Assembly: GCA_018267215.1 (NCBI GenBank)
Contig: JAFDYX010000019.1
Location: 110,333-174,332, forward strand
Source: Bacteroidota bacterium
GTDB lineage: Bacteria; Bacteroidota; Bacteroidia; Cytophagales; Cyclobacteriaceae
Direction of reading: 5' to 3'
DNA length: 64,000 bases
The notes beneath the pieces were generated by a model. That model ran no database searches, had not been told where the DNA came from, and saw only the letters and a list, made by a program, of their open reading frames with translations. The number at the start of each line of letters is the position of its first letter. Position 1 is the stretch's first letter. A program made the translations under genes and the position numbers. Shown here one piece after another: positions 1-64,000 of this stretch.

Positions 1-1
1 G

Positions 2-82
2 CGCGTAACACCACATGTTTATACCACCACACGCGATCTTGACCGGTTTATTGATGCCGTAAACAAAATAGCCGCATCCTAA
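2..82 (+). CDS. C-terminal tail of a class V aminotransferase-like protein (partial)
   Basis: The first 26 codons of the window form an open frame ending in TAA at 80-82; the gene begins outside the window. The peptide carries R-V-T-P-H-V-Y followed by a D-L-D-R-F-I-D pattern. This resembles the extreme C-terminus of PLP-dependent class V aminotransferases (isopenicillin-N epimerase or cysteine desulfurase-like), where an RxSPHxYNT segment and a D-I-D-x-F helix are common. Family assignment is inference from a short tail. Confidence 0.5.
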   Translation, partial: RVTPHVYTTTRDLDRFIDAVNKIAAS

Positions 83-142
83 AAACATCAATCGCCATTA
101 AACAATTAGTTCTTATCTTGACGTAACCTAAACGATCAGTTT

Positions 143-1759
143 ATGAATAACCGACAACTCTTTACCGTCAGTTCCATCATTGTTATTGCTGCTCTTGCAG
201 CGTGGACACATCTTTGGTGGGATCACGATGATGTCGTTATCCCTGCCACTTTATTAATTATATCTATACCGCTGGTGTACATGGGCTTTGCCGATATGAT
301 TCAAGTGAGGCAATCCATTAAAAGAAATTATCCGTTGTTTGGCCGCTTGCGCTATGTGTTTGAAGACCTGCGTCCGAAGATTCAACAATATTTTGTAGAA
401 CGCGATACCGATGGCGCGCCCATCAATCGCAACGAAAGATCGGTTATTTATCAACGTGCCAAAAAACAGATTGACACGATTCCGTTTGGCACTCAACTCG
501 ATGTGTATGCCGAGGGTTACGAATGGATTACGCACTCTATCGCACCCAAAGATTTTCACAAAATGGATCATAACCCCCGCATTCGTTTTGGTGGAGAGAA
601 ATGCACGCAGCCTTACGACATGAGCGTACTCAACGTGTCGGCCATGAGTTTTGGTTCGCTGAGCAAAAATGCCATTGAAGCACTTAACTCGGGCGCGAAA
701 ATTGGAGGTTTTGCCCACAACACAGGCGAAGGTGGCTTGAGTCCGTATCACTTAAAAAACGGTGGCGATGTAATCTGGCAAATAGGTACTGGTTATTTTG
801 GGGCACGATCAGAAGACGGAAACTTTTCTGATGAGGCCTTCCGTCAAAATGCCACCAAGCCCAATGTAAAAATGATCGAGATCAAACTGTCGCAAGGCGC
901 CAAGCCGGGCCATGGCGGAATTTTGCCGGCCGCAAAAAATACTTCCGAGATTGCCGCGATCCGTTTAGTGAAGCCGGGCACAACAGTTTATTCCCCTACT
1001 TTTCACAGTGCCTTTTCTACACCCACAGAATTAATCCGGTTTATAGAAAAACTACGAACCCTTTCGGGAGGCAAACCGGTTGGCTTTAAATTATGTATCG
1101 GCCGCAAAAGCGAATTCCTTTCGATCTGCAAAGCCATGGTGCAATTGAACAGCTATCCTGATTTTATTACTATTGATGGAGGCGAGGGCGGCACAGGCGC
1201 AGCGCCACCGGAGTTTACTAACTTTGTGGGCATGCCCCTGCTCGATGCCCTTGCTTTCGCAGACGATTCGCTGGTAGGGTTCGGCATCCGCCACAAGTTG
1301 AAACTCATTGCATCTGGAAAAATACTGACCGGTTTTCACATGGTACGTGCCATGGCACTCGGGGCAGACACGTGCAATTCGGCTCGCGCCATGATGATGG
1401 CGCTCGGCTGCATTCAAGCATTGGAGTGTAACAAAAACACGTGCCCCACGGGTGTGGCCACACAAAATCCTTCTTTGATGAAGGGACTGGTGATTGACGA
1501 TAAAAAAGTGCGTGTGGCCAACTACCACAAAAATACTGTAGAAAGTTTTGTGGAACTGATTGCTGCCGCGGGCATTGATAATCCGGAAAAGATTAATCGC
1601 ACACATGTGTACAGACGTGTGTTTATGAACATGGTAAAAAACTACGAAGAAATTTTTCCGCCCATTCCCGAAGGCAGCTTGCTGGAAGGCGGAGATGCGC
1701 CTTTCGATTTTGAAGAACACCTGAAGCGAGCTTCGGCAGAAGTATTTGAGGTGGTGTAA
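143..1759 (+). CDS. FMN-binding glutamate synthase family protein
   Basis: A 538-residue protein like the central/FMN domain of glutamate synthase large subunits (GltB2-type TIM barrel) without the glutaminase domain. Two N-terminal hydrophobic segments (about residues 6-22 and 33-50) suggest membrane anchoring. The flavin-barrel signature GGEGGTGAAP lies near residue 346. The C-x5-C-x4-C pattern near residue 423 (CIQALECNKNTC) matches the 3Fe-4S ligands of glutamate synthase. Stand-alone proteins of this kind are widespread and their substrate is usually unknown, so glutamate synthesis should not be assumed. The gene follows the aminotransferase tail by 60 bp. Confidence 0.88.
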   Translation: MNNRQLFTVSSIIVIAALAAWTHLWWDHDDVVIPATLLIISIPLVYMGFADMIQVRQSIKRNYPLFGRLRYVFEDLRPKIQQYFVERDTDGAPINRNERSVIYQRAKKQIDTIPFGTQLDVYAEGYEWITHSIAPKDFHKMDHNPRIRFGGEKCTQPYDMSVLNVSAMSFGSLSKNAIEALNSGAKIGGFAHNTGEGGLSPYHLKNGGDVIWQIGTGYFGARSEDGNFSDEAFRQNATKPNVKMIEIKLSQGAKPGHGGILPAAKNTSEIAAIRLVKPGTTVYSPTFHSAFSTPTELIRFIEKLRTLSGGKPVGFKLCIGRKSEFLSICKAMVQLNSYPDFITIDGGEGGTGAAPPEFTNFVGMPLLDALAFADDSLVGFGIRHKLKLIASGKILTGFHMVRAMALGADTCNSARAMMMALGCIQALECNKNTCPTGVATQNPSLMKGLVIDDKKVRVANYHKNTVESFVELIAAAGIDNPEKINRTHVYRRVFMNMVKNYEEIFPPIPEGSLLEGGDAPFDFEEHLKRASAEVFEVV

Positions 1760-1771
1760 TCATTTAATTGA

Positions 1772-1779
1772 TAATTTTG
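1772..1779 (+). promoter_or_regulatory. -7 promoter box TAATTTTG upstream of the AsmA-like gene
   Basis: An exact TAnnTTTG match, the Bacteroidota -7 element, lies 19 bp before the GTG start at 1799. A TTTG at 1745-1748 could act as a -33 element, although the 23-bp spacer is longer than the usual 19-21 bp. Confidence 0.45.
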
Positions 1780-1798
1780 CAGCATCATTTTTATTGAA

Positions 1799-4252
1799 GT
1801 GAAAGCTGAGCGGAAAATTCTTCTCTACTTTTTTATTACGCTGGTGGTTTTGCTGATAGCCTTTGCCGGATCAGTCATTCTATTTAAAGACCGGATCATC
1901 CAGCAATTTATCAGCGAGGCCAACAAAAGCCTGAACACACCCGTGCAGATTGGCCGTTTCGATATTTCTTCGTGGCAAGATTTCCCTAACCTGACCATCA
2001 CCTGCACCGATGTGTATGTAGAAGACAGCCATCCGGGCATCTACCCGCTGTTGAAAGCCAAGTCTGTTTCTTTCTCGATCAATACGCTGGATGCGTGGCG
2101 AGGGAAATACTCTGTTCGAGGCTTGCAGATCAACCAATGCGAAACACATTTAAAAATTGATGAAGAGGGGCACTCTAATTTTGTGATTACCAAAAAAGCA
2201 GAAAACCCGGGCAAACAACTGGAGTTTGACCTGCGCCAAATAAAACTGAATGACACAAAAGTTGAATACTATGATAAGCAAAGCCGGCAACATCACATTT
2301 TTCAAAGTGATAAGTTGGTGGCATCCATCAAATTTTCTCACGAGATATACACCATTGAAACACAAGGCGATGTAACCATTGGCCAGATCGGCATCAAAAA
2401 TCTGATCTTGCTAAAAGATAAAAAATTTGACCTGACCTCTATTGTGCGCTACGATGACAAAGAGAAGCAAGTTAAGGTAGAGCAATCGAATATTAACCTT
2501 GGCCAATCAGAATTTGAGCTGAAAGGAGAGCATGTCTTTAAAGACAAAGACAACATTAATGTAGAACTGAGAGGCAAGAACACAAACGTGCAAACTTTGC
2601 TATCGCTGTTGCCTGAATTTTTTTCTCAGAAATTGAAAGCCTATCAAAGCAAGGGCGAAGTTTATTTCTCGCTGGCACTACAAGGCGACATAGCCCACCC
2701 GTTGATGAAGGCCAGCTTCGGTTGTAAAAACACTTCCTTTGTCCATACCGGTACTCAATCTAAAATTGACCAGGCCAACTTCAGCGGATCTTTCTTTACA
2801 CCTTCGCTGACGGATTTTTCTAATGCGGAAATCCGCATCCAAAATCTTTCGGGATACCTCAACGGCAAACAAATTCAATCAAATTTTTCAATCCAGAATT
2901 TTGACGACCCAGTGGTAACGCTTGATTTTAAAGGTGCAAGCGATGCGTCAGTCATTCAAAATTTTTATGCCATTGAAGATATGAATGAACTGAAAGGTAC
3001 GGTGGAAGCTGATGTTTCTTTTGCCGGGCGCATTTCGCTCTTAAAAAATAAAGCCACCGCGCAGCAAGTGCAAACCACCGGAACGATTGACCTACACGAT
3101 TTGTCTTTTATTTCAAAAAACAAAATCCAATTTAGCGACATCAACGGCTCGTTGCATTTCAATAAAAATGACATTGCCATGAGTAACCTGAAAGGCAAAT
3201 TGGAACGGAGCGATTTTTTGCTCAACGGTTTTTTGAAGAATGTAATTACCTACCTGCTTTTCGATCATCAGCCAATTGGGGTGGAAGCCGATTTAAAATC
3301 TGATTTTTTAGATCTCGACCGTTTAGTGGCGATTGGGTTAGGCTCGGGGTCAACAGATTTTGGGTTTTCCATTTCGCCTTTGCTTCACTTGAATTTTAAT
3401 TGCGATGTAAAACGGATGAAGTACAAACGTTTTGATACACGCCTGGTGAAGGGCGACTTGTTGATACGAAATCAGATTGCCGTGTCGCGCCATTTGTCGT
3501 TGCAGGCGATGGGTGGCAGCTTAGAAATGAACGGAATTGTAGATGCTAAAAACCCGAAGGCAATAGATGTCTCAACGGCCTTCCGCCTCAACAGTATCCA
3601 TATTGACAGTGTATTTTATGTGTTCGAAAACTTCCATCAGAATTTTATCGAAGCTGCCCACCTGAAAGGACAAGCCCATGCCGATGTAAACCTGGAAATG
3701 AACCTCAACCAAAAATTAAAACTCTACCCGGAGACGCTCGTGGCAGATATTGATGTGCTGATAAAAAATGGAGAGCTCAACGATTTTGAGCCATTGCAAA
3801 AACTGAATAAATATCTGGACGATCAGGCATTGAATAGACTCCGTTTTGCCGATCTGAAAAACAATATCCACATTGAAAAGAGGATGATATTCATTCCGCA
3901 AATGGAAATACGCTCTAACGCCACCACTATTTCTCTGAGTGGCATTCATTCCTTTGATCAGTTGATTGACTACCGCGTGGTGGCGCCTTTGCGCAACAAG
4001 AAAAAAATTGACCCCGATGAAGCCTTCGGAGCGGTTGAGGAAACGGGCGGGCAAACAAAAATATTTTTGAAAATTGTCGGCACGACAGATCAATACGATG
4101 TAAAACTTGACAAAGAAGCTACCAAGAAAAAAATTGTGAGCGACCTAAAAAAGGAAGTGAAGGAATTGAAAGAAGCTTTTCAAACACGAGGTGCCAAAAA
4201 GAAAAAAGAAGTGGAGTTAAAGAAAGATGAATACTTTGATTGGGATAACTAA
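1799..4252 (+). CDS. AsmA-like envelope protein
   Basis: An 817-residue protein with one N-terminal transmembrane helix (about 7-29) and a long beta-rich body typical of AsmA/TamB-like proteins of Gram-negative envelopes. That family is thought to bridge inner and outer membranes in lipid transport or outer-membrane homeostasis. The 'NTPVQIGRFDIS' segment after the helix and the 'LRNKKKIDPDEAFG' region near the C-terminus fit AsmA_2-type Bacteroidota proteins. The tail is lysine-rich and probably coiled. It starts with GTG 13-20 bp behind a clear -7 box, and its stop is only 4 bp from the converging stop of the next gene. Confidence 0.75.
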   Translation: MKAERKILLYFFITLVVLLIAFAGSVILFKDRIIQQFISEANKSLNTPVQIGRFDISSWQDFPNLTITCTDVYVEDSHPGIYPLLKAKSVSFSINTLDAWRGKYSVRGLQINQCETHLKIDEEGHSNFVITKKAENPGKQLEFDLRQIKLNDTKVEYYDKQSRQHHIFQSDKLVASIKFSHEIYTIETQGDVTIGQIGIKNLILLKDKKFDLTSIVRYDDKEKQVKVEQSNINLGQSEFELKGEHVFKDKDNINVELRGKNTNVQTLLSLLPEFFSQKLKAYQSKGEVYFSLALQGDIAHPLMKASFGCKNTSFVHTGTQSKIDQANFSGSFFTPSLTDFSNAEIRIQNLSGYLNGKQIQSNFSIQNFDDPVVTLDFKGASDASVIQNFYAIEDMNELKGTVEADVSFAGRISLLKNKATAQQVQTTGTIDLHDLSFISKNKIQFSDINGSLHFNKNDIAMSNLKGKLERSDFLLNGFLKNVITYLLFDHQPIGVEADLKSDFLDLDRLVAIGLGSGSTDFGFSISPLLHLNFNCDVKRMKYKRFDTRLVKGDLLIRNQIAVSRHLSLQAMGGSLEMNGIVDAKNPKAIDVSTAFRLNSIHIDSVFYVFENFHQNFIEAAHLKGQAHADVNLEMNLNQKLKLYPETLVADIDVLIKNGELNDFEPLQKLNKYLDDQALNRLRFADLKNNIHIEKRMIFIPQMEIRSNATTISLSGIHSFDQLIDYRVVAPLRNKKKIDPDEAFGAVEETGGQTKIFLKIVGTTDQYDVKLDKEATKKKIVSDLKKEVKELKEAFQTRGAKKKKEVELKKDEYFDWDN

Positions 4253-4256
4253 TGCG

Positions 4257-4937
4257 TTACCCCGCTTGAGAGTAATAGTCTCCTTTTTCCGTGGCAGTAA
4301 TTTTTAATACGTTGGCAAGTACCAGCAAAATCAACTTGCGCGAGGCGGCATACTGACTAAGACCTGTCAGTAGCCGGAATTCCTGAAGTGTGATGGTTTT
4401 GTGTGCTTCAAGGTATTTCATCAAGGCAAGTTCGTGCTCGGCAAAATAGAACCGGATATTTTTGTTTAGCCTTTTCCTGCGGATGATCTCGTTCATCTGT
4501 AGGCTTGCTTTGATGCTCTTGTCCTCTACACGCACAAAGCTTTCGTGTTGGTTTTTTTCATCAGTAAAATAAAGCGGGCGATTATCGCTTGGAGGAATGT
4601 CGAGCCGTAGCACAAATTTATTAGGAGTCAGCTCAATGAGCGAATCATGGTACACCAGCGGTTGCTTCATGTGTTGACTTAACGCTTGCCGCACCAACAG
4701 CAATTCTTCGTCAGGATATTTTACTCCGGCCAATGTGCCGTTATCATCCACACCTATTAATAAGGTGCCACCCTCGCTATTGGCGAAAGCAATCATTTCG
4801 CGAATAATTTTTTCGGGCTGAGATACCTTGTGTTTGAATTCCAGGTGCTGCCCTTCTCCTTCCATCACCAGCTTGCGCAGCTCATATACCTCCTCACTAT
4901 CATAGCTTGTGCTTGCCGAAGGCCTCGTCTTCTTCAT
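4257..4937 (-). CDS. AlbA_2 (Schlafen-type) domain protein with C-terminal winged helix
   Basis: A 226-residue protein. Residues about 25-140 carry the AlbA_2/divergent-AAA signature: E-G-Q-H-L-E-F-K, then AFANSEGGTLLIGVDDNG. The C-terminal 65 residues look like a winged-helix module (LQEFRLLTGLSQYAASRK). AlbA_2 domains bind nucleic acid or nucleotides and are common in regulators and defence proteins. The start lies inside the acidic-tail codons of the upstream AAA+ gene (38-bp overlap), which implies translational coupling. The role is unknown; regulation of, or cooperation with, the AAA+ ATPase is inference. Confidence 0.75.
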   Translation of the reverse strand: MKKTRPSASTSYDSEEVYELRKLVMEGEGQHLEFKHKVSQPEKIIREMIAFANSEGGTLLIGVDDNGTLAGVKYPDEELLLVRQALSQHMKQPLVYHDSLIELTPNKFVLRLDIPPSDNRPLYFTDEKNQHESFVRVEDKSIKASLQMNEIIRRKRLNKNIRFYFAEHELALMKYLEAHKTITLQEFRLLTGLSQYAASRKLILLVLANVLKITATEKGDYYSQAG

Positions 4938-6423
4938 CGTCTTCGTCTTCGTCTTCTTTGGGGAGGTTGAACATACTGCTGAGCAAGTCTTTAAACTGTA
5001 ACCCGGCCGTCAGGTTGTGTTTGCTGATCAAACTGTATTCGGCCAGACCATGAAGTGCAAACTCCATAAAAAATAATTTCAGGTTTGTGTCTTTTCCTTT
5101 TTGATATTCATTGACAACATCAGCAAGCCCCGGCACGGCCTTCAATGATTTTTCATAATCCTGATTGCTCATGTCGTGTAGCAGATCGAGCGTATTGCCA
5201 TTGCCAAACCATTCGGTAATTTTTTTATAAGGACTTTTTTCCTTTTGCTTCCGGAATTTTTCGGGGTCGGGAAAATAATTTAAAAACTGTGTACGCAGCG
5301 CTTTGCCCACTAAGTTCTGCGCCACGATGCCCGGGCCTTCCTGCTGACCTTCGTACACCAGTTCCACTTTTCCGGTAACGGAGGGAACCACTCCGACAAA
5401 ATCTGAAATGCGGATGTTGGTAGATGGCTCATGATTGAGCAACGCTCTGCGTTCGGCTGCAGCTATCAAATTTTCGTAAGCCGAAATAGTGAGCCGTGCC
5501 GATACGCCACTCTTGGCATCCACATATTCGCTTTTGCGCGCTTCGATGGCAATTTGCTCGATCAGGTCTTTTGCGATATCATTAACAGAAACAACTTTGC
5601 TTTGTTCGGTGCGGATGCGCGCTTCCTGTTGTGTAATCTTCCTGCCGATGTCAATCGTTTTAGGATAATGTGTGATGATCTGGCTGTCAATGCGATCTTT
5701 TAAAGGCGTAACAATGCTTCCGCGATTGGTGTAGTCTTCCGGATTGGCTGTGAAGACAAATTGAATGTCCAAAGGCAGCCGCAATTTGAATCCACGAATT
5801 TGGATGTCGCCTTCTTGCAAAATATTGAAGAGCGCCACCTGAATCCGCGCTTGCAAATCGGGCAACTCGTTGATCACAAAAATGCAGCGGTGCGATCGCG
5901 GAATCAATCCGAAGTGAATGACGCGCTCATCTGAATACGGAAGTTTCAAAGATGCTGCTTTGATCGGATCCACATCGCCAATCAAATCAGCAATGGAAAC
6001 ATCGGGAGTTGCCAGTTTTTCGGTGTAGCGCTCCTCGCGATGCAGCCATGCAACGGGCGTGTTGTCGCCCAGTTCATTCACTTTATCGCGACCGAAACGT
6101 GAAATCGGATGGAGCGGGTCATCGTTCAATTCCGAACCTTCAATTACCGGGATGTATTCGTCCAATAAATTCACTATCAACCGTGCAAGGCGTGTCTTGG
6201 CTTGTCCGCGCAAGCCCAACAAGTTAATATCATGACCTGCCAAGATTGCCCTTTCCAAATCGGGAATAACGGTCTCTTCGTAACCCCAAATGCCTGCAAA
6301 GACATTTTCTTTTCGTTTAAGCTTTTCTATGAGATTTGAGCGAAGTTCATCTTTGATGGTTTTGAAAACGTAGCCGGAAGATTTGAGTTGGCCGAGATTT
6401 TTTATGGTTTTGTAGTCTGTCAT
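4900..6423 (-). CDS. MoxR/ChlI-like AAA+ ATPase
   Basis: About 507 residues from the preferred ATG at 6423 (an in-frame ATG at 6441 also exists). It resembles magnesium-chelatase subunit I / MoxR-type AAA+ ATPases: degenerate Walker A GLRGQAKTRLAR, Walker B-like IFVINELPDL with Asn-Glu, and sensor 1 FVFTANPEDYTNRG. The C-terminus ends in a run of Asp/Glu. A -7 box (TAACTTTG, 6449-6456) would place the transcript start about 4 nt before the 6441 ATG, so 6423 or 6429 is preferred. MoxR ATPases work with VWA proteins in maturation or remodelling; the VWA gene at 12375-13472 is the likely partner. Confidence 0.85.
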   Translation of the reverse strand: MTDYKTIKNLGQLKSSGYVFKTIKDELRSNLIEKLKRKENVFAGIWGYEETVIPDLERAILAGHDINLLGLRGQAKTRLARLIVNLLDEYIPVIEGSELNDDPLHPISRFGRDKVNELGDNTPVAWLHREERYTEKLATPDVSIADLIGDVDPIKAASLKLPYSDERVIHFGLIPRSHRCIFVINELPDLQARIQVALFNILQEGDIQIRGFKLRLPLDIQFVFTANPEDYTNRGSIVTPLKDRIDSQIITHYPKTIDIGRKITQQEARIRTEQSKVVSVNDIAKDLIEQIAIEARKSEYVDAKSGVSARLTISAYENLIAAAERRALLNHEPSTNIRISDFVGVVPSVTGKVELVYEGQQEGPGIVAQNLVGKALRTQFLNYFPDPEKFRKQKEKSPYKKITEWFGNGNTLDLLHDMSNQDYEKSLKAVPGLADVVNEYQKGKDTNLKLFFMEFALHGLAEYSLISKHNLTAGLQFKDLLSSMFNLPKEDEDEDDEEDEAFGKHKL

Positions 6424-6448
6424 TACCATACTTTTGAACAATATAAAA

Positions 6449-6456
6449 CAAAGTTA
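6449..6456 (-). promoter_or_regulatory. -7 promoter box TAACTTTG of the AAA+/AlbA_2 operon
   Basis: On the minus strand this reads TAACTTTG, an exact TAnnTTTG element. The predicted transcript start is near 6445, about 22 nt before the preferred ATG. No convincing -33 element was found. Confidence 0.5.
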
Positions 6457-6522
6457 ACCAAGCAAAGTTTCATTTTGCAATGCTAATATTTCGGATAGCT
6501 TAGAATGTAGAAAAATGACTGC

Positions 6523-6663
6523 TTACAGGTGAAGTAGCATCAGCCCCAGCAAAATCACAACGATACCCACATATTGCCATAGTTTTAACCGCTCGCCAAA
6601 TAAAATGGTGGCGAATGCATACTGTCGCAAGATTACGCTTGTGCAGAAGTAACAAGAAGGTTA
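6523..6663 (-). pseudogene. Remnant of an EamA/DMT-family transporter (C-terminal end)
   Basis: On the minus strand a frame ending in TAA at 6523 translates to about 45 residues. It contains F-A-T-I-L-F-G-E-R-L-K-L-W-Q followed by the hydrophobic helix VGIVVILLGLMLLHL. This is the typical last helix pair of drug/metabolite (EamA) transporters, where a GE-R-L motif precedes the final membrane helix. An in-frame stop lies just upstream and no start or further transporter sequence is visible, so only a fragment survives. The rest of 6442-6778 shows nothing else recognisable. Confidence 0.6.
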
Positions 6664-6778
6664 CTTTCCATCATAAGCAGAAAATACAGATTTGCTGGAA
6701 TGATCGGTTATACTTTATTCAATCAAGCGAACTAACAATAACAAGAGTGATAATTATTTCTATGCGACTTAGCCCTTA

Positions 6779-7678
6779 TCAACTGTATTGACGAGATGCC
6801 GCGGAGTATCGTTCCAATAGGCTATCTCGTAATGTGATTGGAGAAATAACTTTCACCCGCTCACCATACGACAGAAGTTCCATTATAAAATCGTAAGTGA
6901 TGTGGAGCGAAAGTTTTATTTGTGTCTCATCGTCATTATCCAGAATGATTTGCTGAGATGAATGCAGAGGGAAAGATTTTACATACTTGCCTTGAAAAGA
7001 ATCAAACGACAAAATGATTTCTTCTACTTTGCCTTCAGGTGAATTGATGATCCCGAAATAACTGTTAAAAAGTTGTTGTGCATCGAAATTATTTGACCGT
7101 TCAAACTTCTTCTTCGTTATATCGAGTTCTAAAATCCGGTCGAGGCCGTAGGTTTTCATGAATTCATCGTGAATATCTTTGGCAATTAAATACCAGCGAC
7201 CTTTAAATTCTTTCAACGCATATGGCTCAACTTCACGCTTCACAACAATGTCATCTTCGTATTTGTGATAAGAAAATTTTATGATCAAAGAATTCTTGAT
7301 GCAATGAAGTAATCCGTGAAAATGATGTACACCTTGAGGCTTCCGTCTTTCAAGAAGCACGAAATGAGAAAGATCAGCCGAAACATTCAGTGCATTAAAA
7401 ATTTCAAATGCTTCGAGCATTCGGTCTGTAACTTCTGATTTATCAATTTGGTTGATGGAATAGACTTTGTTGGAAGTATCGTATTGAATATCCACATTGA
7501 AAATATCCCTGATCTCGTTCAGGTCACGCTGGAAAGTGCGCTTGGAAATACTGAGGTCAAAGTCAATTACATCCGATTCGGTGACAAGATAATTATTGAT
7601 CTCTTCAAAAGTTGCCCGCGATTTTTGAAGGCGTTTTATGATCAGCGAGTAGCGCAAAAAGTATTCTCGTTTAGACAT
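6779..7678 (-). CDS. WYL-domain transcriptional regulator
   Basis: A 299-residue protein with an N-terminal winged helix-turn-helix (about 1-65), a WYL domain (about 115-200; the segment VEPYALKEFKGRWYLIAKD contains the name-giving W-Y-L) and a WCX-like C-terminal domain (about 215-290). WYL proteins are ligand-responsive regulators, and BrxR/CapW-type members control phage-defence operons. It overlaps the 279-residue gene upstream by 8 bp, so the two are co-transcribed and probably coupled. Being last in its operon is less usual for a defence regulator. Confidence 0.85.
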   Translation of the reverse strand: MSKREYFLRYSLIIKRLQKSRATFEEINNYLVTESDVIDFDLSISKRTFQRDLNEIRDIFNVDIQYDTSNKVYSINQIDKSEVTDRMLEAFEIFNALNVSADLSHFVLLERRKPQGVHHFHGLLHCIKNSLIIKFSYHKYEDDIVVKREVEPYALKEFKGRWYLIAKDIHDEFMKTYGLDRILELDITKKKFERSNNFDAQQLFNSYFGIINSPEGKVEEIILSFDSFQGKYVKSFPLHSSQQIILDNDDETQIKLSLHITYDFIMELLSYGERVKVISPITLRDSLLERYSAASRQYS

Positions 7679-8510
7679 TCTTAAAATCAGATTGATTTAT
7701 TAAACTTAATATTTGATTCACAAACATATCTTGAAGATCATGGCCTGCGAAGCGAGGTCGTTTAGTTACGATAATCTTGGTCGATCGAATCTGTTCACAG
7801 TAATCAATTTTGGAAGGAAGATGGTTATGAGTAGGAAATTTTTCAAGAAGAGCCTTTCCAAACGGCTCCCACCACTTCCCATTTGTTAAAATAATACAAA
7901 ATTTAGGGTTCACTTCTTTTATTTCTTGCTCGAACAGTTTTATTGAGTAATCCATTTGGACATTGGTTTCATAATCATTTGGATTCGCATCCTCTGGTGC
8001 GATTTTATGTAAATTAGACCAAACCATTTTACTACTCCAATTTGGTTCATTCCGATTAAATCCATAAAAATCATTTATTAACTTATAAGTGACATTCCAG
8101 AAAAACGAGCGATTTGCTCTGTATTTGCCTGAGTAATAGTTCTTAATTCCTTCATGTTTTAACTTGTACTCCTCCATTGAATATTTGTCCCACTGCACAT
8201 TTACCCAGTCTAATGGGTTATGGCCAAGAGGTTCAAAATATTCATTGGATGAAGCAATGCTTTTATCGACATGCGCATCAGTCACAACTTTTTCTGGCTC
8301 AAAACCAGATATCCATCCGTTTACTGCCTGCCCATATATTAGAAAATCAGCATACTCGTTTTCAGCAACCCCAAAACTTGGATAAAAATCAACATAGTAA
8401 TCTCTGGCTCTACCATTTTCTTTTACTTTCTTTTGAAAGGATAAAATGTTTTGCAGATATAAGGCATTGTATTCTTTAGAAAACTGGTTGTAGTTTTTTT
8501 GTTTCTCCAT
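7671..8510 (-). CDS. Unknown protein with uracil-DNA-glycosylase-like features
   Basis: A 279-residue protein I do not recognise by name. It has a UDG-superfamily-like order of elements: a hydrophobic strand ending in GQAVNGW (where UDGs have GQDPY), a middle segment WSNLHKIAP...NP, then an amphipathic helix and the strand KFCIILTNG, and a final IIVTKRPRFAGH where UDGs carry their H-P-S loop. The canonical catalytic residues are not obvious. It overlaps the WYL regulator gene by 8 bp and lies 110 bp downstream of the AAA ATPase gene. UDG relation is inference from pattern only. Confidence 0.55.
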   Translation of the reverse strand: MEKQKNYNQFSKEYNALYLQNILSFQKKVKENGRARDYYVDFYPSFGVAENEYADFLIYGQAVNGWISGFEPEKVVTDAHVDKSIASSNEYFEPLGHNPLDWVNVQWDKYSMEEYKLKHEGIKNYYSGKYRANRSFFWNVTYKLINDFYGFNRNEPNWSSKMVWSNLHKIAPEDANPNDYETNVQMDYSIKLFEQEIKEVNPKFCIILTNGKWWEPFGKALLEKFPTHNHLPSKIDYCEQIRSTKIIVTKRPRFAGHDLQDMFVNQILSLINQSDFKNV

Positions 8511-8620
8511 ATCCTGCTTTTGAAGTGATACTTTACTTTACCTTTTACAAGTGTGAGTGCACATTTGGCAAATTCATTTTAAGCATTATATAGAGATAGT
8601 TGCGTTAACTGGGTAGTGTT

Positions 8621-9715
8621 TCAATTTTGTTCAACGCTTGCCAGTTTAAACCCCACAGCCTTCGGTTGCTTTTCATACTTGAAATTTTCTCCAAGTCCAT
8701 AAATGTCGGCTATTGTCATCGGTTCTTTCACATCTATGTTTTTATTGAGATCATGAATCAATGCTTTTGTTTTCTCAAGGGACAGTGCGGTAAATTCATA
8801 AAGCGCTTTCAATCTTCCTTTGCGAAGGAGTGCTTTATCAATTTTGCCAAGCTGAATGTTAAATGTACAAATAAACTGAATGTTGAGACACGACCCCAAA
8901 AGCCCGTCTGTGAGATTTAGCAGCATGGAGATGCCGGAGTTCTTTTCGTTTTCTCTCGCCACCAAAAGTTCTTCCGCATCTTCTACAATGATGATTGCGT
9001 TTTGATGATCCAATAGTAATCTCGCGAAATGTGGATTATCTAAATTTCCGGCCAATCCGGGTGAAAGAAAAATGATCTTTTTGTTAAGTTGAGAAGTTAA
9101 GTAGCGCAGATAGGTTGACTTGCCTGTGCCCGGCTCACCATGAAATAACATTAATCCGCTTTCATCCTTTTTGAGTATTTCCAAAATGCTTTCGTGACGT
9201 GTGATAAGATCATCATTGTAGCACTTTTCTAAGTTTGTATTTGGCGCAGAGATTTTAACAGGTCGCAGATCAAGTAGTCCGCTAGGCTCGCAAGTAACGA
9301 TAAGAATATTGTTGTTGCTTTTTTCTTTCTTAAAGTCTTTTAGTGAATCAATGATTTTTTGAGCTTGAGCCTCATTGTCGTGGAACAATACTTCCATATC
9401 GCCAACAAAACTGTCAACAGAAAGTAAAATTCTATCCGAAAAAAGATAAATCACACTTTTGAGATTTAGTGATTTTGCACCAAAATATTCGTCAGTAATT
9501 TTTTGAATGACCAACTCTGATTTATTATTTTCTACCCATTCAACGACCTTGGTCAGGTCTATATTATGAACCTTTTTAATCGATGGAACCTCCCTGAAAA
9601 AGAAACAAAACATTCTTTGATTTTGAATTTCACCATGATAAGAGAACATGTTGAAGTCGGAAGAGCGATTAGCTTTTGGATTAGATTGTACCATAAATTT
9701 TGATTTGTGGAACAA
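8621..9715 (-). CDS. AAA ATPase (BCS1/ClpX-type fold), accessory block
   Basis: A 364-residue protein. The N-terminal 170 residues match no domain I recognise. An AAA module follows with Walker A GEPGTGKSTYLRYL near residue 193, Walker B AIIIVEDAEELL near 237, the sensor-like QFICTFN and an arginine-finger-like LLRKGRL. The layout (unknown N-domain, one AAA module, short C-terminal tail) recalls BCS1-like AAA proteins. An alternative start is the ATG seven codons in (MVQSNPK). It is first in a minus-strand block with the UDG-like and WYL genes; a defence role is possible but unproven. Confidence 0.75.
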   Translation of the reverse strand: MFHKSKFMVQSNPKANRSSDFNMFSYHGEIQNQRMFCFFFREVPSIKKVHNIDLTKVVEWVENNKSELVIQKITDEYFGAKSLNLKSVIYLFSDRILLSVDSFVGDMEVLFHDNEAQAQKIIDSLKDFKKEKSNNNILIVTCEPSGLLDLRPVKISAPNTNLEKCYNDDLITRHESILEILKKDESGLMLFHGEPGTGKSTYLRYLTSQLNKKIIFLSPGLAGNLDNPHFARLLLDHQNAIIIVEDAEELLVARENEKNSGISMLLNLTDGLLGSCLNIQFICTFNIQLGKIDKALLRKGRLKALYEFTALSLEKTKALIHDLNKNIDVKEPMTIADIYGLGENFKYEKQPKAVGFKLASVEQN

Positions 9716-9944
9716 AATAATAAAGTGGCTACGCCAAATTATGTCGCTGTTAAAAATTCATAAGAAATCTTTCGAGTAGTGCGGATCATAGTCTTGTTTT
9801 AGCTCCTAATAGACTGCATGAATCCGCAAAACTAAGTCATTGCTGGTCGAACGACACAATCTGGCAAGATTCGCTGGTGCCAGAAGCAGACGGGCTCAAT
9901 TGGTAATAAAAACAAGTACGGAATCTACAAAATGTTTGCCACTA

Positions 9945-10169
9945 TCATTCCTTCACCTTAATAATTTTCACCGGACAACCTTTTGCTGCTTTTAATATTG
10001 AGTTTAGTTCCTCTTCATGAACGCGGACAGTATGAAACCCTTTTTTATCGCGGGCGTGGAGCAACACAGCCTTGCCGTCTTTCTTCGACATGGTAAACCG
10101 CTGCGGGGCATACTCCCGGCAGTAATTACAACCAATACACTTTTCGCGCTGAAGTGTTACGGTGATCAT
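9945..10169 (-). CDS. Small ferredoxin
   Basis: A 74-residue protein with C-I-G-C-N-Y-C near the N-terminus and G-C-P-V-K-I-I near the C-terminus, the four-cysteine pattern of a single [4Fe-4S] ferredoxin. It overlaps the stop of the upstream U32-family gene by 4 bp (ATGA), so the two are coupled. The obvious inference is that it supplies electrons or an iron-sulfur cluster for the U32 enzyme. The 229 bp between this gene and 9715 hold nothing recognisable. Confidence 0.82.
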   Translation of the reverse strand: MITVTLQREKCIGCNYCREYAPQRFTMSKKDGKAVLLHARDKKGFHTVRVHEEELNSILKAAKGCPVKIIKVKE

Positions 10170-11407
10170 GCCGTAGCTACTAACTTGTATAGCTTATCGC
10201 TTTTTCTGATGGGCGTATCCAGTTTGATAGAGCATAGATCGCCTTGTACGGCTTCTTCCACAGCACCTTGGGATGTGTGAAGTTCTTCTGCGGTAGTTTC
10301 GATGACGCCCGTAGTAGGGCCGGTTATCAAAATGGAATCTCCTTTTCTGAGTGTGTGCGTTTCGATCAGAAATTCGGCTACACCTATTTTGCCAAAATAT
10401 TTATTGCCTTTGCCAAGATACACTTTGCGCAACTTGGCTTTCGAGCCAGAGGTGTTTGTCCATTCGCCCAGATGTTGCCCCAGATAGTAGCCCGACCAGA
10501 AACCCCGGTTGTACACATTTTCCATTTTCTCTTTCCAGACTTTTGCTTTCTCGGGCGTGTAGGTGCCGGCCAGGCAGGCGTCCACTGCTTCGCGGTAGCA
10601 TTTGGTTACGGTCTTCACATATTCCGGGCCTTTGCCACGGCCTTCAATCTTCAGCACGGAAACACCGGAGTCAAGCACCTGATCTATAAAATCAATGGTG
10701 CAGAGGTCTTGTGCCGACATAATGTATTCGTTGTCTATGGCCAACTCATGTCCTTCTTCGCGGTCTATCACCTGGTAAGTTCTGCGGCAGTTTTGCACAC
10801 AAGCACCCCGGTTGGCCGAAGCATTGTGGGTGTGCAGGCTCAGGTAACATTTTCCGGAAACGGCCATGCATAGGGCTCCATGTACAAATATTTCAATTTC
10901 CATCAGCCTTCCCGATGGTCCTTTGATTTGCTCGGCTTGAATGGCATCGGTGATTTTTTTTATCTGTGTCAGGCTCAGCTCGCGAGCCAAAACGATAGTG
11001 TCGGCAAACAGAGAATAAAATTTTACGGTTTCAATGTTGGTAACATTTACTTGTGTAGAAATATGTACCTCCATGCCGACTGAGCGCGCATAAGCAATGA
11101 CGGCTTGATCGGCAGCTATGATAGCCGTAATGCCGGCATCTTTGGCGGCTTGGATAATTGTTTTGATGACTGAAAGATCATGGTCGTACACAATGGTGTT
11201 TAGCGTGATATAAGAGCGGGCTCCATTTTCTTTACAGAGGCGAGCCACCTCGTGTATATCCTCCAACGTGAAATTCATCGTAGCGCGGGCACGCATGTTC
11301 AATTGCTCCACACCAAAATAAACCGAGTGAGCCCCTCCCTGAAGGGCGGCCATCAGCGAATCGAAACTGCCGGCCGGAGCCATTACCTCAATACTTCTTT
11401 TCATCAT
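10166..11407 (-). CDS. U32-family protein, likely tRNA uridine hydroxylation enzyme (TrhP/YegQ-like)
   Basis: A 413-residue member of the 'peptidase U32' family. It has the N-terminal TIM-barrel pattern (MAPAGSFDSLMAALQGGA, VYFGVEQLNMRARA) and the U32 signature region EIFVHGALCMAVSGKC with further cysteines (ASANRGACVQNCRRTY), which ligate an Fe-S cluster in this family. Family members YegQ/TrhP and YrrMNO-type proteins make 5-hydroxyuridine at tRNA position 34 from prephenate; others act in RNA or ubiquinone hydroxylation. The coupled ferredoxin supports an Fe-S enzyme rather than a protease. A TAATTTTG -7 box lies just upstream. Confidence 0.85.
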   Translation of the reverse strand: MMKRSIEVMAPAGSFDSLMAALQGGAHSVYFGVEQLNMRARATMNFTLEDIHEVARLCKENGARSYITLNTIVYDHDLSVIKTIIQAAKDAGITAIIAADQAVIAYARSVGMEVHISTQVNVTNIETVKFYSLFADTIVLARELSLTQIKKITDAIQAEQIKGPSGRLMEIEIFVHGALCMAVSGKCYLSLHTHNASANRGACVQNCRRTYQVIDREEGHELAIDNEYIMSAQDLCTIDFIDQVLDSGVSVLKIEGRGKGPEYVKTVTKCYREAVDACLAGTYTPEKAKVWKEKMENVYNRGFWSGYYLGQHLGEWTNTSGSKAKLRKVYLGKGNKYFGKIGVAEFLIETHTLRKGDSILITGPTTGVIETTAEELHTSQGAVEEAVQGDLCSIKLDTPIRKSDKLYKLVATA

Positions 11408-11411
11408 GCGG

Positions 11412-11419
11412 CAAAATTA
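11412..11419 (-). promoter_or_regulatory. -7 box TAATTTTG of the U32-ferredoxin operon
   Basis: The minus strand reads TAATTTTG directly before the start codon. With a transcript start about 4 nt downstream of the box, the leader would be almost absent, so the mRNA may be near-leaderless or the second in-frame ATG (one codon in) may be used. Confidence 0.4.
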
Positions 11420-11516
11420 TATCTTGTCGAGGTTGTAGGATATGATTTTCTTCAGCATCAAAAAAACAGGATGCTGAATTTGCTGAGATGAATAGAGAAA
11501 AGAGAAAAATATTTTA

Positions 11517-12269
11517 TCAGAGCGCTCGGTAATCGGCACGCATTCTGATAAAAGCTTCTGCGGCAGTTACACCTGCTTCGGTTCCGCGGAAAGACTCAAT
11601 TAGGTTATGATTACAGTCTGGAGCAGAGTATATACCTTCTGGATTTTGACTGGCATGGCAAAAAACTGCCTTTCGTTTTTGGTCTCGCACAGAGCTGATA
11701 TCAATGTAATCTGTAGGGCGAAATCCCATCGTTTGCGAGCCGGTACACACTTCAAAAAAATATAGATCAAAATTTTTCTTGCTGCGAAACCAGCTTTGGA
11801 TGGTGAGCAGGCTGGCGCATTGGTGATCGGGGTGGGCATCCAGCGGCCAGTGGGTAAAAACAACAGAAGGTTGTTCTTCCATAATCAGTGCTTGTATTTT
11901 TTTGCGCCACTCGTTGTTGAAGATGGTATCTCCATCTGTCTGTCCGGCAAAAACAGGTTTGGCATTTATTATTTTACAGGCAGCCATAGCTTCCTGCGTG
12001 CGGATGGCGGCCGCCTCTGTATGCGATTTGCCTTCGATGCCCGCTTCACCACGGGTAAGGTAAATAACAGTTACAGCGTGTCCCTCGTTTGCAAATTTAG
12101 CAAGCGTGCCGCCACAACCACTCTCGGGGTCATCCGGATGCCCACCGACACAAACTATTTTCATAGTTGATGCAGGTGAATGCCCCGAAGCATTTAGAAA
12201 AGATGAAAGGCTAAAGGCAGCGGTAGCGGCTATCGTTTTTTTGGCAAAAGATCTGCGGGTAGTACCCAT
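11517..12269 (-). CDS. PIG-L family deacetylase, exported
   Basis: A 250-residue protein with a twin-arginine-like N-terminus (T-R-R-S-F-A-K-K plus a hydrophobic stretch), then the PIG-L/LmbE fold. Zinc-binding motifs are visible: GGHPDDPESG near residue 42 and THWPLDAHPDHQ near residue 138. The family removes acetyl groups from N-acetylglucosaminyl or related substrates. Bacteroidota members are commonly annotated as PIG-L deacetylases with unknown substrate. Tat export is inferred from the RR motif. Confidence 0.85.
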   Translation of the reverse strand: MGTTRRSFAKKTIAATAAFSLSSFLNASGHSPASTMKIVCVGGHPDDPESGCGGTLAKFANEGHAVTVIYLTRGEAGIEGKSHTEAAAIRTQEAMAACKIINAKPVFAGQTDGDTIFNNEWRKKIQALIMEEQPSVVFTHWPLDAHPDHQCASLLTIQSWFRSKKNFDLYFFEVCTGSQTMGFRPTDYIDISSVRDQKRKAVFCHASQNPEGIYSAPDCNHNLIESFRGTEAGVTAAEAFIRMRADYRAL

Positions 12270-12374
12270 ATCAGTAAATTTAACAGAAAGAAATGACTAT
12301 TGCCGAAAAGGAAATTGATGAGCACCTGATACTTATTTTGCGATTTATATTTTATCTTGAACGAGCAGCGCGAC

Positions 12375-13472
12375 TTACAAATTCTTCGTCCTATTCTTTT
12401 TAAAATCTTCGAACACCAGATTTCCCAATCCTTGCAGGGAACTGTAATAGGCGTTGCCGTTATTTGCTTTGGTGAATTCACGCACGAAGGCTTTTAAATA
12501 AGGATCGGTGGCGATCATGAACGTGGTAACGGGTACTTTTATTTTTCGAAGTTGCACGGCCAGGTCGAGTGTTTTGTTCAAAATTTTTTGATCGAGGCCG
12601 AATGCGTTTTTATAATATTTTATTCCTTGTTTGATGCAGGTAGGCTTGCCATCGGTAATCATGAAGATTTGTTTGTTGGTATTTTTTCTCCTGCGTAAAA
12701 TGCCCATCGCCAGTTCAAGCCCTGCAACGGTGTTGGTGTGATAAGGGCCTACGTTTAAGTACGGCAAGTCTTTGATTTCAATTTGCCAGGCATCATCACC
12801 GAAAACTAAAATGTCCAACGTGTCTTTTGGATATTTTGTGGTGATCAATTCGGACAAGGCCATCGCTACTTTTTTGGCTGGCGTAATGCGGTCTTCACCA
12901 TACAAAATCATGGAGTGCGAAATGTCAATCATCAGCACCGTAGAAGTCTGGGCTTTGAATTCGTTTTCCGTTACTTCAAGGTCTTCTTCGGTCATGAAAA
13001 AATCTTCGAAGCCATGATGGATCTGCGCATTGCGTAAAGATTCGGTCATCGAGATTTGTTCCAGTGTATCGCCAAATTCATAATCGCGCCTGTCGGTAGT
13101 GGGTTCATCGCCTCTGCCATTATGATGTGTTTGATGGCCACCCGGTTTGGTGCGTTTTAGTTTTCCAAAAATTTCTTCCAGTGCCGATTGACGCAGGTTC
13201 TGCTCGGCCTTTGCCTTCAATTTGAATTCACCATTCGGTCCATCATCGGTGATATAGCCATTCTTTTTTAAATCTTCGATGAAATCGCCAATGCCATAAT
13301 CTTTATTGGTAAGCCCATATTGTTTATCCACCTCGGTAAGCCATTGCAACGCCTCGGCCACATTGCCCGATGTAATGAGCAATAATTGCATGAAAACATT
13401 GAGCAATTTATCGAAATCGCTCTTTGCGCTGTCGGGCGGTGGGGTATATTTTGAAAACCGATGACCTATCAT
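12375..13472 (-). CDS. VWA-domain protein, probable partner of the MoxR-like ATPase
   Basis: A 365-residue protein. The N-terminal half (about 1-175) is alpha-helical and family specific. The C-terminal half (about 180-360) is a von Willebrand A domain with MIDAS motif DISHSM, a downstream ITDGKPT segment and the typical VWA strand order. In many bacteria a gene of this type sits beside a ChlI/MoxR-like ATPase; here the ATPase is at 4900-6423 on the same strand, about 6 kb away, with unrelated genes between. No signal peptide or membrane helix is apparent, so a cytoplasmic chelatase-like complex is likely. Confidence 0.85.
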   Translation of the reverse strand: MIGHRFSKYTPPPDSAKSDFDKLLNVFMQLLLITSGNVAEALQWLTEVDKQYGLTNKDYGIGDFIEDLKKNGYITDDGPNGEFKLKAKAEQNLRQSALEEIFGKLKRTKPGGHQTHHNGRGDEPTTDRRDYEFGDTLEQISMTESLRNAQIHHGFEDFFMTEEDLEVTENEFKAQTSTVLMIDISHSMILYGEDRITPAKKVAMALSELITTKYPKDTLDILVFGDDAWQIEIKDLPYLNVGPYHTNTVAGLELAMGILRRRKNTNKQIFMITDGKPTCIKQGIKYYKNAFGLDQKILNKTLDLAVQLRKIKVPVTTFMIATDPYLKAFVREFTKANNGNAYYSSLQGLGNLVFEDFKKNRTKNL

Positions 13473-13627
13473 GCTGCCGGAAGATACAATTTAAACCAAA
13501 AAACGACCGTTAGTGTTCATTTCAACTCGTTTTTTGATGCTTTATCGTCTGTAAAACCTTTTTTGGCGATTTAGAAACTTATGTAAGAATTTTTCCGTTA
13601 TGCAAAATAATCTCTAATTTGGTGGCT

Positions 13628-13635
13628 TATCTTTG
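13628..13635 (+). promoter_or_regulatory. -7 box TATCTTTG of the 39-residue lipoprotein gene
   Basis: An exact TAnnTTTG element 23 bp before the ATG at 13659. No good -33 element at standard spacing. Confidence 0.45.
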
Positions 13636-13658
13636 TATGGTAATTAAATAAACCGGTT

Positions 13659-13778
13659 ATGAAAAAGTCTGTTTTGGTTTTGATAGCTGTGGTCATGTTG
13701 ATGGCTTCTGCCTGCTCTCAATATACATGTCCCACCTACTCAAAAGCTCATGATGTAAAGAAAGAAACGAAGATCTAA
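13659..13778 (+). CDS. 39-residue predicted lipoprotein
   Basis: A complete small gene: ATG, a lysine-containing N-terminus, a hydrophobic core and a lipobox-like A-S-A-C, then a short mature peptide containing Q-Y-T-C-P-T-Y-S-K. It has its own -7 box upstream and a strong rho-independent terminator downstream (13804-13830), which together argue that it is a real monocistronic transcript. The mature lipopeptide would be only about 20 residues. I know no function; similar tiny CPTYS-containing lipoproteins seem to occur in related genomes, but this is from memory. Confidence 0.65.
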   Translation: MKKSVLVLIAVVMLMASACSQYTCPTYSKAHDVKKETKI

Positions 13779-13803
13779 TCAATCTTTTTCAACTATATTG
13801 AAT

Positions 13804-13830
13804 GGCTGTCTTCACCAAGACAGCCTTTTT
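13804..13830 (+). terminator. Rho-independent terminator after the small lipoprotein gene
   Basis: GGCTGTCTT, a CACC loop, then AAGACAGCC followed by a T run. The 9-bp stem is perfect. The T run reaches the stop codon of the converging symporter gene. Confidence 0.85.
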
Positions 13831-15298
13831 AATTTGTACTCTTTTCTCTCCTTATTGAAATCAGCCAAAGCCCCAGAAAGGTAAGGAGCCCGTCTATTAT
13901 GATTATCTCATAGCTCATTTGGTAGCCATCCCACCATTTTTCGGAATGGGCACTGAGCCAGTACGAAATAGCCGGAGCCAGCAAACAGATAACGGGCACG
14001 AATTTTCCGTTCACCTTCCGCAAAGTAAAAATGCCGAAAGAAAATAAGCCAAGTAGCGGTCCATAGGTGTAGCCGGCCACTTTCAGCACGGCATCAATCA
14101 GCGATTTTTCATTTACCTCTTTGAAGATTAAAATGATGACTAAAAACAAAGCGGAGAACGAGAGGTGCACGATAAACTTCTGGCGCTGTTTTGTTTTCTC
14201 ATCCTTGATTTTAAAGTTGAGGAAGTCAATACAGAATGAGGTAGTGAGGCCGGCCAGGGCGGAGTCGGCACTGGCATACGAAGAGGCGGTGATACCCAAC
14301 AGAAACAACACGCCTACCAGCAGCCCCAGTTCGTTGAAGGCCAGCAAGGGAAACAGATCATCGCTATTATGCGGAATGGCAATCCCTTTCTGCTCACAAT
14401 AAATGTAGAGCAGCGCACCGAGTGTCAGGAAAAGCAAATTGACTATTACCAGCGTGAGGCTAAACCAAAACATATTTTTTTGAGCATCGCCCAGTGTTTT
14501 GCAGGTAAGGTTTTTTTGCATCAATTCCTGATCGAGCCCTGTCATGGCAATGGTAATAAACATTCCTCCCAAAAATTGTTTAGGAAAAAACAACGCTTCG
14601 TTGGCCGATCCAAAAATAAAAACCTGTGAATACCCTTTGGCTTGGATGGCCTGCACCATTTCGCCAAACGAAAAATTTAATTTGTTCGAAATCTCCCATA
14701 CGGTAATGATGACGGCCCCCACTAAAAATATGGTTTGAAATGTATCTGTCCAGATGATGGTCTTTACTCCACCTTTGAAAGTATAAATCCAAATCAAAGC
14801 TAAAGTGATAATGACGGTAGCATAAAAGGGTACGTTCCAGGCATCGAATAAAAAAAGTTGTAGAATAGAGGCCGCTAAAAAAAGACGGAGCGAAGAAGCA
14901 ACCGAGCGGCTCACTAAGAAAATAGCAGCACCTGTTTTGTGGCTCCAGGAATCGAAGCGCTGTTCCAGATAAGTATAAATAGAAACTACTTTCAGACGAT
15001 AATACAGCGGCATTAAAATAGCGATGATCACCATGTACCCCACCAGGTAGCCGAGCACTACCTGAAAATAGGAGAAGTTTACTTTACCTACAGCTCCGGA
15101 CACCGACACAAACGTAACCCCCGACAGCGAAGAGCCGATCATGCCGAAGGCCACCAAGTACCAAGCCGATTGCCGGTTGGCTGTAAAAAATGTATTGCTG
15201 TCAGCACCCCGCGAGGTGAAGTAGGAAATCGTAATCAGCGAAGCAAAGTAGATAACGATGATGGAGCTGATGAGAAGTGGAGACATTGCGATTGACAA
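13829..15298 (-). CDS. Sodium:solute symporter family protein
   Basis: A 489-residue integral membrane protein with about 13 hydrophobic segments, the size and profile of the SSS family. The N-terminal half has 'FFTANRQSAWYLVAFGMIGSS' type residues (split as TANRQSAWY and GMIGSSLSGVTFVS), typical of SSS helices 1-2, and 'SYASADSALAGLTTSF' matches the conserved helix 8 sodium-site region. The transported substrate cannot be told from sequence alone. The start could be the first or the fifth codon (both ATG). Confidence 0.88.
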   Translation of the reverse strand: MSIAMSPLLISSIIVIYFASLITISYFTSRGADSNTFFTANRQSAWYLVAFGMIGSSLSGVTFVSVSGAVGKVNFSYFQVVLGYLVGYMVIIAILMPLYYRLKVVSIYTYLEQRFDSWSHKTGAAIFLVSRSVASSLRLFLAASILQLFLFDAWNVPFYATVIITLALIWIYTFKGGVKTIIWTDTFQTIFLVGAVIITVWEISNKLNFSFGEMVQAIQAKGYSQVFIFGSANEALFFPKQFLGGMFITIAMTGLDQELMQKNLTCKTLGDAQKNMFWFSLTLVIVNLLFLTLGALLYIYCEQKGIAIPHNSDDLFPLLAFNELGLLVGVLFLLGITASSYASADSALAGLTTSFCIDFLNFKIKDEKTKQRQKFIVHLSFSALFLVIILIFKEVNEKSLIDAVLKVAGYTYGPLLGLFSFGIFTLRKVNGKFVPVICLLAPAISYWLSAHSEKWWDGYQMSYEIIIIDGLLTFLGLWLISIRREKSTN

Positions 15299-15344
15299 AT
15301 TTTTGTTTACGATTTACGATTTAGGTTTTACTTGTCAAAACTTT

Positions 15345-15352
15345 TATTTTTG
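15345..15352 (+). promoter_or_regulatory. -7 box TATTTTTG of clpS-recR
   Basis: An exact TAnnTTTG match 15 bp before the clpS ATG (15367). The -33 position is unclear. Confidence 0.4.
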
Positions 15353-15366
15353 TGAGCGATTAAAAA

Positions 15367-15648
15367 ATGAAACCCTCGGTTGAAATATTGGAAGAAGTGG
15401 ATTTGCTGGAGTCCATTGAGATCACAGATGTAAAAGATCTGGTGGTGTTCAATGATGATTTCAACACGTTTCAACATGTGATCGAAACACTCGTTCGTGT
15501 TTGCAAGCACACCCTCGAGCAGGCTGAACAATGTACGTGGCTCATTCATTTCAAAGGGAAATGTGCAGTGCGCTCGGGCTCGTACGAAGAGTTGAACCCC
15601 TTGCGCGAAGCAATTTGCGAAGCCGGCATTGATGCCAAAATCATCTGA
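15367..15648 (+). CDS. clpS: ATP-dependent Clp protease adaptor ClpS
   Basis: A 93-residue protein with the ClpS core 'VVFNDDFNTFQHVIETLV' near residues 27-44. ClpS binds the ClpA/ClpC N-domain and delivers N-degron substrates to ClpP. The second half (YEELNPLREAICEAGIDAKI) matches the conserved C-terminal strand-helix of the family. Its stop overlaps the recR start (ATGA-type junction at 15648), so the two are translationally coupled. Confidence 0.88.
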   Translation: MKPSVEILEEVDLLESIEITDVKDLVVFNDDFNTFQHVIETLVRVCKHTLEQAEQCTWLIHFKGKCAVRSGSYEELNPLREAICEAGIDAKII

Positions 15649-16256
15649 TGGAATATCCTTCCAAACTGATTGAAGAGGCCGTAACGGAAGTGTCCAAGCT
15701 TCCCGGTATTGGCAAAAAAACAGCCCTCCGTCTGGTGCTCCACCTTATTAAAGAAAACGAAACACGCACGCTGATGCTGGCCGAAGCATTAACTAAACTG
15801 CGGACGAACATCCGGTTTTGCAAAATATGTTTTAATATTTCCGATGAAACAGAATGTACCATTTGTCGCAGCCACAAACGCGATCACTCCATTATCTGTG
15901 TCGTAGAAGAGAGCAACGATGTGATGGCCATAGAAAACACGGCACAGTACAGCGGGGTGTATCATGTGCTGGGCGGGGTGATCTCACCCATCAATGGCAT
16001 TGGCCCGACCGACCTGAAGATTGAGCAACTAGTTCAGCGCATCGCACAACATAAAAGCGAAATCAAAGAAGTAATTCTAGCGCTAAGCCCTACGCTAGAG
16101 GGAGACACCACAGCTTTTTATATTAACCGCAAGCTCAAAGAGATGAATGTAAAAGTTACTTCCATTGCGCGTGGTGTGCCCGTAGGCGGCAATCTGGAAT
16201 ATACCGATGAGATTACGCTGGGGAGAAGTATTACGGCAAGGGTGTTATTCGATTAA
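15648..16256 (+). CDS. recR: Recombination mediator RecR
   Basis: A 202-residue RecR of normal length. The N-terminal helix-hairpin-helix contains KLPGIGKKTA-like residues (L-P-G-I-G-K-K-T-A). A four-cysteine zinc finger (CKICFNIS...CTIC) follows around residue 55, then the TOPRIM domain begins with ICVVEESNDVMAIE, and the C-terminal RGVPVGGNLEY motif is present. RecR acts with RecO (and RecF) in loading RecA at gaps. It is coupled to clpS and followed by a weak terminator. Confidence 0.95.
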   Translation: MEYPSKLIEEAVTEVSKLPGIGKKTALRLVLHLIKENETRTLMLAEALTKLRTNIRFCKICFNISDETECTICRSHKRDHSIICVVEESNDVMAIENTAQYSGVYHVLGGVISPINGIGPTDLKIEQLVQRIAQHKSEIKEVILALSPTLEGDTTAFYINRKLKEMNVKVTSIARGVPVGGNLEYTDEITLGRSITARVLFD

Positions 16257-16272
16257 CGTCACCTAATCTTAG

Positions 16273-16304
16273 ACCTTTCAGGTTTCTAAAACCCGAAAGG
16301 TTTA
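16273..16304. terminator. Hairpin between recR and the response regulator gene
   Basis: ACCTTTC and GAAAGGT arms with an inner GGTTT/AAACC pairing and one mismatch. T-rich on the plus side after the stem (TTTACAT) and A/T-rich on the other. It probably serves both convergent genes; strength moderate. Confidence 0.5.
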
Positions 16305-16311
16305 CATAAAC

Positions 16312-16995
16312 TTAAGATTTTATCTCAAGTTTAAACCCCACGCCATGATAGTTTACAATCTCTACGTTGGGGTCATCTTTCAGGTATTTGCGCAGCTTGG
16401 AAATAAACACATCGAGGCTACGGCCCATAAAATAGTCATCATCGCCCCAAACAGTTTTTAAAATTTCCTCGCGTTTCAGTACACGCTCGCGGTGCAGGCA
16501 AAGTAACCGCATCACCTCGGCTTCCTTTTGTGTCAGAATTTTTTCTCCGGATGAATGATGAAGAATGAAATTTTTTGAATCGAAAGAAAAACTACCCAGT
16601 CTAAAAATTTCTTCTTTGTGCACGTTGCCATTCGACCTGCGCAAAAAAACTTCGATGCGCAGGGCCAGTTCGTCCAAGCTGAAGGGCTTGGTAATGTAGT
16701 CGTCTCCGCCCAAGCGGAAGCCTTCTATTTTATCTTCCAGCATGGATTTAGCTGTTACAAACAAGATGGGCACATTCGAGTTCCGCTCGCGGATTTCGCG
16801 TGCCAGCGTAAAGCCGTCTTTTTTGGGCATCATCACATCTAAAATACAGAGATCGAACGGCTGTTGAAGAAAGGTGTTTATGCCCTGCTCACCGTCTTTG
16901 CAAAGTGTTATAGTATATCCTTTGTGCGCCAGCCCGTCTTTGATGACATATCCCAGCGTAGGGTCGTCTTCTGCCAAAAGAATTTGTGCGCTCAT
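16312..16995 (-). CDS. OmpR-family response regulator
   Basis: A 227-residue regulator. The receiver domain (about 1-120) has acidic pocket E-D-D near residue 9, phosphoacceptor Asp in CILDVMMPKKDG near residue 53, and Lys in VTAKS. The C-terminal winged helix (about 130-225) contains ILTQKEAEVMRLL and the recognition segment GRSLDVFISKLRKYL. Its gene begins within the last codons of the sensor kinase gene (4-bp overlap), forming a classic two-component operon. Bacteroidota homologues include RprY-like regulators; the stimulus is unknown. Confidence 0.92.
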   Translation of the reverse strand: MSAQILLAEDDPTLGYVIKDGLAHKGYTITLCKDGEQGINTFLQQPFDLCILDVMMPKKDGFTLAREIRERNSNVPILFVTAKSMLEDKIEGFRLGGDDYITKPFSLDELALRIEVFLRRSNGNVHKEEIFRLGSFSFDSKNFILHHSSGEKILTQKEAEVMRLLCLHRERVLKREEILKTVWGDDDYFMGRSLDVFISKLRKYLKDDPNVEIVNYHGVGFKLEIKS

Positions 16996-18257
16996 GCGGT
17001 GGGCAACAAAATTTTAAAAGTACTCCCTTCATTCAACTTGCTTTCTACTGTTACCTTCCCTTTAAAAGATTGAATCATGCGCTGCACATAGCTCAGGCCT
17101 AAGCCAAAACCTTTTACATCGTGCAAATTGCCGGTAGGTACGCGATAAAATTGATGGAAAATTTTCTTATGATTTTCGGCACTGATGCCAATGCCGTTGT
17201 CGCGTACTTCTACTACAAACTGATTGCCGCTGTTGCCGGTCATGATTTTCAAATGAGGAATATTTTTATTGTACTTCAGCGCATTGTCAATCAGATTAAA
17301 AATAATGTTGGTAAAATGCAGTCGGTCGGCTATGATTTGTGTTTGGTGCGCATTCAATTGCAAATCAATCGTGGCGTTTTTCTCTTGCAGGTGTACCGAG
17401 CTGTTTTGCACGGCTTCGCGAATTACTTCGTGTGCATCCAAACGCTCTTTTTTCATTACCACATTATCTTTTTCAATCTTGGCAATTTGCAGTACCCGCT
17501 CTACATGTTGCTTGAGGCGTGTGCTTTCGTTTTGGATAATGGTGGCATAGTTTAGCAGCCGGTCGGGCGTTTGCACAATGCTGGGGTCTTTCAACACTTC
17601 CGAAGAAATACCGATGGTAGAAAGAGGTGTCTTAAACTCGTGAGTCATGTTGTTGATAAAATCTTTTTGGATTTCTGACAACCGTTTTTGTCGAAGGATA
17701 ACAAACAGCGTATAAACAAAAAAGAAAATGACTACTACCAGCACGATAGAAGAGAAACCCCAAATGCCCATCTGGCTGATCAGGTTTGCTTCGATGCTGG
17801 GAAAGCGCACACTGAAATAGTAGCCATCGCTTTTTAAAGTAGGTAAGTCGGTTTGGCTTGCCGTTAATTTTTTTGAGCGGGTAGATTCGACAACGGCTCC
17901 CTTCATGCACTGTTCTTCGCAATCGTACACACCGTATTCATAGTCGGCCGTGATGTTCCTTTTTTCAAATTCGTTGGCAATCAATAAACCCAGTACGTTG
18001 GCGTTAACAGGGCCATTGACTATTACCACAAAATAATTGGTTGACATTTGTTCCACCGGAGAGTTAGTGGGCACAGTGGTTTTGTTAATTTCAAAAATAC
18101 GATTGGCCACCGCCTGTAAAGATGCATTGACATCGCGGTTGAATTGATTTTCTTTCAGGTCAAACGCCTTGCGTACCCAATAAAACTGGGTAACGGCAAT
18201 GCCCGCAATGCTAACAGCAGCCAGAATAATAATAATGCGCAGTGTGTTTCGGCTCAC
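16992..18257 (-). CDS. Sensor histidine kinase
   Basis: Two transmembrane helices bracket a periplasmic domain of about 130 residues. They are followed by the DHp helix with MTHEFKTPLSTIG (phosphorylated His) and the HATPase domain: N-box NLIDNALKYN, G1 DNGIGI, G2 FGLGLSYV. I choose the GTG at 18257 (V-S-R-N-T-L-R) rather than the ATG at 18296, because a TATCTTTG -7 box lies at 18262-18269, between the two. The transcript would then start almost at the GTG, giving a near-leaderless message. It is coupled to the response regulator downstream. Confidence 0.88.
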   Translation of the reverse strand: MSRNTLRIIIILAAVSIAGIAVTQFYWVRKAFDLKENQFNRDVNASLQAVANRIFEINKTTVPTNSPVEQMSTNYFVVIVNGPVNANVLGLLIANEFEKRNITADYEYGVYDCEEQCMKGAVVESTRSKKLTASQTDLPTLKSDGYYFSVRFPSIEANLISQMGIWGFSSIVLVVVIFFFVYTLFVILRQKRLSEIQKDFINNMTHEFKTPLSTIGISSEVLKDPSIVQTPDRLLNYATIIQNESTRLKQHVERVLQIAKIEKDNVVMKKERLDAHEVIREAVQNSSVHLQEKNATIDLQLNAHQTQIIADRLHFTNIIFNLIDNALKYNKNIPHLKIMTGNSGNQFVVEVRDNGIGISAENHKKIFHQFYRVPTGNLHDVKGFGLGLSYVQRMIQSFKGKVTVESKLNEGSTFKILLPTA

Positions 18258-18261
18258 ATTG

Positions 18262-18269
18262 CAAAGATA
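18262..18269 (-). promoter_or_regulatory. -7 box TATCTTTG of the two-component operon
   Basis: The minus strand reads TATCTTTG, an exact TAnnTTTG element, 5 bp before the GTG at 18257. It lies inside the longest open frame, which rules out the upstream ATG for transcripts from this promoter. Confidence 0.5.
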
Positions 18270-18418
18270 AGGTGTATTAAGGGTCACTTCATACAAGTGG
18301 TGGGCATTAACAAACGATTAACATTACTTAGACCGTTTTTAACAAGGAAAATGGTTTTTACCTGCGAAGTTTGTACAGTTCAACGGAACACTTTAAGTTT
18401 AACCCAAAATTCAACGAA

Positions 18419-18832
18419 ATGAAAAATTTAATTGCTATGGCAGTATTTGTTTTGGTGGCCGGAAAAGGGATTAGCCAAACAGTAACTGCACCTAAAACAG
18501 ATCAGGCTGCTTTTGCGTGGGAAGCTACCACCCACGAGTTTGGAAAAATCAAACAAGGAACTCCCGTAACGTACGAGTTTAAATTTACCAACAGCAGCAA
18601 AGTACCGTTGGTTATTACCAATGCGGCTCCGTCATGCGGATGTACTACACCCAGTTGGACACGCGAGCCGGTTATGCCGGGCGGGCAAGGGCACATTAAG
18701 GCTACCTACAATGCTGCCGCAGCCGGAATTTTTGACAAGACCATTACCGTTTCTGCCAACGTAGAAGGCGGCATGGTTACTTTGCACATCAAAGGCGAGG
18801 TGGAGCCTAATGCCAAACCGGTACAACCTTAA
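18419..18832 (+). CDS. Secreted DUF1573 protein
   Basis: A 137-residue protein from the ATG at 18419, chosen because a typical signal peptide (KNLIAMAVFVLVAGKGISQ) follows directly. The mature part is a single DUF1573 domain, an immunoglobulin-like fold common in Bacteroidota, with the family motif SCGCTTPSW and the start W-E-A-T-T-H-E-F-G. The domain's role is not established; it is found in exported proteins and may bind partners in the periplasm. A strong terminator follows. Confidence 0.88.
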   Translation: MKNLIAMAVFVLVAGKGISQTVTAPKTDQAAFAWEATTHEFGKIKQGTPVTYEFKFTNSSKVPLVITNAAPSCGCTTPSWTREPVMPGGQGHIKATYNAAAAGIFDKTITVSANVEGGMVTLHIKGEVEPNAKPVQP

Positions 18833-18857
18833 CCTGAAGAAAGCACTCAAATTAATA

Positions 18858-18881
18858 AGCCGGATTAACTCCGGCTTTTTT
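18858..18881 (+). terminator. Rho-independent terminator after the DUF1573 gene
   Basis: AGCCGGA, a TTAAC loop, TCCGGCT, then six T. Perfect 7-bp GC-rich stem. Confidence 0.85.
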
Positions 18882-18904
18882 GTTGCAGCATATTTCAGCA
18901 ACAA

Positions 18905-19645
18905 TCACAACTCTCTCACCCAAATATTTCGGTAGCTTACCGGGTTGCCATGGTCTTGTAGTTGGATAGAAGCCTTGCCGTGAGCGCGATAAACAGGCAA
19001 ACCTTTAAACTCTGTGCCTCCTTGAATTTGAGTGTGGTTTTGTACCAGCACACCATTTTGCAAAACCGTAACATAAGCGGGTATAATCACGCGGCCATTT
19101 TCGCTGAATCGCGGAGCCATATAAATAACATCGTACGTTTGCCACTCGCCAGGCTTCAGGCAAGCATTCACTAAAGGAATGGATTGTTTGTAGATAGATC
19201 CGGCTTGGCCATTAGAGTAGGTAACACTCTCGTAGCTGTCGAGCACCTGAAGTTCGTAGCGTTCTTGCAAAAAAATTCCGCTGTTACCACGGCCTTGCCC
19301 TTCGCCCACTACTTCGTCCGGAGTTCTCCATTCAATGTGCAACTGCATATCACCAAAAGTTTGTTTGGTCTTGATGTCGCCTTTGCCTTTGGTAACAATC
19401 ATGGCATCATCTTTTATATCCCATTTGGCTTCGCTGTTTTGTGCTGTTGTCCATTTTGATAAATCTTTTCCATCGAAAAGTACGATGGCATCCGAGGGAG
19501 GATCGCCTATTTTTTTGGCGGGCGAAATTTTTACAGGCTTCAAATCCCACACTTCCGTTACCTTCGGGTCGAACGAACTGCGATCTGTTTGACAGAAACA
19601 ATTCAATGCCGGCAGCAGCCCCAGCAGAAAAAATATTTTTTTCAT
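18905..19645 (-). CDS. DUF1080 / 3-keto-disaccharide hydrolase-like secreted protein
   Basis: A 246-residue protein with a signal peptide (KKIFFLLGLLPALNCFCQ) and one DUF1080 beta-sandwich domain: start motif IVLFDGKDLSKW near residue 50, then NSGIFLQERYELQVLDSY and a C-terminal SIQLQDHGNPVSYRNIWVREL (motif QDHGNPVSYRNIW). Characterised members hydrolyse 3-keto-glycosides; the substrate here is unknown. Seven base pairs separate it from the mini-plug gene upstream, so they probably share a transcript. Confidence 0.87.
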   Translation of the reverse strand: MKKIFFLLGLLPALNCFCQTDRSSFDPKVTEVWDLKPVKISPAKKIGDPPSDAIVLFDGKDLSKWTTAQNSEAKWDIKDDAMIVTKGKGDIKTKQTFGDMQLHIEWRTPDEVVGEGQGRGNSGIFLQERYELQVLDSYESVTYSNGQAGSIYKQSIPLVNACLKPGEWQTYDVIYMAPRFSENGRVIIPAYVTVLQNGVLVQNHTQIQGGTEFKGLPVYRAHGKASIQLQDHGNPVSYRNIWVREL

Positions 19646-19652
19646 CTAATTT

Positions 19653-19940
19653 TTAATTTGATTTTTTGAGTGTGATTTCTACAACGCCATTTTTGCCGGC
19701 ATCTCCATATTTAGCAATAGCTTTTTCACCGTTGACAACTCCAATATTAATGATGTTGGCCGGGTCAACATTATCAATAGGGCGCACCATTTTGCCCGGC
19801 TCGGATTTGCTGGCTACCCACTCGGGCTGCGCTTGCCCATTGATGACATAGAGAGGAGGGGCAACGGTTGACTTTTGCTGTTGCGCGAAAGAGGCAGAAG
19901 CAGAAGCCACAAAGACGAGGATGAAAATTATTTTTTTCAT
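19653..19940 (-). CDS. Mini TonB-plug-like secreted protein
   Basis: A 95-residue protein with a signal peptide ending near A-S-F-A-Q. The mature 75 residues resemble the plug portion of SusC-type TonB-dependent receptors: PLYVINGQ, then INIGVVNGEKAIAKYGDAG and KNGVVEITLK. No barrel follows, and the gene ends cleanly, so this is a stand-alone domain rather than a visible truncation. Such small plug-like proteins recur in Bacteroidota; function unknown. It lies immediately upstream of the DUF1080 gene. Confidence 0.65.
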   Translation of the reverse strand: MKKIIFILVFVASASASFAQQQKSTVAPPLYVINGQAQPEWVASKSEPGKMVRPIDNVDPANIINIGVVNGEKAIAKYGDAGKNGVVEITLKKSN

Positions 19941-20021
19941 GTAGATTAAATTAAAAGCATTAGTTCGGGTTTGCTGATTACAGCATCAATTACATTTTGA
20001 AAAGATGAAGGTACAAAAAAA

Positions 20022-20807
20022 TCAATCTTCGTGGTATTGATCTATGATGTGCTGGCTGATGAGTTGATAGATCTCAGCCACGTGCGGATCATCATGCAAA
20101 AAAGCCATGTGCTTTTCTAAGGTTTCCAGGTCGCCCCGTCTGGCCGGGCCGGTTTGGGCTTCGCGCGGGCTTGTCTGTAAACATTTGTTGATGGTTTCGG
20201 TAATGAGCGGTTTCAGCCACTCGAAATCTAAATTGTTTTTTTGTGCGATGACTTCTCCCAGCGCCAGCATGTGGTTGGTAAAGTTAGAGGCGAATACGGC
20301 TGCCACGTGCAGCGCCTTCCGTTCTTCTGATGTAATCCGTTTTACCTGATGGCTGATTGCCTTTGCCAATGTGGTCAGTATTTTTTCTGTTTCACTGTTG
20401 GCGCTTTCAATAAAAATAGGGACAGATTGGAAGTCGATCTTTTTGGTTTTGCTGAAGGTTTGCAATGGATAGAACACACCAATGTCGGAAGTGGCGGCAA
20501 ACTGAAGTTCGTCTAATGGTACAGAGCCGGAAGAGTGCGCCAGCAAAGCCTTTTCAGGTAATATAATTTCGCGTGCTACTTCGCGGATGCTGTCATCGTT
20601 TACTGCGATAATAAAGACAGCGGATTGGCTGGTAGAGAAATCTAGCGTGGCTTTCACTTCCGCCTGATAGAGGCGTTCGGTCAGTAATGCCGCATGCCGG
20701 TGGTTGCGGCTGAAGATTTCCTTCACCACAAACCCGGCATTGTCCAGTGCCGGGGCGAGATGCCAGGCTACATTGCCCGACCCGATGAATGAAATGCTTT
20801 CCGGCAC
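20022..20807 (-). CDS. Rossmann-like / DUF2520 oxidoreductase-like protein
   Basis: A 261-residue protein with an N-terminal NAD(P)-binding fold (ISFIGSGNVAWHLAPAL, residues 4-20) and a helical C-terminal DUF2520 domain (ERKALHVAAVFASNFTNH, MLALGE). This combination resembles 6-phosphogluconate dehydrogenase-like and pyrroline-carboxylate reductase-like folds; no substrate is known. It follows the cysteine desulfurase gene by 10 bp on the same strand and is probably co-transcribed. Confidence 0.85.
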   Translation of the reverse strand: MPESISFIGSGNVAWHLAPALDNAGFVVKEIFSRNHRHAALLTERLYQAEVKATLDFSTSQSAVFIIAVNDDSIREVAREIILPEKALLAHSSGSVPLDELQFAATSDIGVFYPLQTFSKTKKIDFQSVPIFIESANSETEKILTTLAKAISHQVKRITSEERKALHVAAVFASNFTNHMLALGEVIAQKNNLDFEWLKPLITETINKCLQTSPREAQTGPARRGDLETLEKHMAFLHDDPHVAEIYQLISQHIIDQYHED

Positions 20808-20817
20808 TACTGCGTGT

Positions 20818-21957
20818 TTAGGCTTCTACTTTTATCAGCTCAGCAACTTTTTGCACGGTAAAATCTACTTCCTCTTTCGTGTTGTATTTGCTGAATGAAA
20901 AACGGACAGCACCTCTTTTGGAACCCGGGTAGATGGCATGGAGCACATGCGAGCCGGTGGCGGCACCGCTGGAACAGGCACTGCCACCCGAAGCGGAAAT
21001 TCCCTGTAGGTCAAGGTTGAAAAGCATCATCTCGTTTTCTTCCGACTCAGGGAAGGAGACATTTAATACGGTGTACAAACTTTTCGAAAGGTTGCCTGAG
21101 TCGCCATGAAATGAAATACCCGGAACAGCAGCTTTCAGTTTTTCGATCATATACTGTTTTACACCCGAAATGTATTTTTCGTGCTCGTCCATTTCGCGAT
21201 AGCAGATTTCTAATGCTTTGGCTAAGCCAATTATTCCATAAGTATTTTCAGTGCCGCCCCGCATGTTGCGCTCTTGCGCACCACCGTGTACCAACGGTTT
21301 TATTTTTTTGTCTTTGTTGAGGTACATAAAACCCACGCCCTTGGGGCCGTGAAACTTATGGGCGGCAGCCGTCAGACCATGTACATTCAGTTGCTTCAGG
21401 TCGTGGCGGTAGTGCCCCATCGTTTGCACAGTGTCTGAGTGGAAGTACGCATTATGGTGGCGGCATAACTCGCCCACAGTTTGTATATCGAGCAAGTTGC
21501 CTATTTCGTTATTGGCATGCATAAGCGACACCAGCGCATGAGGAAATTCTTTTAACAGATATTCGAGGTGGCTTAAGTCAACGTGCCCTTGTGCATCTAA
21601 TTTTACTAAGTGCAGATTGATCTCACCTTTTTTTTCCATCATGGCCAATGTGTGTTCTACAGCATGGTGCTCAATAGAAGATGAAATGACATGTTGTATC
21701 TGGTAGGTTTCAACAGCCCCGCGGATGATGGCATTGTCTGCTTCGGTACCTCCTGATGTAAAAATAATTTCGCCCGGTGTGCAGTGGAGCAGTTCGGCTA
21801 TCTTTTTTCTGGCCGACTCAATAGCGGCACGTACTTTCCGTCCGTGTGCATGGGTGGAGGAAGGGTTGCCAAAATCTTCCACCAAAAATGGCTTCATGGC
21901 CTCAAACACTTCGGGATCCAGCGGGGTGGTGGCGGCATTATCAAGATAGACTTTCAT
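20818..21957 (-). CDS. Cysteine desulfurase (IscS/NifS family)
   Basis: A 379-residue class V aminotransferase-fold enzyme. The N-terminus YLDNAATTPLDPEV is typical; the PLP lysine lies in AAHKFHGPKGVGF near residue 205; the catalytic cysteine lies in GSACSSG near residue 325. It mobilises sulfur from cysteine for Fe-S clusters and thio-modified tRNA. The active-site loop length suggests the IscS/NifS group I type. A TAATTTTG -7 box lies at 21976-21983. Confidence 0.92.
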   Translation of the reverse strand: MKVYLDNAATTPLDPEVFEAMKPFLVEDFGNPSSTHAHGRKVRAAIESARKKIAELLHCTPGEIIFTSGGTEADNAIIRGAVETYQIQHVISSSIEHHAVEHTLAMMEKKGEINLHLVKLDAQGHVDLSHLEYLLKEFPHALVSLMHANNEIGNLLDIQTVGELCRHHNAYFHSDTVQTMGHYRHDLKQLNVHGLTAAAHKFHGPKGVGFMYLNKDKKIKPLVHGGAQERNMRGGTENTYGIIGLAKALEICYREMDEHEKYISGVKQYMIEKLKAAVPGISFHGDSGNLSKSLYTVLNVSFPESEENEMMLFNLDLQGISASGGSACSSGAATGSHVLHAIYPGSKRGAVRFSFSKYNTKEEVDFTVQKVAELIKVEA

Positions 21958-21975
21958 AACATGAATTGATTACTG

Positions 21976-21983
21976 CAAAATTA
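21976..21983 (-). promoter_or_regulatory. -7 box TAATTTTG of the cysteine desulfurase operon
   Basis: The minus strand reads TAATTTTG 19 bp before the ATG at 21957. Confidence 0.45.
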
Positions 21984-22108
21984 AGCGACAGGATTGAATA
22001 ACCTTTTATCAAAGGGCGGCACTTTTAGAAGAAAATTCAAAAGAAGAACCTTTGAATTTTGTACAAACCTCCAATCTATGACACAGACAATGTTTCTTTC
22101 TGTAGTTC

Positions 22109-22666
22109 TCACTTTTTTATCATATAGCATAGTTCAACCATCCCGTTTTTATATGCTTTTGAGTCCTTTAAGTATAATGCTTGTTCTTGTCCTATATGGT
22201 CAAAAAATAGTAACCCGTCACCCAAAATAATTGGCAAAATACTTACTCTAATCTCATCTACTAATTTTTGTCGAATAAGGTTTTTAGTAAGATGAGAACC
22301 CCCAACAACCCATACTTTTTTGTATTTCTGTCTCAGTTGATCGTTTATAATCTCATTCAGATCACCTGAACAAAATTCAATATTTTGCCTGTCAGTTGAT
22401 AGGTTTCTATTCGTCAATACAATAGTCGGTTTGTCTCCATAAGCCCAACCATATTTTTTTGAAAGATCTAATGCAAGTTCGTATGACTTTGACCCCATTA
22501 CGTAGCAGTCTATAGTTTTTAAAAACTCTTCTGGGTCTTCACCAATCACTCCTTTATCGTATTTGTGAGAAGTTTCAAACCACGAAATGCTATTGTCTTT
22601 TTTGGCAATAAATCCATCAAGACTCGAAACCATATGTATCGTTACATTAAATTCGGTTGTTGTCAT
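22109..22666 (-). CDS. Dihydrofolate reductase / RibD C-terminal family protein
   Basis: A 185-residue protein with the RibD-C/DHFR-like fold: MVSSLDGFIA near the N-terminus, CYVMGSKSYEL, PTIVLTNRN, and the NADPH-binding segment KVWVVGGSHLTKNL, then VDEIRVSILPIILGDG. The family includes flavin-pathway reductases and many uncharacterised oxidoreductases, so the substrate is unknown. The gene looks more AT-rich than its neighbours and is separated from them by short gaps, compatible with recent acquisition. Confidence 0.83.
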   Translation of the reverse strand: MTTTEFNVTIHMVSSLDGFIAKKDNSISWFETSHKYDKGVIGEDPEEFLKTIDCYVMGSKSYELALDLSKKYGWAYGDKPTIVLTNRNLSTDRQNIEFCSGDLNEIINDQLRQKYKKVWVVGGSHLTKNLIRQKLVDEIRVSILPIILGDGLLFFDHIGQEQALYLKDSKAYKNGMVELCYMIKK

Positions 22667-22686
22667 CTCTTAATGTTTTCGGATGG

Positions 22687-24081
22687 TTAACTAGACATTA
22701 CAGCCAACATGCGGATATCGTCCATTATCCGTTTTGCCAATTCATTTGCTTTCTGCTCGTTTTGCGATTCGGCATAAATGCGGATGATCGGCTCGGTATT
22801 GCTTTTGCGCAAGTGCACCCATTCTTTATCTTGTTCAAAGTCTATTTTTACCCCGTCAACCAAGTTTATTTTTTCGTGGGCGTATTTTGCCTTTATTTTT
22901 TCCAATACTTTGTCTGCGTTGAGGTCAGGCGTCAGTTCGATTTTATTTTTTGAAATGAAATACGCAGGATAAGTTTTTCTCAGATCTGAAACTTTCATTT
23001 TCCTTTTGGCCAAGAGTGTTAAAAAAAGAGCGATGCCCATCAGCGCATCGCGGCCATAATGAAGTTCAGGGAAAATTACTCCGCCATTTCCTTCGCCCCC
23101 GATTACGGCATGGGTTTCTTTCATGGCCGTTACCACGTTCACCTCTCCTACGGCAGCGGCCGTGTATCGTCCGCCTGCCTTTTCGGTAACATCGCGCAGC
23201 GCCCGCGTAGATGATAAATTAGAAACAGTATTTCCTTTCTTGCGGCCCAACACATAATCGGCTACGGCCACCAGCGTATATTCTTCGCCAAAGGGCTTCC
23301 CGTCTTCCTGCACCAGCGCCAGCCTGTCCACATCAGGGTCAACAATAATGCCCAAATCATACTTCCCTTTTTTTACTTCACGGCAAATGGCTTTGATGTT
23401 TTCGGGCAACGGCTCTGGGTTGTGGGCAAACTTGCCGGTAGGCTCGCAGTATAATTTTTTAATAGTCTTTACACCGAGTTCTTTCAGCAGGAGAGGCACG
23501 GCAATACCTCCGGTAGAGTTTACACCATCTACTACAATTTTAAATTTTGCTTGCCGGATGGCATTCACATCTACCAGTTTATTTTTTTTAATGAGGCTGA
23601 TGTGCTTTTGAATGTAGTGATCGGCTTTTGAATAAGTTCCTAATTTTTCGATGGGCGCAAAATCAAAATCGTCTTGCCCGGCTATCGTCAGCACCAGTTC
23701 GCCATCGGTAGCAGAAATAAATTCGCCTTTTTCATTTAACAATTTCAGCGCATTCCATTGGGCAGGGTTGTGGCTGGCTGTTAAAATAATTCCACCTCCG
23801 GCTCTTTCGAGCGGCACGGCTATTTCAACGGTTGGCGTTGTAGATAAGCCCAAGTCAACCACGTGCAACCCTAGACCCGTCAGTGTGTGGCTCACCAATT
23901 GACTTACCATTTCACCGGAAACACGCGCATCGCGGCCGATGACGATTTTTTTTCCGCCCCGCCTTTTCACCCACGTGCCAAAGGCGGCAGAAAATTTTAC
24001 CACATCAACAGGAGTGAGGGCTTCGCCCGGTTTGCCTCCGATAGTTCCTCGAATGCCAGAAATAGATTTGATGAGAGTCAC
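22687..24081 (-). CDS. glmM: Phosphoglucosamine mutase-type phosphohexomutase
   Basis: About 464 residues from the GTG at 24081. Phosphohexomutase motifs: phosphoserine loop TASHNPAQWNALK, Mg-binding DPDVDRLALV, sugar loop GEGNGGVIFPE and phosphate-binding loop RKSNTEPIIRIY. GlmM makes glucosamine-1-phosphate for UDP-GlcNAc; phosphomannomutase activity cannot be excluded by eye. The longest frame begins at a TTG (24102), but that codon lies inside a TATCTTTG -7 box, so the GTG giving M-T-L-I-K-S-I-S-G-I-R-G is the better start. Confidence 0.88.
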   Translation of the reverse strand: MTLIKSISGIRGTIGGKPGEALTPVDVVKFSAAFGTWVKRRGGKKIVIGRDARVSGEMVSQLVSHTLTGLGLHVVDLGLSTTPTVEIAVPLERAGGGIILTASHNPAQWNALKLLNEKGEFISATDGELVLTIAGQDDFDFAPIEKLGTYSKADHYIQKHISLIKKNKLVDVNAIRQAKFKIVVDGVNSTGGIAVPLLLKELGVKTIKKLYCEPTGKFAHNPEPLPENIKAICREVKKGKYDLGIIVDPDVDRLALVQEDGKPFGEEYTLVAVADYVLGRKKGNTVSNLSSTRALRDVTEKAGGRYTAAAVGEVNVVTAMKETHAVIGGEGNGGVIFPELHYGRDALMGIALFLTLLAKRKMKVSDLRKTYPAYFISKNKIELTPDLNADKVLEKIKAKYAHEKINLVDGVKIDFEQDKEWVHLRKSNTEPIIRIYAESQNEQKANELAKRIMDDIRMLAVMSS

Positions 24082-24099
24082 AATATTAGTTTTAAAGCA

Positions 24100-24107
24100 C
24101 AAAGATA
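24100..24107 (-). promoter_or_regulatory. -7 box TATCTTTG of the phosphoglucosamine mutase gene
   Basis: The minus strand reads TATCTTTG, ending 18 bp before the GTG start at 24081. It overlaps and thereby excludes the upstream TTG as a start. Confidence 0.55.
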
Positions 24108-24143
24108 CCTTAATAATGGTTTATGTGAGATGGTGGCTTAAAC

Positions 24144-24174
24144 TTTGAGAAAAATATTGAGATACGTATATTTG
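24144..24174 (+). promoter_or_regulatory. Complete Bacteroidota promoter of the VapBC-like operon
   Basis: TTTG at 24144-24147, a 19-bp spacer, then TATATTTG at 24167-24174. Both elements and the spacing match the phylum's -33/-7 consensus. The expected transcript start is near 24178, about 15 nt before the antitoxin ATG. Confidence 0.75.
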
Positions 24175-24189
24175 ATTATCAATACGTAT
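24162..24189 (+). promoter_or_regulatory. Paired palindromic operator ATACGTAT x2
   Basis: Two copies of the perfect palindrome ATACGTAT (24162-24169 and 24182-24189), 20 bp centre to centre, i.e. two helical turns. The first overlaps the -7 box and the second covers the transcript start region. This is the arrangement expected for autoregulation by a ribbon-helix-helix antitoxin (inference). Confidence 0.7.
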
Positions 24190-24192
24190 GAT

Positions 24193-24432
24193 ATGAAAAC
24201 CAAACTGACTTTAACCGTTGACGAAGGCATTGTAGAAAAAGCAAAAGCGTACGCTGAAAAAAATTCCGAAAGTCTCTCATCTTCTGTAGAAAAATTTCTA
24301 AAAAACAGAACTTTAAAAAATAAAAAATACTCCGTAGTAGATGCATCCAAAGGGTTGTTGAAAGGCAAATATCCATCTATGAGCAGTAAACAAATTATAG
24401 CCCGACATTACCAAGAGAAGCATGGCCTATAA
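24193..24432 (+). CDS. Ribbon-helix-helix type antitoxin (DUF6364-like)
   Basis: A 79-residue protein from the ATG at 24193; the longer frame starting at 24145 is excluded because the promoter lies within it. The N-terminus KTKLTLTVDEGIVEKAKAYA, followed by a serine-rich turn and second helix SSSVEKFLKN, fits a ribbon-helix-helix DNA-binding fold of the DUF6364 kind. The C-terminal part (about 45-79) would wrap the toxin. It overlaps the PIN gene by 11 bp, the classic antitoxin-then-toxin order. Confidence 0.8.
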   Translation: MKTKLTLTVDEGIVEKAKAYAEKNSESLSSSVEKFLKNRTLKNKKYSVVDASKGLLKGKYPSMSSKQIIARHYQEKHGL

Positions 24433-24841
24433 AATTTTTTTAGACACCAACTTGTTTTTAGACCACCTCTTAGATCGAAATAATCATTCCTCAACCATTC
24501 TGAAAGCATGCGAGGAAAGTGTGGTAACAGGCTTTGCTTCATCAGCTTCGTTTTACACCTTAGCTTATCTCATTCGAAAAACAATCTCTACATCGGCCAC
24601 CCGAAAGCTGCTGGGCGAATACTTGCGCTTTATTTCCATACTTCCTACCCAAAAGAATACTTTGCGTATTTCGTTAGAGTCTTCCTTTAATGATTTAGAA
24701 GATGCTTTTCAGTACTTTACAGCACTGGAAGAAAAGCAAATAGATTTTTTTATCACTGCGAATTTGAAGGATTATCAAAAAGTTTCGCAACAACTTCCTG
24801 TCATAAGCCCTCAAAAATTTGTGACTGAATATTTAGTTTGA
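24422..24841 (+). CDS. PIN-domain ribonuclease toxin (VapC-like)
   Basis: A 139-residue PIN domain. Conserved acidic positions are visible: Asp8 in K-I-F-L-D-T-N, Asp14 in FLDHLLDR, and the later DLEDAFQYF and ITANLKDY segments that complete the Mg-binding pocket. PIN_3-type toxins cleave RNA, often tRNA or rRNA, when released from antitoxin. It starts within the antitoxin gene, so stoichiometry is set by coupling. The mazG start follows 16 bp after the stop, so read-through into mazG is likely. Confidence 0.85.
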   Translation: MAYKIFLDTNLFLDHLLDRNNHSSTILKACEESVVTGFASSASFYTLAYLIRKTISTSATRKLLGEYLRFISILPTQKNTLRISLESSFNDLEDAFQYFTALEEKQIDFFITANLKDYQKVSQQLPVISPQKFVTEYLV

Positions 24842-24857
24842 AAATGAAATTATTGGA

Positions 24858-25673
24858 ATGAATAAAAAAAATCTTTCTGCCCCCGACCCACACCGCCAAG
24901 CCAAACTCGATGCGTTCGATCGCTTGCTTACCATCATGGACGAACTGCGCGAAAACTGCCCGTGGGATAAAAAGCAAACTTTGGAAAGCCTGCGGCATTT
25001 GACCATCGAAGAAACATACGAACTTTCTGATTCCATCTTGGAAGGAAACCTGCAGGAGATTAAAAAGGAACTGGGCGATCTAATGTTGCACAATGTTTTT
25101 TATGCCCGTATTGCATCTGAAATGAAAGCCTTTGATATGGCAGATGTGCTCCATGCCATTTGCGATAAACTAATTGTGCGGCATCCGCATGTATATGGCG
25201 ATGTGGTGGCCAACGATGAAAAAGCGGTGAAAGAAAATTGGGAGAAAATAAAATTGAAAACGGGAAACAAGTCTGTGCTGGAAGGCGTGCCCAAGTCGTT
25301 GCCTGCTTTGGTAAAAGCCATCCGCATTCAGGACAAAGCACGGGGCGTGGGTTTCGACTGGGAACGGAAGGAACAAGTGTGGCAAAAAGTAGAAGAAGAG
25401 ATGCTTGAGTTTAAAAATGAATTTAATGTGGAAACAGGGCAGCCTATTAACAAAGAAAAAGCAGTAGCAGAATTTGGCGACCTTCTTTTTTCGCTGGTTA
25501 ACTACTCGCGCTTTTTGGAGATTGATGCCGAAGAGGCGCTGGAGCGCACCAATAAAAAATTCATCAAGCGGTTTCAATACTTAGAAAAGGCATCAGCCCA
25601 AGACGGAAAAAAAATGGGCGAGATGACACTGGCGGAGATGGATCAATATTGGGAGAAGGCGAAAGAGTTGTAA
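24858..25673 (+). CDS. mazG: Nucleoside triphosphate pyrophosphohydrolase MazG
   Basis: A 271-residue MazG with two all-alpha NTP-PPase domains. The first contains CPWDKKQTLESLRHLTIEE and the EExxE metal motif E-E-T-Y-E-L; the second contains KVEEEMLEFKNEF and EFGDLLFSLVNYSR (E-x-G-D). It hydrolyses NTPs to NMPs and pyrophosphate as a housecleaning enzyme and can lower (p)ppGpp. Length is normal for the E. coli-type family. Confidence 0.93.
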   Translation: MNKKNLSAPDPHRQAKLDAFDRLLTIMDELRENCPWDKKQTLESLRHLTIEETYELSDSILEGNLQEIKKELGDLMLHNVFYARIASEMKAFDMADVLHAICDKLIVRHPHVYGDVVANDEKAVKENWEKIKLKTGNKSVLEGVPKSLPALVKAIRIQDKARGVGFDWERKEQVWQKVEEEMLEFKNEFNVETGQPINKEKAVAEFGDLLFSLVNYSRFLEIDAEEALERTNKKFIKRFQYLEKASAQDGKKMGEMTLAEMDQYWEKAKEL

Positions 25674-25689
25674 TACGGGTTCAGAAAAT

Positions 25690-26064
25690 TCAAAGGTCTT
25701 CTTCCCGCTCCAACATCAGTATCGAAGCCTGCGGCACGATAAAGTATTTCTCCTTTTCATAAATTACTTCGATAGCTCCCTTCTGCAAAAAGATAGCCAA
25801 GTCGCCTTCTTGCGCCTGCAGTGGCAGGTACTTTATCTGCTCTTCCTTGCCTTTCCACAAATCGTCTTCATCGGCAGGCATGGGCAACGGGTAGCCCGGC
25901 CCTGTTTTAATGACATAGCCGCTCTGGATTTTTTCTTTTTCCTGCACACCGGGCGGTAAGTATAGCCCCGTATCGGTTTTGTCAGACTGACGACCGGGGC
26001 GAATGAGTACGCGGTCGCCCACCACAATCAGTTTTTTTAACTTGTTGTCGACCGTTACTTTCAT
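25690..26064 (-). CDS. GroES-like co-chaperonin family protein
   Basis: A 124-residue protein with a GroES-type beta-barrel pattern: VVGDRVLIRPGRQSDKTDTG, LYLPPGVQEKEKIQSGYVIKTGPG (split here as K-T-D-T-G-L-Y-L-P-P and S-G-Y-V-I-K-T-G-P-G). It is longer than the usual 95 residues, with an insert of about 25 residues rich in acidic and proline residues (PMPADEDDLWKG). No groEL is adjacent. It overlaps the upstream lipoprotein gene by 4 bp. Whether it can cap GroEL is unknown. Confidence 0.75.
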   Translation of the reverse strand: MKVTVDNKLKKLIVVGDRVLIRPGRQSDKTDTGLYLPPGVQEKEKIQSGYVIKTGPGYPLPMPADEDDLWKGKEEQIKYLPLQAQEGDLAIFLQKGAIEVIYEKEKYFIVPQASILMLEREEDL

Positions 26065-26426
26065 TTTTTGATTTCCTTTTTACGAACAGCTTTGAACGGA
26101 AAACTCATGCCTTGGGTGGAAACCGTTCCGGTCATATCGTTTTCCGTAACGGCCGCATCAAAGTTGACAGTCATGCCCATGTAATTAAAATCGCCTGTTG
26201 CTTTTTTCGATTTGCTGAGATAATCAAATTTGTTGAAAGGCAGGTCTCCGGATTCCGACTTCATGTCGGCAGTTAATGTTTTTTCTTTTTTGGCAACCGT
26301 CATCACACCCGAGTAATCGCCTTGCGGGGTGCCGATAATTTTGTAATCCCATTTTCCCACGGGAGAAAGAGAGGCGCAAGAAGTCAATAACAAAGCAGCG
26401 GTGAAGGCAAAGAGTAGATTTTTCAT
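26061..26426 (-). CDS. Small lipoprotein of unknown function
   Basis: A 121-residue predicted lipoprotein: lysine N-terminus, hydrophobic core and lipobox L-L-T-S-C. The mature part (SPVGKWDYKIIGTPQGDYSG) looks like a small beta-barrel or lipocalin-like sheet, with alternating polar and hydrophobic residues through the C-terminal VSTQGMSFPFKAV. No known family is recognised. It is coupled to the GroES-like gene by a 4-bp overlap, though a lipoprotein and a cytoplasmic chaperonin make an odd functional pair. Confidence 0.7.
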   Translation of the reverse strand: MKNLLFAFTAALLLTSCASLSPVGKWDYKIIGTPQGDYSGVMTVAKKEKTLTADMKSESGDLPFNKFDYLSKSKKATGDFNYMGMTVNFDAAVTENDMTGTVSTQGMSFPFKAVRKKEIKK

Positions 26427-26468
26427 ATTTTACTTTTTAGGTTAACGAGTTTCATCAAACAAATTGGT

Positions 26469-27812
26469 TTACTTATCCGGAACTTCGGCTTCCAGATCAG
26501 TAGAGTATAATGGAAGTTTGCTGAGTTTACTGGAAAGTATATTTTCTTCGGTGACGATACCTTTGGCGTGGGCTTCTTTTTTCAGCGAGGCGGTTTCCTG
26601 CTCCAGTTCTTTGGCGCTGATATGCTTAGCTCTCCGCTCGATGGGTGGATTGATTTTTTCAGCCTTCTCAAACTCCGATACTTTTTCCAGAATGTCTTTG
26701 GGCAGGTCGGCTTCACTGCGATAGACCAGTTCAAAAAACTGGCGGGTGAAAAATCCGTCTATCTGTATCCTTCGCTTTGACAGGTGAACGAATTTGCCCA
26801 ACACCCGGCAAATGTTTTCGCGCTCTTCCGGGCTTAGCTGCTCGACAAATTCATATTCTTCAATTTTTTGTAAACTTAAAATAACCGGCTCCAGCGAATC
26901 AATGGAAATGACAAACACATTATAATCGGCCAAACGAAAAACAAACTGCTCTAAACTTTCCAGCGTGTTGGTAGGCACCACCAAAAAAATATCTTTTTTA
27001 ACATCGGCTTCTTTGGCGTATTTTTTGGCAGACTCTGCCTGCGCCTTCAGGTAATTTTTGAAATTGGAAAGGTCTTCACCGGCCGGGCTTTTTGCATCAA
27101 AAATGACAAACTCATCGCTGATTTTAAGTGTATTGTCGGGCTCGCCCTTGAAGGGAACTTTGTCAATGTACTCGATCGTATAGCGCGAGCAGATGGTTTT
27201 GATCGTGTTCTTTACATTTTCCTGATGGTTGCTCCAGGTCTCCTTCATGTTGCGCAGCCGGTTGATCTCGGCATCTTTGCGCTCTTGCAACTCGCGGTTG
27301 CGGTCGTTTTGTATGCGCACCTGAATCGTTTCGAGGGAAGCCACAGACTTGGCGTGATTTTGTTTGCGGAAATCTTCGTCCTTCTTTAATTCAATATTTT
27401 CGTGGGCAACTTTTTGAAGTTCGCGCTCGCTGGCTTCCAGTTTTTGTTTCAGCTCGGCATTTTCATTCGACACCTTAACGTATTGATTGGTGATGAGCGA
27501 GCGGGCTTCTTTTAAACTGGCCTCTTCTTTTTTCAGATCTTCAATTTGTTTGTTGGCCTCTTTCAGCACTTGGTTTTCGGTTGACAGGCGCGCTACTGAC
27601 TCCGAAAGATTACGCGAATTGGTTTGTTCGATGGCCAGTATATTTTCTGTTTTGGCAGCGTCTTCAATTTTTAAAGTCAGCTTGTACAAATCTGCCGAAG
27701 CATCAATCATCTGATTTTTGATTTGGCTCCAGCCAAAAATCCTTTGCAGGAAACTAATCCCTTTCAGGTTTTCAAAAAGTCGTTTGATATGATCAATATT
27801 TGAATCCATCAT
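26469..27812 (-). CDS. Coiled-coil protein with RmuC-like nuclease-fold segment
   Basis: A 447-residue protein. Residues about 40-200 form a long heptad-rich coiled coil. The C-terminal half carries a pattern like the PD-(D/E)xK core of RmuC: FKGEPDNTLKI, then EFVIFDAKSPAGED near residues 235-248, followed by KNYLKAQAESAKKYAKEADV and DIFLVVPTNTLESL. RmuC-type proteins limit recombination and act in defence in some genomes. A TAATTTTG -7 box lies 3 bp before the first ATG (27815-27822), suggesting a nearly leaderless mRNA. RmuC relationship is inference. Confidence 0.6.
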   Translation of the reverse strand: MMDSNIDHIKRLFENLKGISFLQRIFGWSQIKNQMIDASADLYKLTLKIEDAAKTENILAIEQTNSRNLSESVARLSTENQVLKEANKQIEDLKKEEASLKEARSLITNQYVKVSNENAELKQKLEASERELQKVAHENIELKKDEDFRKQNHAKSVASLETIQVRIQNDRNRELQERKDAEINRLRNMKETWSNHQENVKNTIKTICSRYTIEYIDKVPFKGEPDNTLKISDEFVIFDAKSPAGEDLSNFKNYLKAQAESAKKYAKEADVKKDIFLVVPTNTLESLEQFVFRLADYNVFVISIDSLEPVILSLQKIEEYEFVEQLSPEERENICRVLGKFVHLSKRRIQIDGFFTRQFFELVYRSEADLPKDILEKVSEFEKAEKINPPIERRAKHISAKELEQETASLKKEAHAKGIVTEENILSSKLSKLPLYSTDLEAEVPDK

Positions 27813-27889
27813 GGCAAAATTAAAATCGGATAAAATTAGAAAAGAACTTATACAAAGGTAGTGAGCAGGATTTATAGTGCAAGACAGCC

Positions 27890-27919
27890 TTGGGTTCGTC
27901 AGTAGTCTGTGTATCTTTG
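27890..27919 (+). promoter_or_regulatory. Promoter of rocD
   Basis: TTG at 27890-27892, a 19-bp spacer and TATCTTTG at 27912-27919, matching the Bacteroidota consensus. The transcript start would be near 27923, leaving a short leader. Confidence 0.6.
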
Positions 27920-27933
27920 TTTCCCTTTAAAAT

Positions 27934-29178
27934 ATGGTTATGACTGATTCAATCACCACTTCCCAAAACGCTATCGCACTCGAAGAAAAATATGGCGCGC
28001 ACAATTACCACCCACTGCCGGTGGTGCTTACCAAAGGCGAGGGTGTTTTTCTGTGGGATGTAGAGGGCAAACGGTATTTTGATTTTCTTTCAGCCTACAG
28101 CGCGGTGAACCAAGGTCACTGCCATCCGCGCATTGTAAACGCGCTGATCAACCAAGCGAAAGAACTGACGCTTACCTCCCGTGCTTTTTACAATGATAAA
28201 TTAGGCTTGGCCGAAAAATATGTGGGCGAAACATTTGGCTACGACAAGGCTTTGTTTATGAACAGCGGTGCCGAGGCCAACGAAACGGCCATCAAACTGG
28301 CCCGCAAGTGGGGCTATACCAAAAAAGGGATTGAAGCAAACAAAGCCGTGATAGTGGCAGCCAAACAAAATTTTCATGGGCGCACCACTACAATTATTTC
28401 TGCCTCTACAGACCCAACGGCCACAAAAGGATTTGGGCCATTTATGCCGGGTTTTGAAATTGTAGAATACGATGATGTGGCTGCGTTAGAAAAAGCGCTG
28501 GCCAATCCCCACGTGTGTGGGTTGTGGATAGAGCCTATTCAGGGCGAGGCAGGTGTTTATGTTCCACATGATGGTTATCTTAAAGCAGCCGAAAAACTTT
28601 GCCGCCAGCACCATGTGTTGCTGATGATGGATGAAATACAGACGGGCATTGCCCGCACGGGGAAAATGCTGGCCAGCGACCATGAAAAGGTAAGGCCCGA
28701 TTTATTGATTCTCGGCAAAGCATTGAGTGGCGGTGTGCTGCCCATCTCGCTGGTGCTTGCTAACGATGACATTATGTTGGTGATCAAACCCGGAGAACAT
28801 GGATCTACGTTTGGCGGAAACCCGCTGGCAGCGGCCGTGGTGATCGAAGCATTGCAAGTAGTGAAAGACGAACACCTGATGGAAAACGCAGAGCGGTTGG
28901 GAAAAATTTTCCGCGAACGCATGAATGGATTGATCCGGAAAACCAACATGGTGAAATTGGTTCGTGGCAAAGGGCTGCTCAACGCCATCGTCATCAACGA
29001 TTCGCCTGAAAGCGAAACAGCCTGGAACTTGTGTTTACTATTTGCAGAAAATGGATTGCTGGCTAAACCCACACATGGCAACATCATCCGCCTGGCTCCG
29101 CCTCTGGTCATTACCGAAGAGCAGGTGCACGAGTGCTGCGATATTATCGAGAAATCTGTTTTGGCATATTCCAAATAA
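27934..29178 (+). CDS. rocD: Ornithine aminotransferase
   Basis: A 414-residue class III aminotransferase. N-terminal [21 protein letters not shown] and [21 protein letters not shown] (split at 20) are the usual ornithine-oxo-acid transaminase opening. [14 protein letters not shown] carries the PLP-stacking Asp, and [13 protein letters not shown] the PLP lysine. It converts ornithine and 2-oxoglutarate to glutamate semialdehyde and glutamate, linking arginine and proline metabolism. Start may be the first ATG or the third codon (MTDSIT). The gene stands alone behind a good promoter. The 213 bp after it hold nothing recognisable. Confidence 0.93.
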
Positions 29179-29391
29179 TTATCTCTTTGCGTTATCCGTG
29201 CCTATCTGGTCTTCTGACCGGACTCACCTTGAGCCGCCTCGTCAGGTTGCATCCTAACGGCCGAAAACTTGGAGCAAAGCGTTGGGGCTGTTATTCTGCG
29301 AGAAAAATGAGTGATGCAAAATCAAATAACCGGAAGGTGAACCTGTGATAAGCGATTGAACTTCAACCATAACATGTTGTTAAGGCAAAAA

Positions 29392-29670
29392 TTACAAGTT
29401 CGCTTTACACCATGCTTCTGATTTAATTCTGATAAATTCAATATGGGAAGCATAAACATCGGCCAATATCCAATACACTTTTGATTGAACCGATAATTCA
29501 ATTTTATACTCAAATGCTTTGGTACGTTTTAATTTTTTAAGCCGAGGAATGTTAACTGAACTTTCAGATTTCTCAATTCGTTCAATCAACGTTGCGAGTG
29601 AACGGTTTAACCCACGATTGGAAATATTGTCGAGGTCGCGAAAGAAAGAATTTCTAAAACGCAACTCCAC
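29392..29670 (-). CDS. RelE/ParE-family toxin-like protein
   Basis: A 92-residue basic protein with the RelE/ParE pattern: ELRFRNSFFRDLDNI at the N-terminus, a central helix, IPRLKKLKRTKAFEYKIEL, and a final YWILADVYASHIEFIRI hairpin. Family toxins cleave mRNA in the ribosome or inhibit gyrase; which applies cannot be said. It starts 17 bp inside the antitoxin gene, so it is second in the pair. It is the only other toxin-antitoxin pair in the window. Confidence 0.7.
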   Translation of the reverse strand: MELRFRNSFFRDLDNISNRGLNRSLATLIERIEKSESSVNIPRLKKLKRTKAFEYKIELSVQSKVYWILADVYASHIEFIRIKSEAWCKANL

Positions 29671-29866
29671 GCTTCTTCAATTCATTTTTAGCTTCATTAG
29701 CTGACAGTAATTTAGATTTCCTGCCGGCTTCCATCAGTACCGAAAACCGCATGTCGCGAAATTCTTCATCCGTCAGCACATCTGCCTTTTCATTCAAAGC
29801 AGCAACCAGTTTTTTAAGCAGCGAAGTGTTTTCTTTCTTTTTTATTTTGACAACAACTACACTCAT
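29654..29866 (-). CDS. Putative antitoxin of the RelE/ParE pair
   Basis: A 70-residue protein upstream of and overlapping the toxin gene. The N-terminal 15 residues form a strand-like stretch (SVVVVKIKKK), followed by helices (SLLKKLVAALNEKADVL, FSVLMEAGRK) and a polar C-terminus. Size, order and overlap fit a type II antitoxin. No known DNA-binding motif is obvious. Confidence 0.6.
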   Translation of the reverse strand: MSVVVVKIKKKENTSLLKKLVAALNEKADVLTDEEFRDMRFSVLMEAGRKSKLLSANEAKNELKKRGVAF

Positions 29867-30049
29867 AGAAATCTTTCTTGTAAAGATATGGATTTTAAAA
29901 TCTAAAAAAGTTGGTAACCAGCGGCCAATGATAACTGAGTAGATTTTTAGTGCCAGTCAGATCTTCCTATCTGACAAAGCAAGACCCCATATTGGAAGAG
30001 CAGGTTACAAACTACAATCGAAGCATAAGTGCTGTACTCTATCAGCATT

Positions 30050-30112
30050 TTTTTAACGCGGATTATAAAATCCGCTTTATCTGTCGTTCGGCATTGCAAA
30101 TGTCGAACAGCA
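30050..30112 (-). repeat. Dispersed repeat core, copy 1 (REP-like)
   Basis: Contains two small palindromic elements: CGGATT/AATCCG around 30059-30074 and GTTCG-CATT/AAATG-CGAAC around 30085-30110. Read on the minus strand it matches the core at 54055-54118 over about 60 bp with scattered differences. It lies in a 286-bp gap without a credible gene. Confidence 0.6.
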
Positions 30113-30138
30113 ACAAACCCGCCATTGCTTATGCATTG

Positions 30139-30794
30139 TGTTGGCAGTCGGTTTATTCACCGTCCGATTTTTTTTTGTAATACTTTAACATCGCTTCTTG
30201 TAATTCAGTCTGTCGCTTTAATGCTTCCTCGTCATTAATAATTGTCATTGGAATAGCTGTCTCTGCTTTTAATACGTCAAGAAGTCCTTTTCTTATTAAT
30301 TCATTTTCTCTTTCAACTCTTTCATGTCCAGCTGGTGAATACATGTTTCTTTTAATCAATACCTTGTCAAACTTGTAGCCAAGTGATTGTCCCATTTCAT
30401 AAAGTAAGTTTGCTAATAACTCTTCATTTCTGGCGACCCAAACAGTAAGTTGTTCGTCAGTCTGAGCTTTCTGTCCTAAATTGTCAAAGTACTCCTTCCA
30501 GGCAGCAATTACTTTTTGATATTTTTTGTCGTCTGAAAATTCTAAGTCAATTCTGTTTAATGCTTCAACGTGAGCAAATGATAGCGAAGAACCTCTTGTC
30601 GCCATCAGCGTTTTAAAAATGTTGAGACGCCTACTTTTGTCTTCTCGTCTTCTTTGTAAAAGCTTCTCGGCTTGAACCGCCAGTATTGGCCCGAGAACAA
30701 TTGCTATTATGGTCAGTATTTCATACAGTTTCATATTCTTGTGTCTTTAATCTCTGTCAGGTTAGCGTGAACGCCCATAAAGTGACTGCCAACA
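30139..30794. repeat. 11-bp inverted repeats flanking the DUF6680-like gene
   Basis: TGTTGGCAGTC at 30139-30149 and its exact reverse complement GACTGCCAACA at 30784-30794 bracket one gene (30153-30734), giving a 656-bp unit. A GTTAGCG lies at 30761. The arrangement could mark a small mobile unit or cassette; it could also be coincidence of a dispersed repeat. Confidence 0.45.
30153..30734 (-). CDS. DUF6680-like membrane-anchored protein
   Basis: A 193-residue protein with an N-terminal transmembrane helix (about 5-20, LTIIAIVLGPILAVQA) followed by basic residues (QRRREDKSRR), and an otherwise soluble helical body. The N-terminus and the 'IFKTLMATRGSSLS' segment match my recollection of DUF6680 family proteins. 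Function unknown. Codon use looks more AT-rich than its neighbours, and 11-bp inverted repeats flank it, which together suggest horizontal gain. Confidence 0.65.
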   Translation of the reverse strand: MKLYEILTIIAIVLGPILAVQAEKLLQRRREDKSRRLNIFKTLMATRGSSLSFAHVEALNRIDLEFSDDKKYQKVIAAWKEYFDNLGQKAQTDEQLTVWVARNEELLANLLYEMGQSLGYKFDKVLIKRNMYSPAGHERVERENELIRKGLLDVLKAETAIPMTIINDEEALKRQTELQEAMLKYYKKKSDGE

Positions 30795-30813
30795 TTTGCA
30801 TACATCCTACCCC

Positions 30814-32007
30814 CTAAGGCGTATTCACTTCGTGAAATCCTTTGCCATCATTATCCGTCCAACTCATCGGGTAGTTTTTATCTAAGTAGGGCAGCGCATC
30901 TTCTGTTAAGTACAAAGGTTTGAAGGTGTCTATCATGACGGCCAGCTCATGTGTTTCTTTGGCGCCAATACTTTTGGCTACGGTGCCGGGGTGCGGGCCG
31001 TGTGGCAGCCCGCCCGGATGCAGCGTAAACGAGCCGCGCTCAATACCTCTGCGGCTCATAAAATTTCCTTCGGCATAGTATAGCACTTCATCGCTGTCTA
31101 TGTTGCTGTGGTTGTACGGAGCAGGGATAGCCAGTGGATGATAGTCGAACAAGCGGGGCACAAACGAGCAGATCACAAAATTGTGCGCCTGAAAAGTTTG
31201 GTGTACGGGCGGTGGCTGGTGGATGCGGCCTGTAATCGGCTCGAAGTCGTGAATGGAAAAAGCATAAGGCCACAAAAAACCGTCCCACCCGATGAGGTCG
31301 AGCGGAGAGTGTTCGTACATGTAGTGATGCAACGCACCTTGCTTTTTTATTTTGATCAGGTATTCTCCCTTTTTGGTTTCGGTAATCAGTTGATGGGGCG
31401 GACGGATGTCGCGCTCGCAGTAGGGCGAGTGTTCGAGCAATTGCCCCAACTCATTGCGGTAGCGCTTCACGGTTTCTACGGGCGATGCCGATTCAACTAT
31501 CAGCAATCGCAGCGGGCCTGCTTCAAAATCGAGTTTGTAAATAACCGTGCGGGGTATTACCACATAATCTCCCTGCCGGATGTCTAACGTGCCAAACTGT
31601 GAGGTAAGTTTCCCGCTTCCATCGTGAACGTAGATGACTTCATCGCCTTCGGCATTTTTATAGAAATAATCCATCGTCCGTTTTTTAGGCGAGCAGATAG
31701 AGAGCGCACAATCGTTGTTGACGAGCAAAGTTTTGCGGGCGCTGAGGTAATCTTCTCCTGTTTCTTGCACCTTCGATGTGTTGAGGTGTGTCTGTAAGAG
31801 CTTGTATTCGGCCACCCGTTTCACCGAAAAATTTTCGATTGCCTGCACGGCCTTGATGCGTGTGGGCGGAAAAATGTGGTAGAGGTTAGAATAAATTCCC
31901 GAAAACCCCTCTGAACTGACAAGTTCCTCTTCGTAGAGGCTGCCATCGGGCTGACGGAACTGGGTGTGGCGTTTGTGGGGGATTTGCCCCAGACGGTGGT
32001 AATACAT
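30814..32007 (-). CDS. hmgA: Homogentisate 1,2-dioxygenase
   Basis: A 397-residue cupin-fold dioxygenase, somewhat shorter than the roughly 430 residues of proteobacterial and animal enzymes but normal for Bacteroidota. Recognisable segments include YYHRLGQIPHKRHTQFR at the N-terminus, the metal-site region LHPGGLPHGPHPGT and KETHELAVMIDTF, whose His and Glu residues bind Fe(II). It opens the ring of homogentisate in tyrosine and phenylalanine degradation. No other pathway gene is adjacent. Confidence 0.9.
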   Translation of the reverse strand: MYYHRLGQIPHKRHTQFRQPDGSLYEEELVSSEGFSGIYSNLYHIFPPTRIKAVQAIENFSVKRVAEYKLLQTHLNTSKVQETGEDYLSARKTLLVNNDCALSICSPKKRTMDYFYKNAEGDEVIYVHDGSGKLTSQFGTLDIRQGDYVVIPRTVIYKLDFEAGPLRLLIVESASPVETVKRYRNELGQLLEHSPYCERDIRPPHQLITETKKGEYLIKIKKQGALHHYMYEHSPLDLIGWDGFLWPYAFSIHDFEPITGRIHQPPPVHQTFQAHNFVICSFVPRLFDYHPLAIPAPYNHSNIDSDEVLYYAEGNFMSRRGIERGSFTLHPGGLPHGPHPGTVAKSIGAKETHELAVMIDTFKPLYLTEDALPYLDKNYPMSWTDNDGKGFHEVNTP

Positions 32008-32154
32008 AGAAATATTTTTTTAATTGGTTTTTATACTTGCAGTTGCTTGTTCAAAGTTAATGGATAAGCTGATGAAAATCTTACCTCATCATTTTTTGGT
32101 TGATACTCCATTTTGAGAAAACAGCCGAATAGCTAAATTGCCCCGTTTGTACAG

Positions 32155-34374
32155 ATGAAAAATACCGAAGAAATCCAACGAAAGGGTAAGTTAATAGACT
32201 CACTGCCGGCCGTTACTTTTGAATATTCTTTTTTTGTCAGCGGCATACGCGATTTTGTTTATATCAGCCCGCGTTGCGAAAAAATGTTTGGCCTCACCCA
32301 GACTGAAATACTGAGCGGGGAACTGTCCATGCAATCGTATATTCATCCGCAAGATTGGCCTCGCTTCCGAATCAGCATTATCGAAAAATCAAAAAATTTT
32401 GACCATTCCGACTGGCGGTGGGAAGGAAGAGTTAAAGTCCCACAGGGATATTTGTGGATAGAGGCCATTGCTTCGGGCGAAGTATTAAACGATGGCACCA
32501 TTACCTGGGTAGGTATCATTCACGATATCGGCCATCGTAAGCAGGTAGAACAAAGACAATGCGAAATGGAACAGCGACTGGAGTTGGCGCTGAAGGGTGC
32601 TGATCTGGGCTTGTGGGATTATAACTACCAGACAAACGAAACAGAACTCAATAAGCAGTGGTCTAAAATACTGGGGTATGACCACGAGGAGTTGCTGGGG
32701 ATGCAAAAAACTTACGAAGATTTTATCCACCCTGATGACCTGCACGAATATACCCGGATTATGACAACCCATCGCTTATCTAAAAGCGACTCGTTCTCTT
32801 GTGCCTACCGGTTTAAGATAAAAAACGGAGCGTGGCGTTGGGTGTTGGAAAAAGGACAGATAGTAGAACGCGATACACAGGGAAACCCCATCCGATCAGT
32901 CGGTATTATACAAGATTTTGAAGAACATAAAATTAAAGAAAAAGCCGTACAGGAAAGTGAAGAGCGATACCGGCAGTTGGTAGATCATATACCCATGGGC
33001 GTAAGCATATTGCAAGATGGTAAAGTTAAATACATCAATAAGTATGGTATAAACTTGTTGGCAGATGGGCAAACCGATGAGGTGCTGGGCAAACCTTTTA
33101 TGCGTTTTATCGCACCTGAAAATGAACAACTAACCACCGAGCGGGTAGCCCGTGTATTGGCAGGAGAAGAAGTTTCTGCCATCGAGCAAATATTTGTGTG
33201 CCTGAATGGGCAGCACCGGATAGTGGAAGCCCTGGCCATGCCGTTTCGATACGGAGGCAAGCCGGCAGTACAGTCCATTTTTAGAGATGTTACAGATCAA
33301 AAAAAGGCTGAAACAGAAAAACGAAAATCTGAAACTTTATTCTCCCAACTGTTTCACGTTTCGCCCATGGCTATTGCCATGCTGGACGACCAAGGCAAAG
33401 TACAGCAGGTAAATGAAGGCTTTGAAGCGATGTTTGGCTATAGTAGCACCGACCTTCAGGGAAAATCGCTCAATGAATTTATTGTGCCCGAAAATCTGGA
33501 GTCGGAGGGCAACGACCTCAATACGCTTATTTCCTCACAACAAGTGGTGCGTATAGAAACCGTACGGCTTCACCGCGATGGGCATATACTTTCGGTCATT
33601 ATTTATGGAATGCCTATTATGATAGAGGGTGTAGCCATCGGCATTTTTGGTGTGTATGTGGATATTACCGAACAGAAAAAAACAGAAGAAGAACTAAAAA
33701 CCCGCAATGCCGAGTTAGATAATTTTGTGTACAAAGTTTCGCACGATTTGCGCGCCCCGCTTTCGTCTGTACGCGGATTGGTGAACTTGGCAAAGTTGCC
33801 AGAAAATAAAGACGACCCGGCCGAATACTTAACCATGATAGGCCGGAAAGTAGATCAGCTCGATCATTTTATTACCGATGTGCTGAGCCACTCTAAAAAC
33901 CTGAAAATGGATCTGCGCATCGAGCCGATAGATTTTAAAAACCTGATTGACCAGACATTTACCGATCTGAACTACCTGAAAGGCGCAGACGAAATCATGC
34001 GCAGCCTCACAATTGAGGGAGAAACATTTATGAGCGACCGCTGGCGGATAGGCGAAATTTTCAGGAACCTCATCTCCAACGCCATTAAATACCGCAACTT
34101 CCGCAAGCCCGATCCTGAAATCATTATTGAAATTCGGGTTACCGAAAAAATGGCATTCATTAAATTTTCAGATAATGGCATTGGCATACAACCCGAAAGC
34201 ATGGAAAAAATATTTCACATGTTTTATCGTGCCAGCGAGCAATCAGATGGCTCGGGGCTGGGCTTGTATATTGTAAAAAATGCTGTAGAAAAACTGGGTG
34301 GCCACTTGGACGTAAAAAGTACGTATGGCGAAGGCACTACATTTACTTTTGAGTTACCCAACCGATCAGTATAA
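32155..34374 (+). CDS. Multi-PAS sensor histidine kinase
   Basis: A 739-residue soluble kinase with four PAS/PAC-type modules (about 15-125, 140-265, 270-385 and 395-510; WVGIIHD, WVLEKG and GVYVDITEQKK mark PAC ends), then DHp with KVSHDLRAPLSSVRGL (phospho-His near 531), and HATPase motifs FRNLISNAIKY, DNGIGI and GSGLGLYIV. There is no receiver domain or membrane helix, so it senses cytoplasmic signals. The next start codon is 4 bp after its stop, so it is co-transcribed with the GNAT-like gene. Confidence 0.88.
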   Translation: MKNTEEIQRKGKLIDSLPAVTFEYSFFVSGIRDFVYISPRCEKMFGLTQTEILSGELSMQSYIHPQDWPRFRISIIEKSKNFDHSDWRWEGRVKVPQGYLWIEAIASGEVLNDGTITWVGIIHDIGHRKQVEQRQCEMEQRLELALKGADLGLWDYNYQTNETELNKQWSKILGYDHEELLGMQKTYEDFIHPDDLHEYTRIMTTHRLSKSDSFSCAYRFKIKNGAWRWVLEKGQIVERDTQGNPIRSVGIIQDFEEHKIKEKAVQESEERYRQLVDHIPMGVSILQDGKVKYINKYGINLLADGQTDEVLGKPFMRFIAPENEQLTTERVARVLAGEEVSAIEQIFVCLNGQHRIVEALAMPFRYGGKPAVQSIFRDVTDQKKAETEKRKSETLFSQLFHVSPMAIAMLDDQGKVQQVNEGFEAMFGYSSTDLQGKSLNEFIVPENLESEGNDLNTLISSQQVVRIETVRLHRDGHILSVIIYGMPIMIEGVAIGIFGVYVDITEQKKTEEELKTRNAELDNFVYKVSHDLRAPLSSVRGLVNLAKLPENKDDPAEYLTMIGRKVDQLDHFITDVLSHSKNLKMDLRIEPIDFKNLIDQTFTDLNYLKGADEIMRSLTIEGETFMSDRWRIGEIFRNLISNAIKYRNFRKPDPEIIIEIRVTEKMAFIKFSDNGIGIQPESMEKIFHMFYRASEQSDGSGLGLYIVKNAVEKLGGHLDVKSTYGEGTTFTFELPNRSV

Positions 34375-34378
34375 CCTC

Positions 34379-35548
34379 ATGCTCATCCGCGAAGTAACTT
34401 CGGCCAAAGAACAAGAAGAGTTTTTACGTCTCCCGCTCAAACTTTACAAAGAGTTTCCAAAATGGATTCGCCCATTGGACAAGGACATTGAATTGTTTTT
34501 CGATCCGGAGAAAAACAAAGCTTTCCGAACCGGTGAGTGCACACGCTGGGTTTTGCAAAACGAGTCGGGCGAAACCATTGGCCGGGTGGCTGCCTTTTAC
34601 GATAAAAAGCACGCTACTAAAGGAAACGACCAGCCTACCGGAGGCATCGGCTTGTTTGAGTGCATCCCCAGCCGCGAAGCTGCCTTCATGCTTTTCGATC
34701 AGTGCAAACAATGGCTGCAAAGCAAAGGCATGGAGGCTATGGATGGCCCGGTTAATTTCGGCAACCGCGACCGATGGTGGGGGTTGCTCACCGAAGGATA
34801 CGACTTAGAACCTAACTACCAGTGCAATTATAACCCGCCCTACTATAAAGATTTTTTTGAAGCCTATGGATTTCAGGTTTACTTCTATCAGCTTACGTTC
34901 GGAAGAAAAATTGCCGGCAAGCTGGAAGAAAAAATGTATCATAAAGCAGGCCTGATCGCCAAAGACCCTGACTACAAAATTGATTTTTTAAGAAAAAAAG
35001 ATTGGCACAAATTACCTTTTCAAATACGCACCGTCTATAATCAGGCGTGGGCTAACCGGGGAGAAATACCCGAGATGACCGAACTGCAGGCCCATGTTAT
35101 TGTCAAGCAAATGAAGCCCATCATGGATGAAACCTTGATTTGGTTTGTGTATTATAAAAATGAGCCGGTGGCTTTCTTGCTGGCATTGCCCGAAGTGAAT
35201 CAATTATTCAAGCACCTGAATGGAAAATTGAATTTATTCGGCAAGCTTAATTTTTTATGGCACACGTTGCTAAAAACAAATAATAAAGCATTTGGTGTAT
35301 TGTTTGGTGTAGTGCCAGCTCATCAGGGTAAAGGTGTAGATGGCGCTATCATTGAAGCGTTCCAGCAGTATCAATTAAAAAAAAACAAACACTATGTGGA
35401 TTTTGAATTGAACTGGATTGCCGACTTCAATACAAAAATGATCCGGGTGTGTGAGCAGATCAACTCCGTGGTTGTAAAAAGGCACGCTACCTATCGCAAG
35501 TTGTTTGACGAGACCAAGCCCTTCAACCGCTTTCCGATTAAACATTAG
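34379..35548 (+). CDS. GNAT-fold N-acetyltransferase-like protein
   Basis: 389 residues from the ATG at 34379. The longer frame begins inside the kinase gene and is less likely. The N-terminal FLRLPLKLYKEFPKWIRPLD and the later 'GVVPAHQGKGVDGAIIEAFQ' (acetyl-CoA binding R/Q-x-x-G-x-G/A-like loop) identify a GNAT-type protein of the larger, duplicated kind. The substrate is unknown. It converges on the YbdK-type gene with only 3 bp between stops. A functional link with the amidoligase cluster is possible only by proximity. Confidence 0.75.
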   Translation: MLIREVTSAKEQEEFLRLPLKLYKEFPKWIRPLDKDIELFFDPEKNKAFRTGECTRWVLQNESGETIGRVAAFYDKKHATKGNDQPTGGIGLFECIPSREAAFMLFDQCKQWLQSKGMEAMDGPVNFGNRDRWWGLLTEGYDLEPNYQCNYNPPYYKDFFEAYGFQVYFYQLTFGRKIAGKLEEKMYHKAGLIAKDPDYKIDFLRKKDWHKLPFQIRTVYNQAWANRGEIPEMTELQAHVIVKQMKPIMDETLIWFVYYKNEPVAFLLALPEVNQLFKHLNGKLNLFGKLNFLWHTLLKTNNKAFGVLFGVVPAHQGKGVDGAIIEAFQQYQLKKNKHYVDFELNWIADFNTKMIRVCEQINSVVVKRHATYRKLFDETKPFNRFPIKH

Positions 35549-35551
35549 CTG

Positions 35552-36649
35552 TCAGAGATCCTGCATCGTTTGCTCAGTAATGTAATCCACTACTTTTGCC
35601 ATGCTGTTGGTGGCGGCAAAAACTTTAAGTTGACGGTCGGCTCCGGTGCCGTGTTCCAAAATTTTATTTACCTGCTGGATGGCATGCCGGCTGCCGAGGT
35701 CATCTACCACATCATCAATGAAGTCGAGCAACTCATAGATGAGCGAACGGGTATCTACTTCTTTTTCTTTGCCGAAGTCAATAAGTGTTCCATCTAACCC
35801 ATACCGTGAGGCGCGCCATTTATTTTCATTGATTAACGCACGGCTGTAGTTGATGAAGCTCATGTTTTGCAAACGCAGTTTGTAGAGCTTGGCCACCAGC
35901 GCCTGAAAGAGAGCCGCAATGGCAATCGTTTCATCTACTAACAAAGGCACATCGCAAATGCGAAATTCGATGGTATCAAAAAACGGATGGACGCGCACAT
36001 CCCACCAGATTTTTTTGGCGTTGTCTATGCACCGGGTTTTAATCAGCAGGTTGATATAGTTTTTAAAATCATCCCACCCGTTGTGGCTGTCGGGTATGCC
36101 CGTGCGTGGAAATTTGTCGAACACTTTGGTGCGAAAAGATTTGAAGCCTGTGTTGCGTCCTTCCCAAAAAGGTGAGTTGGTGGAGAGCGCAAACACATGG
36201 GGTAAAAAATAGCGCACAGTGTTCATGATGTGGATAGCCATGTTTTTGTCGGCTATACCCACGTGTACGTGCAATCCGAAAATTAAATTAGAGCGAGCTG
36301 CTTCCTGCATTTCGTTGACGATTTCATCGTAACGCGGATTGGGGGTGATCAGTTGGGTGCTCCAATGCGAAAAGGGGTGCGTACCTGCTGCTCCTATTTT
36401 TAAGTTTAGGCTTCCGGCCACCTCGCCCACAAATTTGCGCAGACGGGCTATGTCGTGGCGGGCTTCATCTACATGGCGGCAAATGCCGGTGCCTACTTCT
36501 ACCACCGCCTGGTGCATTTCGGCTTTCACCTGATCTTTCAACACCTGCGAAGCAATCTCCACAATTTTCTGGTCGTGCGATTTTAACTCCCGCGTAACGG
36601 GGTCTATCACCATATACTCTTCTTCTATGCCGAGGGTAAATTTTTCCAT
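35552..36649 (-). CDS. Carboxylate-amine ligase (YbdK/GCS2 family)
   Basis: A 365-residue member of the glutamate-cysteine ligase type 2 family (COG2170), glutamine-synthetase-like fold. Signature segments: GIEEEYMVIDP near the start, GAAGTHPFSHW, HVHVGI near residue 126, and the substrate-binding HPFFDTIEFRICD. E. coli YbdK has weak glutamate-cysteine ligase activity; most relatives have unknown substrates. On the minus strand it lies downstream of the ATP-grasp gene, separated by a 305-bp tandem repeat. Confidence 0.9.
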   Translation of the reverse strand: MEKFTLGIEEEYMVIDPVTRELKSHDQKIVEIASQVLKDQVKAEMHQAVVEVGTGICRHVDEARHDIARLRKFVGEVAGSLNLKIGAAGTHPFSHWSTQLITPNPRYDEIVNEMQEAARSNLIFGLHVHVGIADKNMAIHIMNTVRYFLPHVFALSTNSPFWEGRNTGFKSFRTKVFDKFPRTGIPDSHNGWDDFKNYINLLIKTRCIDNAKKIWWDVRVHPFFDTIEFRICDVPLLVDETIAIAALFQALVAKLYKLRLQNMSFINYSRALINENKWRASRYGLDGTLIDFGKEKEVDTRSLIYELLDFIDDVVDDLGSRHAIQQVNKILEHGTGADRQLKVFAATNSMAKVVDYITEQTMQDL

Positions 36650-36660
36650 ATCAAATTATT

Positions 36661-36955
36661 TCGCGCTAAGACACTGTAGTTTATTAATCAGCAATTTATT
36701 CTTCATCATATTTTCTTTGCGCTCTCTGCACCTTTGCGCGAGTTGTTTATCTCGCTAAGACGCCAAGACACTAAGCAGTAATATCTGAATTTCATTTTCT
36801 ATCATATTTTTCTTTGCGTTCTCTGCGCCTTTGCGCGAGTTGTTTTTCTCGCTAAGACGCCAAGACGCTAAGTAGTGATATCTGAACTTCATTTTCTATC
36901 ATATTTTTCTTTGCGCTCTCTGCGCCTTTGCGCGAGATAATTTCTCACTAAGACC
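36661..36955. repeat. Tandem repeat, 97-bp unit, about three copies
   Basis: The phrase TCTTTGCG-TCTCTGC-CCTTTGCGCGAG recurs at 36714, 36811 and 36908, an exact period of 97 bp. Each unit also has CTCGCTAAGACGCCAAGAC followed by an AT-rich stretch. GCGCGAG and CTCGC form a hairpin in each unit. Copies differ by only a few bases. It fills the entire gap between two genes of one functional group. Confidence 0.9.
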
Positions 36956-37938
36956 TATTCTTTCTTTTTCGTTTTGGGGGCTGTGGCTTTTACTTCTGTA
37001 GCAATCGAATTTTTTACGAAAGATCCCCACGTTAAATTGTCTTTGCCGGGTTGCTGTGCCTTGGCTCGTTCAATGGCCATCTTGGCTGCGTGCTCCACTA
37101 CCCAATCAAAATTTTCCTGCCCTACTGAGTTGACATCTGCATCGGGTGCCGGATTGCAAAAGTCTATGGCATACGGTACGCCATCGCGCACGGCCATTTC
37201 TACCGTATTGAAATCATACCCCAGTGCATTGCATAAATCGAGTACATAGTCGTGCACTTGCTTAACGAGTTTAGCCGATGCAGGCGGCCCATTTACTACA
37301 TAACGCAAATGGTGCGGGTTACGCGGCTCGTACTGCATTACGCGCACATACTTTCGCCCCAAACAATAGCACCGGAAATATTCCGTGAAAACAATTTCTT
37401 CCTGCAGCATCATCACCAGTTGGCCTGTTTCTTTGTAGGCATTGAAAAAATCACTTGCCTGATTGAGTTTATATACGCTTTTCCATCCACCACCGGCATG
37501 GGGTTTCATGTAGGCAGGCCAGCCGATGTATTCAAAAATCTTTTCCCAGCTCAGCGGAAATTTCAAATTGCTGAAAGACGAGTTCTGCGTGTCGGTAGGC
37601 TTTTCGTGCGAAGGCAAGATCACTGTTTTAGGAACGGGCACACCTAACTTCACGGCCAGCGCGTTGTTAAAAAATTTTTCATCGGCACTCCACCAAAACG
37701 GGTTGTTGATGACGGCCGTGCCACTGATGGCGGCATTTTTTAAATAGGCACGATAAAAGGGTACGTCTTGCGAAATCCGGTCGATGATGACCGCAAAGCC
37801 ATCCCCCACGCCTTGTTGTACCATGTCTATGCTGACGGGCTCAGCCTGAATATCTTTCAACCCTTTTTTATTTATTTCTTCAATAAAAGCTTCGGGAAAT
37901 GAGCGCTCCATGCCGTATAGAATTCCGATTCGTTTCAT
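36955..37938 (-). CDS. ATP-grasp ligase
   Basis: A 327-residue ATP-grasp protein of the RimK/D-Ala-D-Ala-ligase type. Visible motifs: YIGWPAYMKPHAGGGWKSV (ATP-binding Lys and glycine loop), LQEEIVFTEYFRCYCLGRKY, and the Mg-binding VEMAVRDGVPYAIDFCNPAPD (Glu, Asp and Asn ligands). Such enzymes join a carboxylate to an amine via an acyl-phosphate. The lysine-rich tail is probably disordered. Its neighbours are another amidoligase and two alpha/beta hydrolases. Confidence 0.88.
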   Translation of the reverse strand: MKRIGILYGMERSFPEAFIEEINKKGLKDIQAEPVSIDMVQQGVGDGFAVIIDRISQDVPFYRAYLKNAAISGTAVINNPFWWSADEKFFNNALAVKLGVPVPKTVILPSHEKPTDTQNSSFSNLKFPLSWEKIFEYIGWPAYMKPHAGGGWKSVYKLNQASDFFNAYKETGQLVMMLQEEIVFTEYFRCYCLGRKYVRVMQYEPRNPHHLRYVVNGPPASAKLVKQVHDYVLDLCNALGYDFNTVEMAVRDGVPYAIDFCNPAPDADVNSVGQENFDWVVEHAAKMAIERAKAQQPGKDNLTWGSFVKNSIATEVKATAPKTKKKE

Positions 37939-37965
37939 AAGTTGATGTTTAAATGGTTTTGAATA

Positions 37966-38676
37966 TTACTTGATAAGAGAAAGATAATGCGGGAACATCT
38001 CACGCCAAGCGGGCCAGTCGTGCGGAGCATTATGGCGCACATCAAGCCAACGGTGGATTCCTTTTGCATCTAAGATATTGGCCATTTTTACGTTGGCATC
38101 CCAGCACATATCATGGGTGCCGGTGCCCAGTACAACAAATAGGTCGTGAAAAAAATCGCTGTGGGCGCTGGGGATAAAATCGGGAGGATTATTGAAATAC
38201 ACGTTGTCATCATAGTAGCCATCTAACTGATCTTTGATGTCGAAGGAAGCGCCCATATTAAAAATATATTTCACCACTTCCGGATGACGAAATCCAAAGT
38301 TGGTGGCATGATAGCCGCCAAAGCTGCAACCGGCCGTAGCCACACGGCTGACACCCGTCTCACGCTGGGCGAGGGGCACCAACTCGTGCAGCAACATCTG
38401 GTCGTACCAAATATGGTTCTTTATCCGATCTGCCGGATGAATAGATTTATTGTACCAGCTGGTAGAATCAATTCCATCCGGACAATAAATTTTTACCAGC
38501 CCTTCGTCTAAAAACCAAGCTACGCTGTCAATCAGTTTGAAATCTTTATTTTCATAATAGCGTCCCATGGAGGTGGGAAACAAAATGACAGGGTAGCCGC
38601 GGTGGCCAAAAGCCAACACATTTATTTCGCGACTAAGGTTGGGCGAATACCAACGGTGAAGATGTTCGTGGGGCAT
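37966..38676 (-). CDS. Alpha/beta-hydrolase fold esterase (esterase D-like)
   Basis: A 236-residue hydrolase. The nucleophile elbow GCSFGGYHA (G-x-S-x-G-G) is near residue 117; a late Asp and the C-terminal RHNAPHDWPAWREMFPHYL include the probable catalytic His. It resembles the Esterase (PF00756) family that includes esterase D and enterochelin esterases. No signal peptide, so cytoplasmic. It lies 27 bp upstream of the ATP-grasp gene and is divergent from the second esterase gene. Confidence 0.85.
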   Translation of the reverse strand: MPHEHLHRWYSPNLSREINVLAFGHRGYPVILFPTSMGRYYENKDFKLIDSVAWFLDEGLVKIYCPDGIDSTSWYNKSIHPADRIKNHIWYDQMLLHELVPLAQRETGVSRVATAGCSFGGYHATNFGFRHPEVVKYIFNMGASFDIKDQLDGYYDDNVYFNNPPDFIPSAHSDFFHDLFVVLGTGTHDMCWDANVKMANILDAKGIHRWLDVRHNAPHDWPAWREMFPHYLSLIK

Positions 38677-38709
38677 AAGAAGGTGACCGGTGAAAATGAA
38701 TCGTTTTGT

Positions 38710-38717
38710 TATTTTTG
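38710..38717 (+). promoter_or_regulatory. -7 box TATTTTTG before the second esterase gene
   Basis: An exact TAnnTTTG match in the 72-bp gap between the two divergent esterase genes. Predicted transcript start near 38722. Confidence 0.4.
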
Positions 38718-38748
38718 CTCCCTTTAAATTTGGAGAATTAATATCACT

Positions 38749-39582
38749 TTGCCAACTGTGGAGAAAGATACGAACGAAGACATTTATACCGAAGAAAAAA
38801 TTACAGGAGTTTTTTCAAAGCTTCTTCAGCGTGAAGTGGACGTAACTATCCTGATGCCTGCCGAAAAGAAAGGGCAAGTTTATCCTTTGCTATTGTTGAA
38901 TGACGGACAAGATTTGGAAAAACTAAAAGTAAAAGAAACCATAGAGCAGCTAACGGCCGAAGGCATCATCCATAAAATAATTGTAGCGGCTGTAACCGCA
39001 GGCGATCGGATGCAGGAATATGGTGTGGCTGCCAGACGCGATTACCTGAAACGGGGGAGCCGGGCGCGAGCTTATACAAAATATATCGTTAGTGAATTAA
39101 TCCCTTACCTCACGTACCGATACCCGGTTGACCCACACAGTCGCCATACCATTGCCGGCTGCTCCATGGGCGGGCTCAGTGCGCTGGATATAGCCTGGCA
39201 CCACGCAGCCTTGTTTTCAAAAGTGGGCGCTTTCAGCGGCTCATTTTGGTGGCGCAAGCGCGACAGCAAAAGCCGCCTCTATTCTGATACCCGCGACCGG
39301 ATCATGCACCAGCAAATCCGCTCAGGCAGAAAAAAAGCAGATATGAAATTTTGGTTTGAAGCCGGCACCGAAGACGAAAAAAGCGACCGCAACAAAAACG
39401 GGATCATTGACTCCATAGACGATACGCTTGACTTGGTGGCAGAACTTACCAAGAAAGGGTACAGGCCATTTCATGACATTCAGTACCTGGAAGTGAAAGA
39501 CGGCCATCACAACATAGAAACCTGGGCAGCAGCCATGCCCGCATTTTTAACATGGGCATTTGAAAAATCATCCATACAATGA
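38749..39582 (+). CDS. Second alpha/beta-hydrolase esterase (enterochelin-esterase-like)
   Basis: A 277-residue hydrolase of the same PF00756 family: GCSMGGLSALDIAWHH holds the nucleophile Ser near residue 141; an acidic insertion follows (EDEKSDRNKNGIIDSIDDT, resembling a calcium-loop); the His is in KDGHHNIETWA near residue 257. Start is uncertain: TTG at 38749 or GTG at 38758, both after GGAG at 38732. The HAD gene overlaps its stop by 4 bp. Two different esterases beside two amidoligases hint at a shared substrate. Confidence 0.85.
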   Translation: MPTVEKDTNEDIYTEEKITGVFSKLLQREVDVTILMPAEKKGQVYPLLLLNDGQDLEKLKVKETIEQLTAEGIIHKIIVAAVTAGDRMQEYGVAARRDYLKRGSRARAYTKYIVSELIPYLTYRYPVDPHSRHTIAGCSMGGLSALDIAWHHAALFSKVGAFSGSFWWRKRDSKSRLYSDTRDRIMHQQIRSGRKKADMKFWFEAGTEDEKSDRNKNGIIDSIDDTLDLVAELTKKGYRPFHDIQYLEVKDGHHNIETWAAAMPAFLTWAFEKSSIQ

Positions 39583-40196
39583 ATAACCCAAAAATAGATA
39601 CCATTATTTTTGATTTGGGCGGTGTGCTCATAGACTGGAACCCACGCCACCTCTATCGCAAAATTTTTAATACCGAAGAAGAGATTGAATGGTTTCTGCA
39701 AAACATCTGCACCAGCGACTGGAACGAGCAGCAAGATGCAGGCCGCCCGTTTGAGGAGGCCACCGAAGAACTGGTAGAAAAATTTCCCGAACACGAAGCA
39801 GCCATCCGGGCTTGGTACGGCCGCTGGCAGGAAACCATCACCGGGCCATTACCCGGCACAGTAGAAATTCTCCGTTCGTTGATAGATTCAAAAAAATATA
39901 AACTGTACGCACTCACCAACTGGTCTGAGCAAACTTTTCCGTGGGCCTTACAGAATTTTGAATTTCTTCACTGGTTTGAAGGCATCGTAGTGTCGGGCAT
40001 AGAAAAAACACGCAAGCCGTTTCCCGAATTTTATCACATCCTGTTAAATAGATATTCCATCAATCCACCGCAATCTGTTTTTATTGACGATAGTCACCGT
40101 AACGTATTAGGAGCACAAGCCGTGGGCATCCGGGGGATACATTTCCAATCTCCAGCGCAACTACTGCAGGAGTTAAAGAAATTAGAGATCGTATGA
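39579..40196 (+). CDS. HAD-superfamily phosphatase (class IA)
   Basis: A 205-residue HAD hydrolase. Motif I is IIFDLGGVLIDW, with the second acidic position replaced by Gly as in YihX-type enzymes. Motif II is YALTNWSEQ, motif III GIEKTRKPFPEFY, and motif IV FIDDSHRNVLGA. YihX-like enzymes dephosphorylate sugar phosphates; the substrate here is unknown. It is translationally coupled (ATGA) to the esterase upstream, so it is probably part of the same operon. Confidence 0.88.
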   Translation: MNNPKIDTIIFDLGGVLIDWNPRHLYRKIFNTEEEIEWFLQNICTSDWNEQQDAGRPFEEATEELVEKFPEHEAAIRAWYGRWQETITGPLPGTVEILRSLIDSKKYKLYALTNWSEQTFPWALQNFEFLHWFEGIVVSGIEKTRKPFPEFYHILLNRYSINPPQSVFIDDSHRNVLGAQAVGIRGIHFQSPAQLLQELKKLEIV

Positions 40197-40251
40197 GCAG
40201 GTAGGCAGGCGCACAATACGCCTGAATTTTTTAAAGAACTTTTACCTGAAG

Positions 40252-40273
40252 TTATTTGTAGTAGTACAAATAA
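40252..40273 (+). promoter_or_regulatory. 22-bp palindrome before the first pirin gene
   Basis: TTATTTGTA, a GTAG spacer, then TACAAATAA: a perfect 9-bp inverted repeat ending 6 bp before the ATG at 40280. A dimeric repressor or activator site is the simplest reading. No T run follows, so it is not a terminator. Confidence 0.55.
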
Positions 40274-40279
40274 TTGAAG

Positions 40280-40990
40280 ATGAAAACTGTTCTACATAAA
40301 GCAAACACTCGTGGCCATGCCAACCACGGGTGGCTTGACAGCCACCACACCTTTAGTTTCGCTAATTATTATGACCCTGCCCGTATGCATTTTGGTGTAC
40401 TGCGCGTACTAAACGATGACGTAGTGGAAGGGGGCATGGGCTTTGGCTCTCACCCGCATGATAATATGGAAATTATTTCTATTCCGTTACAGGGCGATCT
40501 GGAGCATCGCGACAGTATGGGCAATGGAACGATAATCAAACAAAATGACGTGCAGATCATGAGTGCCGGCACAGGCATACACCATTCTGAGTTCAACAAA
40601 AACAAAGACCAAAAAGTAAGCTTTTTGCAAATCTGGGTTTTCCCCAAACAACGCAACACCACACCTTACTACGATCAAAAAACATTTGATCCGCGACAGC
40701 GCGAAAATAAATTACAACTAATTGTTTCAAATGAAACCCATGGAGAAGGTGTGAGGATCAACCAGGATGCCAAATTTTATCTGGGCAACTTGGCGAAAGG
40801 GTTTCAAACAGAATATAAAGTGAGCCGGCCACAAAACGGAGTGTATTTTTTTGTGATAGAAGGCGAAGTGTCGGTCAATGGCAAAACCCTGAACAAGCGC
40901 GATGGGTATGGTGTGTGGGACGTTGATCAACTCACCATTGAAGCAAATCGCCCTACCGAATTATTGTTGATGGATGTACCGATGAATTAA
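40280..40990 (+). CDS. Pirin family protein 1
   Basis: 236 residues from the ATG at 40280; a TTG two codons upstream is less likely. It is a bicupin pirin. Metal-site histidines are visible in GSHPHDNMEII, LEHRDSMGN and GTGIHHSEFN. Pirins bind Fe(II); some have quercetin-dioxygenase activity, others regulate transcription or enzymes. A second pirin follows after 10 bp, and a palindrome lies just before this start. Confidence 0.9.
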   Translation: MKTVLHKANTRGHANHGWLDSHHTFSFANYYDPARMHFGVLRVLNDDVVEGGMGFGSHPHDNMEIISIPLQGDLEHRDSMGNGTIIKQNDVQIMSAGTGIHHSEFNKNKDQKVSFLQIWVFPKQRNTTPYYDQKTFDPRQRENKLQLIVSNETHGEGVRINQDAKFYLGNLAKGFQTEYKVSRPQNGVYFFVIEGEVSVNGKTLNKRDGYGVWDVDQLTIEANRPTELLLMDVPMN

Positions 40991-41000
40991 ATTACAAGTT

Positions 41001-41870
41001 ATGAAGAACAGATCCGTTGCCCGATTGCTCTATGCGCATCAGATGGATATGGGCGGTATGCCCATTCGTCAGCCATTGCCTACCCAGCAGGTAGAACAGA
41101 TTGATCCTTTTCTTCTGTTGCATCATGCCAATATTAAAGTACCCACCCACATCAACCCCGACCATGCCGGAGTGGGCCCGCATCCGCACCGTGGGTTTTC
41201 GCCTGTTACATTTATTTTTCAGGGCGGTGTGCACCACCGCGACAGCCGGGGGCACGACAGCGTAGTGTATGCAGGCGGAGCCCAGTGGATGAATGCCGGC
41301 ATGGGCATGATCCACAGCGAGCGCCCTCCGCAAGACATCCATGAAAAAGGTGGAAGGCAAGAGATCATCCAGTTGTGGATTAACACACCACAAAAAAATA
41401 AAATGGATCAACCTGCTTACTTTGCCGTGCAAGCAGAAGAAGTTCCTACTACTACAAGCGATGACAGGAAAGTAACCGTCAATGTTTTTTCAGGAGACTT
41501 GGTGGGGTTGCATGGACTAGTGCCCTCGCAGACGATTGTCAATGCGGCTACGCTCAGCCTTGTTAAGGACGGAAAAATATCTGTTCCGCTGCCACCACAC
41601 CACAATGCATTTATTTATTTGCTGGATGGCGAACTGAACATCGAGGGATATGGGCTGGCAGAAGCACTACACTTGGTTCATTTTAAAAATGATGGCGATG
41701 GCATTTCGTTCAGTGCCCGAAAAGATACCCGCGTTTTATTGCTGAGCGGTGAGCCCTTGAACGAAAAGGTAGTATCGTATGGCCCTTTCGTGATGAACAA
41801 TCAAACACAAATTATGGAAGCTATGCGCGATTACCAGATGGGAAAGATGGGCGTACTCATTGAAGAGTGA
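41001..41870 (+). CDS. Pirin family protein 2
   Basis: A 289-residue pirin, longer than its upstream neighbour and clearly different in sequence. Metal-site segments: GPHPHRGFSPVTFIFQGG (His-x-His), VHHRDSRGHDS and GMGMIHSERPP. C-terminal cupin with LLLSGEPLNEKVVSYGPFVM is typical of the YhhW/YhaK-type pirins. Being tandem with pirin 1 it probably arose by an old duplication or by recruitment, and they share one transcript. Confidence 0.9.
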   Translation: MKNRSVARLLYAHQMDMGGMPIRQPLPTQQVEQIDPFLLLHHANIKVPTHINPDHAGVGPHPHRGFSPVTFIFQGGVHHRDSRGHDSVVYAGGAQWMNAGMGMIHSERPPQDIHEKGGRQEIIQLWINTPQKNKMDQPAYFAVQAEEVPTTTSDDRKVTVNVFSGDLVGLHGLVPSQTIVNAATLSLVKDGKISVPLPPHHNAFIYLLDGELNIEGYGLAEALHLVHFKNDGDGISFSARKDTRVLLLSGEPLNEKVVSYGPFVMNNQTQIMEAMRDYQMGKMGVLIEE

Positions 41871-41903
41871 TCAGAAAAGAATGTAAGTAGAAAGTACTCC
41901 CGG

Positions 41904-42584
41904 CTATTTCAGGTTGGCCAGGTCTCTTACCAAAATTTTTTTTCTGTCGAAGTTGATCAGGTTTTTTTCTTTCAGCTCGTTAAGGACGGTCGTTACCGTT
42001 TGCCGGCTGGTGCCCGTCAGGGAGGCGATGTCTTTATGTGTAAGTTGGGTGGGCACCATCGTTTCTAAGCCCACTTTTTTCCCTTTCCACGATGCCGAGT
42101 CTTTGATGAACTCGATAATGCGGGTGCGGGCGTCTTTAAATACCAGCAACTCTAATTTCCGTTCCAACTTCATCAGCCGCAGCCCCACCAACTTCAGCAT
42201 TTTAAAACTGAGGGTATGGTTTTGGTACATCAATTCTTTCAGATCATCTAAACTTAACGGGCACACGGTGGTAGTGTCGTTCATAGCTTGAGCATAATCC
42301 CTGCGTTTTTCTTCACCGGCCAGTGCGAGTTCGCCAAAAATTTCGCCCATGCCCAGTATGGCCGTTACCACTTCCTGCCCGTCATCTAAATAATGACCGA
42401 TGCGCACGCGGCCATTGGCTATCATGTAAATGGTTTGAGCCGGCTCATCCGGAAAATAAATGTATTGGTCTTTTTTGTAATAGTTAAACGAATGGCGCTC
42501 GGCCATTGCCTTTACCTTGTGCGGGCACAGAATGTCGTAGAGGTCAACACTTTCAAAATACCATAACGCGGAAGCAGACGACAT
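41904..42584 (-). CDS. Crp/Fnr-family transcriptional regulator
   Basis: A 226-residue regulator. Cyclic-nucleotide-binding-type jelly roll at about 35-135 (IYFPDEPAQTIYMIANGRVR, EIFGELALAG) and C-terminal winged helix with DIASLTGTSRQTVTTVLNEL (about 180-205). No obvious cysteine cluster for an FNR-type Fe-S sensor is present near the N-terminus, so it is more like the Crp group. It is divergent from the SCO1 gene and may control it. The gap 42585-42840 shows no gene. Confidence 0.88.
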   Translation of the reverse strand: MSSASALWYFESVDLYDILCPHKVKAMAERHSFNYYKKDQYIYFPDEPAQTIYMIANGRVRIGHYLDDGQEVVTAILGMGEIFGELALAGEEKRRDYAQAMNDTTTVCPLSLDDLKELMYQNHTLSFKMLKLVGLRLMKLERKLELLVFKDARTRIIEFIKDSASWKGKKVGLETMVPTQLTHKDIASLTGTSRQTVTTVLNELKEKNLINFDRKKILVRDLANLK

Positions 42585-42840
42585 CTTAACAAATTTCTGC
42601 TAAGTTAAAATAAATTTTTCTGTCGTTTTTTTGATGCGATGACATGAGAAGACATTAATTTTTGATTAAAACGATCAACAGCATGAATTGTTTTTTTACG
42701 GACAGTGTTTTCATCAACATAGAAAGAACAAGGAAGCAAATTGCCTGCGCTCAGCTAAAAAAATTATCGGGTAATGGTAAACTTGCCGAAATGTTTTTGT
42801 TGTTTTGAAAAAGTTATCTGCCAACGATTATTCTGAGTTT

Positions 42841-43494
42841 ATGAAGATGAAAAGATTTTTTTTAAAAAATATTTCAATGGCTTTCTATCGGCCTGCTATC
42901 ATTTGTATTTGTGCAGTCGGTATATTGATGGCGGCCGGCTGTGCGCAAAAGCGCCAACTCCCGATTTACGGCTCGCATACATTTAATGGAAAAGATACCG
43001 TGTACCACACCATTGCCCCGTTTCAGTTTACCGACCAGGATGGAGCTGCCGTTACCAATGCTACCTTCAAAGATAAAATTTATGTAACCGATTTTTTCTT
43101 TACCTCGTGCCGTACCATTTGCCCGATTATGAAAACCCAAATGCTGCGTGTGTATGAAGCTACGAAGAATATGCCCGATGTGCTGATTCTTTCGCACACC
43201 ATAGACCCCGAATATGATACCGTGGCGCTGCTGCACGATTACGCCAACCGCTTGGGCGTGGAGTCTGCCCGCTGGCATTTTGTTACGGGCGTTAGAGATT
43301 CTATTTATAAAATAGCACAGACAAGTTATTTTACCGCTGCCCTACAAGACAAGACCGAACCCGATGGCTTTATTCACAGCGGGGCATTTATGCTGATTGA
43401 TAAAAAAAGCCGCATTCGCGGAAAGTATGACGGCACAAAAAAAGAAGATGTAAATCGGCTGATTGGCGATATCAAAATATTACGACAAGAGTAA
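42841..43494 (+). CDS. SCO1/SenC family lipoprotein
   Basis: About 217 residues from an ATG at 42841 (a TTG at 42805 would extend the cytosolic end). Predicted lipoprotein: hydrophobic core then lipobox ILMAAGC. The thioredoxin-like SCO fold carries the copper-binding C-x3-C in FFTSCRTICPIM and the conserved later His in FIHSGAFMLI. SCO proteins deliver copper to cytochrome oxidase. It is directly followed by a cytochrome c, which fits a respiratory role. Confidence 0.9.
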   Translation: MKMKRFFLKNISMAFYRPAIICICAVGILMAAGCAQKRQLPIYGSHTFNGKDTVYHTIAPFQFTDQDGAAVTNATFKDKIYVTDFFFTSCRTICPIMKTQMLRVYEATKNMPDVLILSHTIDPEYDTVALLHDYANRLGVESARWHFVTGVRDSIYKIAQTSYFTAALQDKTEPDGFIHSGAFMLIDKKSRIRGKYDGTKKEDVNRLIGDIKILRQE

Positions 43495-43531
43495 GGTGCA
43501 GACATCCGTACTTTTCAAGTTGGCGATAATC

Positions 43532-43969
43532 ATGAAATCAACCAGTTTCAAATTTTTAATGTATCGGCTAAGCGGAATAGTTTGTCTGTTGTTATTTTTT
43601 TCCTGCTCACCACAAGACAAAAAATTTAGACAGTATTATACGCAAGGTCAGATGCTTTATGAAAAACATTGCAGCAACTGCCACCAACAAGACGGGCAAG
43701 GGCTGAGACGGCTATATCCGCCATTGGCCAAAAGCGATTTCCTGAAAAATAATTTTAACCCGTTCATTTGCACCATGAAATACGGCACATCGGGCAGCAT
43801 TGTAGTCAACGGAGTTGAGTTCAACAAGCTGATGCCCGGGGTGCCATCGCTTACAGAATTAGAGTTGGCCGAGTTAGCCACCTACATCACCAACTCGTGG
43901 GGCGAGCAAGGAGGAATAGTAACCATCGAACAAGTTTCTCAAGCCCTGTCAGGATGTGCCCCTCAATAA
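43532..43969 (+). CDS. Monoheme cytochrome c lipoprotein
   Basis: 145 residues from the ATG at 43532, which follows the SCO1 stop (43494) and avoids an overlap. A lipobox F-F-S-C ends the hydrophobic N-terminus. One heme-c site C-S-N-C-H lies near residue 51; the axial Met is probably in KLMPGVPSL. It is a small class I cytochrome c of the kind that passes electrons to terminal oxidases. It shares a transcript with the SCO1 gene. Confidence 0.9.
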   Translation: MKSTSFKFLMYRLSGIVCLLLFFSCSPQDKKFRQYYTQGQMLYEKHCSNCHQQDGQGLRRLYPPLAKSDFLKNNFNPFICTMKYGTSGSIVVNGVEFNKLMPGVPSLTELELAELATYITNSWGEQGGIVTIEQVSQALSGCAPQ

Positions 43970-44024
43970 TCGGCCGGTTAAATTTTTATTTATTGCCGCT
44001 TTGCTTTAGTTTAACGGTTGGTTT

Positions 44025-45086
44025 ATGCAGCTAAAGCGCCCCAATTACCGCAGAGTACTCATCTCATCGCTCATTTTCACCATAGTTTATGGAGGGCTGC
44101 TTACCCTCTTGCTGTGGGTAGAAGAAGATAGGGCCGGCAGCAAAATCAACACTACGCAAGATGCCATGTGGTACCTGGTGGAAACGCTCACCACCGTAGG
44201 CTATGGCGATGCGCTACCGGTAACCTACTGGGGGCGTATGATCGGTTTTGTGTTTCTGCTTTCCAGCTTGGGCGTATATGGTTTTATTATCGGACAGATT
44301 GCAAATTTTATGAGCACACTCAAAGAAGAGAAGGCACTGGGCCTGAATGGCACCAACTTCAAACATCACGTAGTGATTATCGGCTGGAATGACTTCGGCC
44401 AGTCTGTTATCGGCCACTTGGTTGGTGCCGGGCGGCAGGTGGCGGTAATCACCAAAGACCGCACCCACATAGACATGATCCGTGAATACTATACGCCCGA
44501 AAAAGTATTTACGCTCTACTCTGACTACAATAATTTTGAGCAGCTCGAAAAAGCCAACATCCGCCACGCCACCATTGTATTTGTAAACCTGAACGATGAC
44601 ACCGAAAAGCTGGTGTATATCATTAACATCAAAAAACATTTTCAAAATCTGAATTATGTTGTTACGCTCGACAACGGCAACCTGAAAAGCACCTTTGAGC
44701 ATGCCGGGGTAACGTACACCATTTCTAAAAACGAAATCTCCTCCAAGTTGCTGGCCAGCTATATCTACGAACCCGATGTGGCCTATTTCAGCGAAGAACT
44801 GATGGCTTATGCCCACCAAGAAGATGAGTACGACATGAAGCAATTTTTAGTGAAGCCGGAAAACGCATTTGCCAACACTCCGTATGATAAGGCCTTCTTC
44901 GAATTGAAAAAAGACTATAATGTTGTGCTGCTCGGTTTGGTAAAAACCACTAATGGTCAGCGCAAGTTGTTGAAAAATCCCGAAGGCAGTATCCGGATTG
45001 AAGCAGGCGATTACCTGTTGCTGATGATGGATGGAAAGGGGAGAAACCGCTTGGCCCATCTATTCAAATTGGAAGAAGGTATCTGA
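44025..45086 (+). CDS. Potassium channel with RCK (TrkA) domain
   Basis: A 353-residue channel. Two membrane helices (about 9-31 and 70-95) flank the selectivity filter TTVGYGD near residue 57. A cytosolic RCK-N domain follows (HHVVIIGWNDFGQSVIGHLV, residues 112-131) and a TrkA-C-like C-terminus (about 270-350). This is the MthK/BK-type layout, gated by ligand binding to the RCK ring. The nearby upstream genes are respiratory, but no co-regulation is visible. Confidence 0.92.
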   Translation: MQLKRPNYRRVLISSLIFTIVYGGLLTLLLWVEEDRAGSKINTTQDAMWYLVETLTTVGYGDALPVTYWGRMIGFVFLLSSLGVYGFIIGQIANFMSTLKEEKALGLNGTNFKHHVVIIGWNDFGQSVIGHLVGAGRQVAVITKDRTHIDMIREYYTPEKVFTLYSDYNNFEQLEKANIRHATIVFVNLNDDTEKLVYIINIKKHFQNLNYVVTLDNGNLKSTFEHAGVTYTISKNEISSKLLASYIYEPDVAYFSEELMAYAHQEDEYDMKQFLVKPENAFANTPYDKAFFELKKDYNVVLLGLVKTTNGQRKLLKNPEGSIRIEAGDYLLLMMDGKGRNRLAHLFKLEEGI

Positions 45087-45106
45087 GGAAGTGAACAAAA
45101 CATTTT

Positions 45107-46026
45107 GTTAGCGGTCAGGCTAAAAAGAAAGCACGATTAAACTAACGTATAAAAAGCATACATAAATAACTATGGAAACAAAATTTCTGATAACAAAAAA
45201 CTCTAAACAAAACACTATTATTTACGCTGCATTTCTGATAATTGCAGTGATCGGCATTTTATATGGAAATGAAATTAAAAATAATTTTACTTTCCTCAGA
45301 CTTTGGGATTACAAGAATATACTTATTCTATTTTTGGGTATCCCTTTTTTATTTCTTCAATCAAAAGCAAATCTTCCCAATTTCGTAGAAGAAAGTATTT
45401 ACAATAAGCAAAGATTTTTGAAGCCTTTTCTAATTGGTACTTTATTTGGAATACTTGATGTAATTATAATAAAAATTATAATGCACCCAGAGCCCTATAC
45501 AGAATTACCTCCGTTTTTACAACCATTCCCATATTCATTTTTTTTATATTTTTCTGGTGCTTTTGAAATAGAAGTTTTTTATAGACTAATCCCGTTAACG
45601 CTAATTCTACTTTTAGGTAAATGGTTCGCAAGTGGTAAATATTTTAATATTTTTTTATGGACAGCCATCGTTTTAACTTCAGTAAGAGAGCCAATAGAAC
45701 AATTTCCTAATGGGGAATTATGGTTTGTTATTTATGCTTTATTAACAGGTTTCTTGATGAACTTTTTACAAGCAATCTATTTCAAAAATGCTGGGTTTTT
45801 AGCTTCTATCACATTAAGACTTGGACACTATCTATTTTGGCATATTTTGTTGGGTTTCTATGTTCAATATTTTGAATTACAATGAAGCCCGAACCGCTAA
45901 CAGCCGTTTTGCAAAAGCGGGGGTTTCGTGCTTCTATGAAAGTGAAGTGCTAAATTCAAGCTTTGTGCATCTAATGAAGTTTAGTGCTAAAAATCCCCGC
46001 CTTCGCAAAGCCGCAAAACGTTGAAT
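45107..46026 (+). mobile_element. Cassette-like unit: membrane-protein gene with attC-like tail
   Basis: A unit that starts with GTTAGCGG (45107) and ends with CGTTGAATG (46019). It carries one AT-rich gene and a 132-bp structured tail from CGCTAAC (45895) to GTTGAAT (46026). The tail has long imperfect inverted arms (GTTTTGC...GCGGGG against the complement of CCCCGC...GCAAAACG), which resembles an integron attC site. No integrase is in the window. Interpretation as a captured cassette is inference. Confidence 0.45.
45172..45885 (+). CDS. AT-rich integral membrane protein, possibly CPBP/CAAX-protease-like
   Basis: A 237-residue protein with about six hydrophobic segments. Residues near 138-146 (FEIEVFYRLIP) resemble the E-E-x-x-x-R motif of CPBP (glutamic CAAX-type) proteases in degenerate form, and a late LGHYLFWHILL could supply the second-motif His. 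Strongly AT-rich with few GC codons, unlike its neighbours, and directly followed by the attC-like tail. Family assignment is tentative. Confidence 0.6.
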   Translation: METKFLITKNSKQNTIIYAAFLIIAVIGILYGNEIKNNFTFLRLWDYKNILILFLGIPFLFLQSKANLPNFVEESIYNKQRFLKPFLIGTLFGILDVIIIKIIMHPEPYTELPPFLQPFPYSFFLYFSGAFEIEVFYRLIPLTLILLLGKWFASGKYFNIFLWTAIVLTSVREPIEQFPNGELWFVIYALLTGFLMNFLQAIYFKNAGFLASITLRLGHYLFWHILLGFYVQYFELQ

Positions 46027-46041
46027 GTTATTTAAGGGGTG

Positions 46042-47880
46042 CTAACCTTTCTGGCCTTTTATTTTCTCTGCATTTTTCTTCCCCACTACTTCCGCTAACT
46101 CGGCCAACGTAGCTTCGTTTATTTTTTTTACAGATTTAAAATGCGCCAGTAACTTATCTACAGTCTTAGTGCCAATGCCGGCCACGTCTTCCAGCTCTGT
46201 GTGAAAAGTATTTTTACTTCGCTTCAACCGGTGAAAGGTAATCGCAAAGCGGTGAGCTTCATCGCGTATCTGCTGGATGAGCAAAAGCCCGGGCGATTTT
46301 TTGCTGATCAGCAACGGCAGCGGGTCGTCCGGGTAATAAATTTCTTCCAGTCTTTTGGCAATACCCACGATAGGGATTTTTCCGTACAACCCAAGTTCTT
46401 TCAGCGCTTCGCACGCATGGCTCAGCTGCCCCTTGCCACCATCTACAATGATCAGGCTGGGAAACTCGCCCTGCTCTTCCATGATCCGTTGATACCTGCG
46501 GGTAACAACTTCTTTCATGGAGGCAAAATCGTCAGGGCCTGTAACAGTTTTGATGTTGAAATGCCGATAACCTTTTTTGTCGGGCTTGCCATCTACAAAG
46601 CGCACCATGCTGGCCACGGGTGAGGTGCCCTGAAAATTAGAATTATCAAAACACTCGATGACTTTGGGTAGCTGCAGCAAGCGCAGGTTTTCCTGTAGAA
46701 TGGCCAGCACCTCGTTCTTCTTTGTCTGGCGCGATTCTTTTTCGATTTCTTTTTCTTTTTTCAGATACAAAGCGTTCTTCAGCGACAGGTCAACCAACTT
46801 CTTTTTGTCGCCAATCTGTGGAACTACATTTTCAAAATCGTCTGACTGAAGCGACAATGGCAGATTGGTAAAAACTAACGGAGTTCCTGGGTAAGTAGTG
46901 CGCAGATCGGCCACGGTCATATTCAGGATATCCTGATCGCTCTCGTCTAATTTTTTTTTGACTTCAATATTCTTCGAAAAAATAATAGCGCCTTCTTTGA
47001 CCCGTAGATAGTTTAAAAAAGCGCCCGTGGGCGAGCTGGTAATCGTTACCACATCAATATTGGTAAGCTTAGGGTTTACCACCAGCGATTTAGATTGAAA
47101 TTTTTCGAGCAGGTCTAACTTGTGCTTGTAGGCGGCAGCTTTTTCAAATTCCATTTTGGCGGCCGCTTCCGTCATCTGCGAAGTAAAGACTTCTTCCACC
47201 ACACGAAGGTCGCCCTTCAGTATGTTGCGCACTTGCGCAATGTCTTCCAGATAATCGGCTTCGCTTTGCAATCCTTCGCACGGGCCTTTGCAGTTGCCGA
47301 TGTGGTACTCCAAACAAACTTTAAATTTTTTCTGTTCTATATTTTCGGGAGACAACACCAAATTGCAGGTGCGGATGGAGTATAGTTGCCTGACTAACTC
47401 AAGCACACTTTTCATAGCCATAACGCTGCTGTAGGGGCCGAAGTATTCGCCTTGTTTGGGGTTGAACTTGCGGGTGTAGATGATCCGCGGGAAACGTTCT
47501 TTTAATATACAGAGGTAGGGAAATGTTTTATCGTCTTTTAACAGGATGTTATACTTGGGCTGGTTTTGTTTGATGAGGTTGTTCTCAAGCAGCAGGGCAT
47601 CAAACTCATGATTGGCCAGCGTAAATTCGATACGGGCAATTTCAGAAACCAGCTTTTCAGTTTTGCGGTTATAGGGCGACTGCCTGTTGAAGTAGCTGCT
47701 CACTCTTTTTTTCAGGCTCTTGGCTTTGCCCACATAAATCAGTATGTCTTCTTTATTATAGTAGCGATACACACCGGGCGAATCGGGCAGCAGGGCAAGG
47801 GTTTTTTTTAATGTGTCGGACGTAGTCACTTGTGCAAGTTCGGTATAAATCTGAATTTTATCTGACGAAATAGTTATCAA
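46042..47880 (-). CDS. uvrC: Excinuclease ABC subunit C
   Basis: A 612-residue UvrC of normal length. The GIY-YIG nuclease domain has SPGVYRYYNKEDILIYVGKA (residues about 32-52). The UVR motif is in EFEKAAAYKHKLDLL. The RNase-H-like endonuclease domain has ECFDNSNFQGTSPVASMV, and the C-terminal helix-hairpin-helix has LEDVAGIGTKTVDKLL. It makes both incisions in nucleotide excision repair. Clear assignment; start is the first ATG. Confidence 0.96.
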   Translation of the reverse strand: MITISSDKIQIYTELAQVTTSDTLKKTLALLPDSPGVYRYYNKEDILIYVGKAKSLKKRVSSYFNRQSPYNRKTEKLVSEIARIEFTLANHEFDALLLENNLIKQNQPKYNILLKDDKTFPYLCILKERFPRIIYTRKFNPKQGEYFGPYSSVMAMKSVLELVRQLYSIRTCNLVLSPENIEQKKFKVCLEYHIGNCKGPCEGLQSEADYLEDIAQVRNILKGDLRVVEEVFTSQMTEAAAKMEFEKAAAYKHKLDLLEKFQSKSLVVNPKLTNIDVVTITSSPTGAFLNYLRVKEGAIIFSKNIEVKKKLDESDQDILNMTVADLRTTYPGTPLVFTNLPLSLQSDDFENVVPQIGDKKKLVDLSLKNALYLKKEKEIEKESRQTKKNEVLAILQENLRLLQLPKVIECFDNSNFQGTSPVASMVRFVDGKPDKKGYRHFNIKTVTGPDDFASMKEVVTRRYQRIMEEQGEFPSLIIVDGGKGQLSHACEALKELGLYGKIPIVGIAKRLEEIYYPDDPLPLLISKKSPGLLLIQQIRDEAHRFAITFHRLKRSKNTFHTELEDVAGIGTKTVDKLLAHFKSVKKINEATLAELAEVVGKKNAEKIKGQKG

Positions 47881-47933
47881 CGAGTTGATAGGATTGCCGT
47901 TTTTCAGATATTTTTAGGTGCAGATTTCACCTC

Positions 47934-48983
47934 ATGAAAAATATTTTAATCATCCTATTGTTGTGGATGGCATGCCAAAGTTCTTTTGCGCAGGATGCTT
48001 ACCAGCCGGACAACGTTACTTTTTATTATAACATAAAATGGGAATTGACCACACCCGAAAAATCAACATACAAGCGCGTGGCGCAGTTTGACCTCTACAA
48101 CATGGTTTTTGACGGAGTGTACAAAGACTACGACAAAGCAGGCCGCCTGATAGGAGATGGCTATTATGACCACGGAAAATTAACAAGCTTTCAAACAGAA
48201 TATTTTGAATCGGGGGCGGTTAAACTCTCGGTTGAATACAATGGAAAAGACTTTACGATATGGCAACTGGCGAAAAATGATGTGAACCAAAATGAACTGG
48301 CTATAGCCCGCGGCACAGGCACGTTTACGATGGAATATTTTTATTTCTTCGATTGGAAACTCAAGCGGGGCATGATGACAGGAGAGTTTCGAAATGGCGA
48401 ACGATATGGCACGTGGGTGTACCTGGATGCCGCCAACAAAATAACCGATAGAGAAGTGTATGCTAACGGAAAATTGTTGTCGCATGTTTTTTTTCAGGGA
48501 GATGATTCAGTGGCAGTACCCGCTAAAAAAGAAATTATTTTGTCTGTGAGGTTGCTCTTTACCGAACTGCAGGCAATAGACTGGAATTCATACAGCAGTC
48601 TCAACCAATACATAGAAAGCCAAGTGCAATATCCCCCCGACTTTCAACGACCGATCAGTTACTCAGGAGGAATCAAGCGACTGTTGTTATTGCTGGCGCA
48701 GCAAGTTTCTGTGCCCGACAAAAACTTGGTGTTAGTCAGGCTGAAGATAGATGAGCATGGTATCATTCTTAAAAGTTCCGTGGCACGATCGGTGGATGAC
48801 GACACCGATGGCCGCGCCTTAAAGGCAATTGAAAACCATCGCCCTTATTTTCTTCCGCCCATCAAGGGAGGTAAACCCTACGCCACAACTGTGTACATAC
48901 CCATTGGCGGAGGAGATGAGTGGGTGGAGGCCATCCACAACATGCCTGTGGAGTGGTTTTTGGATGTCAATAATTTTTACTGA
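47934..48983 (+). CDS. Secreted protein with MORN-like (YwqK) repeats and TonB-like C-terminal segment
   Basis: A 349-residue exported protein with a signal peptide (LIILLLWMACQSSFAQ). Residues about 60-170 carry YwqK/MORN-variant repeats (D-K-A-G-R-L-I-G-D-G-Y-Y; F-R-N-G-E-R-Y-G-T-W). The C-terminal region (LVLVRLKIDEHGIILKSSV and ALKAIENHRPYFLPPIKGGK) resembles a TonB C-terminal domain fused in many Bacteroidota periplasmic proteins. Role unknown. Confidence 0.65.
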   Translation: MKNILIILLLWMACQSSFAQDAYQPDNVTFYYNIKWELTTPEKSTYKRVAQFDLYNMVFDGVYKDYDKAGRLIGDGYYDHGKLTSFQTEYFESGAVKLSVEYNGKDFTIWQLAKNDVNQNELAIARGTGTFTMEYFYFFDWKLKRGMMTGEFRNGERYGTWVYLDAANKITDREVYANGKLLSHVFFQGDDSVAVPAKKEIILSVRLLFTELQAIDWNSYSSLNQYIESQVQYPPDFQRPISYSGGIKRLLLLLAQQVSVPDKNLVLVRLKIDEHGIILKSSVARSVDDDTDGRALKAIENHRPYFLPPIKGGKPYATTVYIPIGGGDEWVEAIHNMPVEWFLDVNNFY

Positions 48984-49012
48984 TACAAATCCTCGTTTTT
49001 TTTTACAGGCAA

Positions 49013-51352
49013 TCAATTCCTGAAATCTTCCGGCTCTTGTTCTTTGGCTTTCAGCGAATCTGATTTGGCTTTGTACGAATCCAGCGAAAGATCTACTCCG
49101 GAGCTGGGGCGTTTGAATTGCCCCTTGACGATGCCCGTGGCAGGGTCTGCATAGATGCGCTTCATGTACTTGGCCCAAATGGGGCGTGCAGTGCGGCTAC
49201 CTTGGCCAAAATTCCAGGAAGGAAAGTGGATGGCGCGCTCGTCTCCACCTACCCATACACCTGTTACCAGATCGTGCGTAACACCTACGTACCATCCGTC
49301 TGAGGCATCGTTGGTGGTTCCGGTTTTCCCTCCTATCTCATTGTCTTTGCGCAAGTCCAGGTCGAGACCTTGCGAGGTGCCGCCTTGTTCTTCCACACCT
49401 CCGCGCAGCATGAAAATCATTTTGTAGGCAGTCTGCTCGCTGATGGCCTCTTTGGTTTTGGGCACAAAATTTTCTATCACATTTCCGTTTTTGTCTTCAA
49501 TGTGGGTGATGAAAAATGGTTTGGTGTTGATGCCTCCGTTTACGAACGTGCAGTACGCACCTACCAACTCAAACAACGACACATCGCTGGTGCCTAAACA
49601 CAACGAGGGCACGGCATCTAACTTACTGTCAATGCCTACGCGGTGGGCAAACTCCACTACGTTTTCTTCGCCCAATGCCTGCATCATCTGCGCTGTGATG
49701 GAGTTGACGGACTGTGCCATCGCTTGGCGTATCGTCATCTTTTGCCCTGTGCCTTTGGGCGGCCCCGATGAGTTGGCCGGATACCAGGCGGGCTGGCCTT
49801 TTATTTTAAACTGAGGAGAAATATCGCGCATCGTATAAAACGGAGAGTAGCCCGACTCCATGGCCAAGCCGTAAATAAAAGGTTTGAAGGTAGAGCCCGG
49901 CTGCCGCTTGCTTTGGCGCACATGGTCGAACTTAAAATATTTGTGATCTACCCCGCCCACCCAGGCTTTGATGTGCCCGCTCACGGGATCCATAGACATT
50001 AAACCCGACTGCAAAAAACGGTAATAGTAGTTGAGCGAATCGAAGCTGCTGAAGAGCGTGTCGCGCTCGCCTTTGTAGGAGAAAACAGTCATCTGCTTTT
50101 TCTGCCGCAGCATGATTTTAAGCGAGTCAGATTTTTCGCCATACTTCTCTGCGAAAATTTTGTAGGCATCTGTTTTCTTGATGCGCTTGGCCAGGAAATC
50201 TTTTATTTCGTGGCCGTCTTCATCTACCCATGGGTTGCGGTTGCGGCTTTTCCACTCTGCATAAAATTCTTTTTGCAGCGACTTCATCTGCTCATACATG
50301 GCCTCTTCGGCATACTGCTGCAAGCGGCTGTCGATGGTTGTATAAATTTTTAAACCATCGTTATACAGATCCAATCCTTTTTCCCGGCAGTAGTTCAACA
50401 GATAATTTTGCAGCACCGTACGGAAGTAGGTGGCCAGCCCTTGGTTTTGATTTTGTACGCTGTACTTCAGTTCGATGGGCAAAGCCTTGAGGGAGTCGAA
50501 CTGTTTCTGGGTCTTGATTTTGTAACCATGCCTGAATATTTTTTTCAGCACTTCGTTGCGCTTCGTCAATGCATTGGCCGGGTTGCGCTTGGGGTTGTAA
50601 TAAGAAGGAGCCTGCAACATGCCCACCAAAATGGCGGACTCCTGCAAGTTGAGGCTGTCGGGGTCTTTGTTGAAGTATGTTTCAGAAGCTACTTTAATGC
50701 CGAACGCATTGCTGCTGAAGTCGCACGTGTTGAGGTAAAGCGCAATGATCTCTTCTTTCGTAAAATGTTGCTCCAGGTCAACAGAGATAATCCATTCTTT
50801 TGTCTTTTGAATAAACCGCTTCGGGTATTTGCCCAACCGTGCCAGCGGACCGTCTAACTTTTTATCGGCATTTTGGGTAAACAGGTTTTTGGCACACTGC
50901 TGGGTGAGGGTGCTGCCCCCGCCAGCCGAGTTGAAGGTAACCAGCCCCTTGATCACCCGGAAGTAAGCGGGCAAGTCGAGGCCGGAGTGTTGATGAAAGC
51001 GGTGGTCTTCCGAGATCAGCAAGGTGTTTACCAAGTCGGGCGACAGTTGCTGGTAGCGAACCTGGCTGCGGTTGTAGCGAAAGTAGCGCCCCAGCGACTG
51101 CCCATCGGCCGAAATAATTTCTGATGACAAATCGTTTTCGGGGTTTTCTATTTCGCGCAAGCTGGGCATCCCTCCGTACAAGCCAAACAAATCAACGCTC
51201 ACGGTCAATACATACAGCGGCAGACCGAGAAAAAAGACAAGCGCAAAAATCCACAAGTATTTAATGGCCTTGGGTATCCACGGCCATTTTTTTGAAAGCA
51301 GTAATTGAAATTTACTTTTGATAGTTTTTGTCGAAGAAGGTGAGGTACTCAT
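49013..51352 (-). CDS. Penicillin-binding protein 1A (bifunctional class A PBP)
   Basis: A 779-residue class A PBP with one transmembrane helix (about 28-50). The GT51 glycosyltransferase domain has the catalytic LLISEDHRFHQHSGLD near residue 112 and STLTQQCAKNL. The transpeptidase domain has S-x-x-K in QPGSTFKPF near residue 480, S-x-N in AQSVNSI and K-T-G in IGGKTGTTNDASDG. It polymerises and crosslinks peptidoglycan. Its start overlaps the SprE/PorW gene by 41 bp, so they are coupled. Confidence 0.94.
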   Translation of the reverse strand: MSTSPSSTKTIKSKFQLLLSKKWPWIPKAIKYLWIFALVFFLGLPLYVLTVSVDLFGLYGGMPSLREIENPENDLSSEIISADGQSLGRYFRYNRSQVRYQQLSPDLVNTLLISEDHRFHQHSGLDLPAYFRVIKGLVTFNSAGGGSTLTQQCAKNLFTQNADKKLDGPLARLGKYPKRFIQKTKEWIISVDLEQHFTKEEIIALYLNTCDFSSNAFGIKVASETYFNKDPDSLNLQESAILVGMLQAPSYYNPKRNPANALTKRNEVLKKIFRHGYKIKTQKQFDSLKALPIELKYSVQNQNQGLATYFRTVLQNYLLNYCREKGLDLYNDGLKIYTTIDSRLQQYAEEAMYEQMKSLQKEFYAEWKSRNRNPWVDEDGHEIKDFLAKRIKKTDAYKIFAEKYGEKSDSLKIMLRQKKQMTVFSYKGERDTLFSSFDSLNYYYRFLQSGLMSMDPVSGHIKAWVGGVDHKYFKFDHVRQSKRQPGSTFKPFIYGLAMESGYSPFYTMRDISPQFKIKGQPAWYPANSSGPPKGTGQKMTIRQAMAQSVNSITAQMMQALGEENVVEFAHRVGIDSKLDAVPSLCLGTSDVSLFELVGAYCTFVNGGINTKPFFITHIEDKNGNVIENFVPKTKEAISEQTAYKMIFMLRGGVEEQGGTSQGLDLDLRKDNEIGGKTGTTNDASDGWYVGVTHDLVTGVWVGGDERAIHFPSWNFGQGSRTARPIWAKYMKRIYADPATGIVKGQFKRPSSGVDLSLDSYKAKSDSLKAKEQEPEDFRN

Positions 51353-53888
51353 CCAACGCTTTGTTTCTGTATAAAATCTGGAAGTTGTCTTTGCTGACTA
51401 CAAAATTATAGAATTTGTAATTGGAAAACGGCTTGGCCTTCAGCAACTGGCCGAGAAATTTGTAGTAATAGCGCAAGGCGGTCTCTTTGTCGGGAAGCTC
51501 CGAACACAGCGTCAGGGTCTTGTCGTCCATACCCACGTTGCTGGTGGTAAGTTTTAGTTTGCCAAACTCTGCCGCATTGAATTTTTCCAGCGCATCTACC
51601 ACGGGGCTGGTGATGCGCTCGGAAGAGCTGTACACTACCACAAACAGATGGGGCGCTTTGGCATCGGCAATAAAACGGATGCCTTTGGCTTTCTCCATTT
51701 TCACCACAAAGTCTTTGGAGGCCGTAACCAATTGCTCGGCATATTTTTTTAACGGATCCTTCGGATATTTTTTGATGAACTCGCTCAGCTCATACTGATA
51801 CCGGGCTACGTCTTCGGTGCGCGCCACAATCAGCACTTTCAGCAGATCGAGCTGCGGTGTAAACGAACTTTCGCCAGCGGCCAGCGCTTCGGTTACGCCA
51901 TCCATGGCGGGCTTCAAATTATTGTCTTGATAGAAGCGATAGGCTTCTTTGTACATCAGCTTTTGCTTCTCGGCCAGCGCTGTGGTTTCTTTAATGTAGT
52001 CGGGGTTGATCAGCACACGGGCAAACGTAGAGGTCGGAAATTCTTTTTGTAAGCGTGCCGCATAGCCATCGGCCAGGCCATCGTTCTTTTCTTTGTGGAT
52101 GAGGTAAAGTTTGTACAATACTTCCGCCATGCGTTCGGAAGCCGGAAAGCGGGCTACTAATTTTTCATACGATTCAGAAGCGTTGTCTTTTTCGTTCAGG
52201 TTAAAGTAATACAGATCGCCCAGATGGTAGTAGGCGTCTTCAATTTTTGCCAGCGCCTCGTTGCGTTGTGCTTCTGTTTTAGGAAGTTGGGCAATCAAAA
52301 CTTTTACAGGATCAACTTTTACTTCTTCCTTCTTTTTGCTGTTAGCGTTTTCATCCGGTGTTTTGTCTTGAGGTTGCTGGGCTACGGCCACGGCATCGGA
52401 GGCCACGGTAGAGCGACCCGACCTGCGCCAGTTGTCTTCCAGCGGGATAGACCCCCACACACGCTGAAACTCATTTTGGCCGGTAGCTACCAAATCCGAG
52501 CTGCTGAAATACCAACCGTTAGAATTGGAGTCGCCTGTTGAAGAAGCGGCAACGGTGTTGAATGTGGATCCACCCCCGCCTGTGTCGTCAGTGTTTTTTC
52601 GCCTCCTTTTCTTTTTGGAGGCCACTACTTCTTTTTTGTTTTTGGCCCAAATAGAATCTAAGCGCTGACGGATTTTGGCGGTATCGAGCGATGCGTAATA
52701 CAGCAGGCTGTCGTTTACGGTAATGATGTCGGTGTATTTTACAAACTCGCCCAACACTTCCTGCCGTTTTTTAATGGCCGCCAGGTTTTCAAAATCCGGT
52801 GGCAAAGAAGCAACCGCGCTGTCGTAATATGATTTGGCGGGTTTGTACCTTTTTAAAGAATCGAAATTCACCTGCCCGATGCGCAGGTAGGCCATGCCTT
52901 TGATGCGCTTGCTTTTGCCGGAGTGGGCTGCCAGCTTATATTCTTGCACGGCTTCTTTCAGGTTGTTTTGTTTCTTTTCAAACTCGCCAAACTCAAAATG
53001 GATCTTGTCTTTGAAGTCAATGTTCTTGCTGTCCTTCAGCATCTTCAGAAATTGTTTGCGCACGGTGGCCACGTTGCGTTTGTTGGTGAGCTCTGTAACC
53101 TGGGCCATATTGAGGCGTGCATAAAAATCTATTTCATAATCGGGGTTGGTGGCCAAACATTTTTTATAAAAATTATAAGCCTCCGCATTGAAGCCCAGCT
53201 TCTGATATACCTGCCCCAAGATAAAGTAGATGCGCCCTTTGCGGTCTTGCCGCGTAAGGAGCGAATCTGCTTGCGACAGGTTTTGCACCATGTTGTTGTA
53301 GTCTTCGCGTATCTGGTAGTAGTTGGCTTTTTCGAGGTACAGTTTTTTTTGGTTAGAGCGGTTCAGTTTTTCTTTATCTAAAAAGCGGAAGGTTTCTTCT
53401 GCCCGGTCGTAGTCTTTCATTTCCGTAAAGGTGCGAGCCAGGTTGAGCAGCGCAGTATGCCGCAGGTGGATGTCGTGGCTTTTGGTGTTGACATACTTAA
53501 AGGTGAGGATCGCGTTTTGCCAATCGCAGGCATAGAGGCGTGCCAGCCCTACCATCAGGTAATCATCGTCCACCCAGCGGCTGTTGGGGTGGCGCTGGAT
53601 GGAGATGCTTGCCATCTTGATGATTTCTTCCGTATTTTTTTTGTAGGTCTTGGCCAGCACGGTATCCCAGCGCGGGTAGAGCAACAATATTTTGTTGTGG
53701 TCGTCATCCAGGCTTTGTAAGATCAGCTTCTCCACTTCCCGGGCTCCCTCTTTGGCATAAAAGTAGCCGTTGAAGCGGGCCGTCATATTATGAAAAATAT
53801 TGCTGGTGATGGTATTCTGCTCGATCGAGCAGCCCGCCATCAGCCACCACAAGATAAAAACGGAAAATGCACGAAACTTCACGCCCAA
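51312..53888 (-). CDS. SprE/PorW-like tetratricopeptide lipoprotein (type IX secretion/gliding)
   Basis: An 858-residue predicted lipoprotein (lipobox L-M-A-G-C near residue 20) with many TPR-like repeats across residues 100-390 and 530-700. The opening NIFHNMTARFNGYFYAKEGA and the LLLYPRWD motif match the SprE/PorW family required for type IX secretion and gliding in Bacteroidota. A low-complexity basic linker (KKKRRRKN) and a Gln/Pro/Ser-rich stretch lie in the middle. Overlap with PBP1A suggests envelope co-ordination. Confidence 0.85.
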   Translation of the reverse strand: MGVKFRAFSVFILWWLMAGCSIEQNTITSNIFHNMTARFNGYFYAKEGAREVEKLILQSLDDDHNKILLLYPRWDTVLAKTYKKNTEEIIKMASISIQRHPNSRWVDDDYLMVGLARLYACDWQNAILTFKYVNTKSHDIHLRHTALLNLARTFTEMKDYDRAEETFRFLDKEKLNRSNQKKLYLEKANYYQIREDYNNMVQNLSQADSLLTRQDRKGRIYFILGQVYQKLGFNAEAYNFYKKCLATNPDYEIDFYARLNMAQVTELTNKRNVATVRKQFLKMLKDSKNIDFKDKIHFEFGEFEKKQNNLKEAVQEYKLAAHSGKSKRIKGMAYLRIGQVNFDSLKRYKPAKSYYDSAVASLPPDFENLAAIKKRQEVLGEFVKYTDIITVNDSLLYYASLDTAKIRQRLDSIWAKNKKEVVASKKKRRRKNTDDTGGGGSTFNTVAASSTGDSNSNGWYFSSSDLVATGQNEFQRVWGSIPLEDNWRRSGRSTVASDAVAVAQQPQDKTPDENANSKKKEEVKVDPVKVLIAQLPKTEAQRNEALAKIEDAYYHLGDLYYFNLNEKDNASESYEKLVARFPASERMAEVLYKLYLIHKEKNDGLADGYAARLQKEFPTSTFARVLINPDYIKETTALAEKQKLMYKEAYRFYQDNNLKPAMDGVTEALAAGESSFTPQLDLLKVLIVARTEDVARYQYELSEFIKKYPKDPLKKYAEQLVTASKDFVVKMEKAKGIRFIADAKAPHLFVVVYSSSERITSPVVDALEKFNAAEFGKLKLTTSNVGMDDKTLTLCSELPDKETALRYYYKFLGQLLKAKPFSNYKFYNFVVSKDNFQILYRNKALDEYLTFFDKNYQK

Positions 53889-54257
53889 ATATCAGGTAAT
53901 TATTTGGAACGAAATGCAAGGGCAAGTATTGTGTGGAAAAGATACTTGCGCCAGAACTTGCCTTGGTGCTGCGAGCAAGCTTGTGCGGCAGCCTCACCAA
54001 CAAGAACAGATGCGCAAATCTCCGCTTGTGCCCTTTATTGCAAGCTGAGTTTTCTTGCTGTTCGTCATTTGCAATATCTAACGATAGATAACACGGATTA
54101 TAAAATCCGCGTTTAAAAAATCCTATTACAGATCTTCTTCGGCACAAGAGCGACTCTTGCGCCCTAATGTTAACGACTATGGTAGTAGCACCAACCGCAG
54201 GCAATTCTTAGTGGGGCTGCTAACAGCCCACCGTTTTAATGAAAAGATTTTTGAGAG
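53889..54257. repeat. Mosaic of dispersed palindromic repeats, copy 2 of the core at 54055-54118
   Basis: No gene. Several hairpins: GCAAGTAT/ATACTTGC (53922-53949), CGGATT/AATCCG (54094-54109) and CAAGAG/CTCTTG (54145-54159). Positions 54055-54118 match the minus strand of 30050-30112. The region looks like stacked remnants of REP-like elements. Confidence 0.6.
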
Positions 54258-54265
54258 TACCTTTG
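54258..54265 (+). promoter_or_regulatory. -7 box TACCTTTG of the M23-bactofilin-atp block
   Basis: An exact TAnnTTTG element. It lies within the longest upstream extension of the M23 frame and so excludes the ATG at 54157 as a start. T-rich sequence at 54234 could be a weak -33. Confidence 0.5.
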
Positions 54266-54279
54266 CAAAAAAATATATT

Positions 54280-55140
54280 TTGAAGCCACCCAAAAAAACA
54301 TTGTCTGAAAGGCTTACCAACCGCTACCTGTTGGTGGTACGCAACGAAGAAAATCTGGAAGAAAAAAGTACGATTTCGTTTACCTATGCCAAACTGCTGG
54401 TAATCTTCACCACACTTTTTTCAGTAATTTTTATCGCCAGTCTTTTTCTTTCCAAAACCTTGCTCTCGAAATGGTTTGACCCCAAGTACGAAGTGGCTGC
54501 CCAAAAGAAGCAGTTGATTTTGCTGGCACAACGGCTGGATTCGCTGGCGCAGGAAGAAGACCGCAAAGAAAAATTTATTCAAAACTTTCAGCGCATCCTG
54601 CGGGGCGATACCTCCAGCGGATTTGTTGACCCCGCCCGCGAGCTCAAAACTACGCCTACCAAGGCCATCGCTTCCATGAAATTGGCACCGGCCGATTCTG
54701 CCTTCAGAAAAGAATTTGAACAGTCGCAGTATTCGTTGGTTTCGCTCAACAGCCAGTATCGCGAGTTGCAGCAACTTTTTTTCTTTACGCCCATCACCGG
54801 GTTTATCAGCGATAAGTACGATGGCAAGAAAGGACACTACGGGGTGGACATCGTAGCCAAAACCAACGAGCCGGTAAAGTGTGTGGCCGATGGCACCGTG
54901 GTGCTCAGCAGTTGGACACAAGATGCCGGCTATGTGATAACCGTGCAGCACCACGGCAACCTGGTGAGCGTTTATAAGCACAATGCCACGATATTGAAAA
55001 AAGTTGGTAGTTTTGTAAATGCTGGCGACATCATCGCCATAGTTGGCAACAGCGGTGAAATGACAGACGGCCCACATTTGCATTTTGAAATGTGGTACAA
55101 CGGCAGTTCGCTGAATCCGGAAGATTTTGTAACTTTTTAA
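54280..55140 (+). CDS. M23-family metallopeptidase (membrane anchored)
   Basis: 286 residues from the TTG at 54280 (L-K-P-P-K-K-T-L-S-E-R-L). The ATG at 54157 is rejected: the 41 codons before 54280 include repeat DNA and a promoter box. A transmembrane helix (FTYAKLLVIFTTLFSVIF region) is followed by a coiled region and the LytM/M23 domain with HYGVDIVAK (Zn His and Asp) and GPHLHFEMW near the C-terminus. It cuts peptidoglycan stems. Bactofilin follows immediately, a common pairing for cell-shape control. Confidence 0.85.
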   Translation: MKPPKKTLSERLTNRYLLVVRNEENLEEKSTISFTYAKLLVIFTTLFSVIFIASLFLSKTLLSKWFDPKYEVAAQKKQLILLAQRLDSLAQEEDRKEKFIQNFQRILRGDTSSGFVDPARELKTTPTKAIASMKLAPADSAFRKEFEQSQYSLVSLNSQYRELQQLFFFTPITGFISDKYDGKKGHYGVDIVAKTNEPVKCVADGTVVLSSWTQDAGYVITVQHHGNLVSVYKHNATILKKVGSFVNAGDIIAIVGNSGEMTDGPHLHFEMWYNGSSLNPEDFVTF

Positions 55141-55160
55141 ACTTCAAAAAAGAAATTGGT

Positions 55161-55589
55161 ATGCTAACAACAAAAGAACAAAAACGCGTGGCAGAAGAAA
55201 TCAGTAACAGCAGCAACGTGATCGGCAAAGGCACGATGCTGGAAGGAAACATCGAAACCCATGGCAACATCCGCATAGAAGGAAGGGTGCATGGACACAT
55301 CAAGTCGAAATCGAAAATTGCCTTGGGCAACGGCAGCCAGGTAGAGGGCAACATCACCGCACAAAATGCCGACATCGAAGGCGAAGTAAAAGGCAAAATA
55401 GAGATTGCCGAGTTGCTGGTATTAAAATCTACGGCCGTTGTCTATGGCGATATCAACACAGGAAAATTAGTGGTGGAGCCGGGCGCTATCTTTAACGGCA
55501 CTTGCAAGATGGGCGTAGTGAAAGACCTGAAGATTTCTGAAAACGGCAACCCGGTGCGCCCACAACCTCAGGAAGCCCGCTTGAACTAA
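55161..55589 (+). CDS. Bactofilin family protein
   Basis: 142 residues from the ATG at 55161. A central beta-helix built from repeats (IETHGNIRIEGRVHGHIKSK, EGNITAQNADIEGEVKGKI) flanked by short polar ends marks a polymer-forming bactofilin. Bactofilins build non-nucleotide-dependent filaments and position peptidoglycan enzymes. Adjacent to an M23 peptidase, as in shape-determining loci. The C-terminus is proline-rich. Confidence 0.9.
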   Translation: MLTTKEQKRVAEEISNSSNVIGKGTMLEGNIETHGNIRIEGRVHGHIKSKSKIALGNGSQVEGNITAQNADIEGEVKGKIEIAELLVLKSTAVVYGDINTGKLVVEPGAIFNGTCKMGVVKDLKISENGNPVRPQPQEARLN

Positions 55590-55608
55590 AACGTGCTGCG
55601 AAGCAACC

Positions 55609-55809
55609 TTGAAAGAAAGTCCTTCCAATAATTTTTTGAAATACTCCAGCCTGGGTATTCAGTTGCTGTTGGTAATAGGCGTGAGCGGCTGGCTGGGCTG
55701 GAAAGTTGACCGCTGGCTTCACCTGCAGTTTCCCGTATTTCTTTTGCTATTTGTCTTCGCTTCGTTTGGCGGCATGATGTACCAACTCTATCGTTCGCTC
55801 AATGAATAG
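55609..55809 (+). CDS. AtpZ/AtpI-like small membrane protein
   Basis: A 66-residue protein with two membrane helices (about 14-30 and 40-58), start TTG at 55609. The pattern G-W-L-G-W-K-V-D-R-W and F-G-G-M-M-Y-Q-L-Y-R-S matches AtpZ/AtpI, accessory proteins encoded at the head of atp operons and implicated in Mg transport or c-ring assembly. It overlaps the next gene by 8 bp. Confidence 0.8.
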   Translation: MKESPSNNFLKYSSLGIQLLLVIGVSGWLGWKVDRWLHLQFPVFLLLFVFASFGGMMYQLYRSLNE

Positions 55810-56149
55810 AAACCTGTTTTTATTTTCTGTCTGCTGGGCATTGTTGTTGGTTGGGCTGGGCTGGGTTGCACAACTGATTGCCATCAGTTCTTTTACGTTT
55901 GTTATTTTAGGGAGTGTGGCCGTAGCCACGTGGGCAATCTATTTTTTGATGATGAAAACCGATGCCGAAAACAGGGTAAAAAACTACCTGTTGAGCATTG
56001 TGTTGAAATTATTGGCGGGCGGTATATTTATTTCTGTGCTGATCGTTTTAGATAAGCCCCATGCCGACACCAACGCCATCTTTTTTATGATAACGTATTT
56101 TCTGTTTACCACACTGGAAGTGGCCTTTCTGCTGAAACATTTTCGCTAA
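55802..56149 (+). CDS. Small membrane protein in the atp operon (AtpI-like position)
   Basis: A 115-residue protein with about four hydrophobic segments (for example LFLFSVCWALLLVGLGWVAQ and VILGSVAVATWAIYFLM). Its place between atpZ and atpB is where Bacteroidota carry a second short AtpI-like or unnamed membrane protein. No clear family motif. Overlaps the upstream gene by 8 bp. Confidence 0.7.
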   Translation: MNRNLFLFSVCWALLLVGLGWVAQLIAISSFTFVILGSVAVATWAIYFLMMKTDAENRVKNYLLSIVLKLLAGGIFISVLIVLDKPHADTNAIFFMITYFLFTTLEVAFLLKHFR

Positions 56150-56215
56150 CTCAGTAATTGACGAAAGTCAGGCTCAAAAATTTTTCTAAAGATTTTTTTG
56201 GGCACGGATAATTGA

Positions 56216-56223
56216 TACTTTTG
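56216..56223 (+). promoter_or_regulatory. -7 box TACTTTTG before atpB
   Basis: An exact TAnnTTTG element in the 107-bp gap before the atpB ATG at 56257. A T-rich run with TTTG at 56197-56200 is closer than the standard -33 spacing. It could give the core atp genes their own promoter. Confidence 0.45.
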
Positions 56224-56256
56224 CAGTCCGAAATAAAGACCTTGGCCTGTTTCACC

Positions 56257-57622
<1,366 letters not shown>

Positions 57623-57628
57623 TGACTT

Positions 57629-57671
57629 AAAAGAACTTGCTTTGACGATGGGTCTGGCGAGTTCTTTTTTT
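57629..57671 (+). terminator. Hairpin with T run between atpE and atpF (possible attenuator)
   Basis: AAAAGAACT (57629-57637) pairs with AGTTCTTTT (57660-57668), 9 bp around a 22-nt loop, followed by T residues to 57671. It resembles a rho-independent terminator but is AU-rich and has a large loop, so it probably terminates only part of the transcripts. Confidence 0.55.
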
Positions 57672-57712
57672 AATGAAGCTTCAGAATTATTGGTTGAAAA
57701 AATAAAAGTACT

Positions 57713-58207
57713 ATGGATTTACTAACCCCCGGCACCGGCCTGATCGTTTGGCAAGTGCTCATCTTCTTAGGCCTTGTTCTTGTGTTGGCAAAGTATGCCT
57801 GGAAACCTATTTTAGGCTCGCTGAAAGAGCGCGAAGAGTCAATCCAGCAAGCACTGGATCAGGCAGAGAAAGCTAAACAAGAGATGGCTTCGCTTAAGTC
57901 GGACAACGAAAAATTGTTGAAGGAAGCACGCGAAGAGCGCGACAAGATTTTGCGCGATGCGCGCACGGCTGCCAGCCAAATTCATGACGAAGCACAAACA
58001 ACGGCCAAGAAAACAGCCGATAAAATAATTGAAGATGCCAAAGCCGTTATCAACACAGAAAAGCAAACAGCTTTACGCGATGTGCGCGCCCAGGTAGCCT
58101 TGTTTTCGCTGGAGATTGCCGAGAAGCTGATCAAGAAAAATCTGGCGAACGACAAAGCACAAAAAGAACTGACAGAAACATTAATTAACGACCTCAAGCT
58201 CAACTAA
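57713..58207 (+). CDS. atpF: ATP synthase F0 subunit b
   Basis: A 164-residue protein with an N-terminal membrane helix (LIVWQVLIFLGLVLVLAKYA) followed by a long charged helix (EESIQQALDQAEKAKQEM) that forms the peripheral stalk. Length is standard. Position after the c-subunit and before delta is canonical. Confidence 0.95.
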   Translation: MDLLTPGTGLIVWQVLIFLGLVLVLAKYAWKPILGSLKEREESIQQALDQAEKAKQEMASLKSDNEKLLKEAREERDKILRDARTAASQIHDEAQTTAKKTADKIIEDAKAVINTEKQTALRDVRAQVALFSLEIAEKLIKKNLANDKAQKELTETLINDLKLN

Positions 58208-58209
58208 TC

Positions 58210-58770
58210 ATGGCCGATTCGCGCGTAGCCGCCCGATATGTAAAGTCACTGCTCGGTCTTGCCATCGAGCAAAACGTGTTGGAACAAGTGCATACCGATA
58301 TGCAGTTGCTGGATAACCTATGCCGAACCAACCGCGACCTGTTGATGATGTTGCGCAGCCCCATCATTAAGCACGATAAGAAAAGACAGATACTCGAAAT
58401 ACTCTTTAAAGGCAAAGTAAGTACGCTGACTACTTCCATCATTGATATTCTTACCCGCAAAAACCGCGAGCCATTGCTGCCGGCCATCGCTGCCGAGTTT
58501 GGCAATGCCTACAACGAATACAAGGGCATTCAGAAAGCTGTAGTAACAACCACCGTAGCAGTAGATGAAAACTTGAGAAAAGAAATTGAGGCCATCGTAA
58601 AAAAACTGAGCAACAAAAAGCAGGTAACGCTCGAAACAAAAGTGGATAAAGAGTTAATAGGCGGGTTCATTCTCAACGTAGGCGACCGCCAGATAGACGC
58701 ATCCATAAAAAATAAATTGAAATCATTGCAAGTAAGGTTTAACGAAAACCCTTACGCCAAACAATTATAA
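58210..58770 (+). CDS. atpH: ATP synthase F1 subunit delta
   Basis: A 186-residue protein with the helical OSCP fold: SRVAARYVKSLLGLAIEQNV at the N-terminus and the C-terminal VDKELIGGFILNVGDRQID motif typical of delta. It joins the peripheral stalk to F1. It starts 2 bp after the atpF stop. Confidence 0.95.
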   Translation: MADSRVAARYVKSLLGLAIEQNVLEQVHTDMQLLDNLCRTNRDLLMMLRSPIIKHDKKRQILEILFKGKVSTLTTSIIDILTRKNREPLLPAIAAEFGNAYNEYKGIQKAVVTTTVAVDENLRKEIEAIVKKLSNKKQVTLETKVDKELIGGFILNVGDRQIDASIKNKLKSLQVRFNENPYAKQL

Positions 58771-58799
58771 ACGAAACGGACAAGTATAAATAAAGAACT

Positions 58800-60374
58800 A
58801 TGGCAGAAATCAGACCCGAAGAAATCTCAGCAATCCTACGCGAACAACTTTCGCAGTCGCGCACCGATGCAGAATTGGAAGAAGTAGGCACCGTACTTAC
58901 CGTAGGCGATGGCGTTGCCCGCATCTACGGCCTTACCAAAGCACAAGCCGGTGAGTTGATCCAATTTGAAAACGGTGTGAAGGCACTGGTGCTAAACTTG
59001 GAAGAAGACAACGTGGGAGCTGTGCTCTTGGGCGAATCAAAAGACATCAAAGAAGGCGACACGGTAAAACGCACCGGCCAGATTGGTTCCGTAAACATAG
59101 GCGATGGATTACTTGGCCGCGTAGTAAACACGCTGGCCACACCCATTGACGGCAAAGGCCCTGTGGCCGGAAGCCTTTACGAAATGCCGTTGGAGCGCAA
59201 AGCGCCCGGTGTTATTTTCCGCCAGCCGGTGAATGAGCCGTTGCAGACAGGCATTAAAGCAATTGATGCGATGATACCGATAGGTCGAGGCCAGCGCGAG
59301 TTGATCATTGGCGACCGCCAAACCGGAAAGACAGCCGTTGCCATTGACACCATCATCAACCAGAAAGAATTTTATGAAGCCGGCAAGCCGGTGTATTGTA
59401 TTTATGTGGCCGTTGGCCAGAAGGCATCCACAGTGGCCGGTGTTGCCGCCACATTAGAAAAGGCAGGGGCCATGGCTTACACGGTAATCGTATCTGCTTC
59501 CGCGTCCGACCCGGCACCTATGCAGTTCTTTGCCCCATTTACAGGTGCTGCCATCGGTGAATTTTTCCGTGATACCGGAAGGCCTGCATTGGTAATTTAT
59601 GACGACTTGTCGAAGCAGGCGGTGGCCTACCGTGAAGTGTCGTTGTTGTTGAGAAGACCTCCGGGCCGCGAAGCCTATCCGGGCGATGTGTTCTATTTGC
59701 ACTCGCGCCTGTTGGAGCGTGCCGCGAAAGTGATCAACAACGATGAGATCGCAAAAAAAATGAACGACCTCCCACCCAGCATCAAACATTTGGTGAAAGG
59801 TGGCGGTTCGCTCACGGCTCTCCCCATCATCGAAACACAAGCCAATGACGTATCGGCTTACATTCCCACGAATGTGATTTCCATTACCGATGGTCAGATA
59901 TTTTTGGAAACCAACTTATTCAACTCCGGTATCCGTCCGGCCATCAACGTAGGTATTTCTGTATCGCGCGTAGGTGGTTCGGCTCAGATCAAGTCCATGA
60001 AGAAAGTAGCCGGAACATTAAAGCTGGATCAGGCACAATTTCGCGAGCTGGAAGCTTTCGCCAAATTTGGTTCTGACCTAGATGCCGCTACAAAATTGAC
60101 GATCGAGCGAGGCCGCAGGAACACCGAGGTATTGAAACAACCGCAGTACGCACCCGTGCCGGTAGAAGAACAAGTAGCCATGATCTTGGCATCTACCCGT
60201 GGTTATTGCGATAAAGTGCCGGTTAACAAAATCAAAGAATTTGAAAAAGAATTTATCGGTTTGCTGAAAGCACAAAACAAGCAGGTGTTAGATAACTTCC
60301 GTGTGGGTAAGTTTGAAGATGCCGATGCGGATTTGGTAAAGAAAGTAGCAACAGAATTAGCATCGAAATACTAA
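58800..60374 (+). CDS. atpA: ATP synthase F1 subunit alpha
   Basis: A 524-residue alpha subunit. Walker [11 protein letters not shown] is near residue 171; alpha motifs [20 protein letters not shown] and [12 protein letters not shown] are present. It forms the catalytic hexamer with beta. The atpD/atpC genes for beta and epsilon are not in this window. Confidence 0.97.
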
Positions 60375-60463
60375 TTTGAAAATTTGAAAATGAGCTGATT
60401 TGAAAATTGGCTCAGAATAAAATGAATTCATCTTCAAATTTTCAAATTGATTAATTTTCAAAT
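60373..60463 (+). repeat. Inverted repeat in the atpA-atpG gap
   Basis: The 16-bp AATTTGAAAATTTGAA (60373-60388) is exactly complementary to TTCAAATTTTCAAATT (60433-60448) with a 44-bp loop, and a further TTTTCAAATT lies at 60454-60463. Fills the whole 94-bp gap. Entirely A/T, so more likely a repeat element than a terminator. Confidence 0.7.
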
Positions 60464-60468
60464 TTAGT

Positions 60469-61347
60469 ATGGCGAGTTTAAAAGAAGTAAAAAGCAGGAT
60501 CACCTCGGTGATGTCCACCCAACAGATCACCAAAGCCATGAAGATGGTGGCGGCAGCGAAGTTGCGTAAATCACAAGAGCGGATCATCCAAATGAGGCCG
60601 TTTGCACAAAAGCTGAATGGACTCCTGCAAAACTTATCGGCAGCCGGAACGGATGGTCCGACATGGTATAACTCTGCCAGGGAAGAAAAGAAAGTAGCGA
60701 TTGTGGTAGTCAGTTCAGACAGAGGCTTGTGCGGTGGATTTAACAGCTCTGTTTTTAAAGCCGTGCTCAGGCTGGTTGAAGAAAAGTACGCATCACAATA
60801 CAAGCAAAAGAACGTTGTTATCCTCCCGATCGGCAAAAAAGCATTGGAGTTTTTTACCCGGAGAAATTTTCCGGTGATCAGCGACTACTCGTTGATCTTC
60901 CAAGATCTTTCGTTCGACAAAGTAGCCGAAGCCGCTCAGTTTATGATGGATGCGTACAAGAAAGGTGAGTACGATAAAATTGAAATTGTTTACAACGAAT
61001 TTAAAAACGTAGCCACTCAAATTTTACGCGTAGAACAATTTTTGCCGGTACTTCCTCCTGCCAAAACAAAAAAAAGCCAGGAAGTAGATTACATTTTTCA
61101 GCCCAGCCAGGAAGAAATTATTACGGGGATGATCCCCAAGTCGCTGAAAGTACAGTTGTATAAATCTGTGCTCGACAGCAATGCGGCCGAAAACGGTGCG
61201 CGTATGACGGCCATGGACAAAGCCACCGAAAATGCGGGCGAGCTGCTGAAAGATTTACGGTTGACATACAACCGCACCCGTCAGGCAGCCATTACCAAAG
61301 AAATTTTGGAAATCGTGGCAGGCGCTGAAGCTCTCAAGTCGGCATAA
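60469..61347 (+). CDS. atpG: ATP synthase F1 subunit gamma
   Basis: A 292-residue gamma subunit. The N-terminal helix has SRITSVMSTQQITKAMKMVA and the conserved VVVSSDRGLCGGFN follows; the C-terminal helix has RLTYNRTRQAAITKEILEIV. It is the rotary shaft of F1. The operon ends with a strong terminator after this gene. Confidence 0.96.
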   Translation: MASLKEVKSRITSVMSTQQITKAMKMVAAAKLRKSQERIIQMRPFAQKLNGLLQNLSAAGTDGPTWYNSAREEKKVAIVVVSSDRGLCGGFNSSVFKAVLRLVEEKYASQYKQKNVVILPIGKKALEFFTRRNFPVISDYSLIFQDLSFDKVAEAAQFMMDAYKKGEYDKIEIVYNEFKNVATQILRVEQFLPVLPPAKTKKSQEVDYIFQPSQEEIITGMIPKSLKVQLYKSVLDSNAAENGARMTAMDKATENAGELLKDLRLTYNRTRQAAITKEILEIVAGAEALKSA

Positions 61348-61367
61348 CCAAAAATTGAATAAATTGC

Positions 61368-61396
61368 TCCCATCTTCTGAAGATGGGATTTTTTTT
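61368..61396 (+). terminator. Rho-independent terminator after atpG
   Basis: TCCCATCTT, a CTG loop, AAGATGGGA, then eight T. A perfect 9-bp stem. The ATG of the next frame (61383) lies inside the 3' arm, and its first Phe codons are the T run. Confidence 0.9.
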
Positions 61397-62198
61397 TCGC
61401 ACTTACCGGTTGCTGAATATTCTCAGTATTGATGTCGCAGCAGGTGCAGTCATCAGTTCACTTTTTTTTGCCCGTATATTATCAGTTTCTGTTTTGCCGC
61501 AAGGCCTGATGGCGCTTGGCCTTACGGTGTGGGCAATCTACACGGCCGACCATTTGGTGGATGCAAAAAGAATAAAGCAAACGGCCTCTACCGAACGGCA
61601 CCGGTTTCATCAAACTCATTTTAAAGCGCTTTGTGTCCTTTTAGCAGTGGCGCTGCTGGCAGACGCTGTGTTGGTGTTCTCCATCCGCGAAATAGTTTTT
61701 ATCAACGGATTTGTATTGGGCGTGGGCGTCTTGGTTTATTTTTTAGTTCAAAATTATTTGAAGTGGTTAAAAGAATTGACGGGTGCGCTGTTGTATGCGG
61801 GAGGTGTGTTGCTGATTCCTCTTTCGATGACAGAAAAAAATTTGGCAACGGCTCAATTATTATTACTGACTCAATTTGTGCTGGTAGCCTTAATTAATTT
61901 GTTGCTGTTTTCGTGGATAGATTTACAGCAAGACAAACGCGATAGGCACGCTTCGTTTGCCACCACGATGGGAAACAGCCGCACCCGTAATCTGTTAGTT
62001 ATTTTGTTTTCTACTCAATTGATTCTTTTTTTCGTTCAACTGATGTTGGGGGAGATGGCTATTCAACTGATTTTGCTTTCCATGAATATTTTATTGTTTG
62101 CCATTTTCGCTAAGCGCCATTATTTTGAAAAGGACGGCCGGTATCGCCTGCTCGGAGATGCTGTTTTTTTTCTGCCGCTGATATATTTTTTCCTGTAA
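61383..62198 (+). CDS. UbiA-like prenyltransferase-family membrane protein
   Basis: Up to 271 residues with about eight hydrophobic segments. YTADHLVDAKRIK near residue 60 and SWIDLQQDKRDRHASF near 180 are the two Asp-rich loops expected in UbiA-type prenyltransferases, though shorter than the usual N-D-x-x-D pattern. The annotated ATG sits within the terminator hairpin of atpG; the TTG at 61410 (L-L-N-I-L-S) is a plausible alternative start. Substrate unknown. A methyltransferase follows at once. Confidence 0.7.
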   Translation: MGFFFRTYRLLNILSIDVAAGAVISSLFFARILSVSVLPQGLMALGLTVWAIYTADHLVDAKRIKQTASTERHRFHQTHFKALCVLLAVALLADAVLVFSIREIVFINGFVLGVGVLVYFLVQNYLKWLKELTGALLYAGGVLLIPLSMTEKNLATAQLLLLTQFVLVALINLLLFSWIDLQQDKRDRHASFATTMGNSRTRNLLVILFSTQLILFFVQLMLGEMAIQLILLSMNILLFAIFAKRHYFEKDGRYRLLGDAVFFLPLIYFFL

Positions 62199-62199
62199 A

Positions 62200-62814
62200 G
62201 TGAAACCCAATGATTTTGATCGCGTGGCTTTTATTTATGACAGGCTGGTCAGGCTAGTGTTCGGCAAGACGATTGTTAGAGCTCAACTTTATTTTCTTCA
62301 TCTGATCCCTGAGGAAGCCAACGTGCTGATATTGGGAGGTGGCACAGGTTGGTTACTAAAAGAATTGATCTTGGCTAAACCTCAGGCAACAGTGTGGTAC
62401 ATAGATGCATCTGCAAAGATGATCGCTCGGGCAAAAGAAAAAACAGAAAACTGTCAGCAGATTTATTTTATTCAAGGAACGGAGAATGACATTCCTGCCG
62501 CTATTCAGTTTAATGCCGTCATCACTCATTTTTATCTCGACTTGTTTTCTGAAGAAACATTGCCGCCTGTTATATTGAAAATAAAAAATCATTTATCAGC
62601 CAATGCCATTTGGCTGGCAACGGATTTTGTCAAAAAAGCTTGGTGGCACAAGGTGTTGCTCAAGATGATGCACCTTTTCTTTCGCTTCACCAGCAACTTG
62701 CAGACTACTATGTTGCCTGACTGGAGTGAGATGCTGCAAAAACACGGAGGCAAAAAATACGGATCAAATTTTTTTTATGGACGATTTATTGAAGCGGCCT
62801 GGTACCGGTTTTGA
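62200..62814 (+). CDS. SAM-dependent class I methyltransferase
   Basis: A 204-residue protein starting with GTG, 1 bp after the UbiA-like gene's stop. Motif I is NVLILGGGTGWLLKEL near residue 46, with the acidic end of the following strand in VWYIDASAKMIARA. The UbiA/methyltransferase pair recalls quinone-type prenylation followed by methylation, but the methyltransferase shows no UbiE-specific signature I can point to. Substrate unknown. Confidence 0.82.
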   Translation: MKPNDFDRVAFIYDRLVRLVFGKTIVRAQLYFLHLIPEEANVLILGGGTGWLLKELILAKPQATVWYIDASAKMIARAKEKTENCQQIYFIQGTENDIPAAIQFNAVITHFYLDLFSEETLPPVILKIKNHLSANAIWLATDFVKKAWWHKVLLKMMHLFFRFTSNLQTTMLPDWSEMLQKHGGKKYGSNFFYGRFIEAAWYRF

Positions 62815-62836
62815 TTGATTGTTAACTTAATAAGGC

Positions 62837-63088
62837 TCAATTCTTTTCCAATAGTTCAATGAAAAATTTATCCAAAGTCAGATTATGAATGGTTAAGATT
62901 TTAATGAGAGTTTTAATTGTAAGATTAGTCCCATTTTCAATACGCCAGTATTGCTTTCTATCAAGCCCATTGTCTAAAGCAAAATTTTCGTAACTGGTAT
63001 AACCACATTCTTTCCTCAATTCTTTTATGCGATTTGAAATTAAGAATAACCATTCCTCTTCAGTATATCGTTTGCTTTTTTTAGCCAT
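62837..63088 (-). CDS. Small XRE-type helix-turn-helix regulator
   Basis: An 83-residue protein. Residues about 18-70 form an HTH_XRE-type five-helix fold: LISNRIKELRKECGYTSYEN, FALDNGLDRKQYWRIENG and TIKTLIKILTIHNLTLDKFF. Such single-domain proteins often repress themselves and a divergent gene; the divergent neighbour is the interrupted lipoprotein gene at 63223. Basic N-terminus. Confidence 0.85.
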   Translation of the reverse strand: MAKKSKRYTEEEWLFLISNRIKELRKECGYTSYENFALDNGLDRKQYWRIENGTNLTIKTLIKILTIHNLTLDKFFIELLEKN

Positions 63089-63222
63089 CCCGCCCCAAAA
63101 GGAGCGGAAAACAAAAAAATAATTTACGGCATATATTGCACATTTGTTAATTTTTGTTTTATTTCATTATAAGGTTTGGCTGAACTGAGTTAAATTTTAT
63201 TTTTAGACTAAAAACCAAAACT

Positions 63223-63783
63223 ATGCGAAAATTTAATAGACTTTCGTTGCTGGGTACTATTTTGCTTTTTGCCTTAGGCTGTCATCAAAATGTACAAATT
63301 AATAAAACTGATGGTGAAATCTTTAAAGTAGAAAAGACTTATTACCTGCAATTCGTCAATGATTACACAAACTTTATTAAATCATTAGATGTAAAAACTA
63401 ATATCGAGTTGGCCAATTTTATCAATCAAAAGGAAATTTTGTTAAAGAATAAGAAAGCTTCTGAGATTATTATGCGAAAAGATAATGTTGTTTGTAATTG
63501 CACACCTGGTTAGGCTACTTGTTCTGCTTCTTCTTATTTTTCTGAATGTTGTATTTGCTGGAACCCTAATTCTCAAACAGGTGCATGTGGAACGTATTTT
63601 GGAGTAGCTTCATGTCAAGCTTGGAATAATAATCCAGATGAAAGAAGTGAATATGTTCCAAGCTATATTTCATTTAATAAAAGAAACTTTTCTGAAATGA
63701 TTGACTTTGCTTCATCTAAAGGAGTTGATGTTTCTTCGGTACTAAATTCACTTAGCACACTTGAAGCCAATGCTGTAAAATAG
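63223..63783 (+). pseudogene. Lipoprotein gene interrupted by one in-frame TAG
   Basis: A lipoprotein-type start (RLSLLGTILLFALGC) opens a frame that meets TAG at 63511-63513 after 96 codons. The same frame then continues without any other stop to TAG at 63781, 186 codons in total. The downstream part is Cys-rich (ECCICWNPN, GACGTYFG) and looks like normal coding sequence, so a single base change (for example from CAG or TGG) is the simplest cause. The first part alone would be a 96-residue lipoprotein. Read-through is possible but unsupported. Confidence 0.7.
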
Positions 63784-63939
63784 TATTATTGTAAATACAC
63801 TAACTAACAGCCACCACAAAAAATCTATTCACAGAAGACAAACGCATTGGATGGATCATTGAATGAGTTGTGGTGGTGAAAGCTCCCCCAAAAACAGTAG
63901 CGATTATAAATAGAGTTTAATCGTTAAAATTGGGAGAAA

Positions 63940-64000
63940 ATGAAAACAACAAAATTCAGTGAGAGCCAGATCGTAGGCATTCTCAAACAACAGGAACAGG
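63940..64000 (+). CDS. IS3-family transposase OrfA, N-terminus (partial)
   Basis: The frame from the ATG at 63940 gives MKTTKFSESQIVGILKQQEQ and runs off the window. This is the typical opening of IS3-type OrfA proteins (a helix-turn-helix after K-x-x-x-F-S-x-x-Q-I). The IS left end should lie in 63784-63939, but I cannot fix its terminal repeat without the right end. Confidence 0.75.
   Translation, partial: MKTTKFSESQIVGILKQQEQ

Follow-up and report, generated by a model that had tools for sequence, protein, structure and literature searches.

A split Bacteroidota gene set with several predicted amide ligases and its probable peptide-like product

Genes of the locus

In the window, by which we mean the whole 64,000-nucleotide stretch of Bacteroidota DNA that was analyzed, the genes of a PF00756-type hydrolase (Est1), an ATP-grasp-like ligase (ATPg) and a YbdK-type ligase (YbdK) lie consecutively on one strand, with a second PF00756-type hydrolase gene (Est2) reading divergently (Table 1). 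The open reading frames of all genes listed in an earlier note on this DNA were recovered at the positions it gave. The gap between ATPg and YbdK measures 305 bp and consists mostly of a tandem repeat; a hidden gene in this gap was ruled out, no open reading frame longer than 45 aa being present there.

Table 1. Features at the locus, with window positions and profile scores (cut-offs in parentheses)
Feature	Position	Strand	Length	Profile matches or source
GNAT-like gene, convergent	34325..35548	+	407 aa by longest start	PF00583 14.6 bits (20.7), below cut-off
YbdK-type carboxylate-amine ligase (GCS2 family)	35552..36649	-	365 aa	PF04107 212.6 bits (21); NF010039 543.4 bits (371); TIGR02050 305.3 bits (176.4)
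Tandem repeat, 97 bp, 2.7 copies, ATPg-YbdK gap	36693..36954	none		Tandem Repeats Finder
ATPg, putative RimK/LysX/R2K-like ATP-grasp ligase	36955..37938	-	327 aa	sub-cut-off matches
Est1, PF00756-type serine hydrolase	37966..38676	-	236 aa	PF00756 23.6 bits (22)
Est2, PF00756-type serine hydrolase, divergent	38749..39582	+	277 aa	PF00756 111.5 bits (22)
HAD-family hydrolase	39579..40196	+	205 aa	PF00702 60.1 bits

The YbdK protein passes all three curated cut-offs and classifies by sequence as a YbdK/GCS2 carboxylate-amine ligase; it is 29% identical to E. coli YbdK, and residues E9, E11, H127, E228 and R230 are common to both. Est1 lies barely above the PF00756 cut-off. Residues S118, D189 and H219 of Est1 are invariant in 19 sequences, as are S139, D209 and H254 of Est2 in 17, and the profile scores together with these Ser-Asp-His residues assign both proteins to the predicted PF00756 esterases.

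ATPg was more difficult to place. A Pfam search with the window protein gave no family at E ≤ 0.001, and its best curated matches, LysX_arch (28.6 bits) and rimK_fam (28.5 bits), are both far under cut-off. It falls outside the RimK family as defined by TIGR00768 (28.5 vs 143.4 bits) and outside the R2K clade as defined by PF18299 and PF14243 (R2K_2, 14.9 vs 26.2 bits), R2K_2 matching 17 of 23 ATPg members weakly at E ≤ 1 (best 1.3e-4). The alignment of the 23 members has a mean column identity of 64%, and D259-F260-x-N262 is invariant in all of them. D259 and N262, near the C-terminus, are thus spaced DFxN, whereas E. coli RimK has ExN at the metal-binding acidic residue and Asn; for R2K.3, PMC4431377 reports a one-residue shift, ExGD. 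On the strength of the sub-cut-off matches and the shared residues, ATPg is in all likelihood an ATP-grasp enzyme. A plasmid search with ATPg gave no match.

Conservation of the row and its missing half

Gene order was analyzed in 80 named loci, which were chosen by ATPg and some of which had served to train the profiles; profile hits below 80 bits or more than 8 kb from ATPg were left out. Est1, ATPg and YbdK follow one another on one strand in 61 of the 80, and Est2 is divergent in 30 of these 61; the earlier note had named a lack of conserved neighborhood in related genomes as its refuting test, and its idea withstood it. Est1 stands upstream of ATPg in 66 loci, a divergent Est2 lies within 8 kb in 44, and YbdK adjoins ATPg on one strand in 71, so that a single conserved row contains at least two predicted amide ligases that differ in fold, as expected of a multi-amidoligase neighborhood. 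In 55 loci the row continues past YbdK into two further genes, so that all five, Est1-ATPg-YbdK-GAT-LIG2, stand in order on one strand with median gaps of 48, 87, 45 and 23 bp. The set keeps its order across what we take, from organism names, to be Cytophagales, Sphingobacteriales, Chitinophagales, Saprospirales and Flavobacteriales.

Both of these additional core genes are absent from the window. GAT codes for a protein of the class-I glutamine-amidotransferase type, LIG2 for another ATP-grasp-like ligase, divergent in sequence. In the window genome GAT and LIG2 are found intact on a different contig, C6, still beside PrmC-like and RibD genes; since the same genes follow LIG2 in three unsplit relatives, the row was cut between YbdK and GAT. 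GAT of the window genome scores 40.9 bits against PF00117 (cut-off 22.8), and its residues C108, H211 and E213 are invariant in 23 of 23 members; profile and Cys-His-Glu triad assign it, as a prediction, to the class-I glutamine amidotransferase superfamily. It also comes close to the cut-off for the homoserine O-succinyltransferase fold (26.1 vs 27 bits), so that amidase and acyltransferase activities are both possible. A profile search with LIG2 of the window genome gave no family at E ≤ 0.01, and a detectable relationship between LIG2 and ATPg was rejected (profile comparison probability 0.3%).

The place of GAT-LIG2 in unsplit relatives is held in the window by the GNAT-like gene. The earlier note had described this gene as GNAT-like and converging on the cluster; the 3 bp between its stop and that of YbdK stand, while its resemblance to GNAT is weak and it was rejected as a core member, as it adjoins YbdK in no loci other than that of the window genome and three from the same genus (L001, L005, L006 and L007; many same-genus loci are too short to show it). 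The HAD gene, which overlaps Est2 by 4 bp and had been counted as part of the cluster, adjoins Est2 in 5 of the 80 loci and the window (again, many same-genus loci are too short); it too was rejected as a core member, and we consider it a clade-level neighbor.

Co-occurrence was determined in 146 relatives. All five families are present in 61, none in 70 and part of them in 15, as raw counts that ignore shared ancestry, and the single families in 73 (ATPg), 71 (LIG2), 71 (GAT), 68 (YbdK) and 70 (Est1); all 71 genomes with LIG2 fall within the 73 with ATPg. These counts leave out weak matches to ATPg (G111, G140), LIG2 (G079, G102, G110, G125) and GAT (G102), a GAT fragment (G044), a YbdK hit taken as a paralogue (G076, E 2e-69) and the Est1 hits of 20 genomes in which all are weaker than E 1e-80, while the broken-up GAT genes of G023, G051 and G056 entered the counts as present. 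Some partial sets count against one joint pathway: the family of G090, G109, G124 and G138 has ATPg, GAT, LIG2 and Est1 without YbdK, a strong GAT occurs in two near-complete genomes (G110, G125) that lack ATPg, LIG2 and YbdK, and G113 is without GAT.

Across 395 sampled Bacteroidota genomes, ATPg was present in 134: it occurs together with LIG2 in 110 and alone in 24, with LIG2 alone in 4 and neither in 257 (shared ancestry ignored; ATPg of G192 and G357 and LIG2 of G192 left out). A circularly-permuted-ATP-grasp-like protein was found in 16 of the 24 genomes with ATPg and without LIG2, always adjoining ATPg, and in none of 56 LIG2 genomes tested out of 114. Its profile was built from four genomes (G158, G256, G325, G364) that match by construction; without them the counts are 12 of 20 vs 0 of 56. 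The remaining 8 of the 24 are without this protein too, which likewise counts against the joint pathway. Elsewhere in the phylum, LIG2 is replaced by a CP-ATP-grasp-like protein that adjoins ATPg. The profile likeness between the two proteins is weak (probability 2%) and LIG2 was rejected as a relative; the evidence for the replacement is therefore which genomes have or lack each gene, and where it lies.

Proposed pathway and rival explanations

The earlier note had proposed that the clustered ligases and hydrolases serve one amide-forming pathway. This proposal is well supported by the ordered loci and by the co-occurrence, with the set being larger than the four genes then considered, as GAT and LIG2 belong to it. 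The genes in the window are the front half of a set conserved in Bacteroidota, Est1-ATPg-YbdK-GAT-LIG2 with an often divergent Est2. In the explanation that we favor and consider probable, the most likely product is a small peptide-like conjugate in the cytosol, which these enzymes would both make and recycle. YbdK would link a carboxylate, glutamate to judge by its family, to a partner that bears an amine, and ATPg and LIG2 would add more units through ATP-driven ligation. GAT may cleave a glutamyl-type amide or act as a Cys-dependent acyltransferase, and Est1 and Est2 may hydrolyze ester or acyl adducts. Successive amide ligations would thus build the conjugate, which the hydrolases would cleave or recycle; the earlier note's more specific suggestion, that the esterases trim or release the product, was not supported. 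A small molecule, as opposed to a modified protein, is an inferred product. As a tentative extension, an unnamed pathway in about one-third of the sampled Bacteroidota might make and recycle a peptide-amine conjugate of general, cofactor-like use, in versions that add either YbdK and LIG2 or one CP-ATP-grasp-like ligase to an ATPg-GAT-esterase core.

A specific form of this best explanation, which we regard as rather unlikely, follows glutathionylspermidine: YbdK would make a gamma-glutamyl dipeptide, ATPg extend it, LIG2 cap it with a polyamine and GAT remove the glutamyl or amine part. LIG2 weakly resembles glutathionylspermidine synthase, YgiC and YjfC, in that GSP_synth matches 9 of 23 members (best E 9.4e-4) and its best PDB profile match is YgiC (E 0.033), which in E. 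coli K-12 is annotated as peptide--spermidine ligase; however, every match is below cut-off (PF03738, 13.8 bits for L153 and 16.2 for L155 vs 29.3) and profile comparison with YgiC/YjfC/Gss gives a probability of only 14.5%. Similarly unlikely is a protein modification in which a RimK-like ATPg adds residues to a protein, YbdK and LIG2 extend them, and GAT and the esterases remove the tag. The weak RimK/LysX and R2K matches of ATPg would fit, R2K enzymes being proposed protein modifiers (PMC4431377), but ATPg is only ~20% identical to E. coli RimK and the neighbor clusters contain no recurrent target-protein gene. Moreover, in L153 LIG2 and a sodium:solute symporter share one frame, which fits a small-molecule substrate.

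The same symporter, and the presence of a ligase and a class-I amidotransferase-type protein in one row, would also suit a catabolism based on gamma-glutamylation, as in the putrescine Puu route, with YbdK glutamylating an imported amine, which would undergo processing before GAT releases it. This appears improbable, as no oxidase, aminotransferase or dehydrogenase was recognized as a recurrent partner in the neighbor clusters examined and three ligases exceed the need of such a route. Marginally less probable still is a role in the synthesis or use of a glutathione-like thiol, in which Est2 would be an acyl-thiol hydrolase. Two congeneric genomes (L041, L048) have an Est2 with a fused DinB-superfamily domain, and Est2 weakly matches S-formylglutathione hydrolase (TIGR02821, 29.6 vs 281.7 bits), yet BshC, the last bacillithiol enzyme, is present in 141 of the 146 relatives, the window genome among them, whether or not they have the set. 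A primary thiol is therefore already provided, which weakens a primary-thiol pathway. Independent housekeeping genes that are neighbors by chance would explain why ATPg, GAT and LIG2 are scattered in some genomes (G090, G109, G138); this reading is very improbable and was rejected on gene order in the named loci and on co-occurrence in the relatives, which extends to genomes with scattered genes or a split row.

Comparison with known systems

Searching the literature through titles and abstract openings, with most subscription papers outside reach, we found neither a description of the five-gene set nor a product assigned to it. It is the present analysis that revealed the split of the row, the near all-or-none co-occurrence of its families and the alternative with a CP-ATP-grasp-like protein. 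An order kept across orders, a split without loss of members and a ligase swap between branches are the behavior of a cofactor or housekeeping pathway, and the five-gene set, not the three genes of the window, offers a concrete target for metabolomics and enzyme assays.

Among known proteins, E. coli YbdK (putative glutamate--cysteine ligase 2) belongs to the same GCS2 family as the window protein and shares its invariant residues; unlike the window set, it has no ATP-grasp, GAT or esterase neighbor in the 8 kb viewed in E. coli K-12. The window genome itself carries a second pairing of a GCS2 ligase with an adjacent ATP-grasp ligase, the GCS2 and RLAN-RimK genes of L002, which overlap by 4 bp and represent distinct subfamilies (23% and 21% identity to the YbdK and ATPg proteins of the window, respectively). 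Multi-amidoligase gene neighborhoods were reportedly predicted by comparative genomics by Iyer et al. in 2009, with GCS2 and ATP-grasp ligases beside hydrolases and a predicted successive amide ligation, and the set described here is alike. Operonic linkage of distinct ligases is likewise cited as seen in many instances in PMC4431377.

Genes of the window and their family assignments

The gene coordinates reported in an earlier note on this DNA were confirmed in the window, and the YbdK-type carboxylate-amine ligase (YbdK) recognized there is a secure family match. Both PF00756-type hydrolases named in that note (Est1 and Est2) were recovered, Est1 barely above the cut-off, and the ATP-grasp ligase (ATPg) is assigned from profile matches, all below cut-off, together with shared residues. 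The gene facing the YbdK stop, previously described as GNAT-like, retains this similarity at sub-cut-off level only. Alignments of relatives show that putative catalytic residues are kept in Est1, Est2 and GAT, a class-I glutamine-amidotransferase-type protein; from family knowledge, we take these residues to be catalytic.

Positions of the genes of the set and of features near or related to them
Feature	Sequence	Position	Strand	Remarks
YbdK	window	35552-36649	-	secure family call
ATPg	window	36955-37938	-	ATP-grasp by sub-cut-off matches and shared residues
Est1	window	37966-38676	-	PF00756, just above cut-off
Est2	window	38749-39582	+	PF00756, secure; 72 bp from Est1 start
HAD-family hydrolase gene	window	39579-40196	+	4-bp overlap with Est2
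Tandem repeat, ATPg-YbdK gap	window	36693-36954		97-bp unit, 2.7 copies
Homogentisate-dioxygenase-like protein	window	30814-32007		PF20510 52.9 bits; hmgA equivalog 64.4, far below cut-off 510.75
Two consecutive pirin-like genes	window	40274-41870		downstream of the HAD gene
Proline-iminopeptidase-like alpha/beta hydrolase	L036	7730-8653		between Est1 and ATPg
Est2 with C-terminal DinB-superfamily domain	L041	9963-11525
Est2 with C-terminal DinB-superfamily domain	L048	10083-11600
LIG2 and sodium:solute symporter	L153	4637-7240		one 867-aa frame
LIG2 and symporter	L154	4002-6636		symporter spread across two frames that overlap, with LIG2 in the second
LIG2 and symporter	L155	4273-6950		symporter then LIG2 in successive frames
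Second GCS2 ligase and RLAN-RimK ATP-grasp ligase	L002 (contig C22 of the window genome)	23-2703		4-bp overlap

Residues 213-225 of Est2 form an EF-hand-like loop (DRNxNGxIDSxDD) that is mostly conserved among Est2 relatives and, at a guess, might bind calcium. The DinB fusions of Est2 come from two genomes of one genus, and locus L045 holds two esterase units within a single 550-aa frame. The 15-base core of the 97-bp repeat has six genome matches (at most one mismatch) in two places, the ATPg-YbdK gap and contig C21. The pirin-like genes were grouped as one family by clustering, the first lying above the Pirin cut-off.

The set mostly keeps its members and their order

When named genomes were scanned with the ATPg alignment, at least 585 stretches matched, and the best 80 loci were analysed; ATPg is present in these by construction and some of the contigs are short. 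Gene order was called with profiles of six families trained partly on the same loci. Among these ATPg-chosen best 80 of at least 585, Est1, ATPg, YbdK, GAT and LIG2 (a second, divergent ATP-grasp-like ligase) follow one another in this order on the same strand in 55 loci, with Est2 divergent in 28, no divergent Est2 in 26 and a doubled GAT in one. In the same selection, 61/80 loci contain Est1-ATPg-YbdK, 71/80 ATPg-YbdK and 44/80 a divergent Est2, and median gaps along the full row are 48, 87, 45 and 23 bp. Judging by their names, 79 of the loci are presumably from Bacteroidota, the remaining one being titled 'uncultured bacterium' only. Genes similar to the alpha/beta hydrolase of L036 lie between Est1 and ATPg in L006, L007, L026, L028, L030 and L032, the family scan covering L036 only.

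Counting strong hits only, ATPg was found in 73 of 146 relatives, LIG2 in 71 (all within the 73), GAT in 71, YbdK in 68 and Est1 in 70; all five families occur in 61, none in 70 and part in 15, uncorrected for shared ancestry. Six part-set genomes are less than 90% complete (G013, G020, G044, G049, G051, G054). Real exceptions are the absence of YbdK from G090, G109, G124 and G138, GAT without ATPg, LIG2 and YbdK in G110 and G125, the lack of GAT in G113 and a weak Est1 only in G120; in G090, G109 and G138 the detected genes are scattered. Across 395 genomes of the phylum, ATPg occurs in 134 and LIG2 in 114: 110 have the two together, 24 have ATPg without LIG2, 4 have LIG2 without ATPg and 257 have neither (likewise uncorrected for shared ancestry).

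The set is split in one sub-clade and exchanges ligases elsewhere in the phylum

GAT scores above the class-I amidotransferase cut-off in the profile scan and keeps its Cys, His and Glu in 23/23 sequences. LIG2 (∼397 aa) reached no family cut-off in the family profile scan; weak matches among 23 members were to GSP_synth (9), ATPgrasp_ST (7) and CP_ATPgrasp_1 (3), and the top PDB profile match is YgiC (E 0.033). Neither gene is present in the window; both lie on contig C6 of the window genome as a pair with a 4-bp overlap. In this genome, G052, G045, G001 and G032, the pair adjoins a PrmC-like methyltransferase gene and RibD, away from Est1-ATPg-YbdK. The halves share one contig in G052 and G045 (about 23 and 38 kb apart, respectively) and lie on different contigs in the other three. 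The simplest reading is that a single rearrangement separated YbdK from GAT in the sub-clade's ancestor, with all members then kept. LIG2 is also followed by the PrmC-like gene and RibD in L054, L057 and L059 (names checked with Pfam). The symporter-LIG2 arrangements belong to three genomes of one genus.

In L158, L160, L161 and L170, a 452-474-aa protein between ATPg and GAT takes the YbdK position. It exceeds the PF14403 cut-off of 32 in L158 (37.3) and marginally in L170 (32.5, also above PF04174), and matches CP_ATPgrasp models below cut-off in L160 and L161; the four proteins are 54-62% identical when aligned to that of L158. A profile of these circularly-permuted-ATP-grasp-like proteins, searched in 80 genomes, detected the protein in 16/24 genomes with ATPg without LIG2 vs 0/56 with LIG2, and in 12/20 vs 0/56 when its four founders were excluded (Fisher 4e-9, uncorrected for shared ancestry). 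It adjoins ATPg in 16/16 genomes (35-bp overlap to 341-bp gap), and YbdK was not found beside it in the fetched loci among them. Among the eight ATPg genomes that contain neither LIG2 nor this protein, the ATPg hits of seven are just distant relatives (209-349 bits); the eighth, G520, has a full ATPg (466 bits). Given this exclusion and the adjacency to ATPg, we suggest that ATPg, GAT and the esterases look like a shared core, to which further ligation is supplied in two ways.

Possible activity and relation to known systems

ATPg carries D259-F-x-N262 in 23/23 members, where RimK has ExN. PMC4431377 describes a similar shift by one residue (ExGD) for R2K.3 only. ATPg lies below the R2K cut-offs in the profile scan, and the likeness is therefore a lead and does not imply R2K membership. 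The GCS2 and RLAN-RimK ligases on contig C22 are a pair separate from the window set.

The families suggest that YbdK, ATPg and LIG2 would perform successive ATP-driven ligations yielding a conjugate of peptide-like character, which may contain a glutamyl unit and be capped by an amine; GAT and the two serine hydrolases may cleave off or transfer some of its parts. A role of the set in thiol metabolism is weakened because BshC is present in 141 of 146 relatives, irrespective of whether they have the set. ATPg may also modify a protein.

Our literature search found no publication on this gene set, which is weak evidence of absence. The set is strongly conserved and testable; amidoligase-hydrolase neighbourhoods as such were reportedly predicted earlier, by Iyer et al. 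in 2009.
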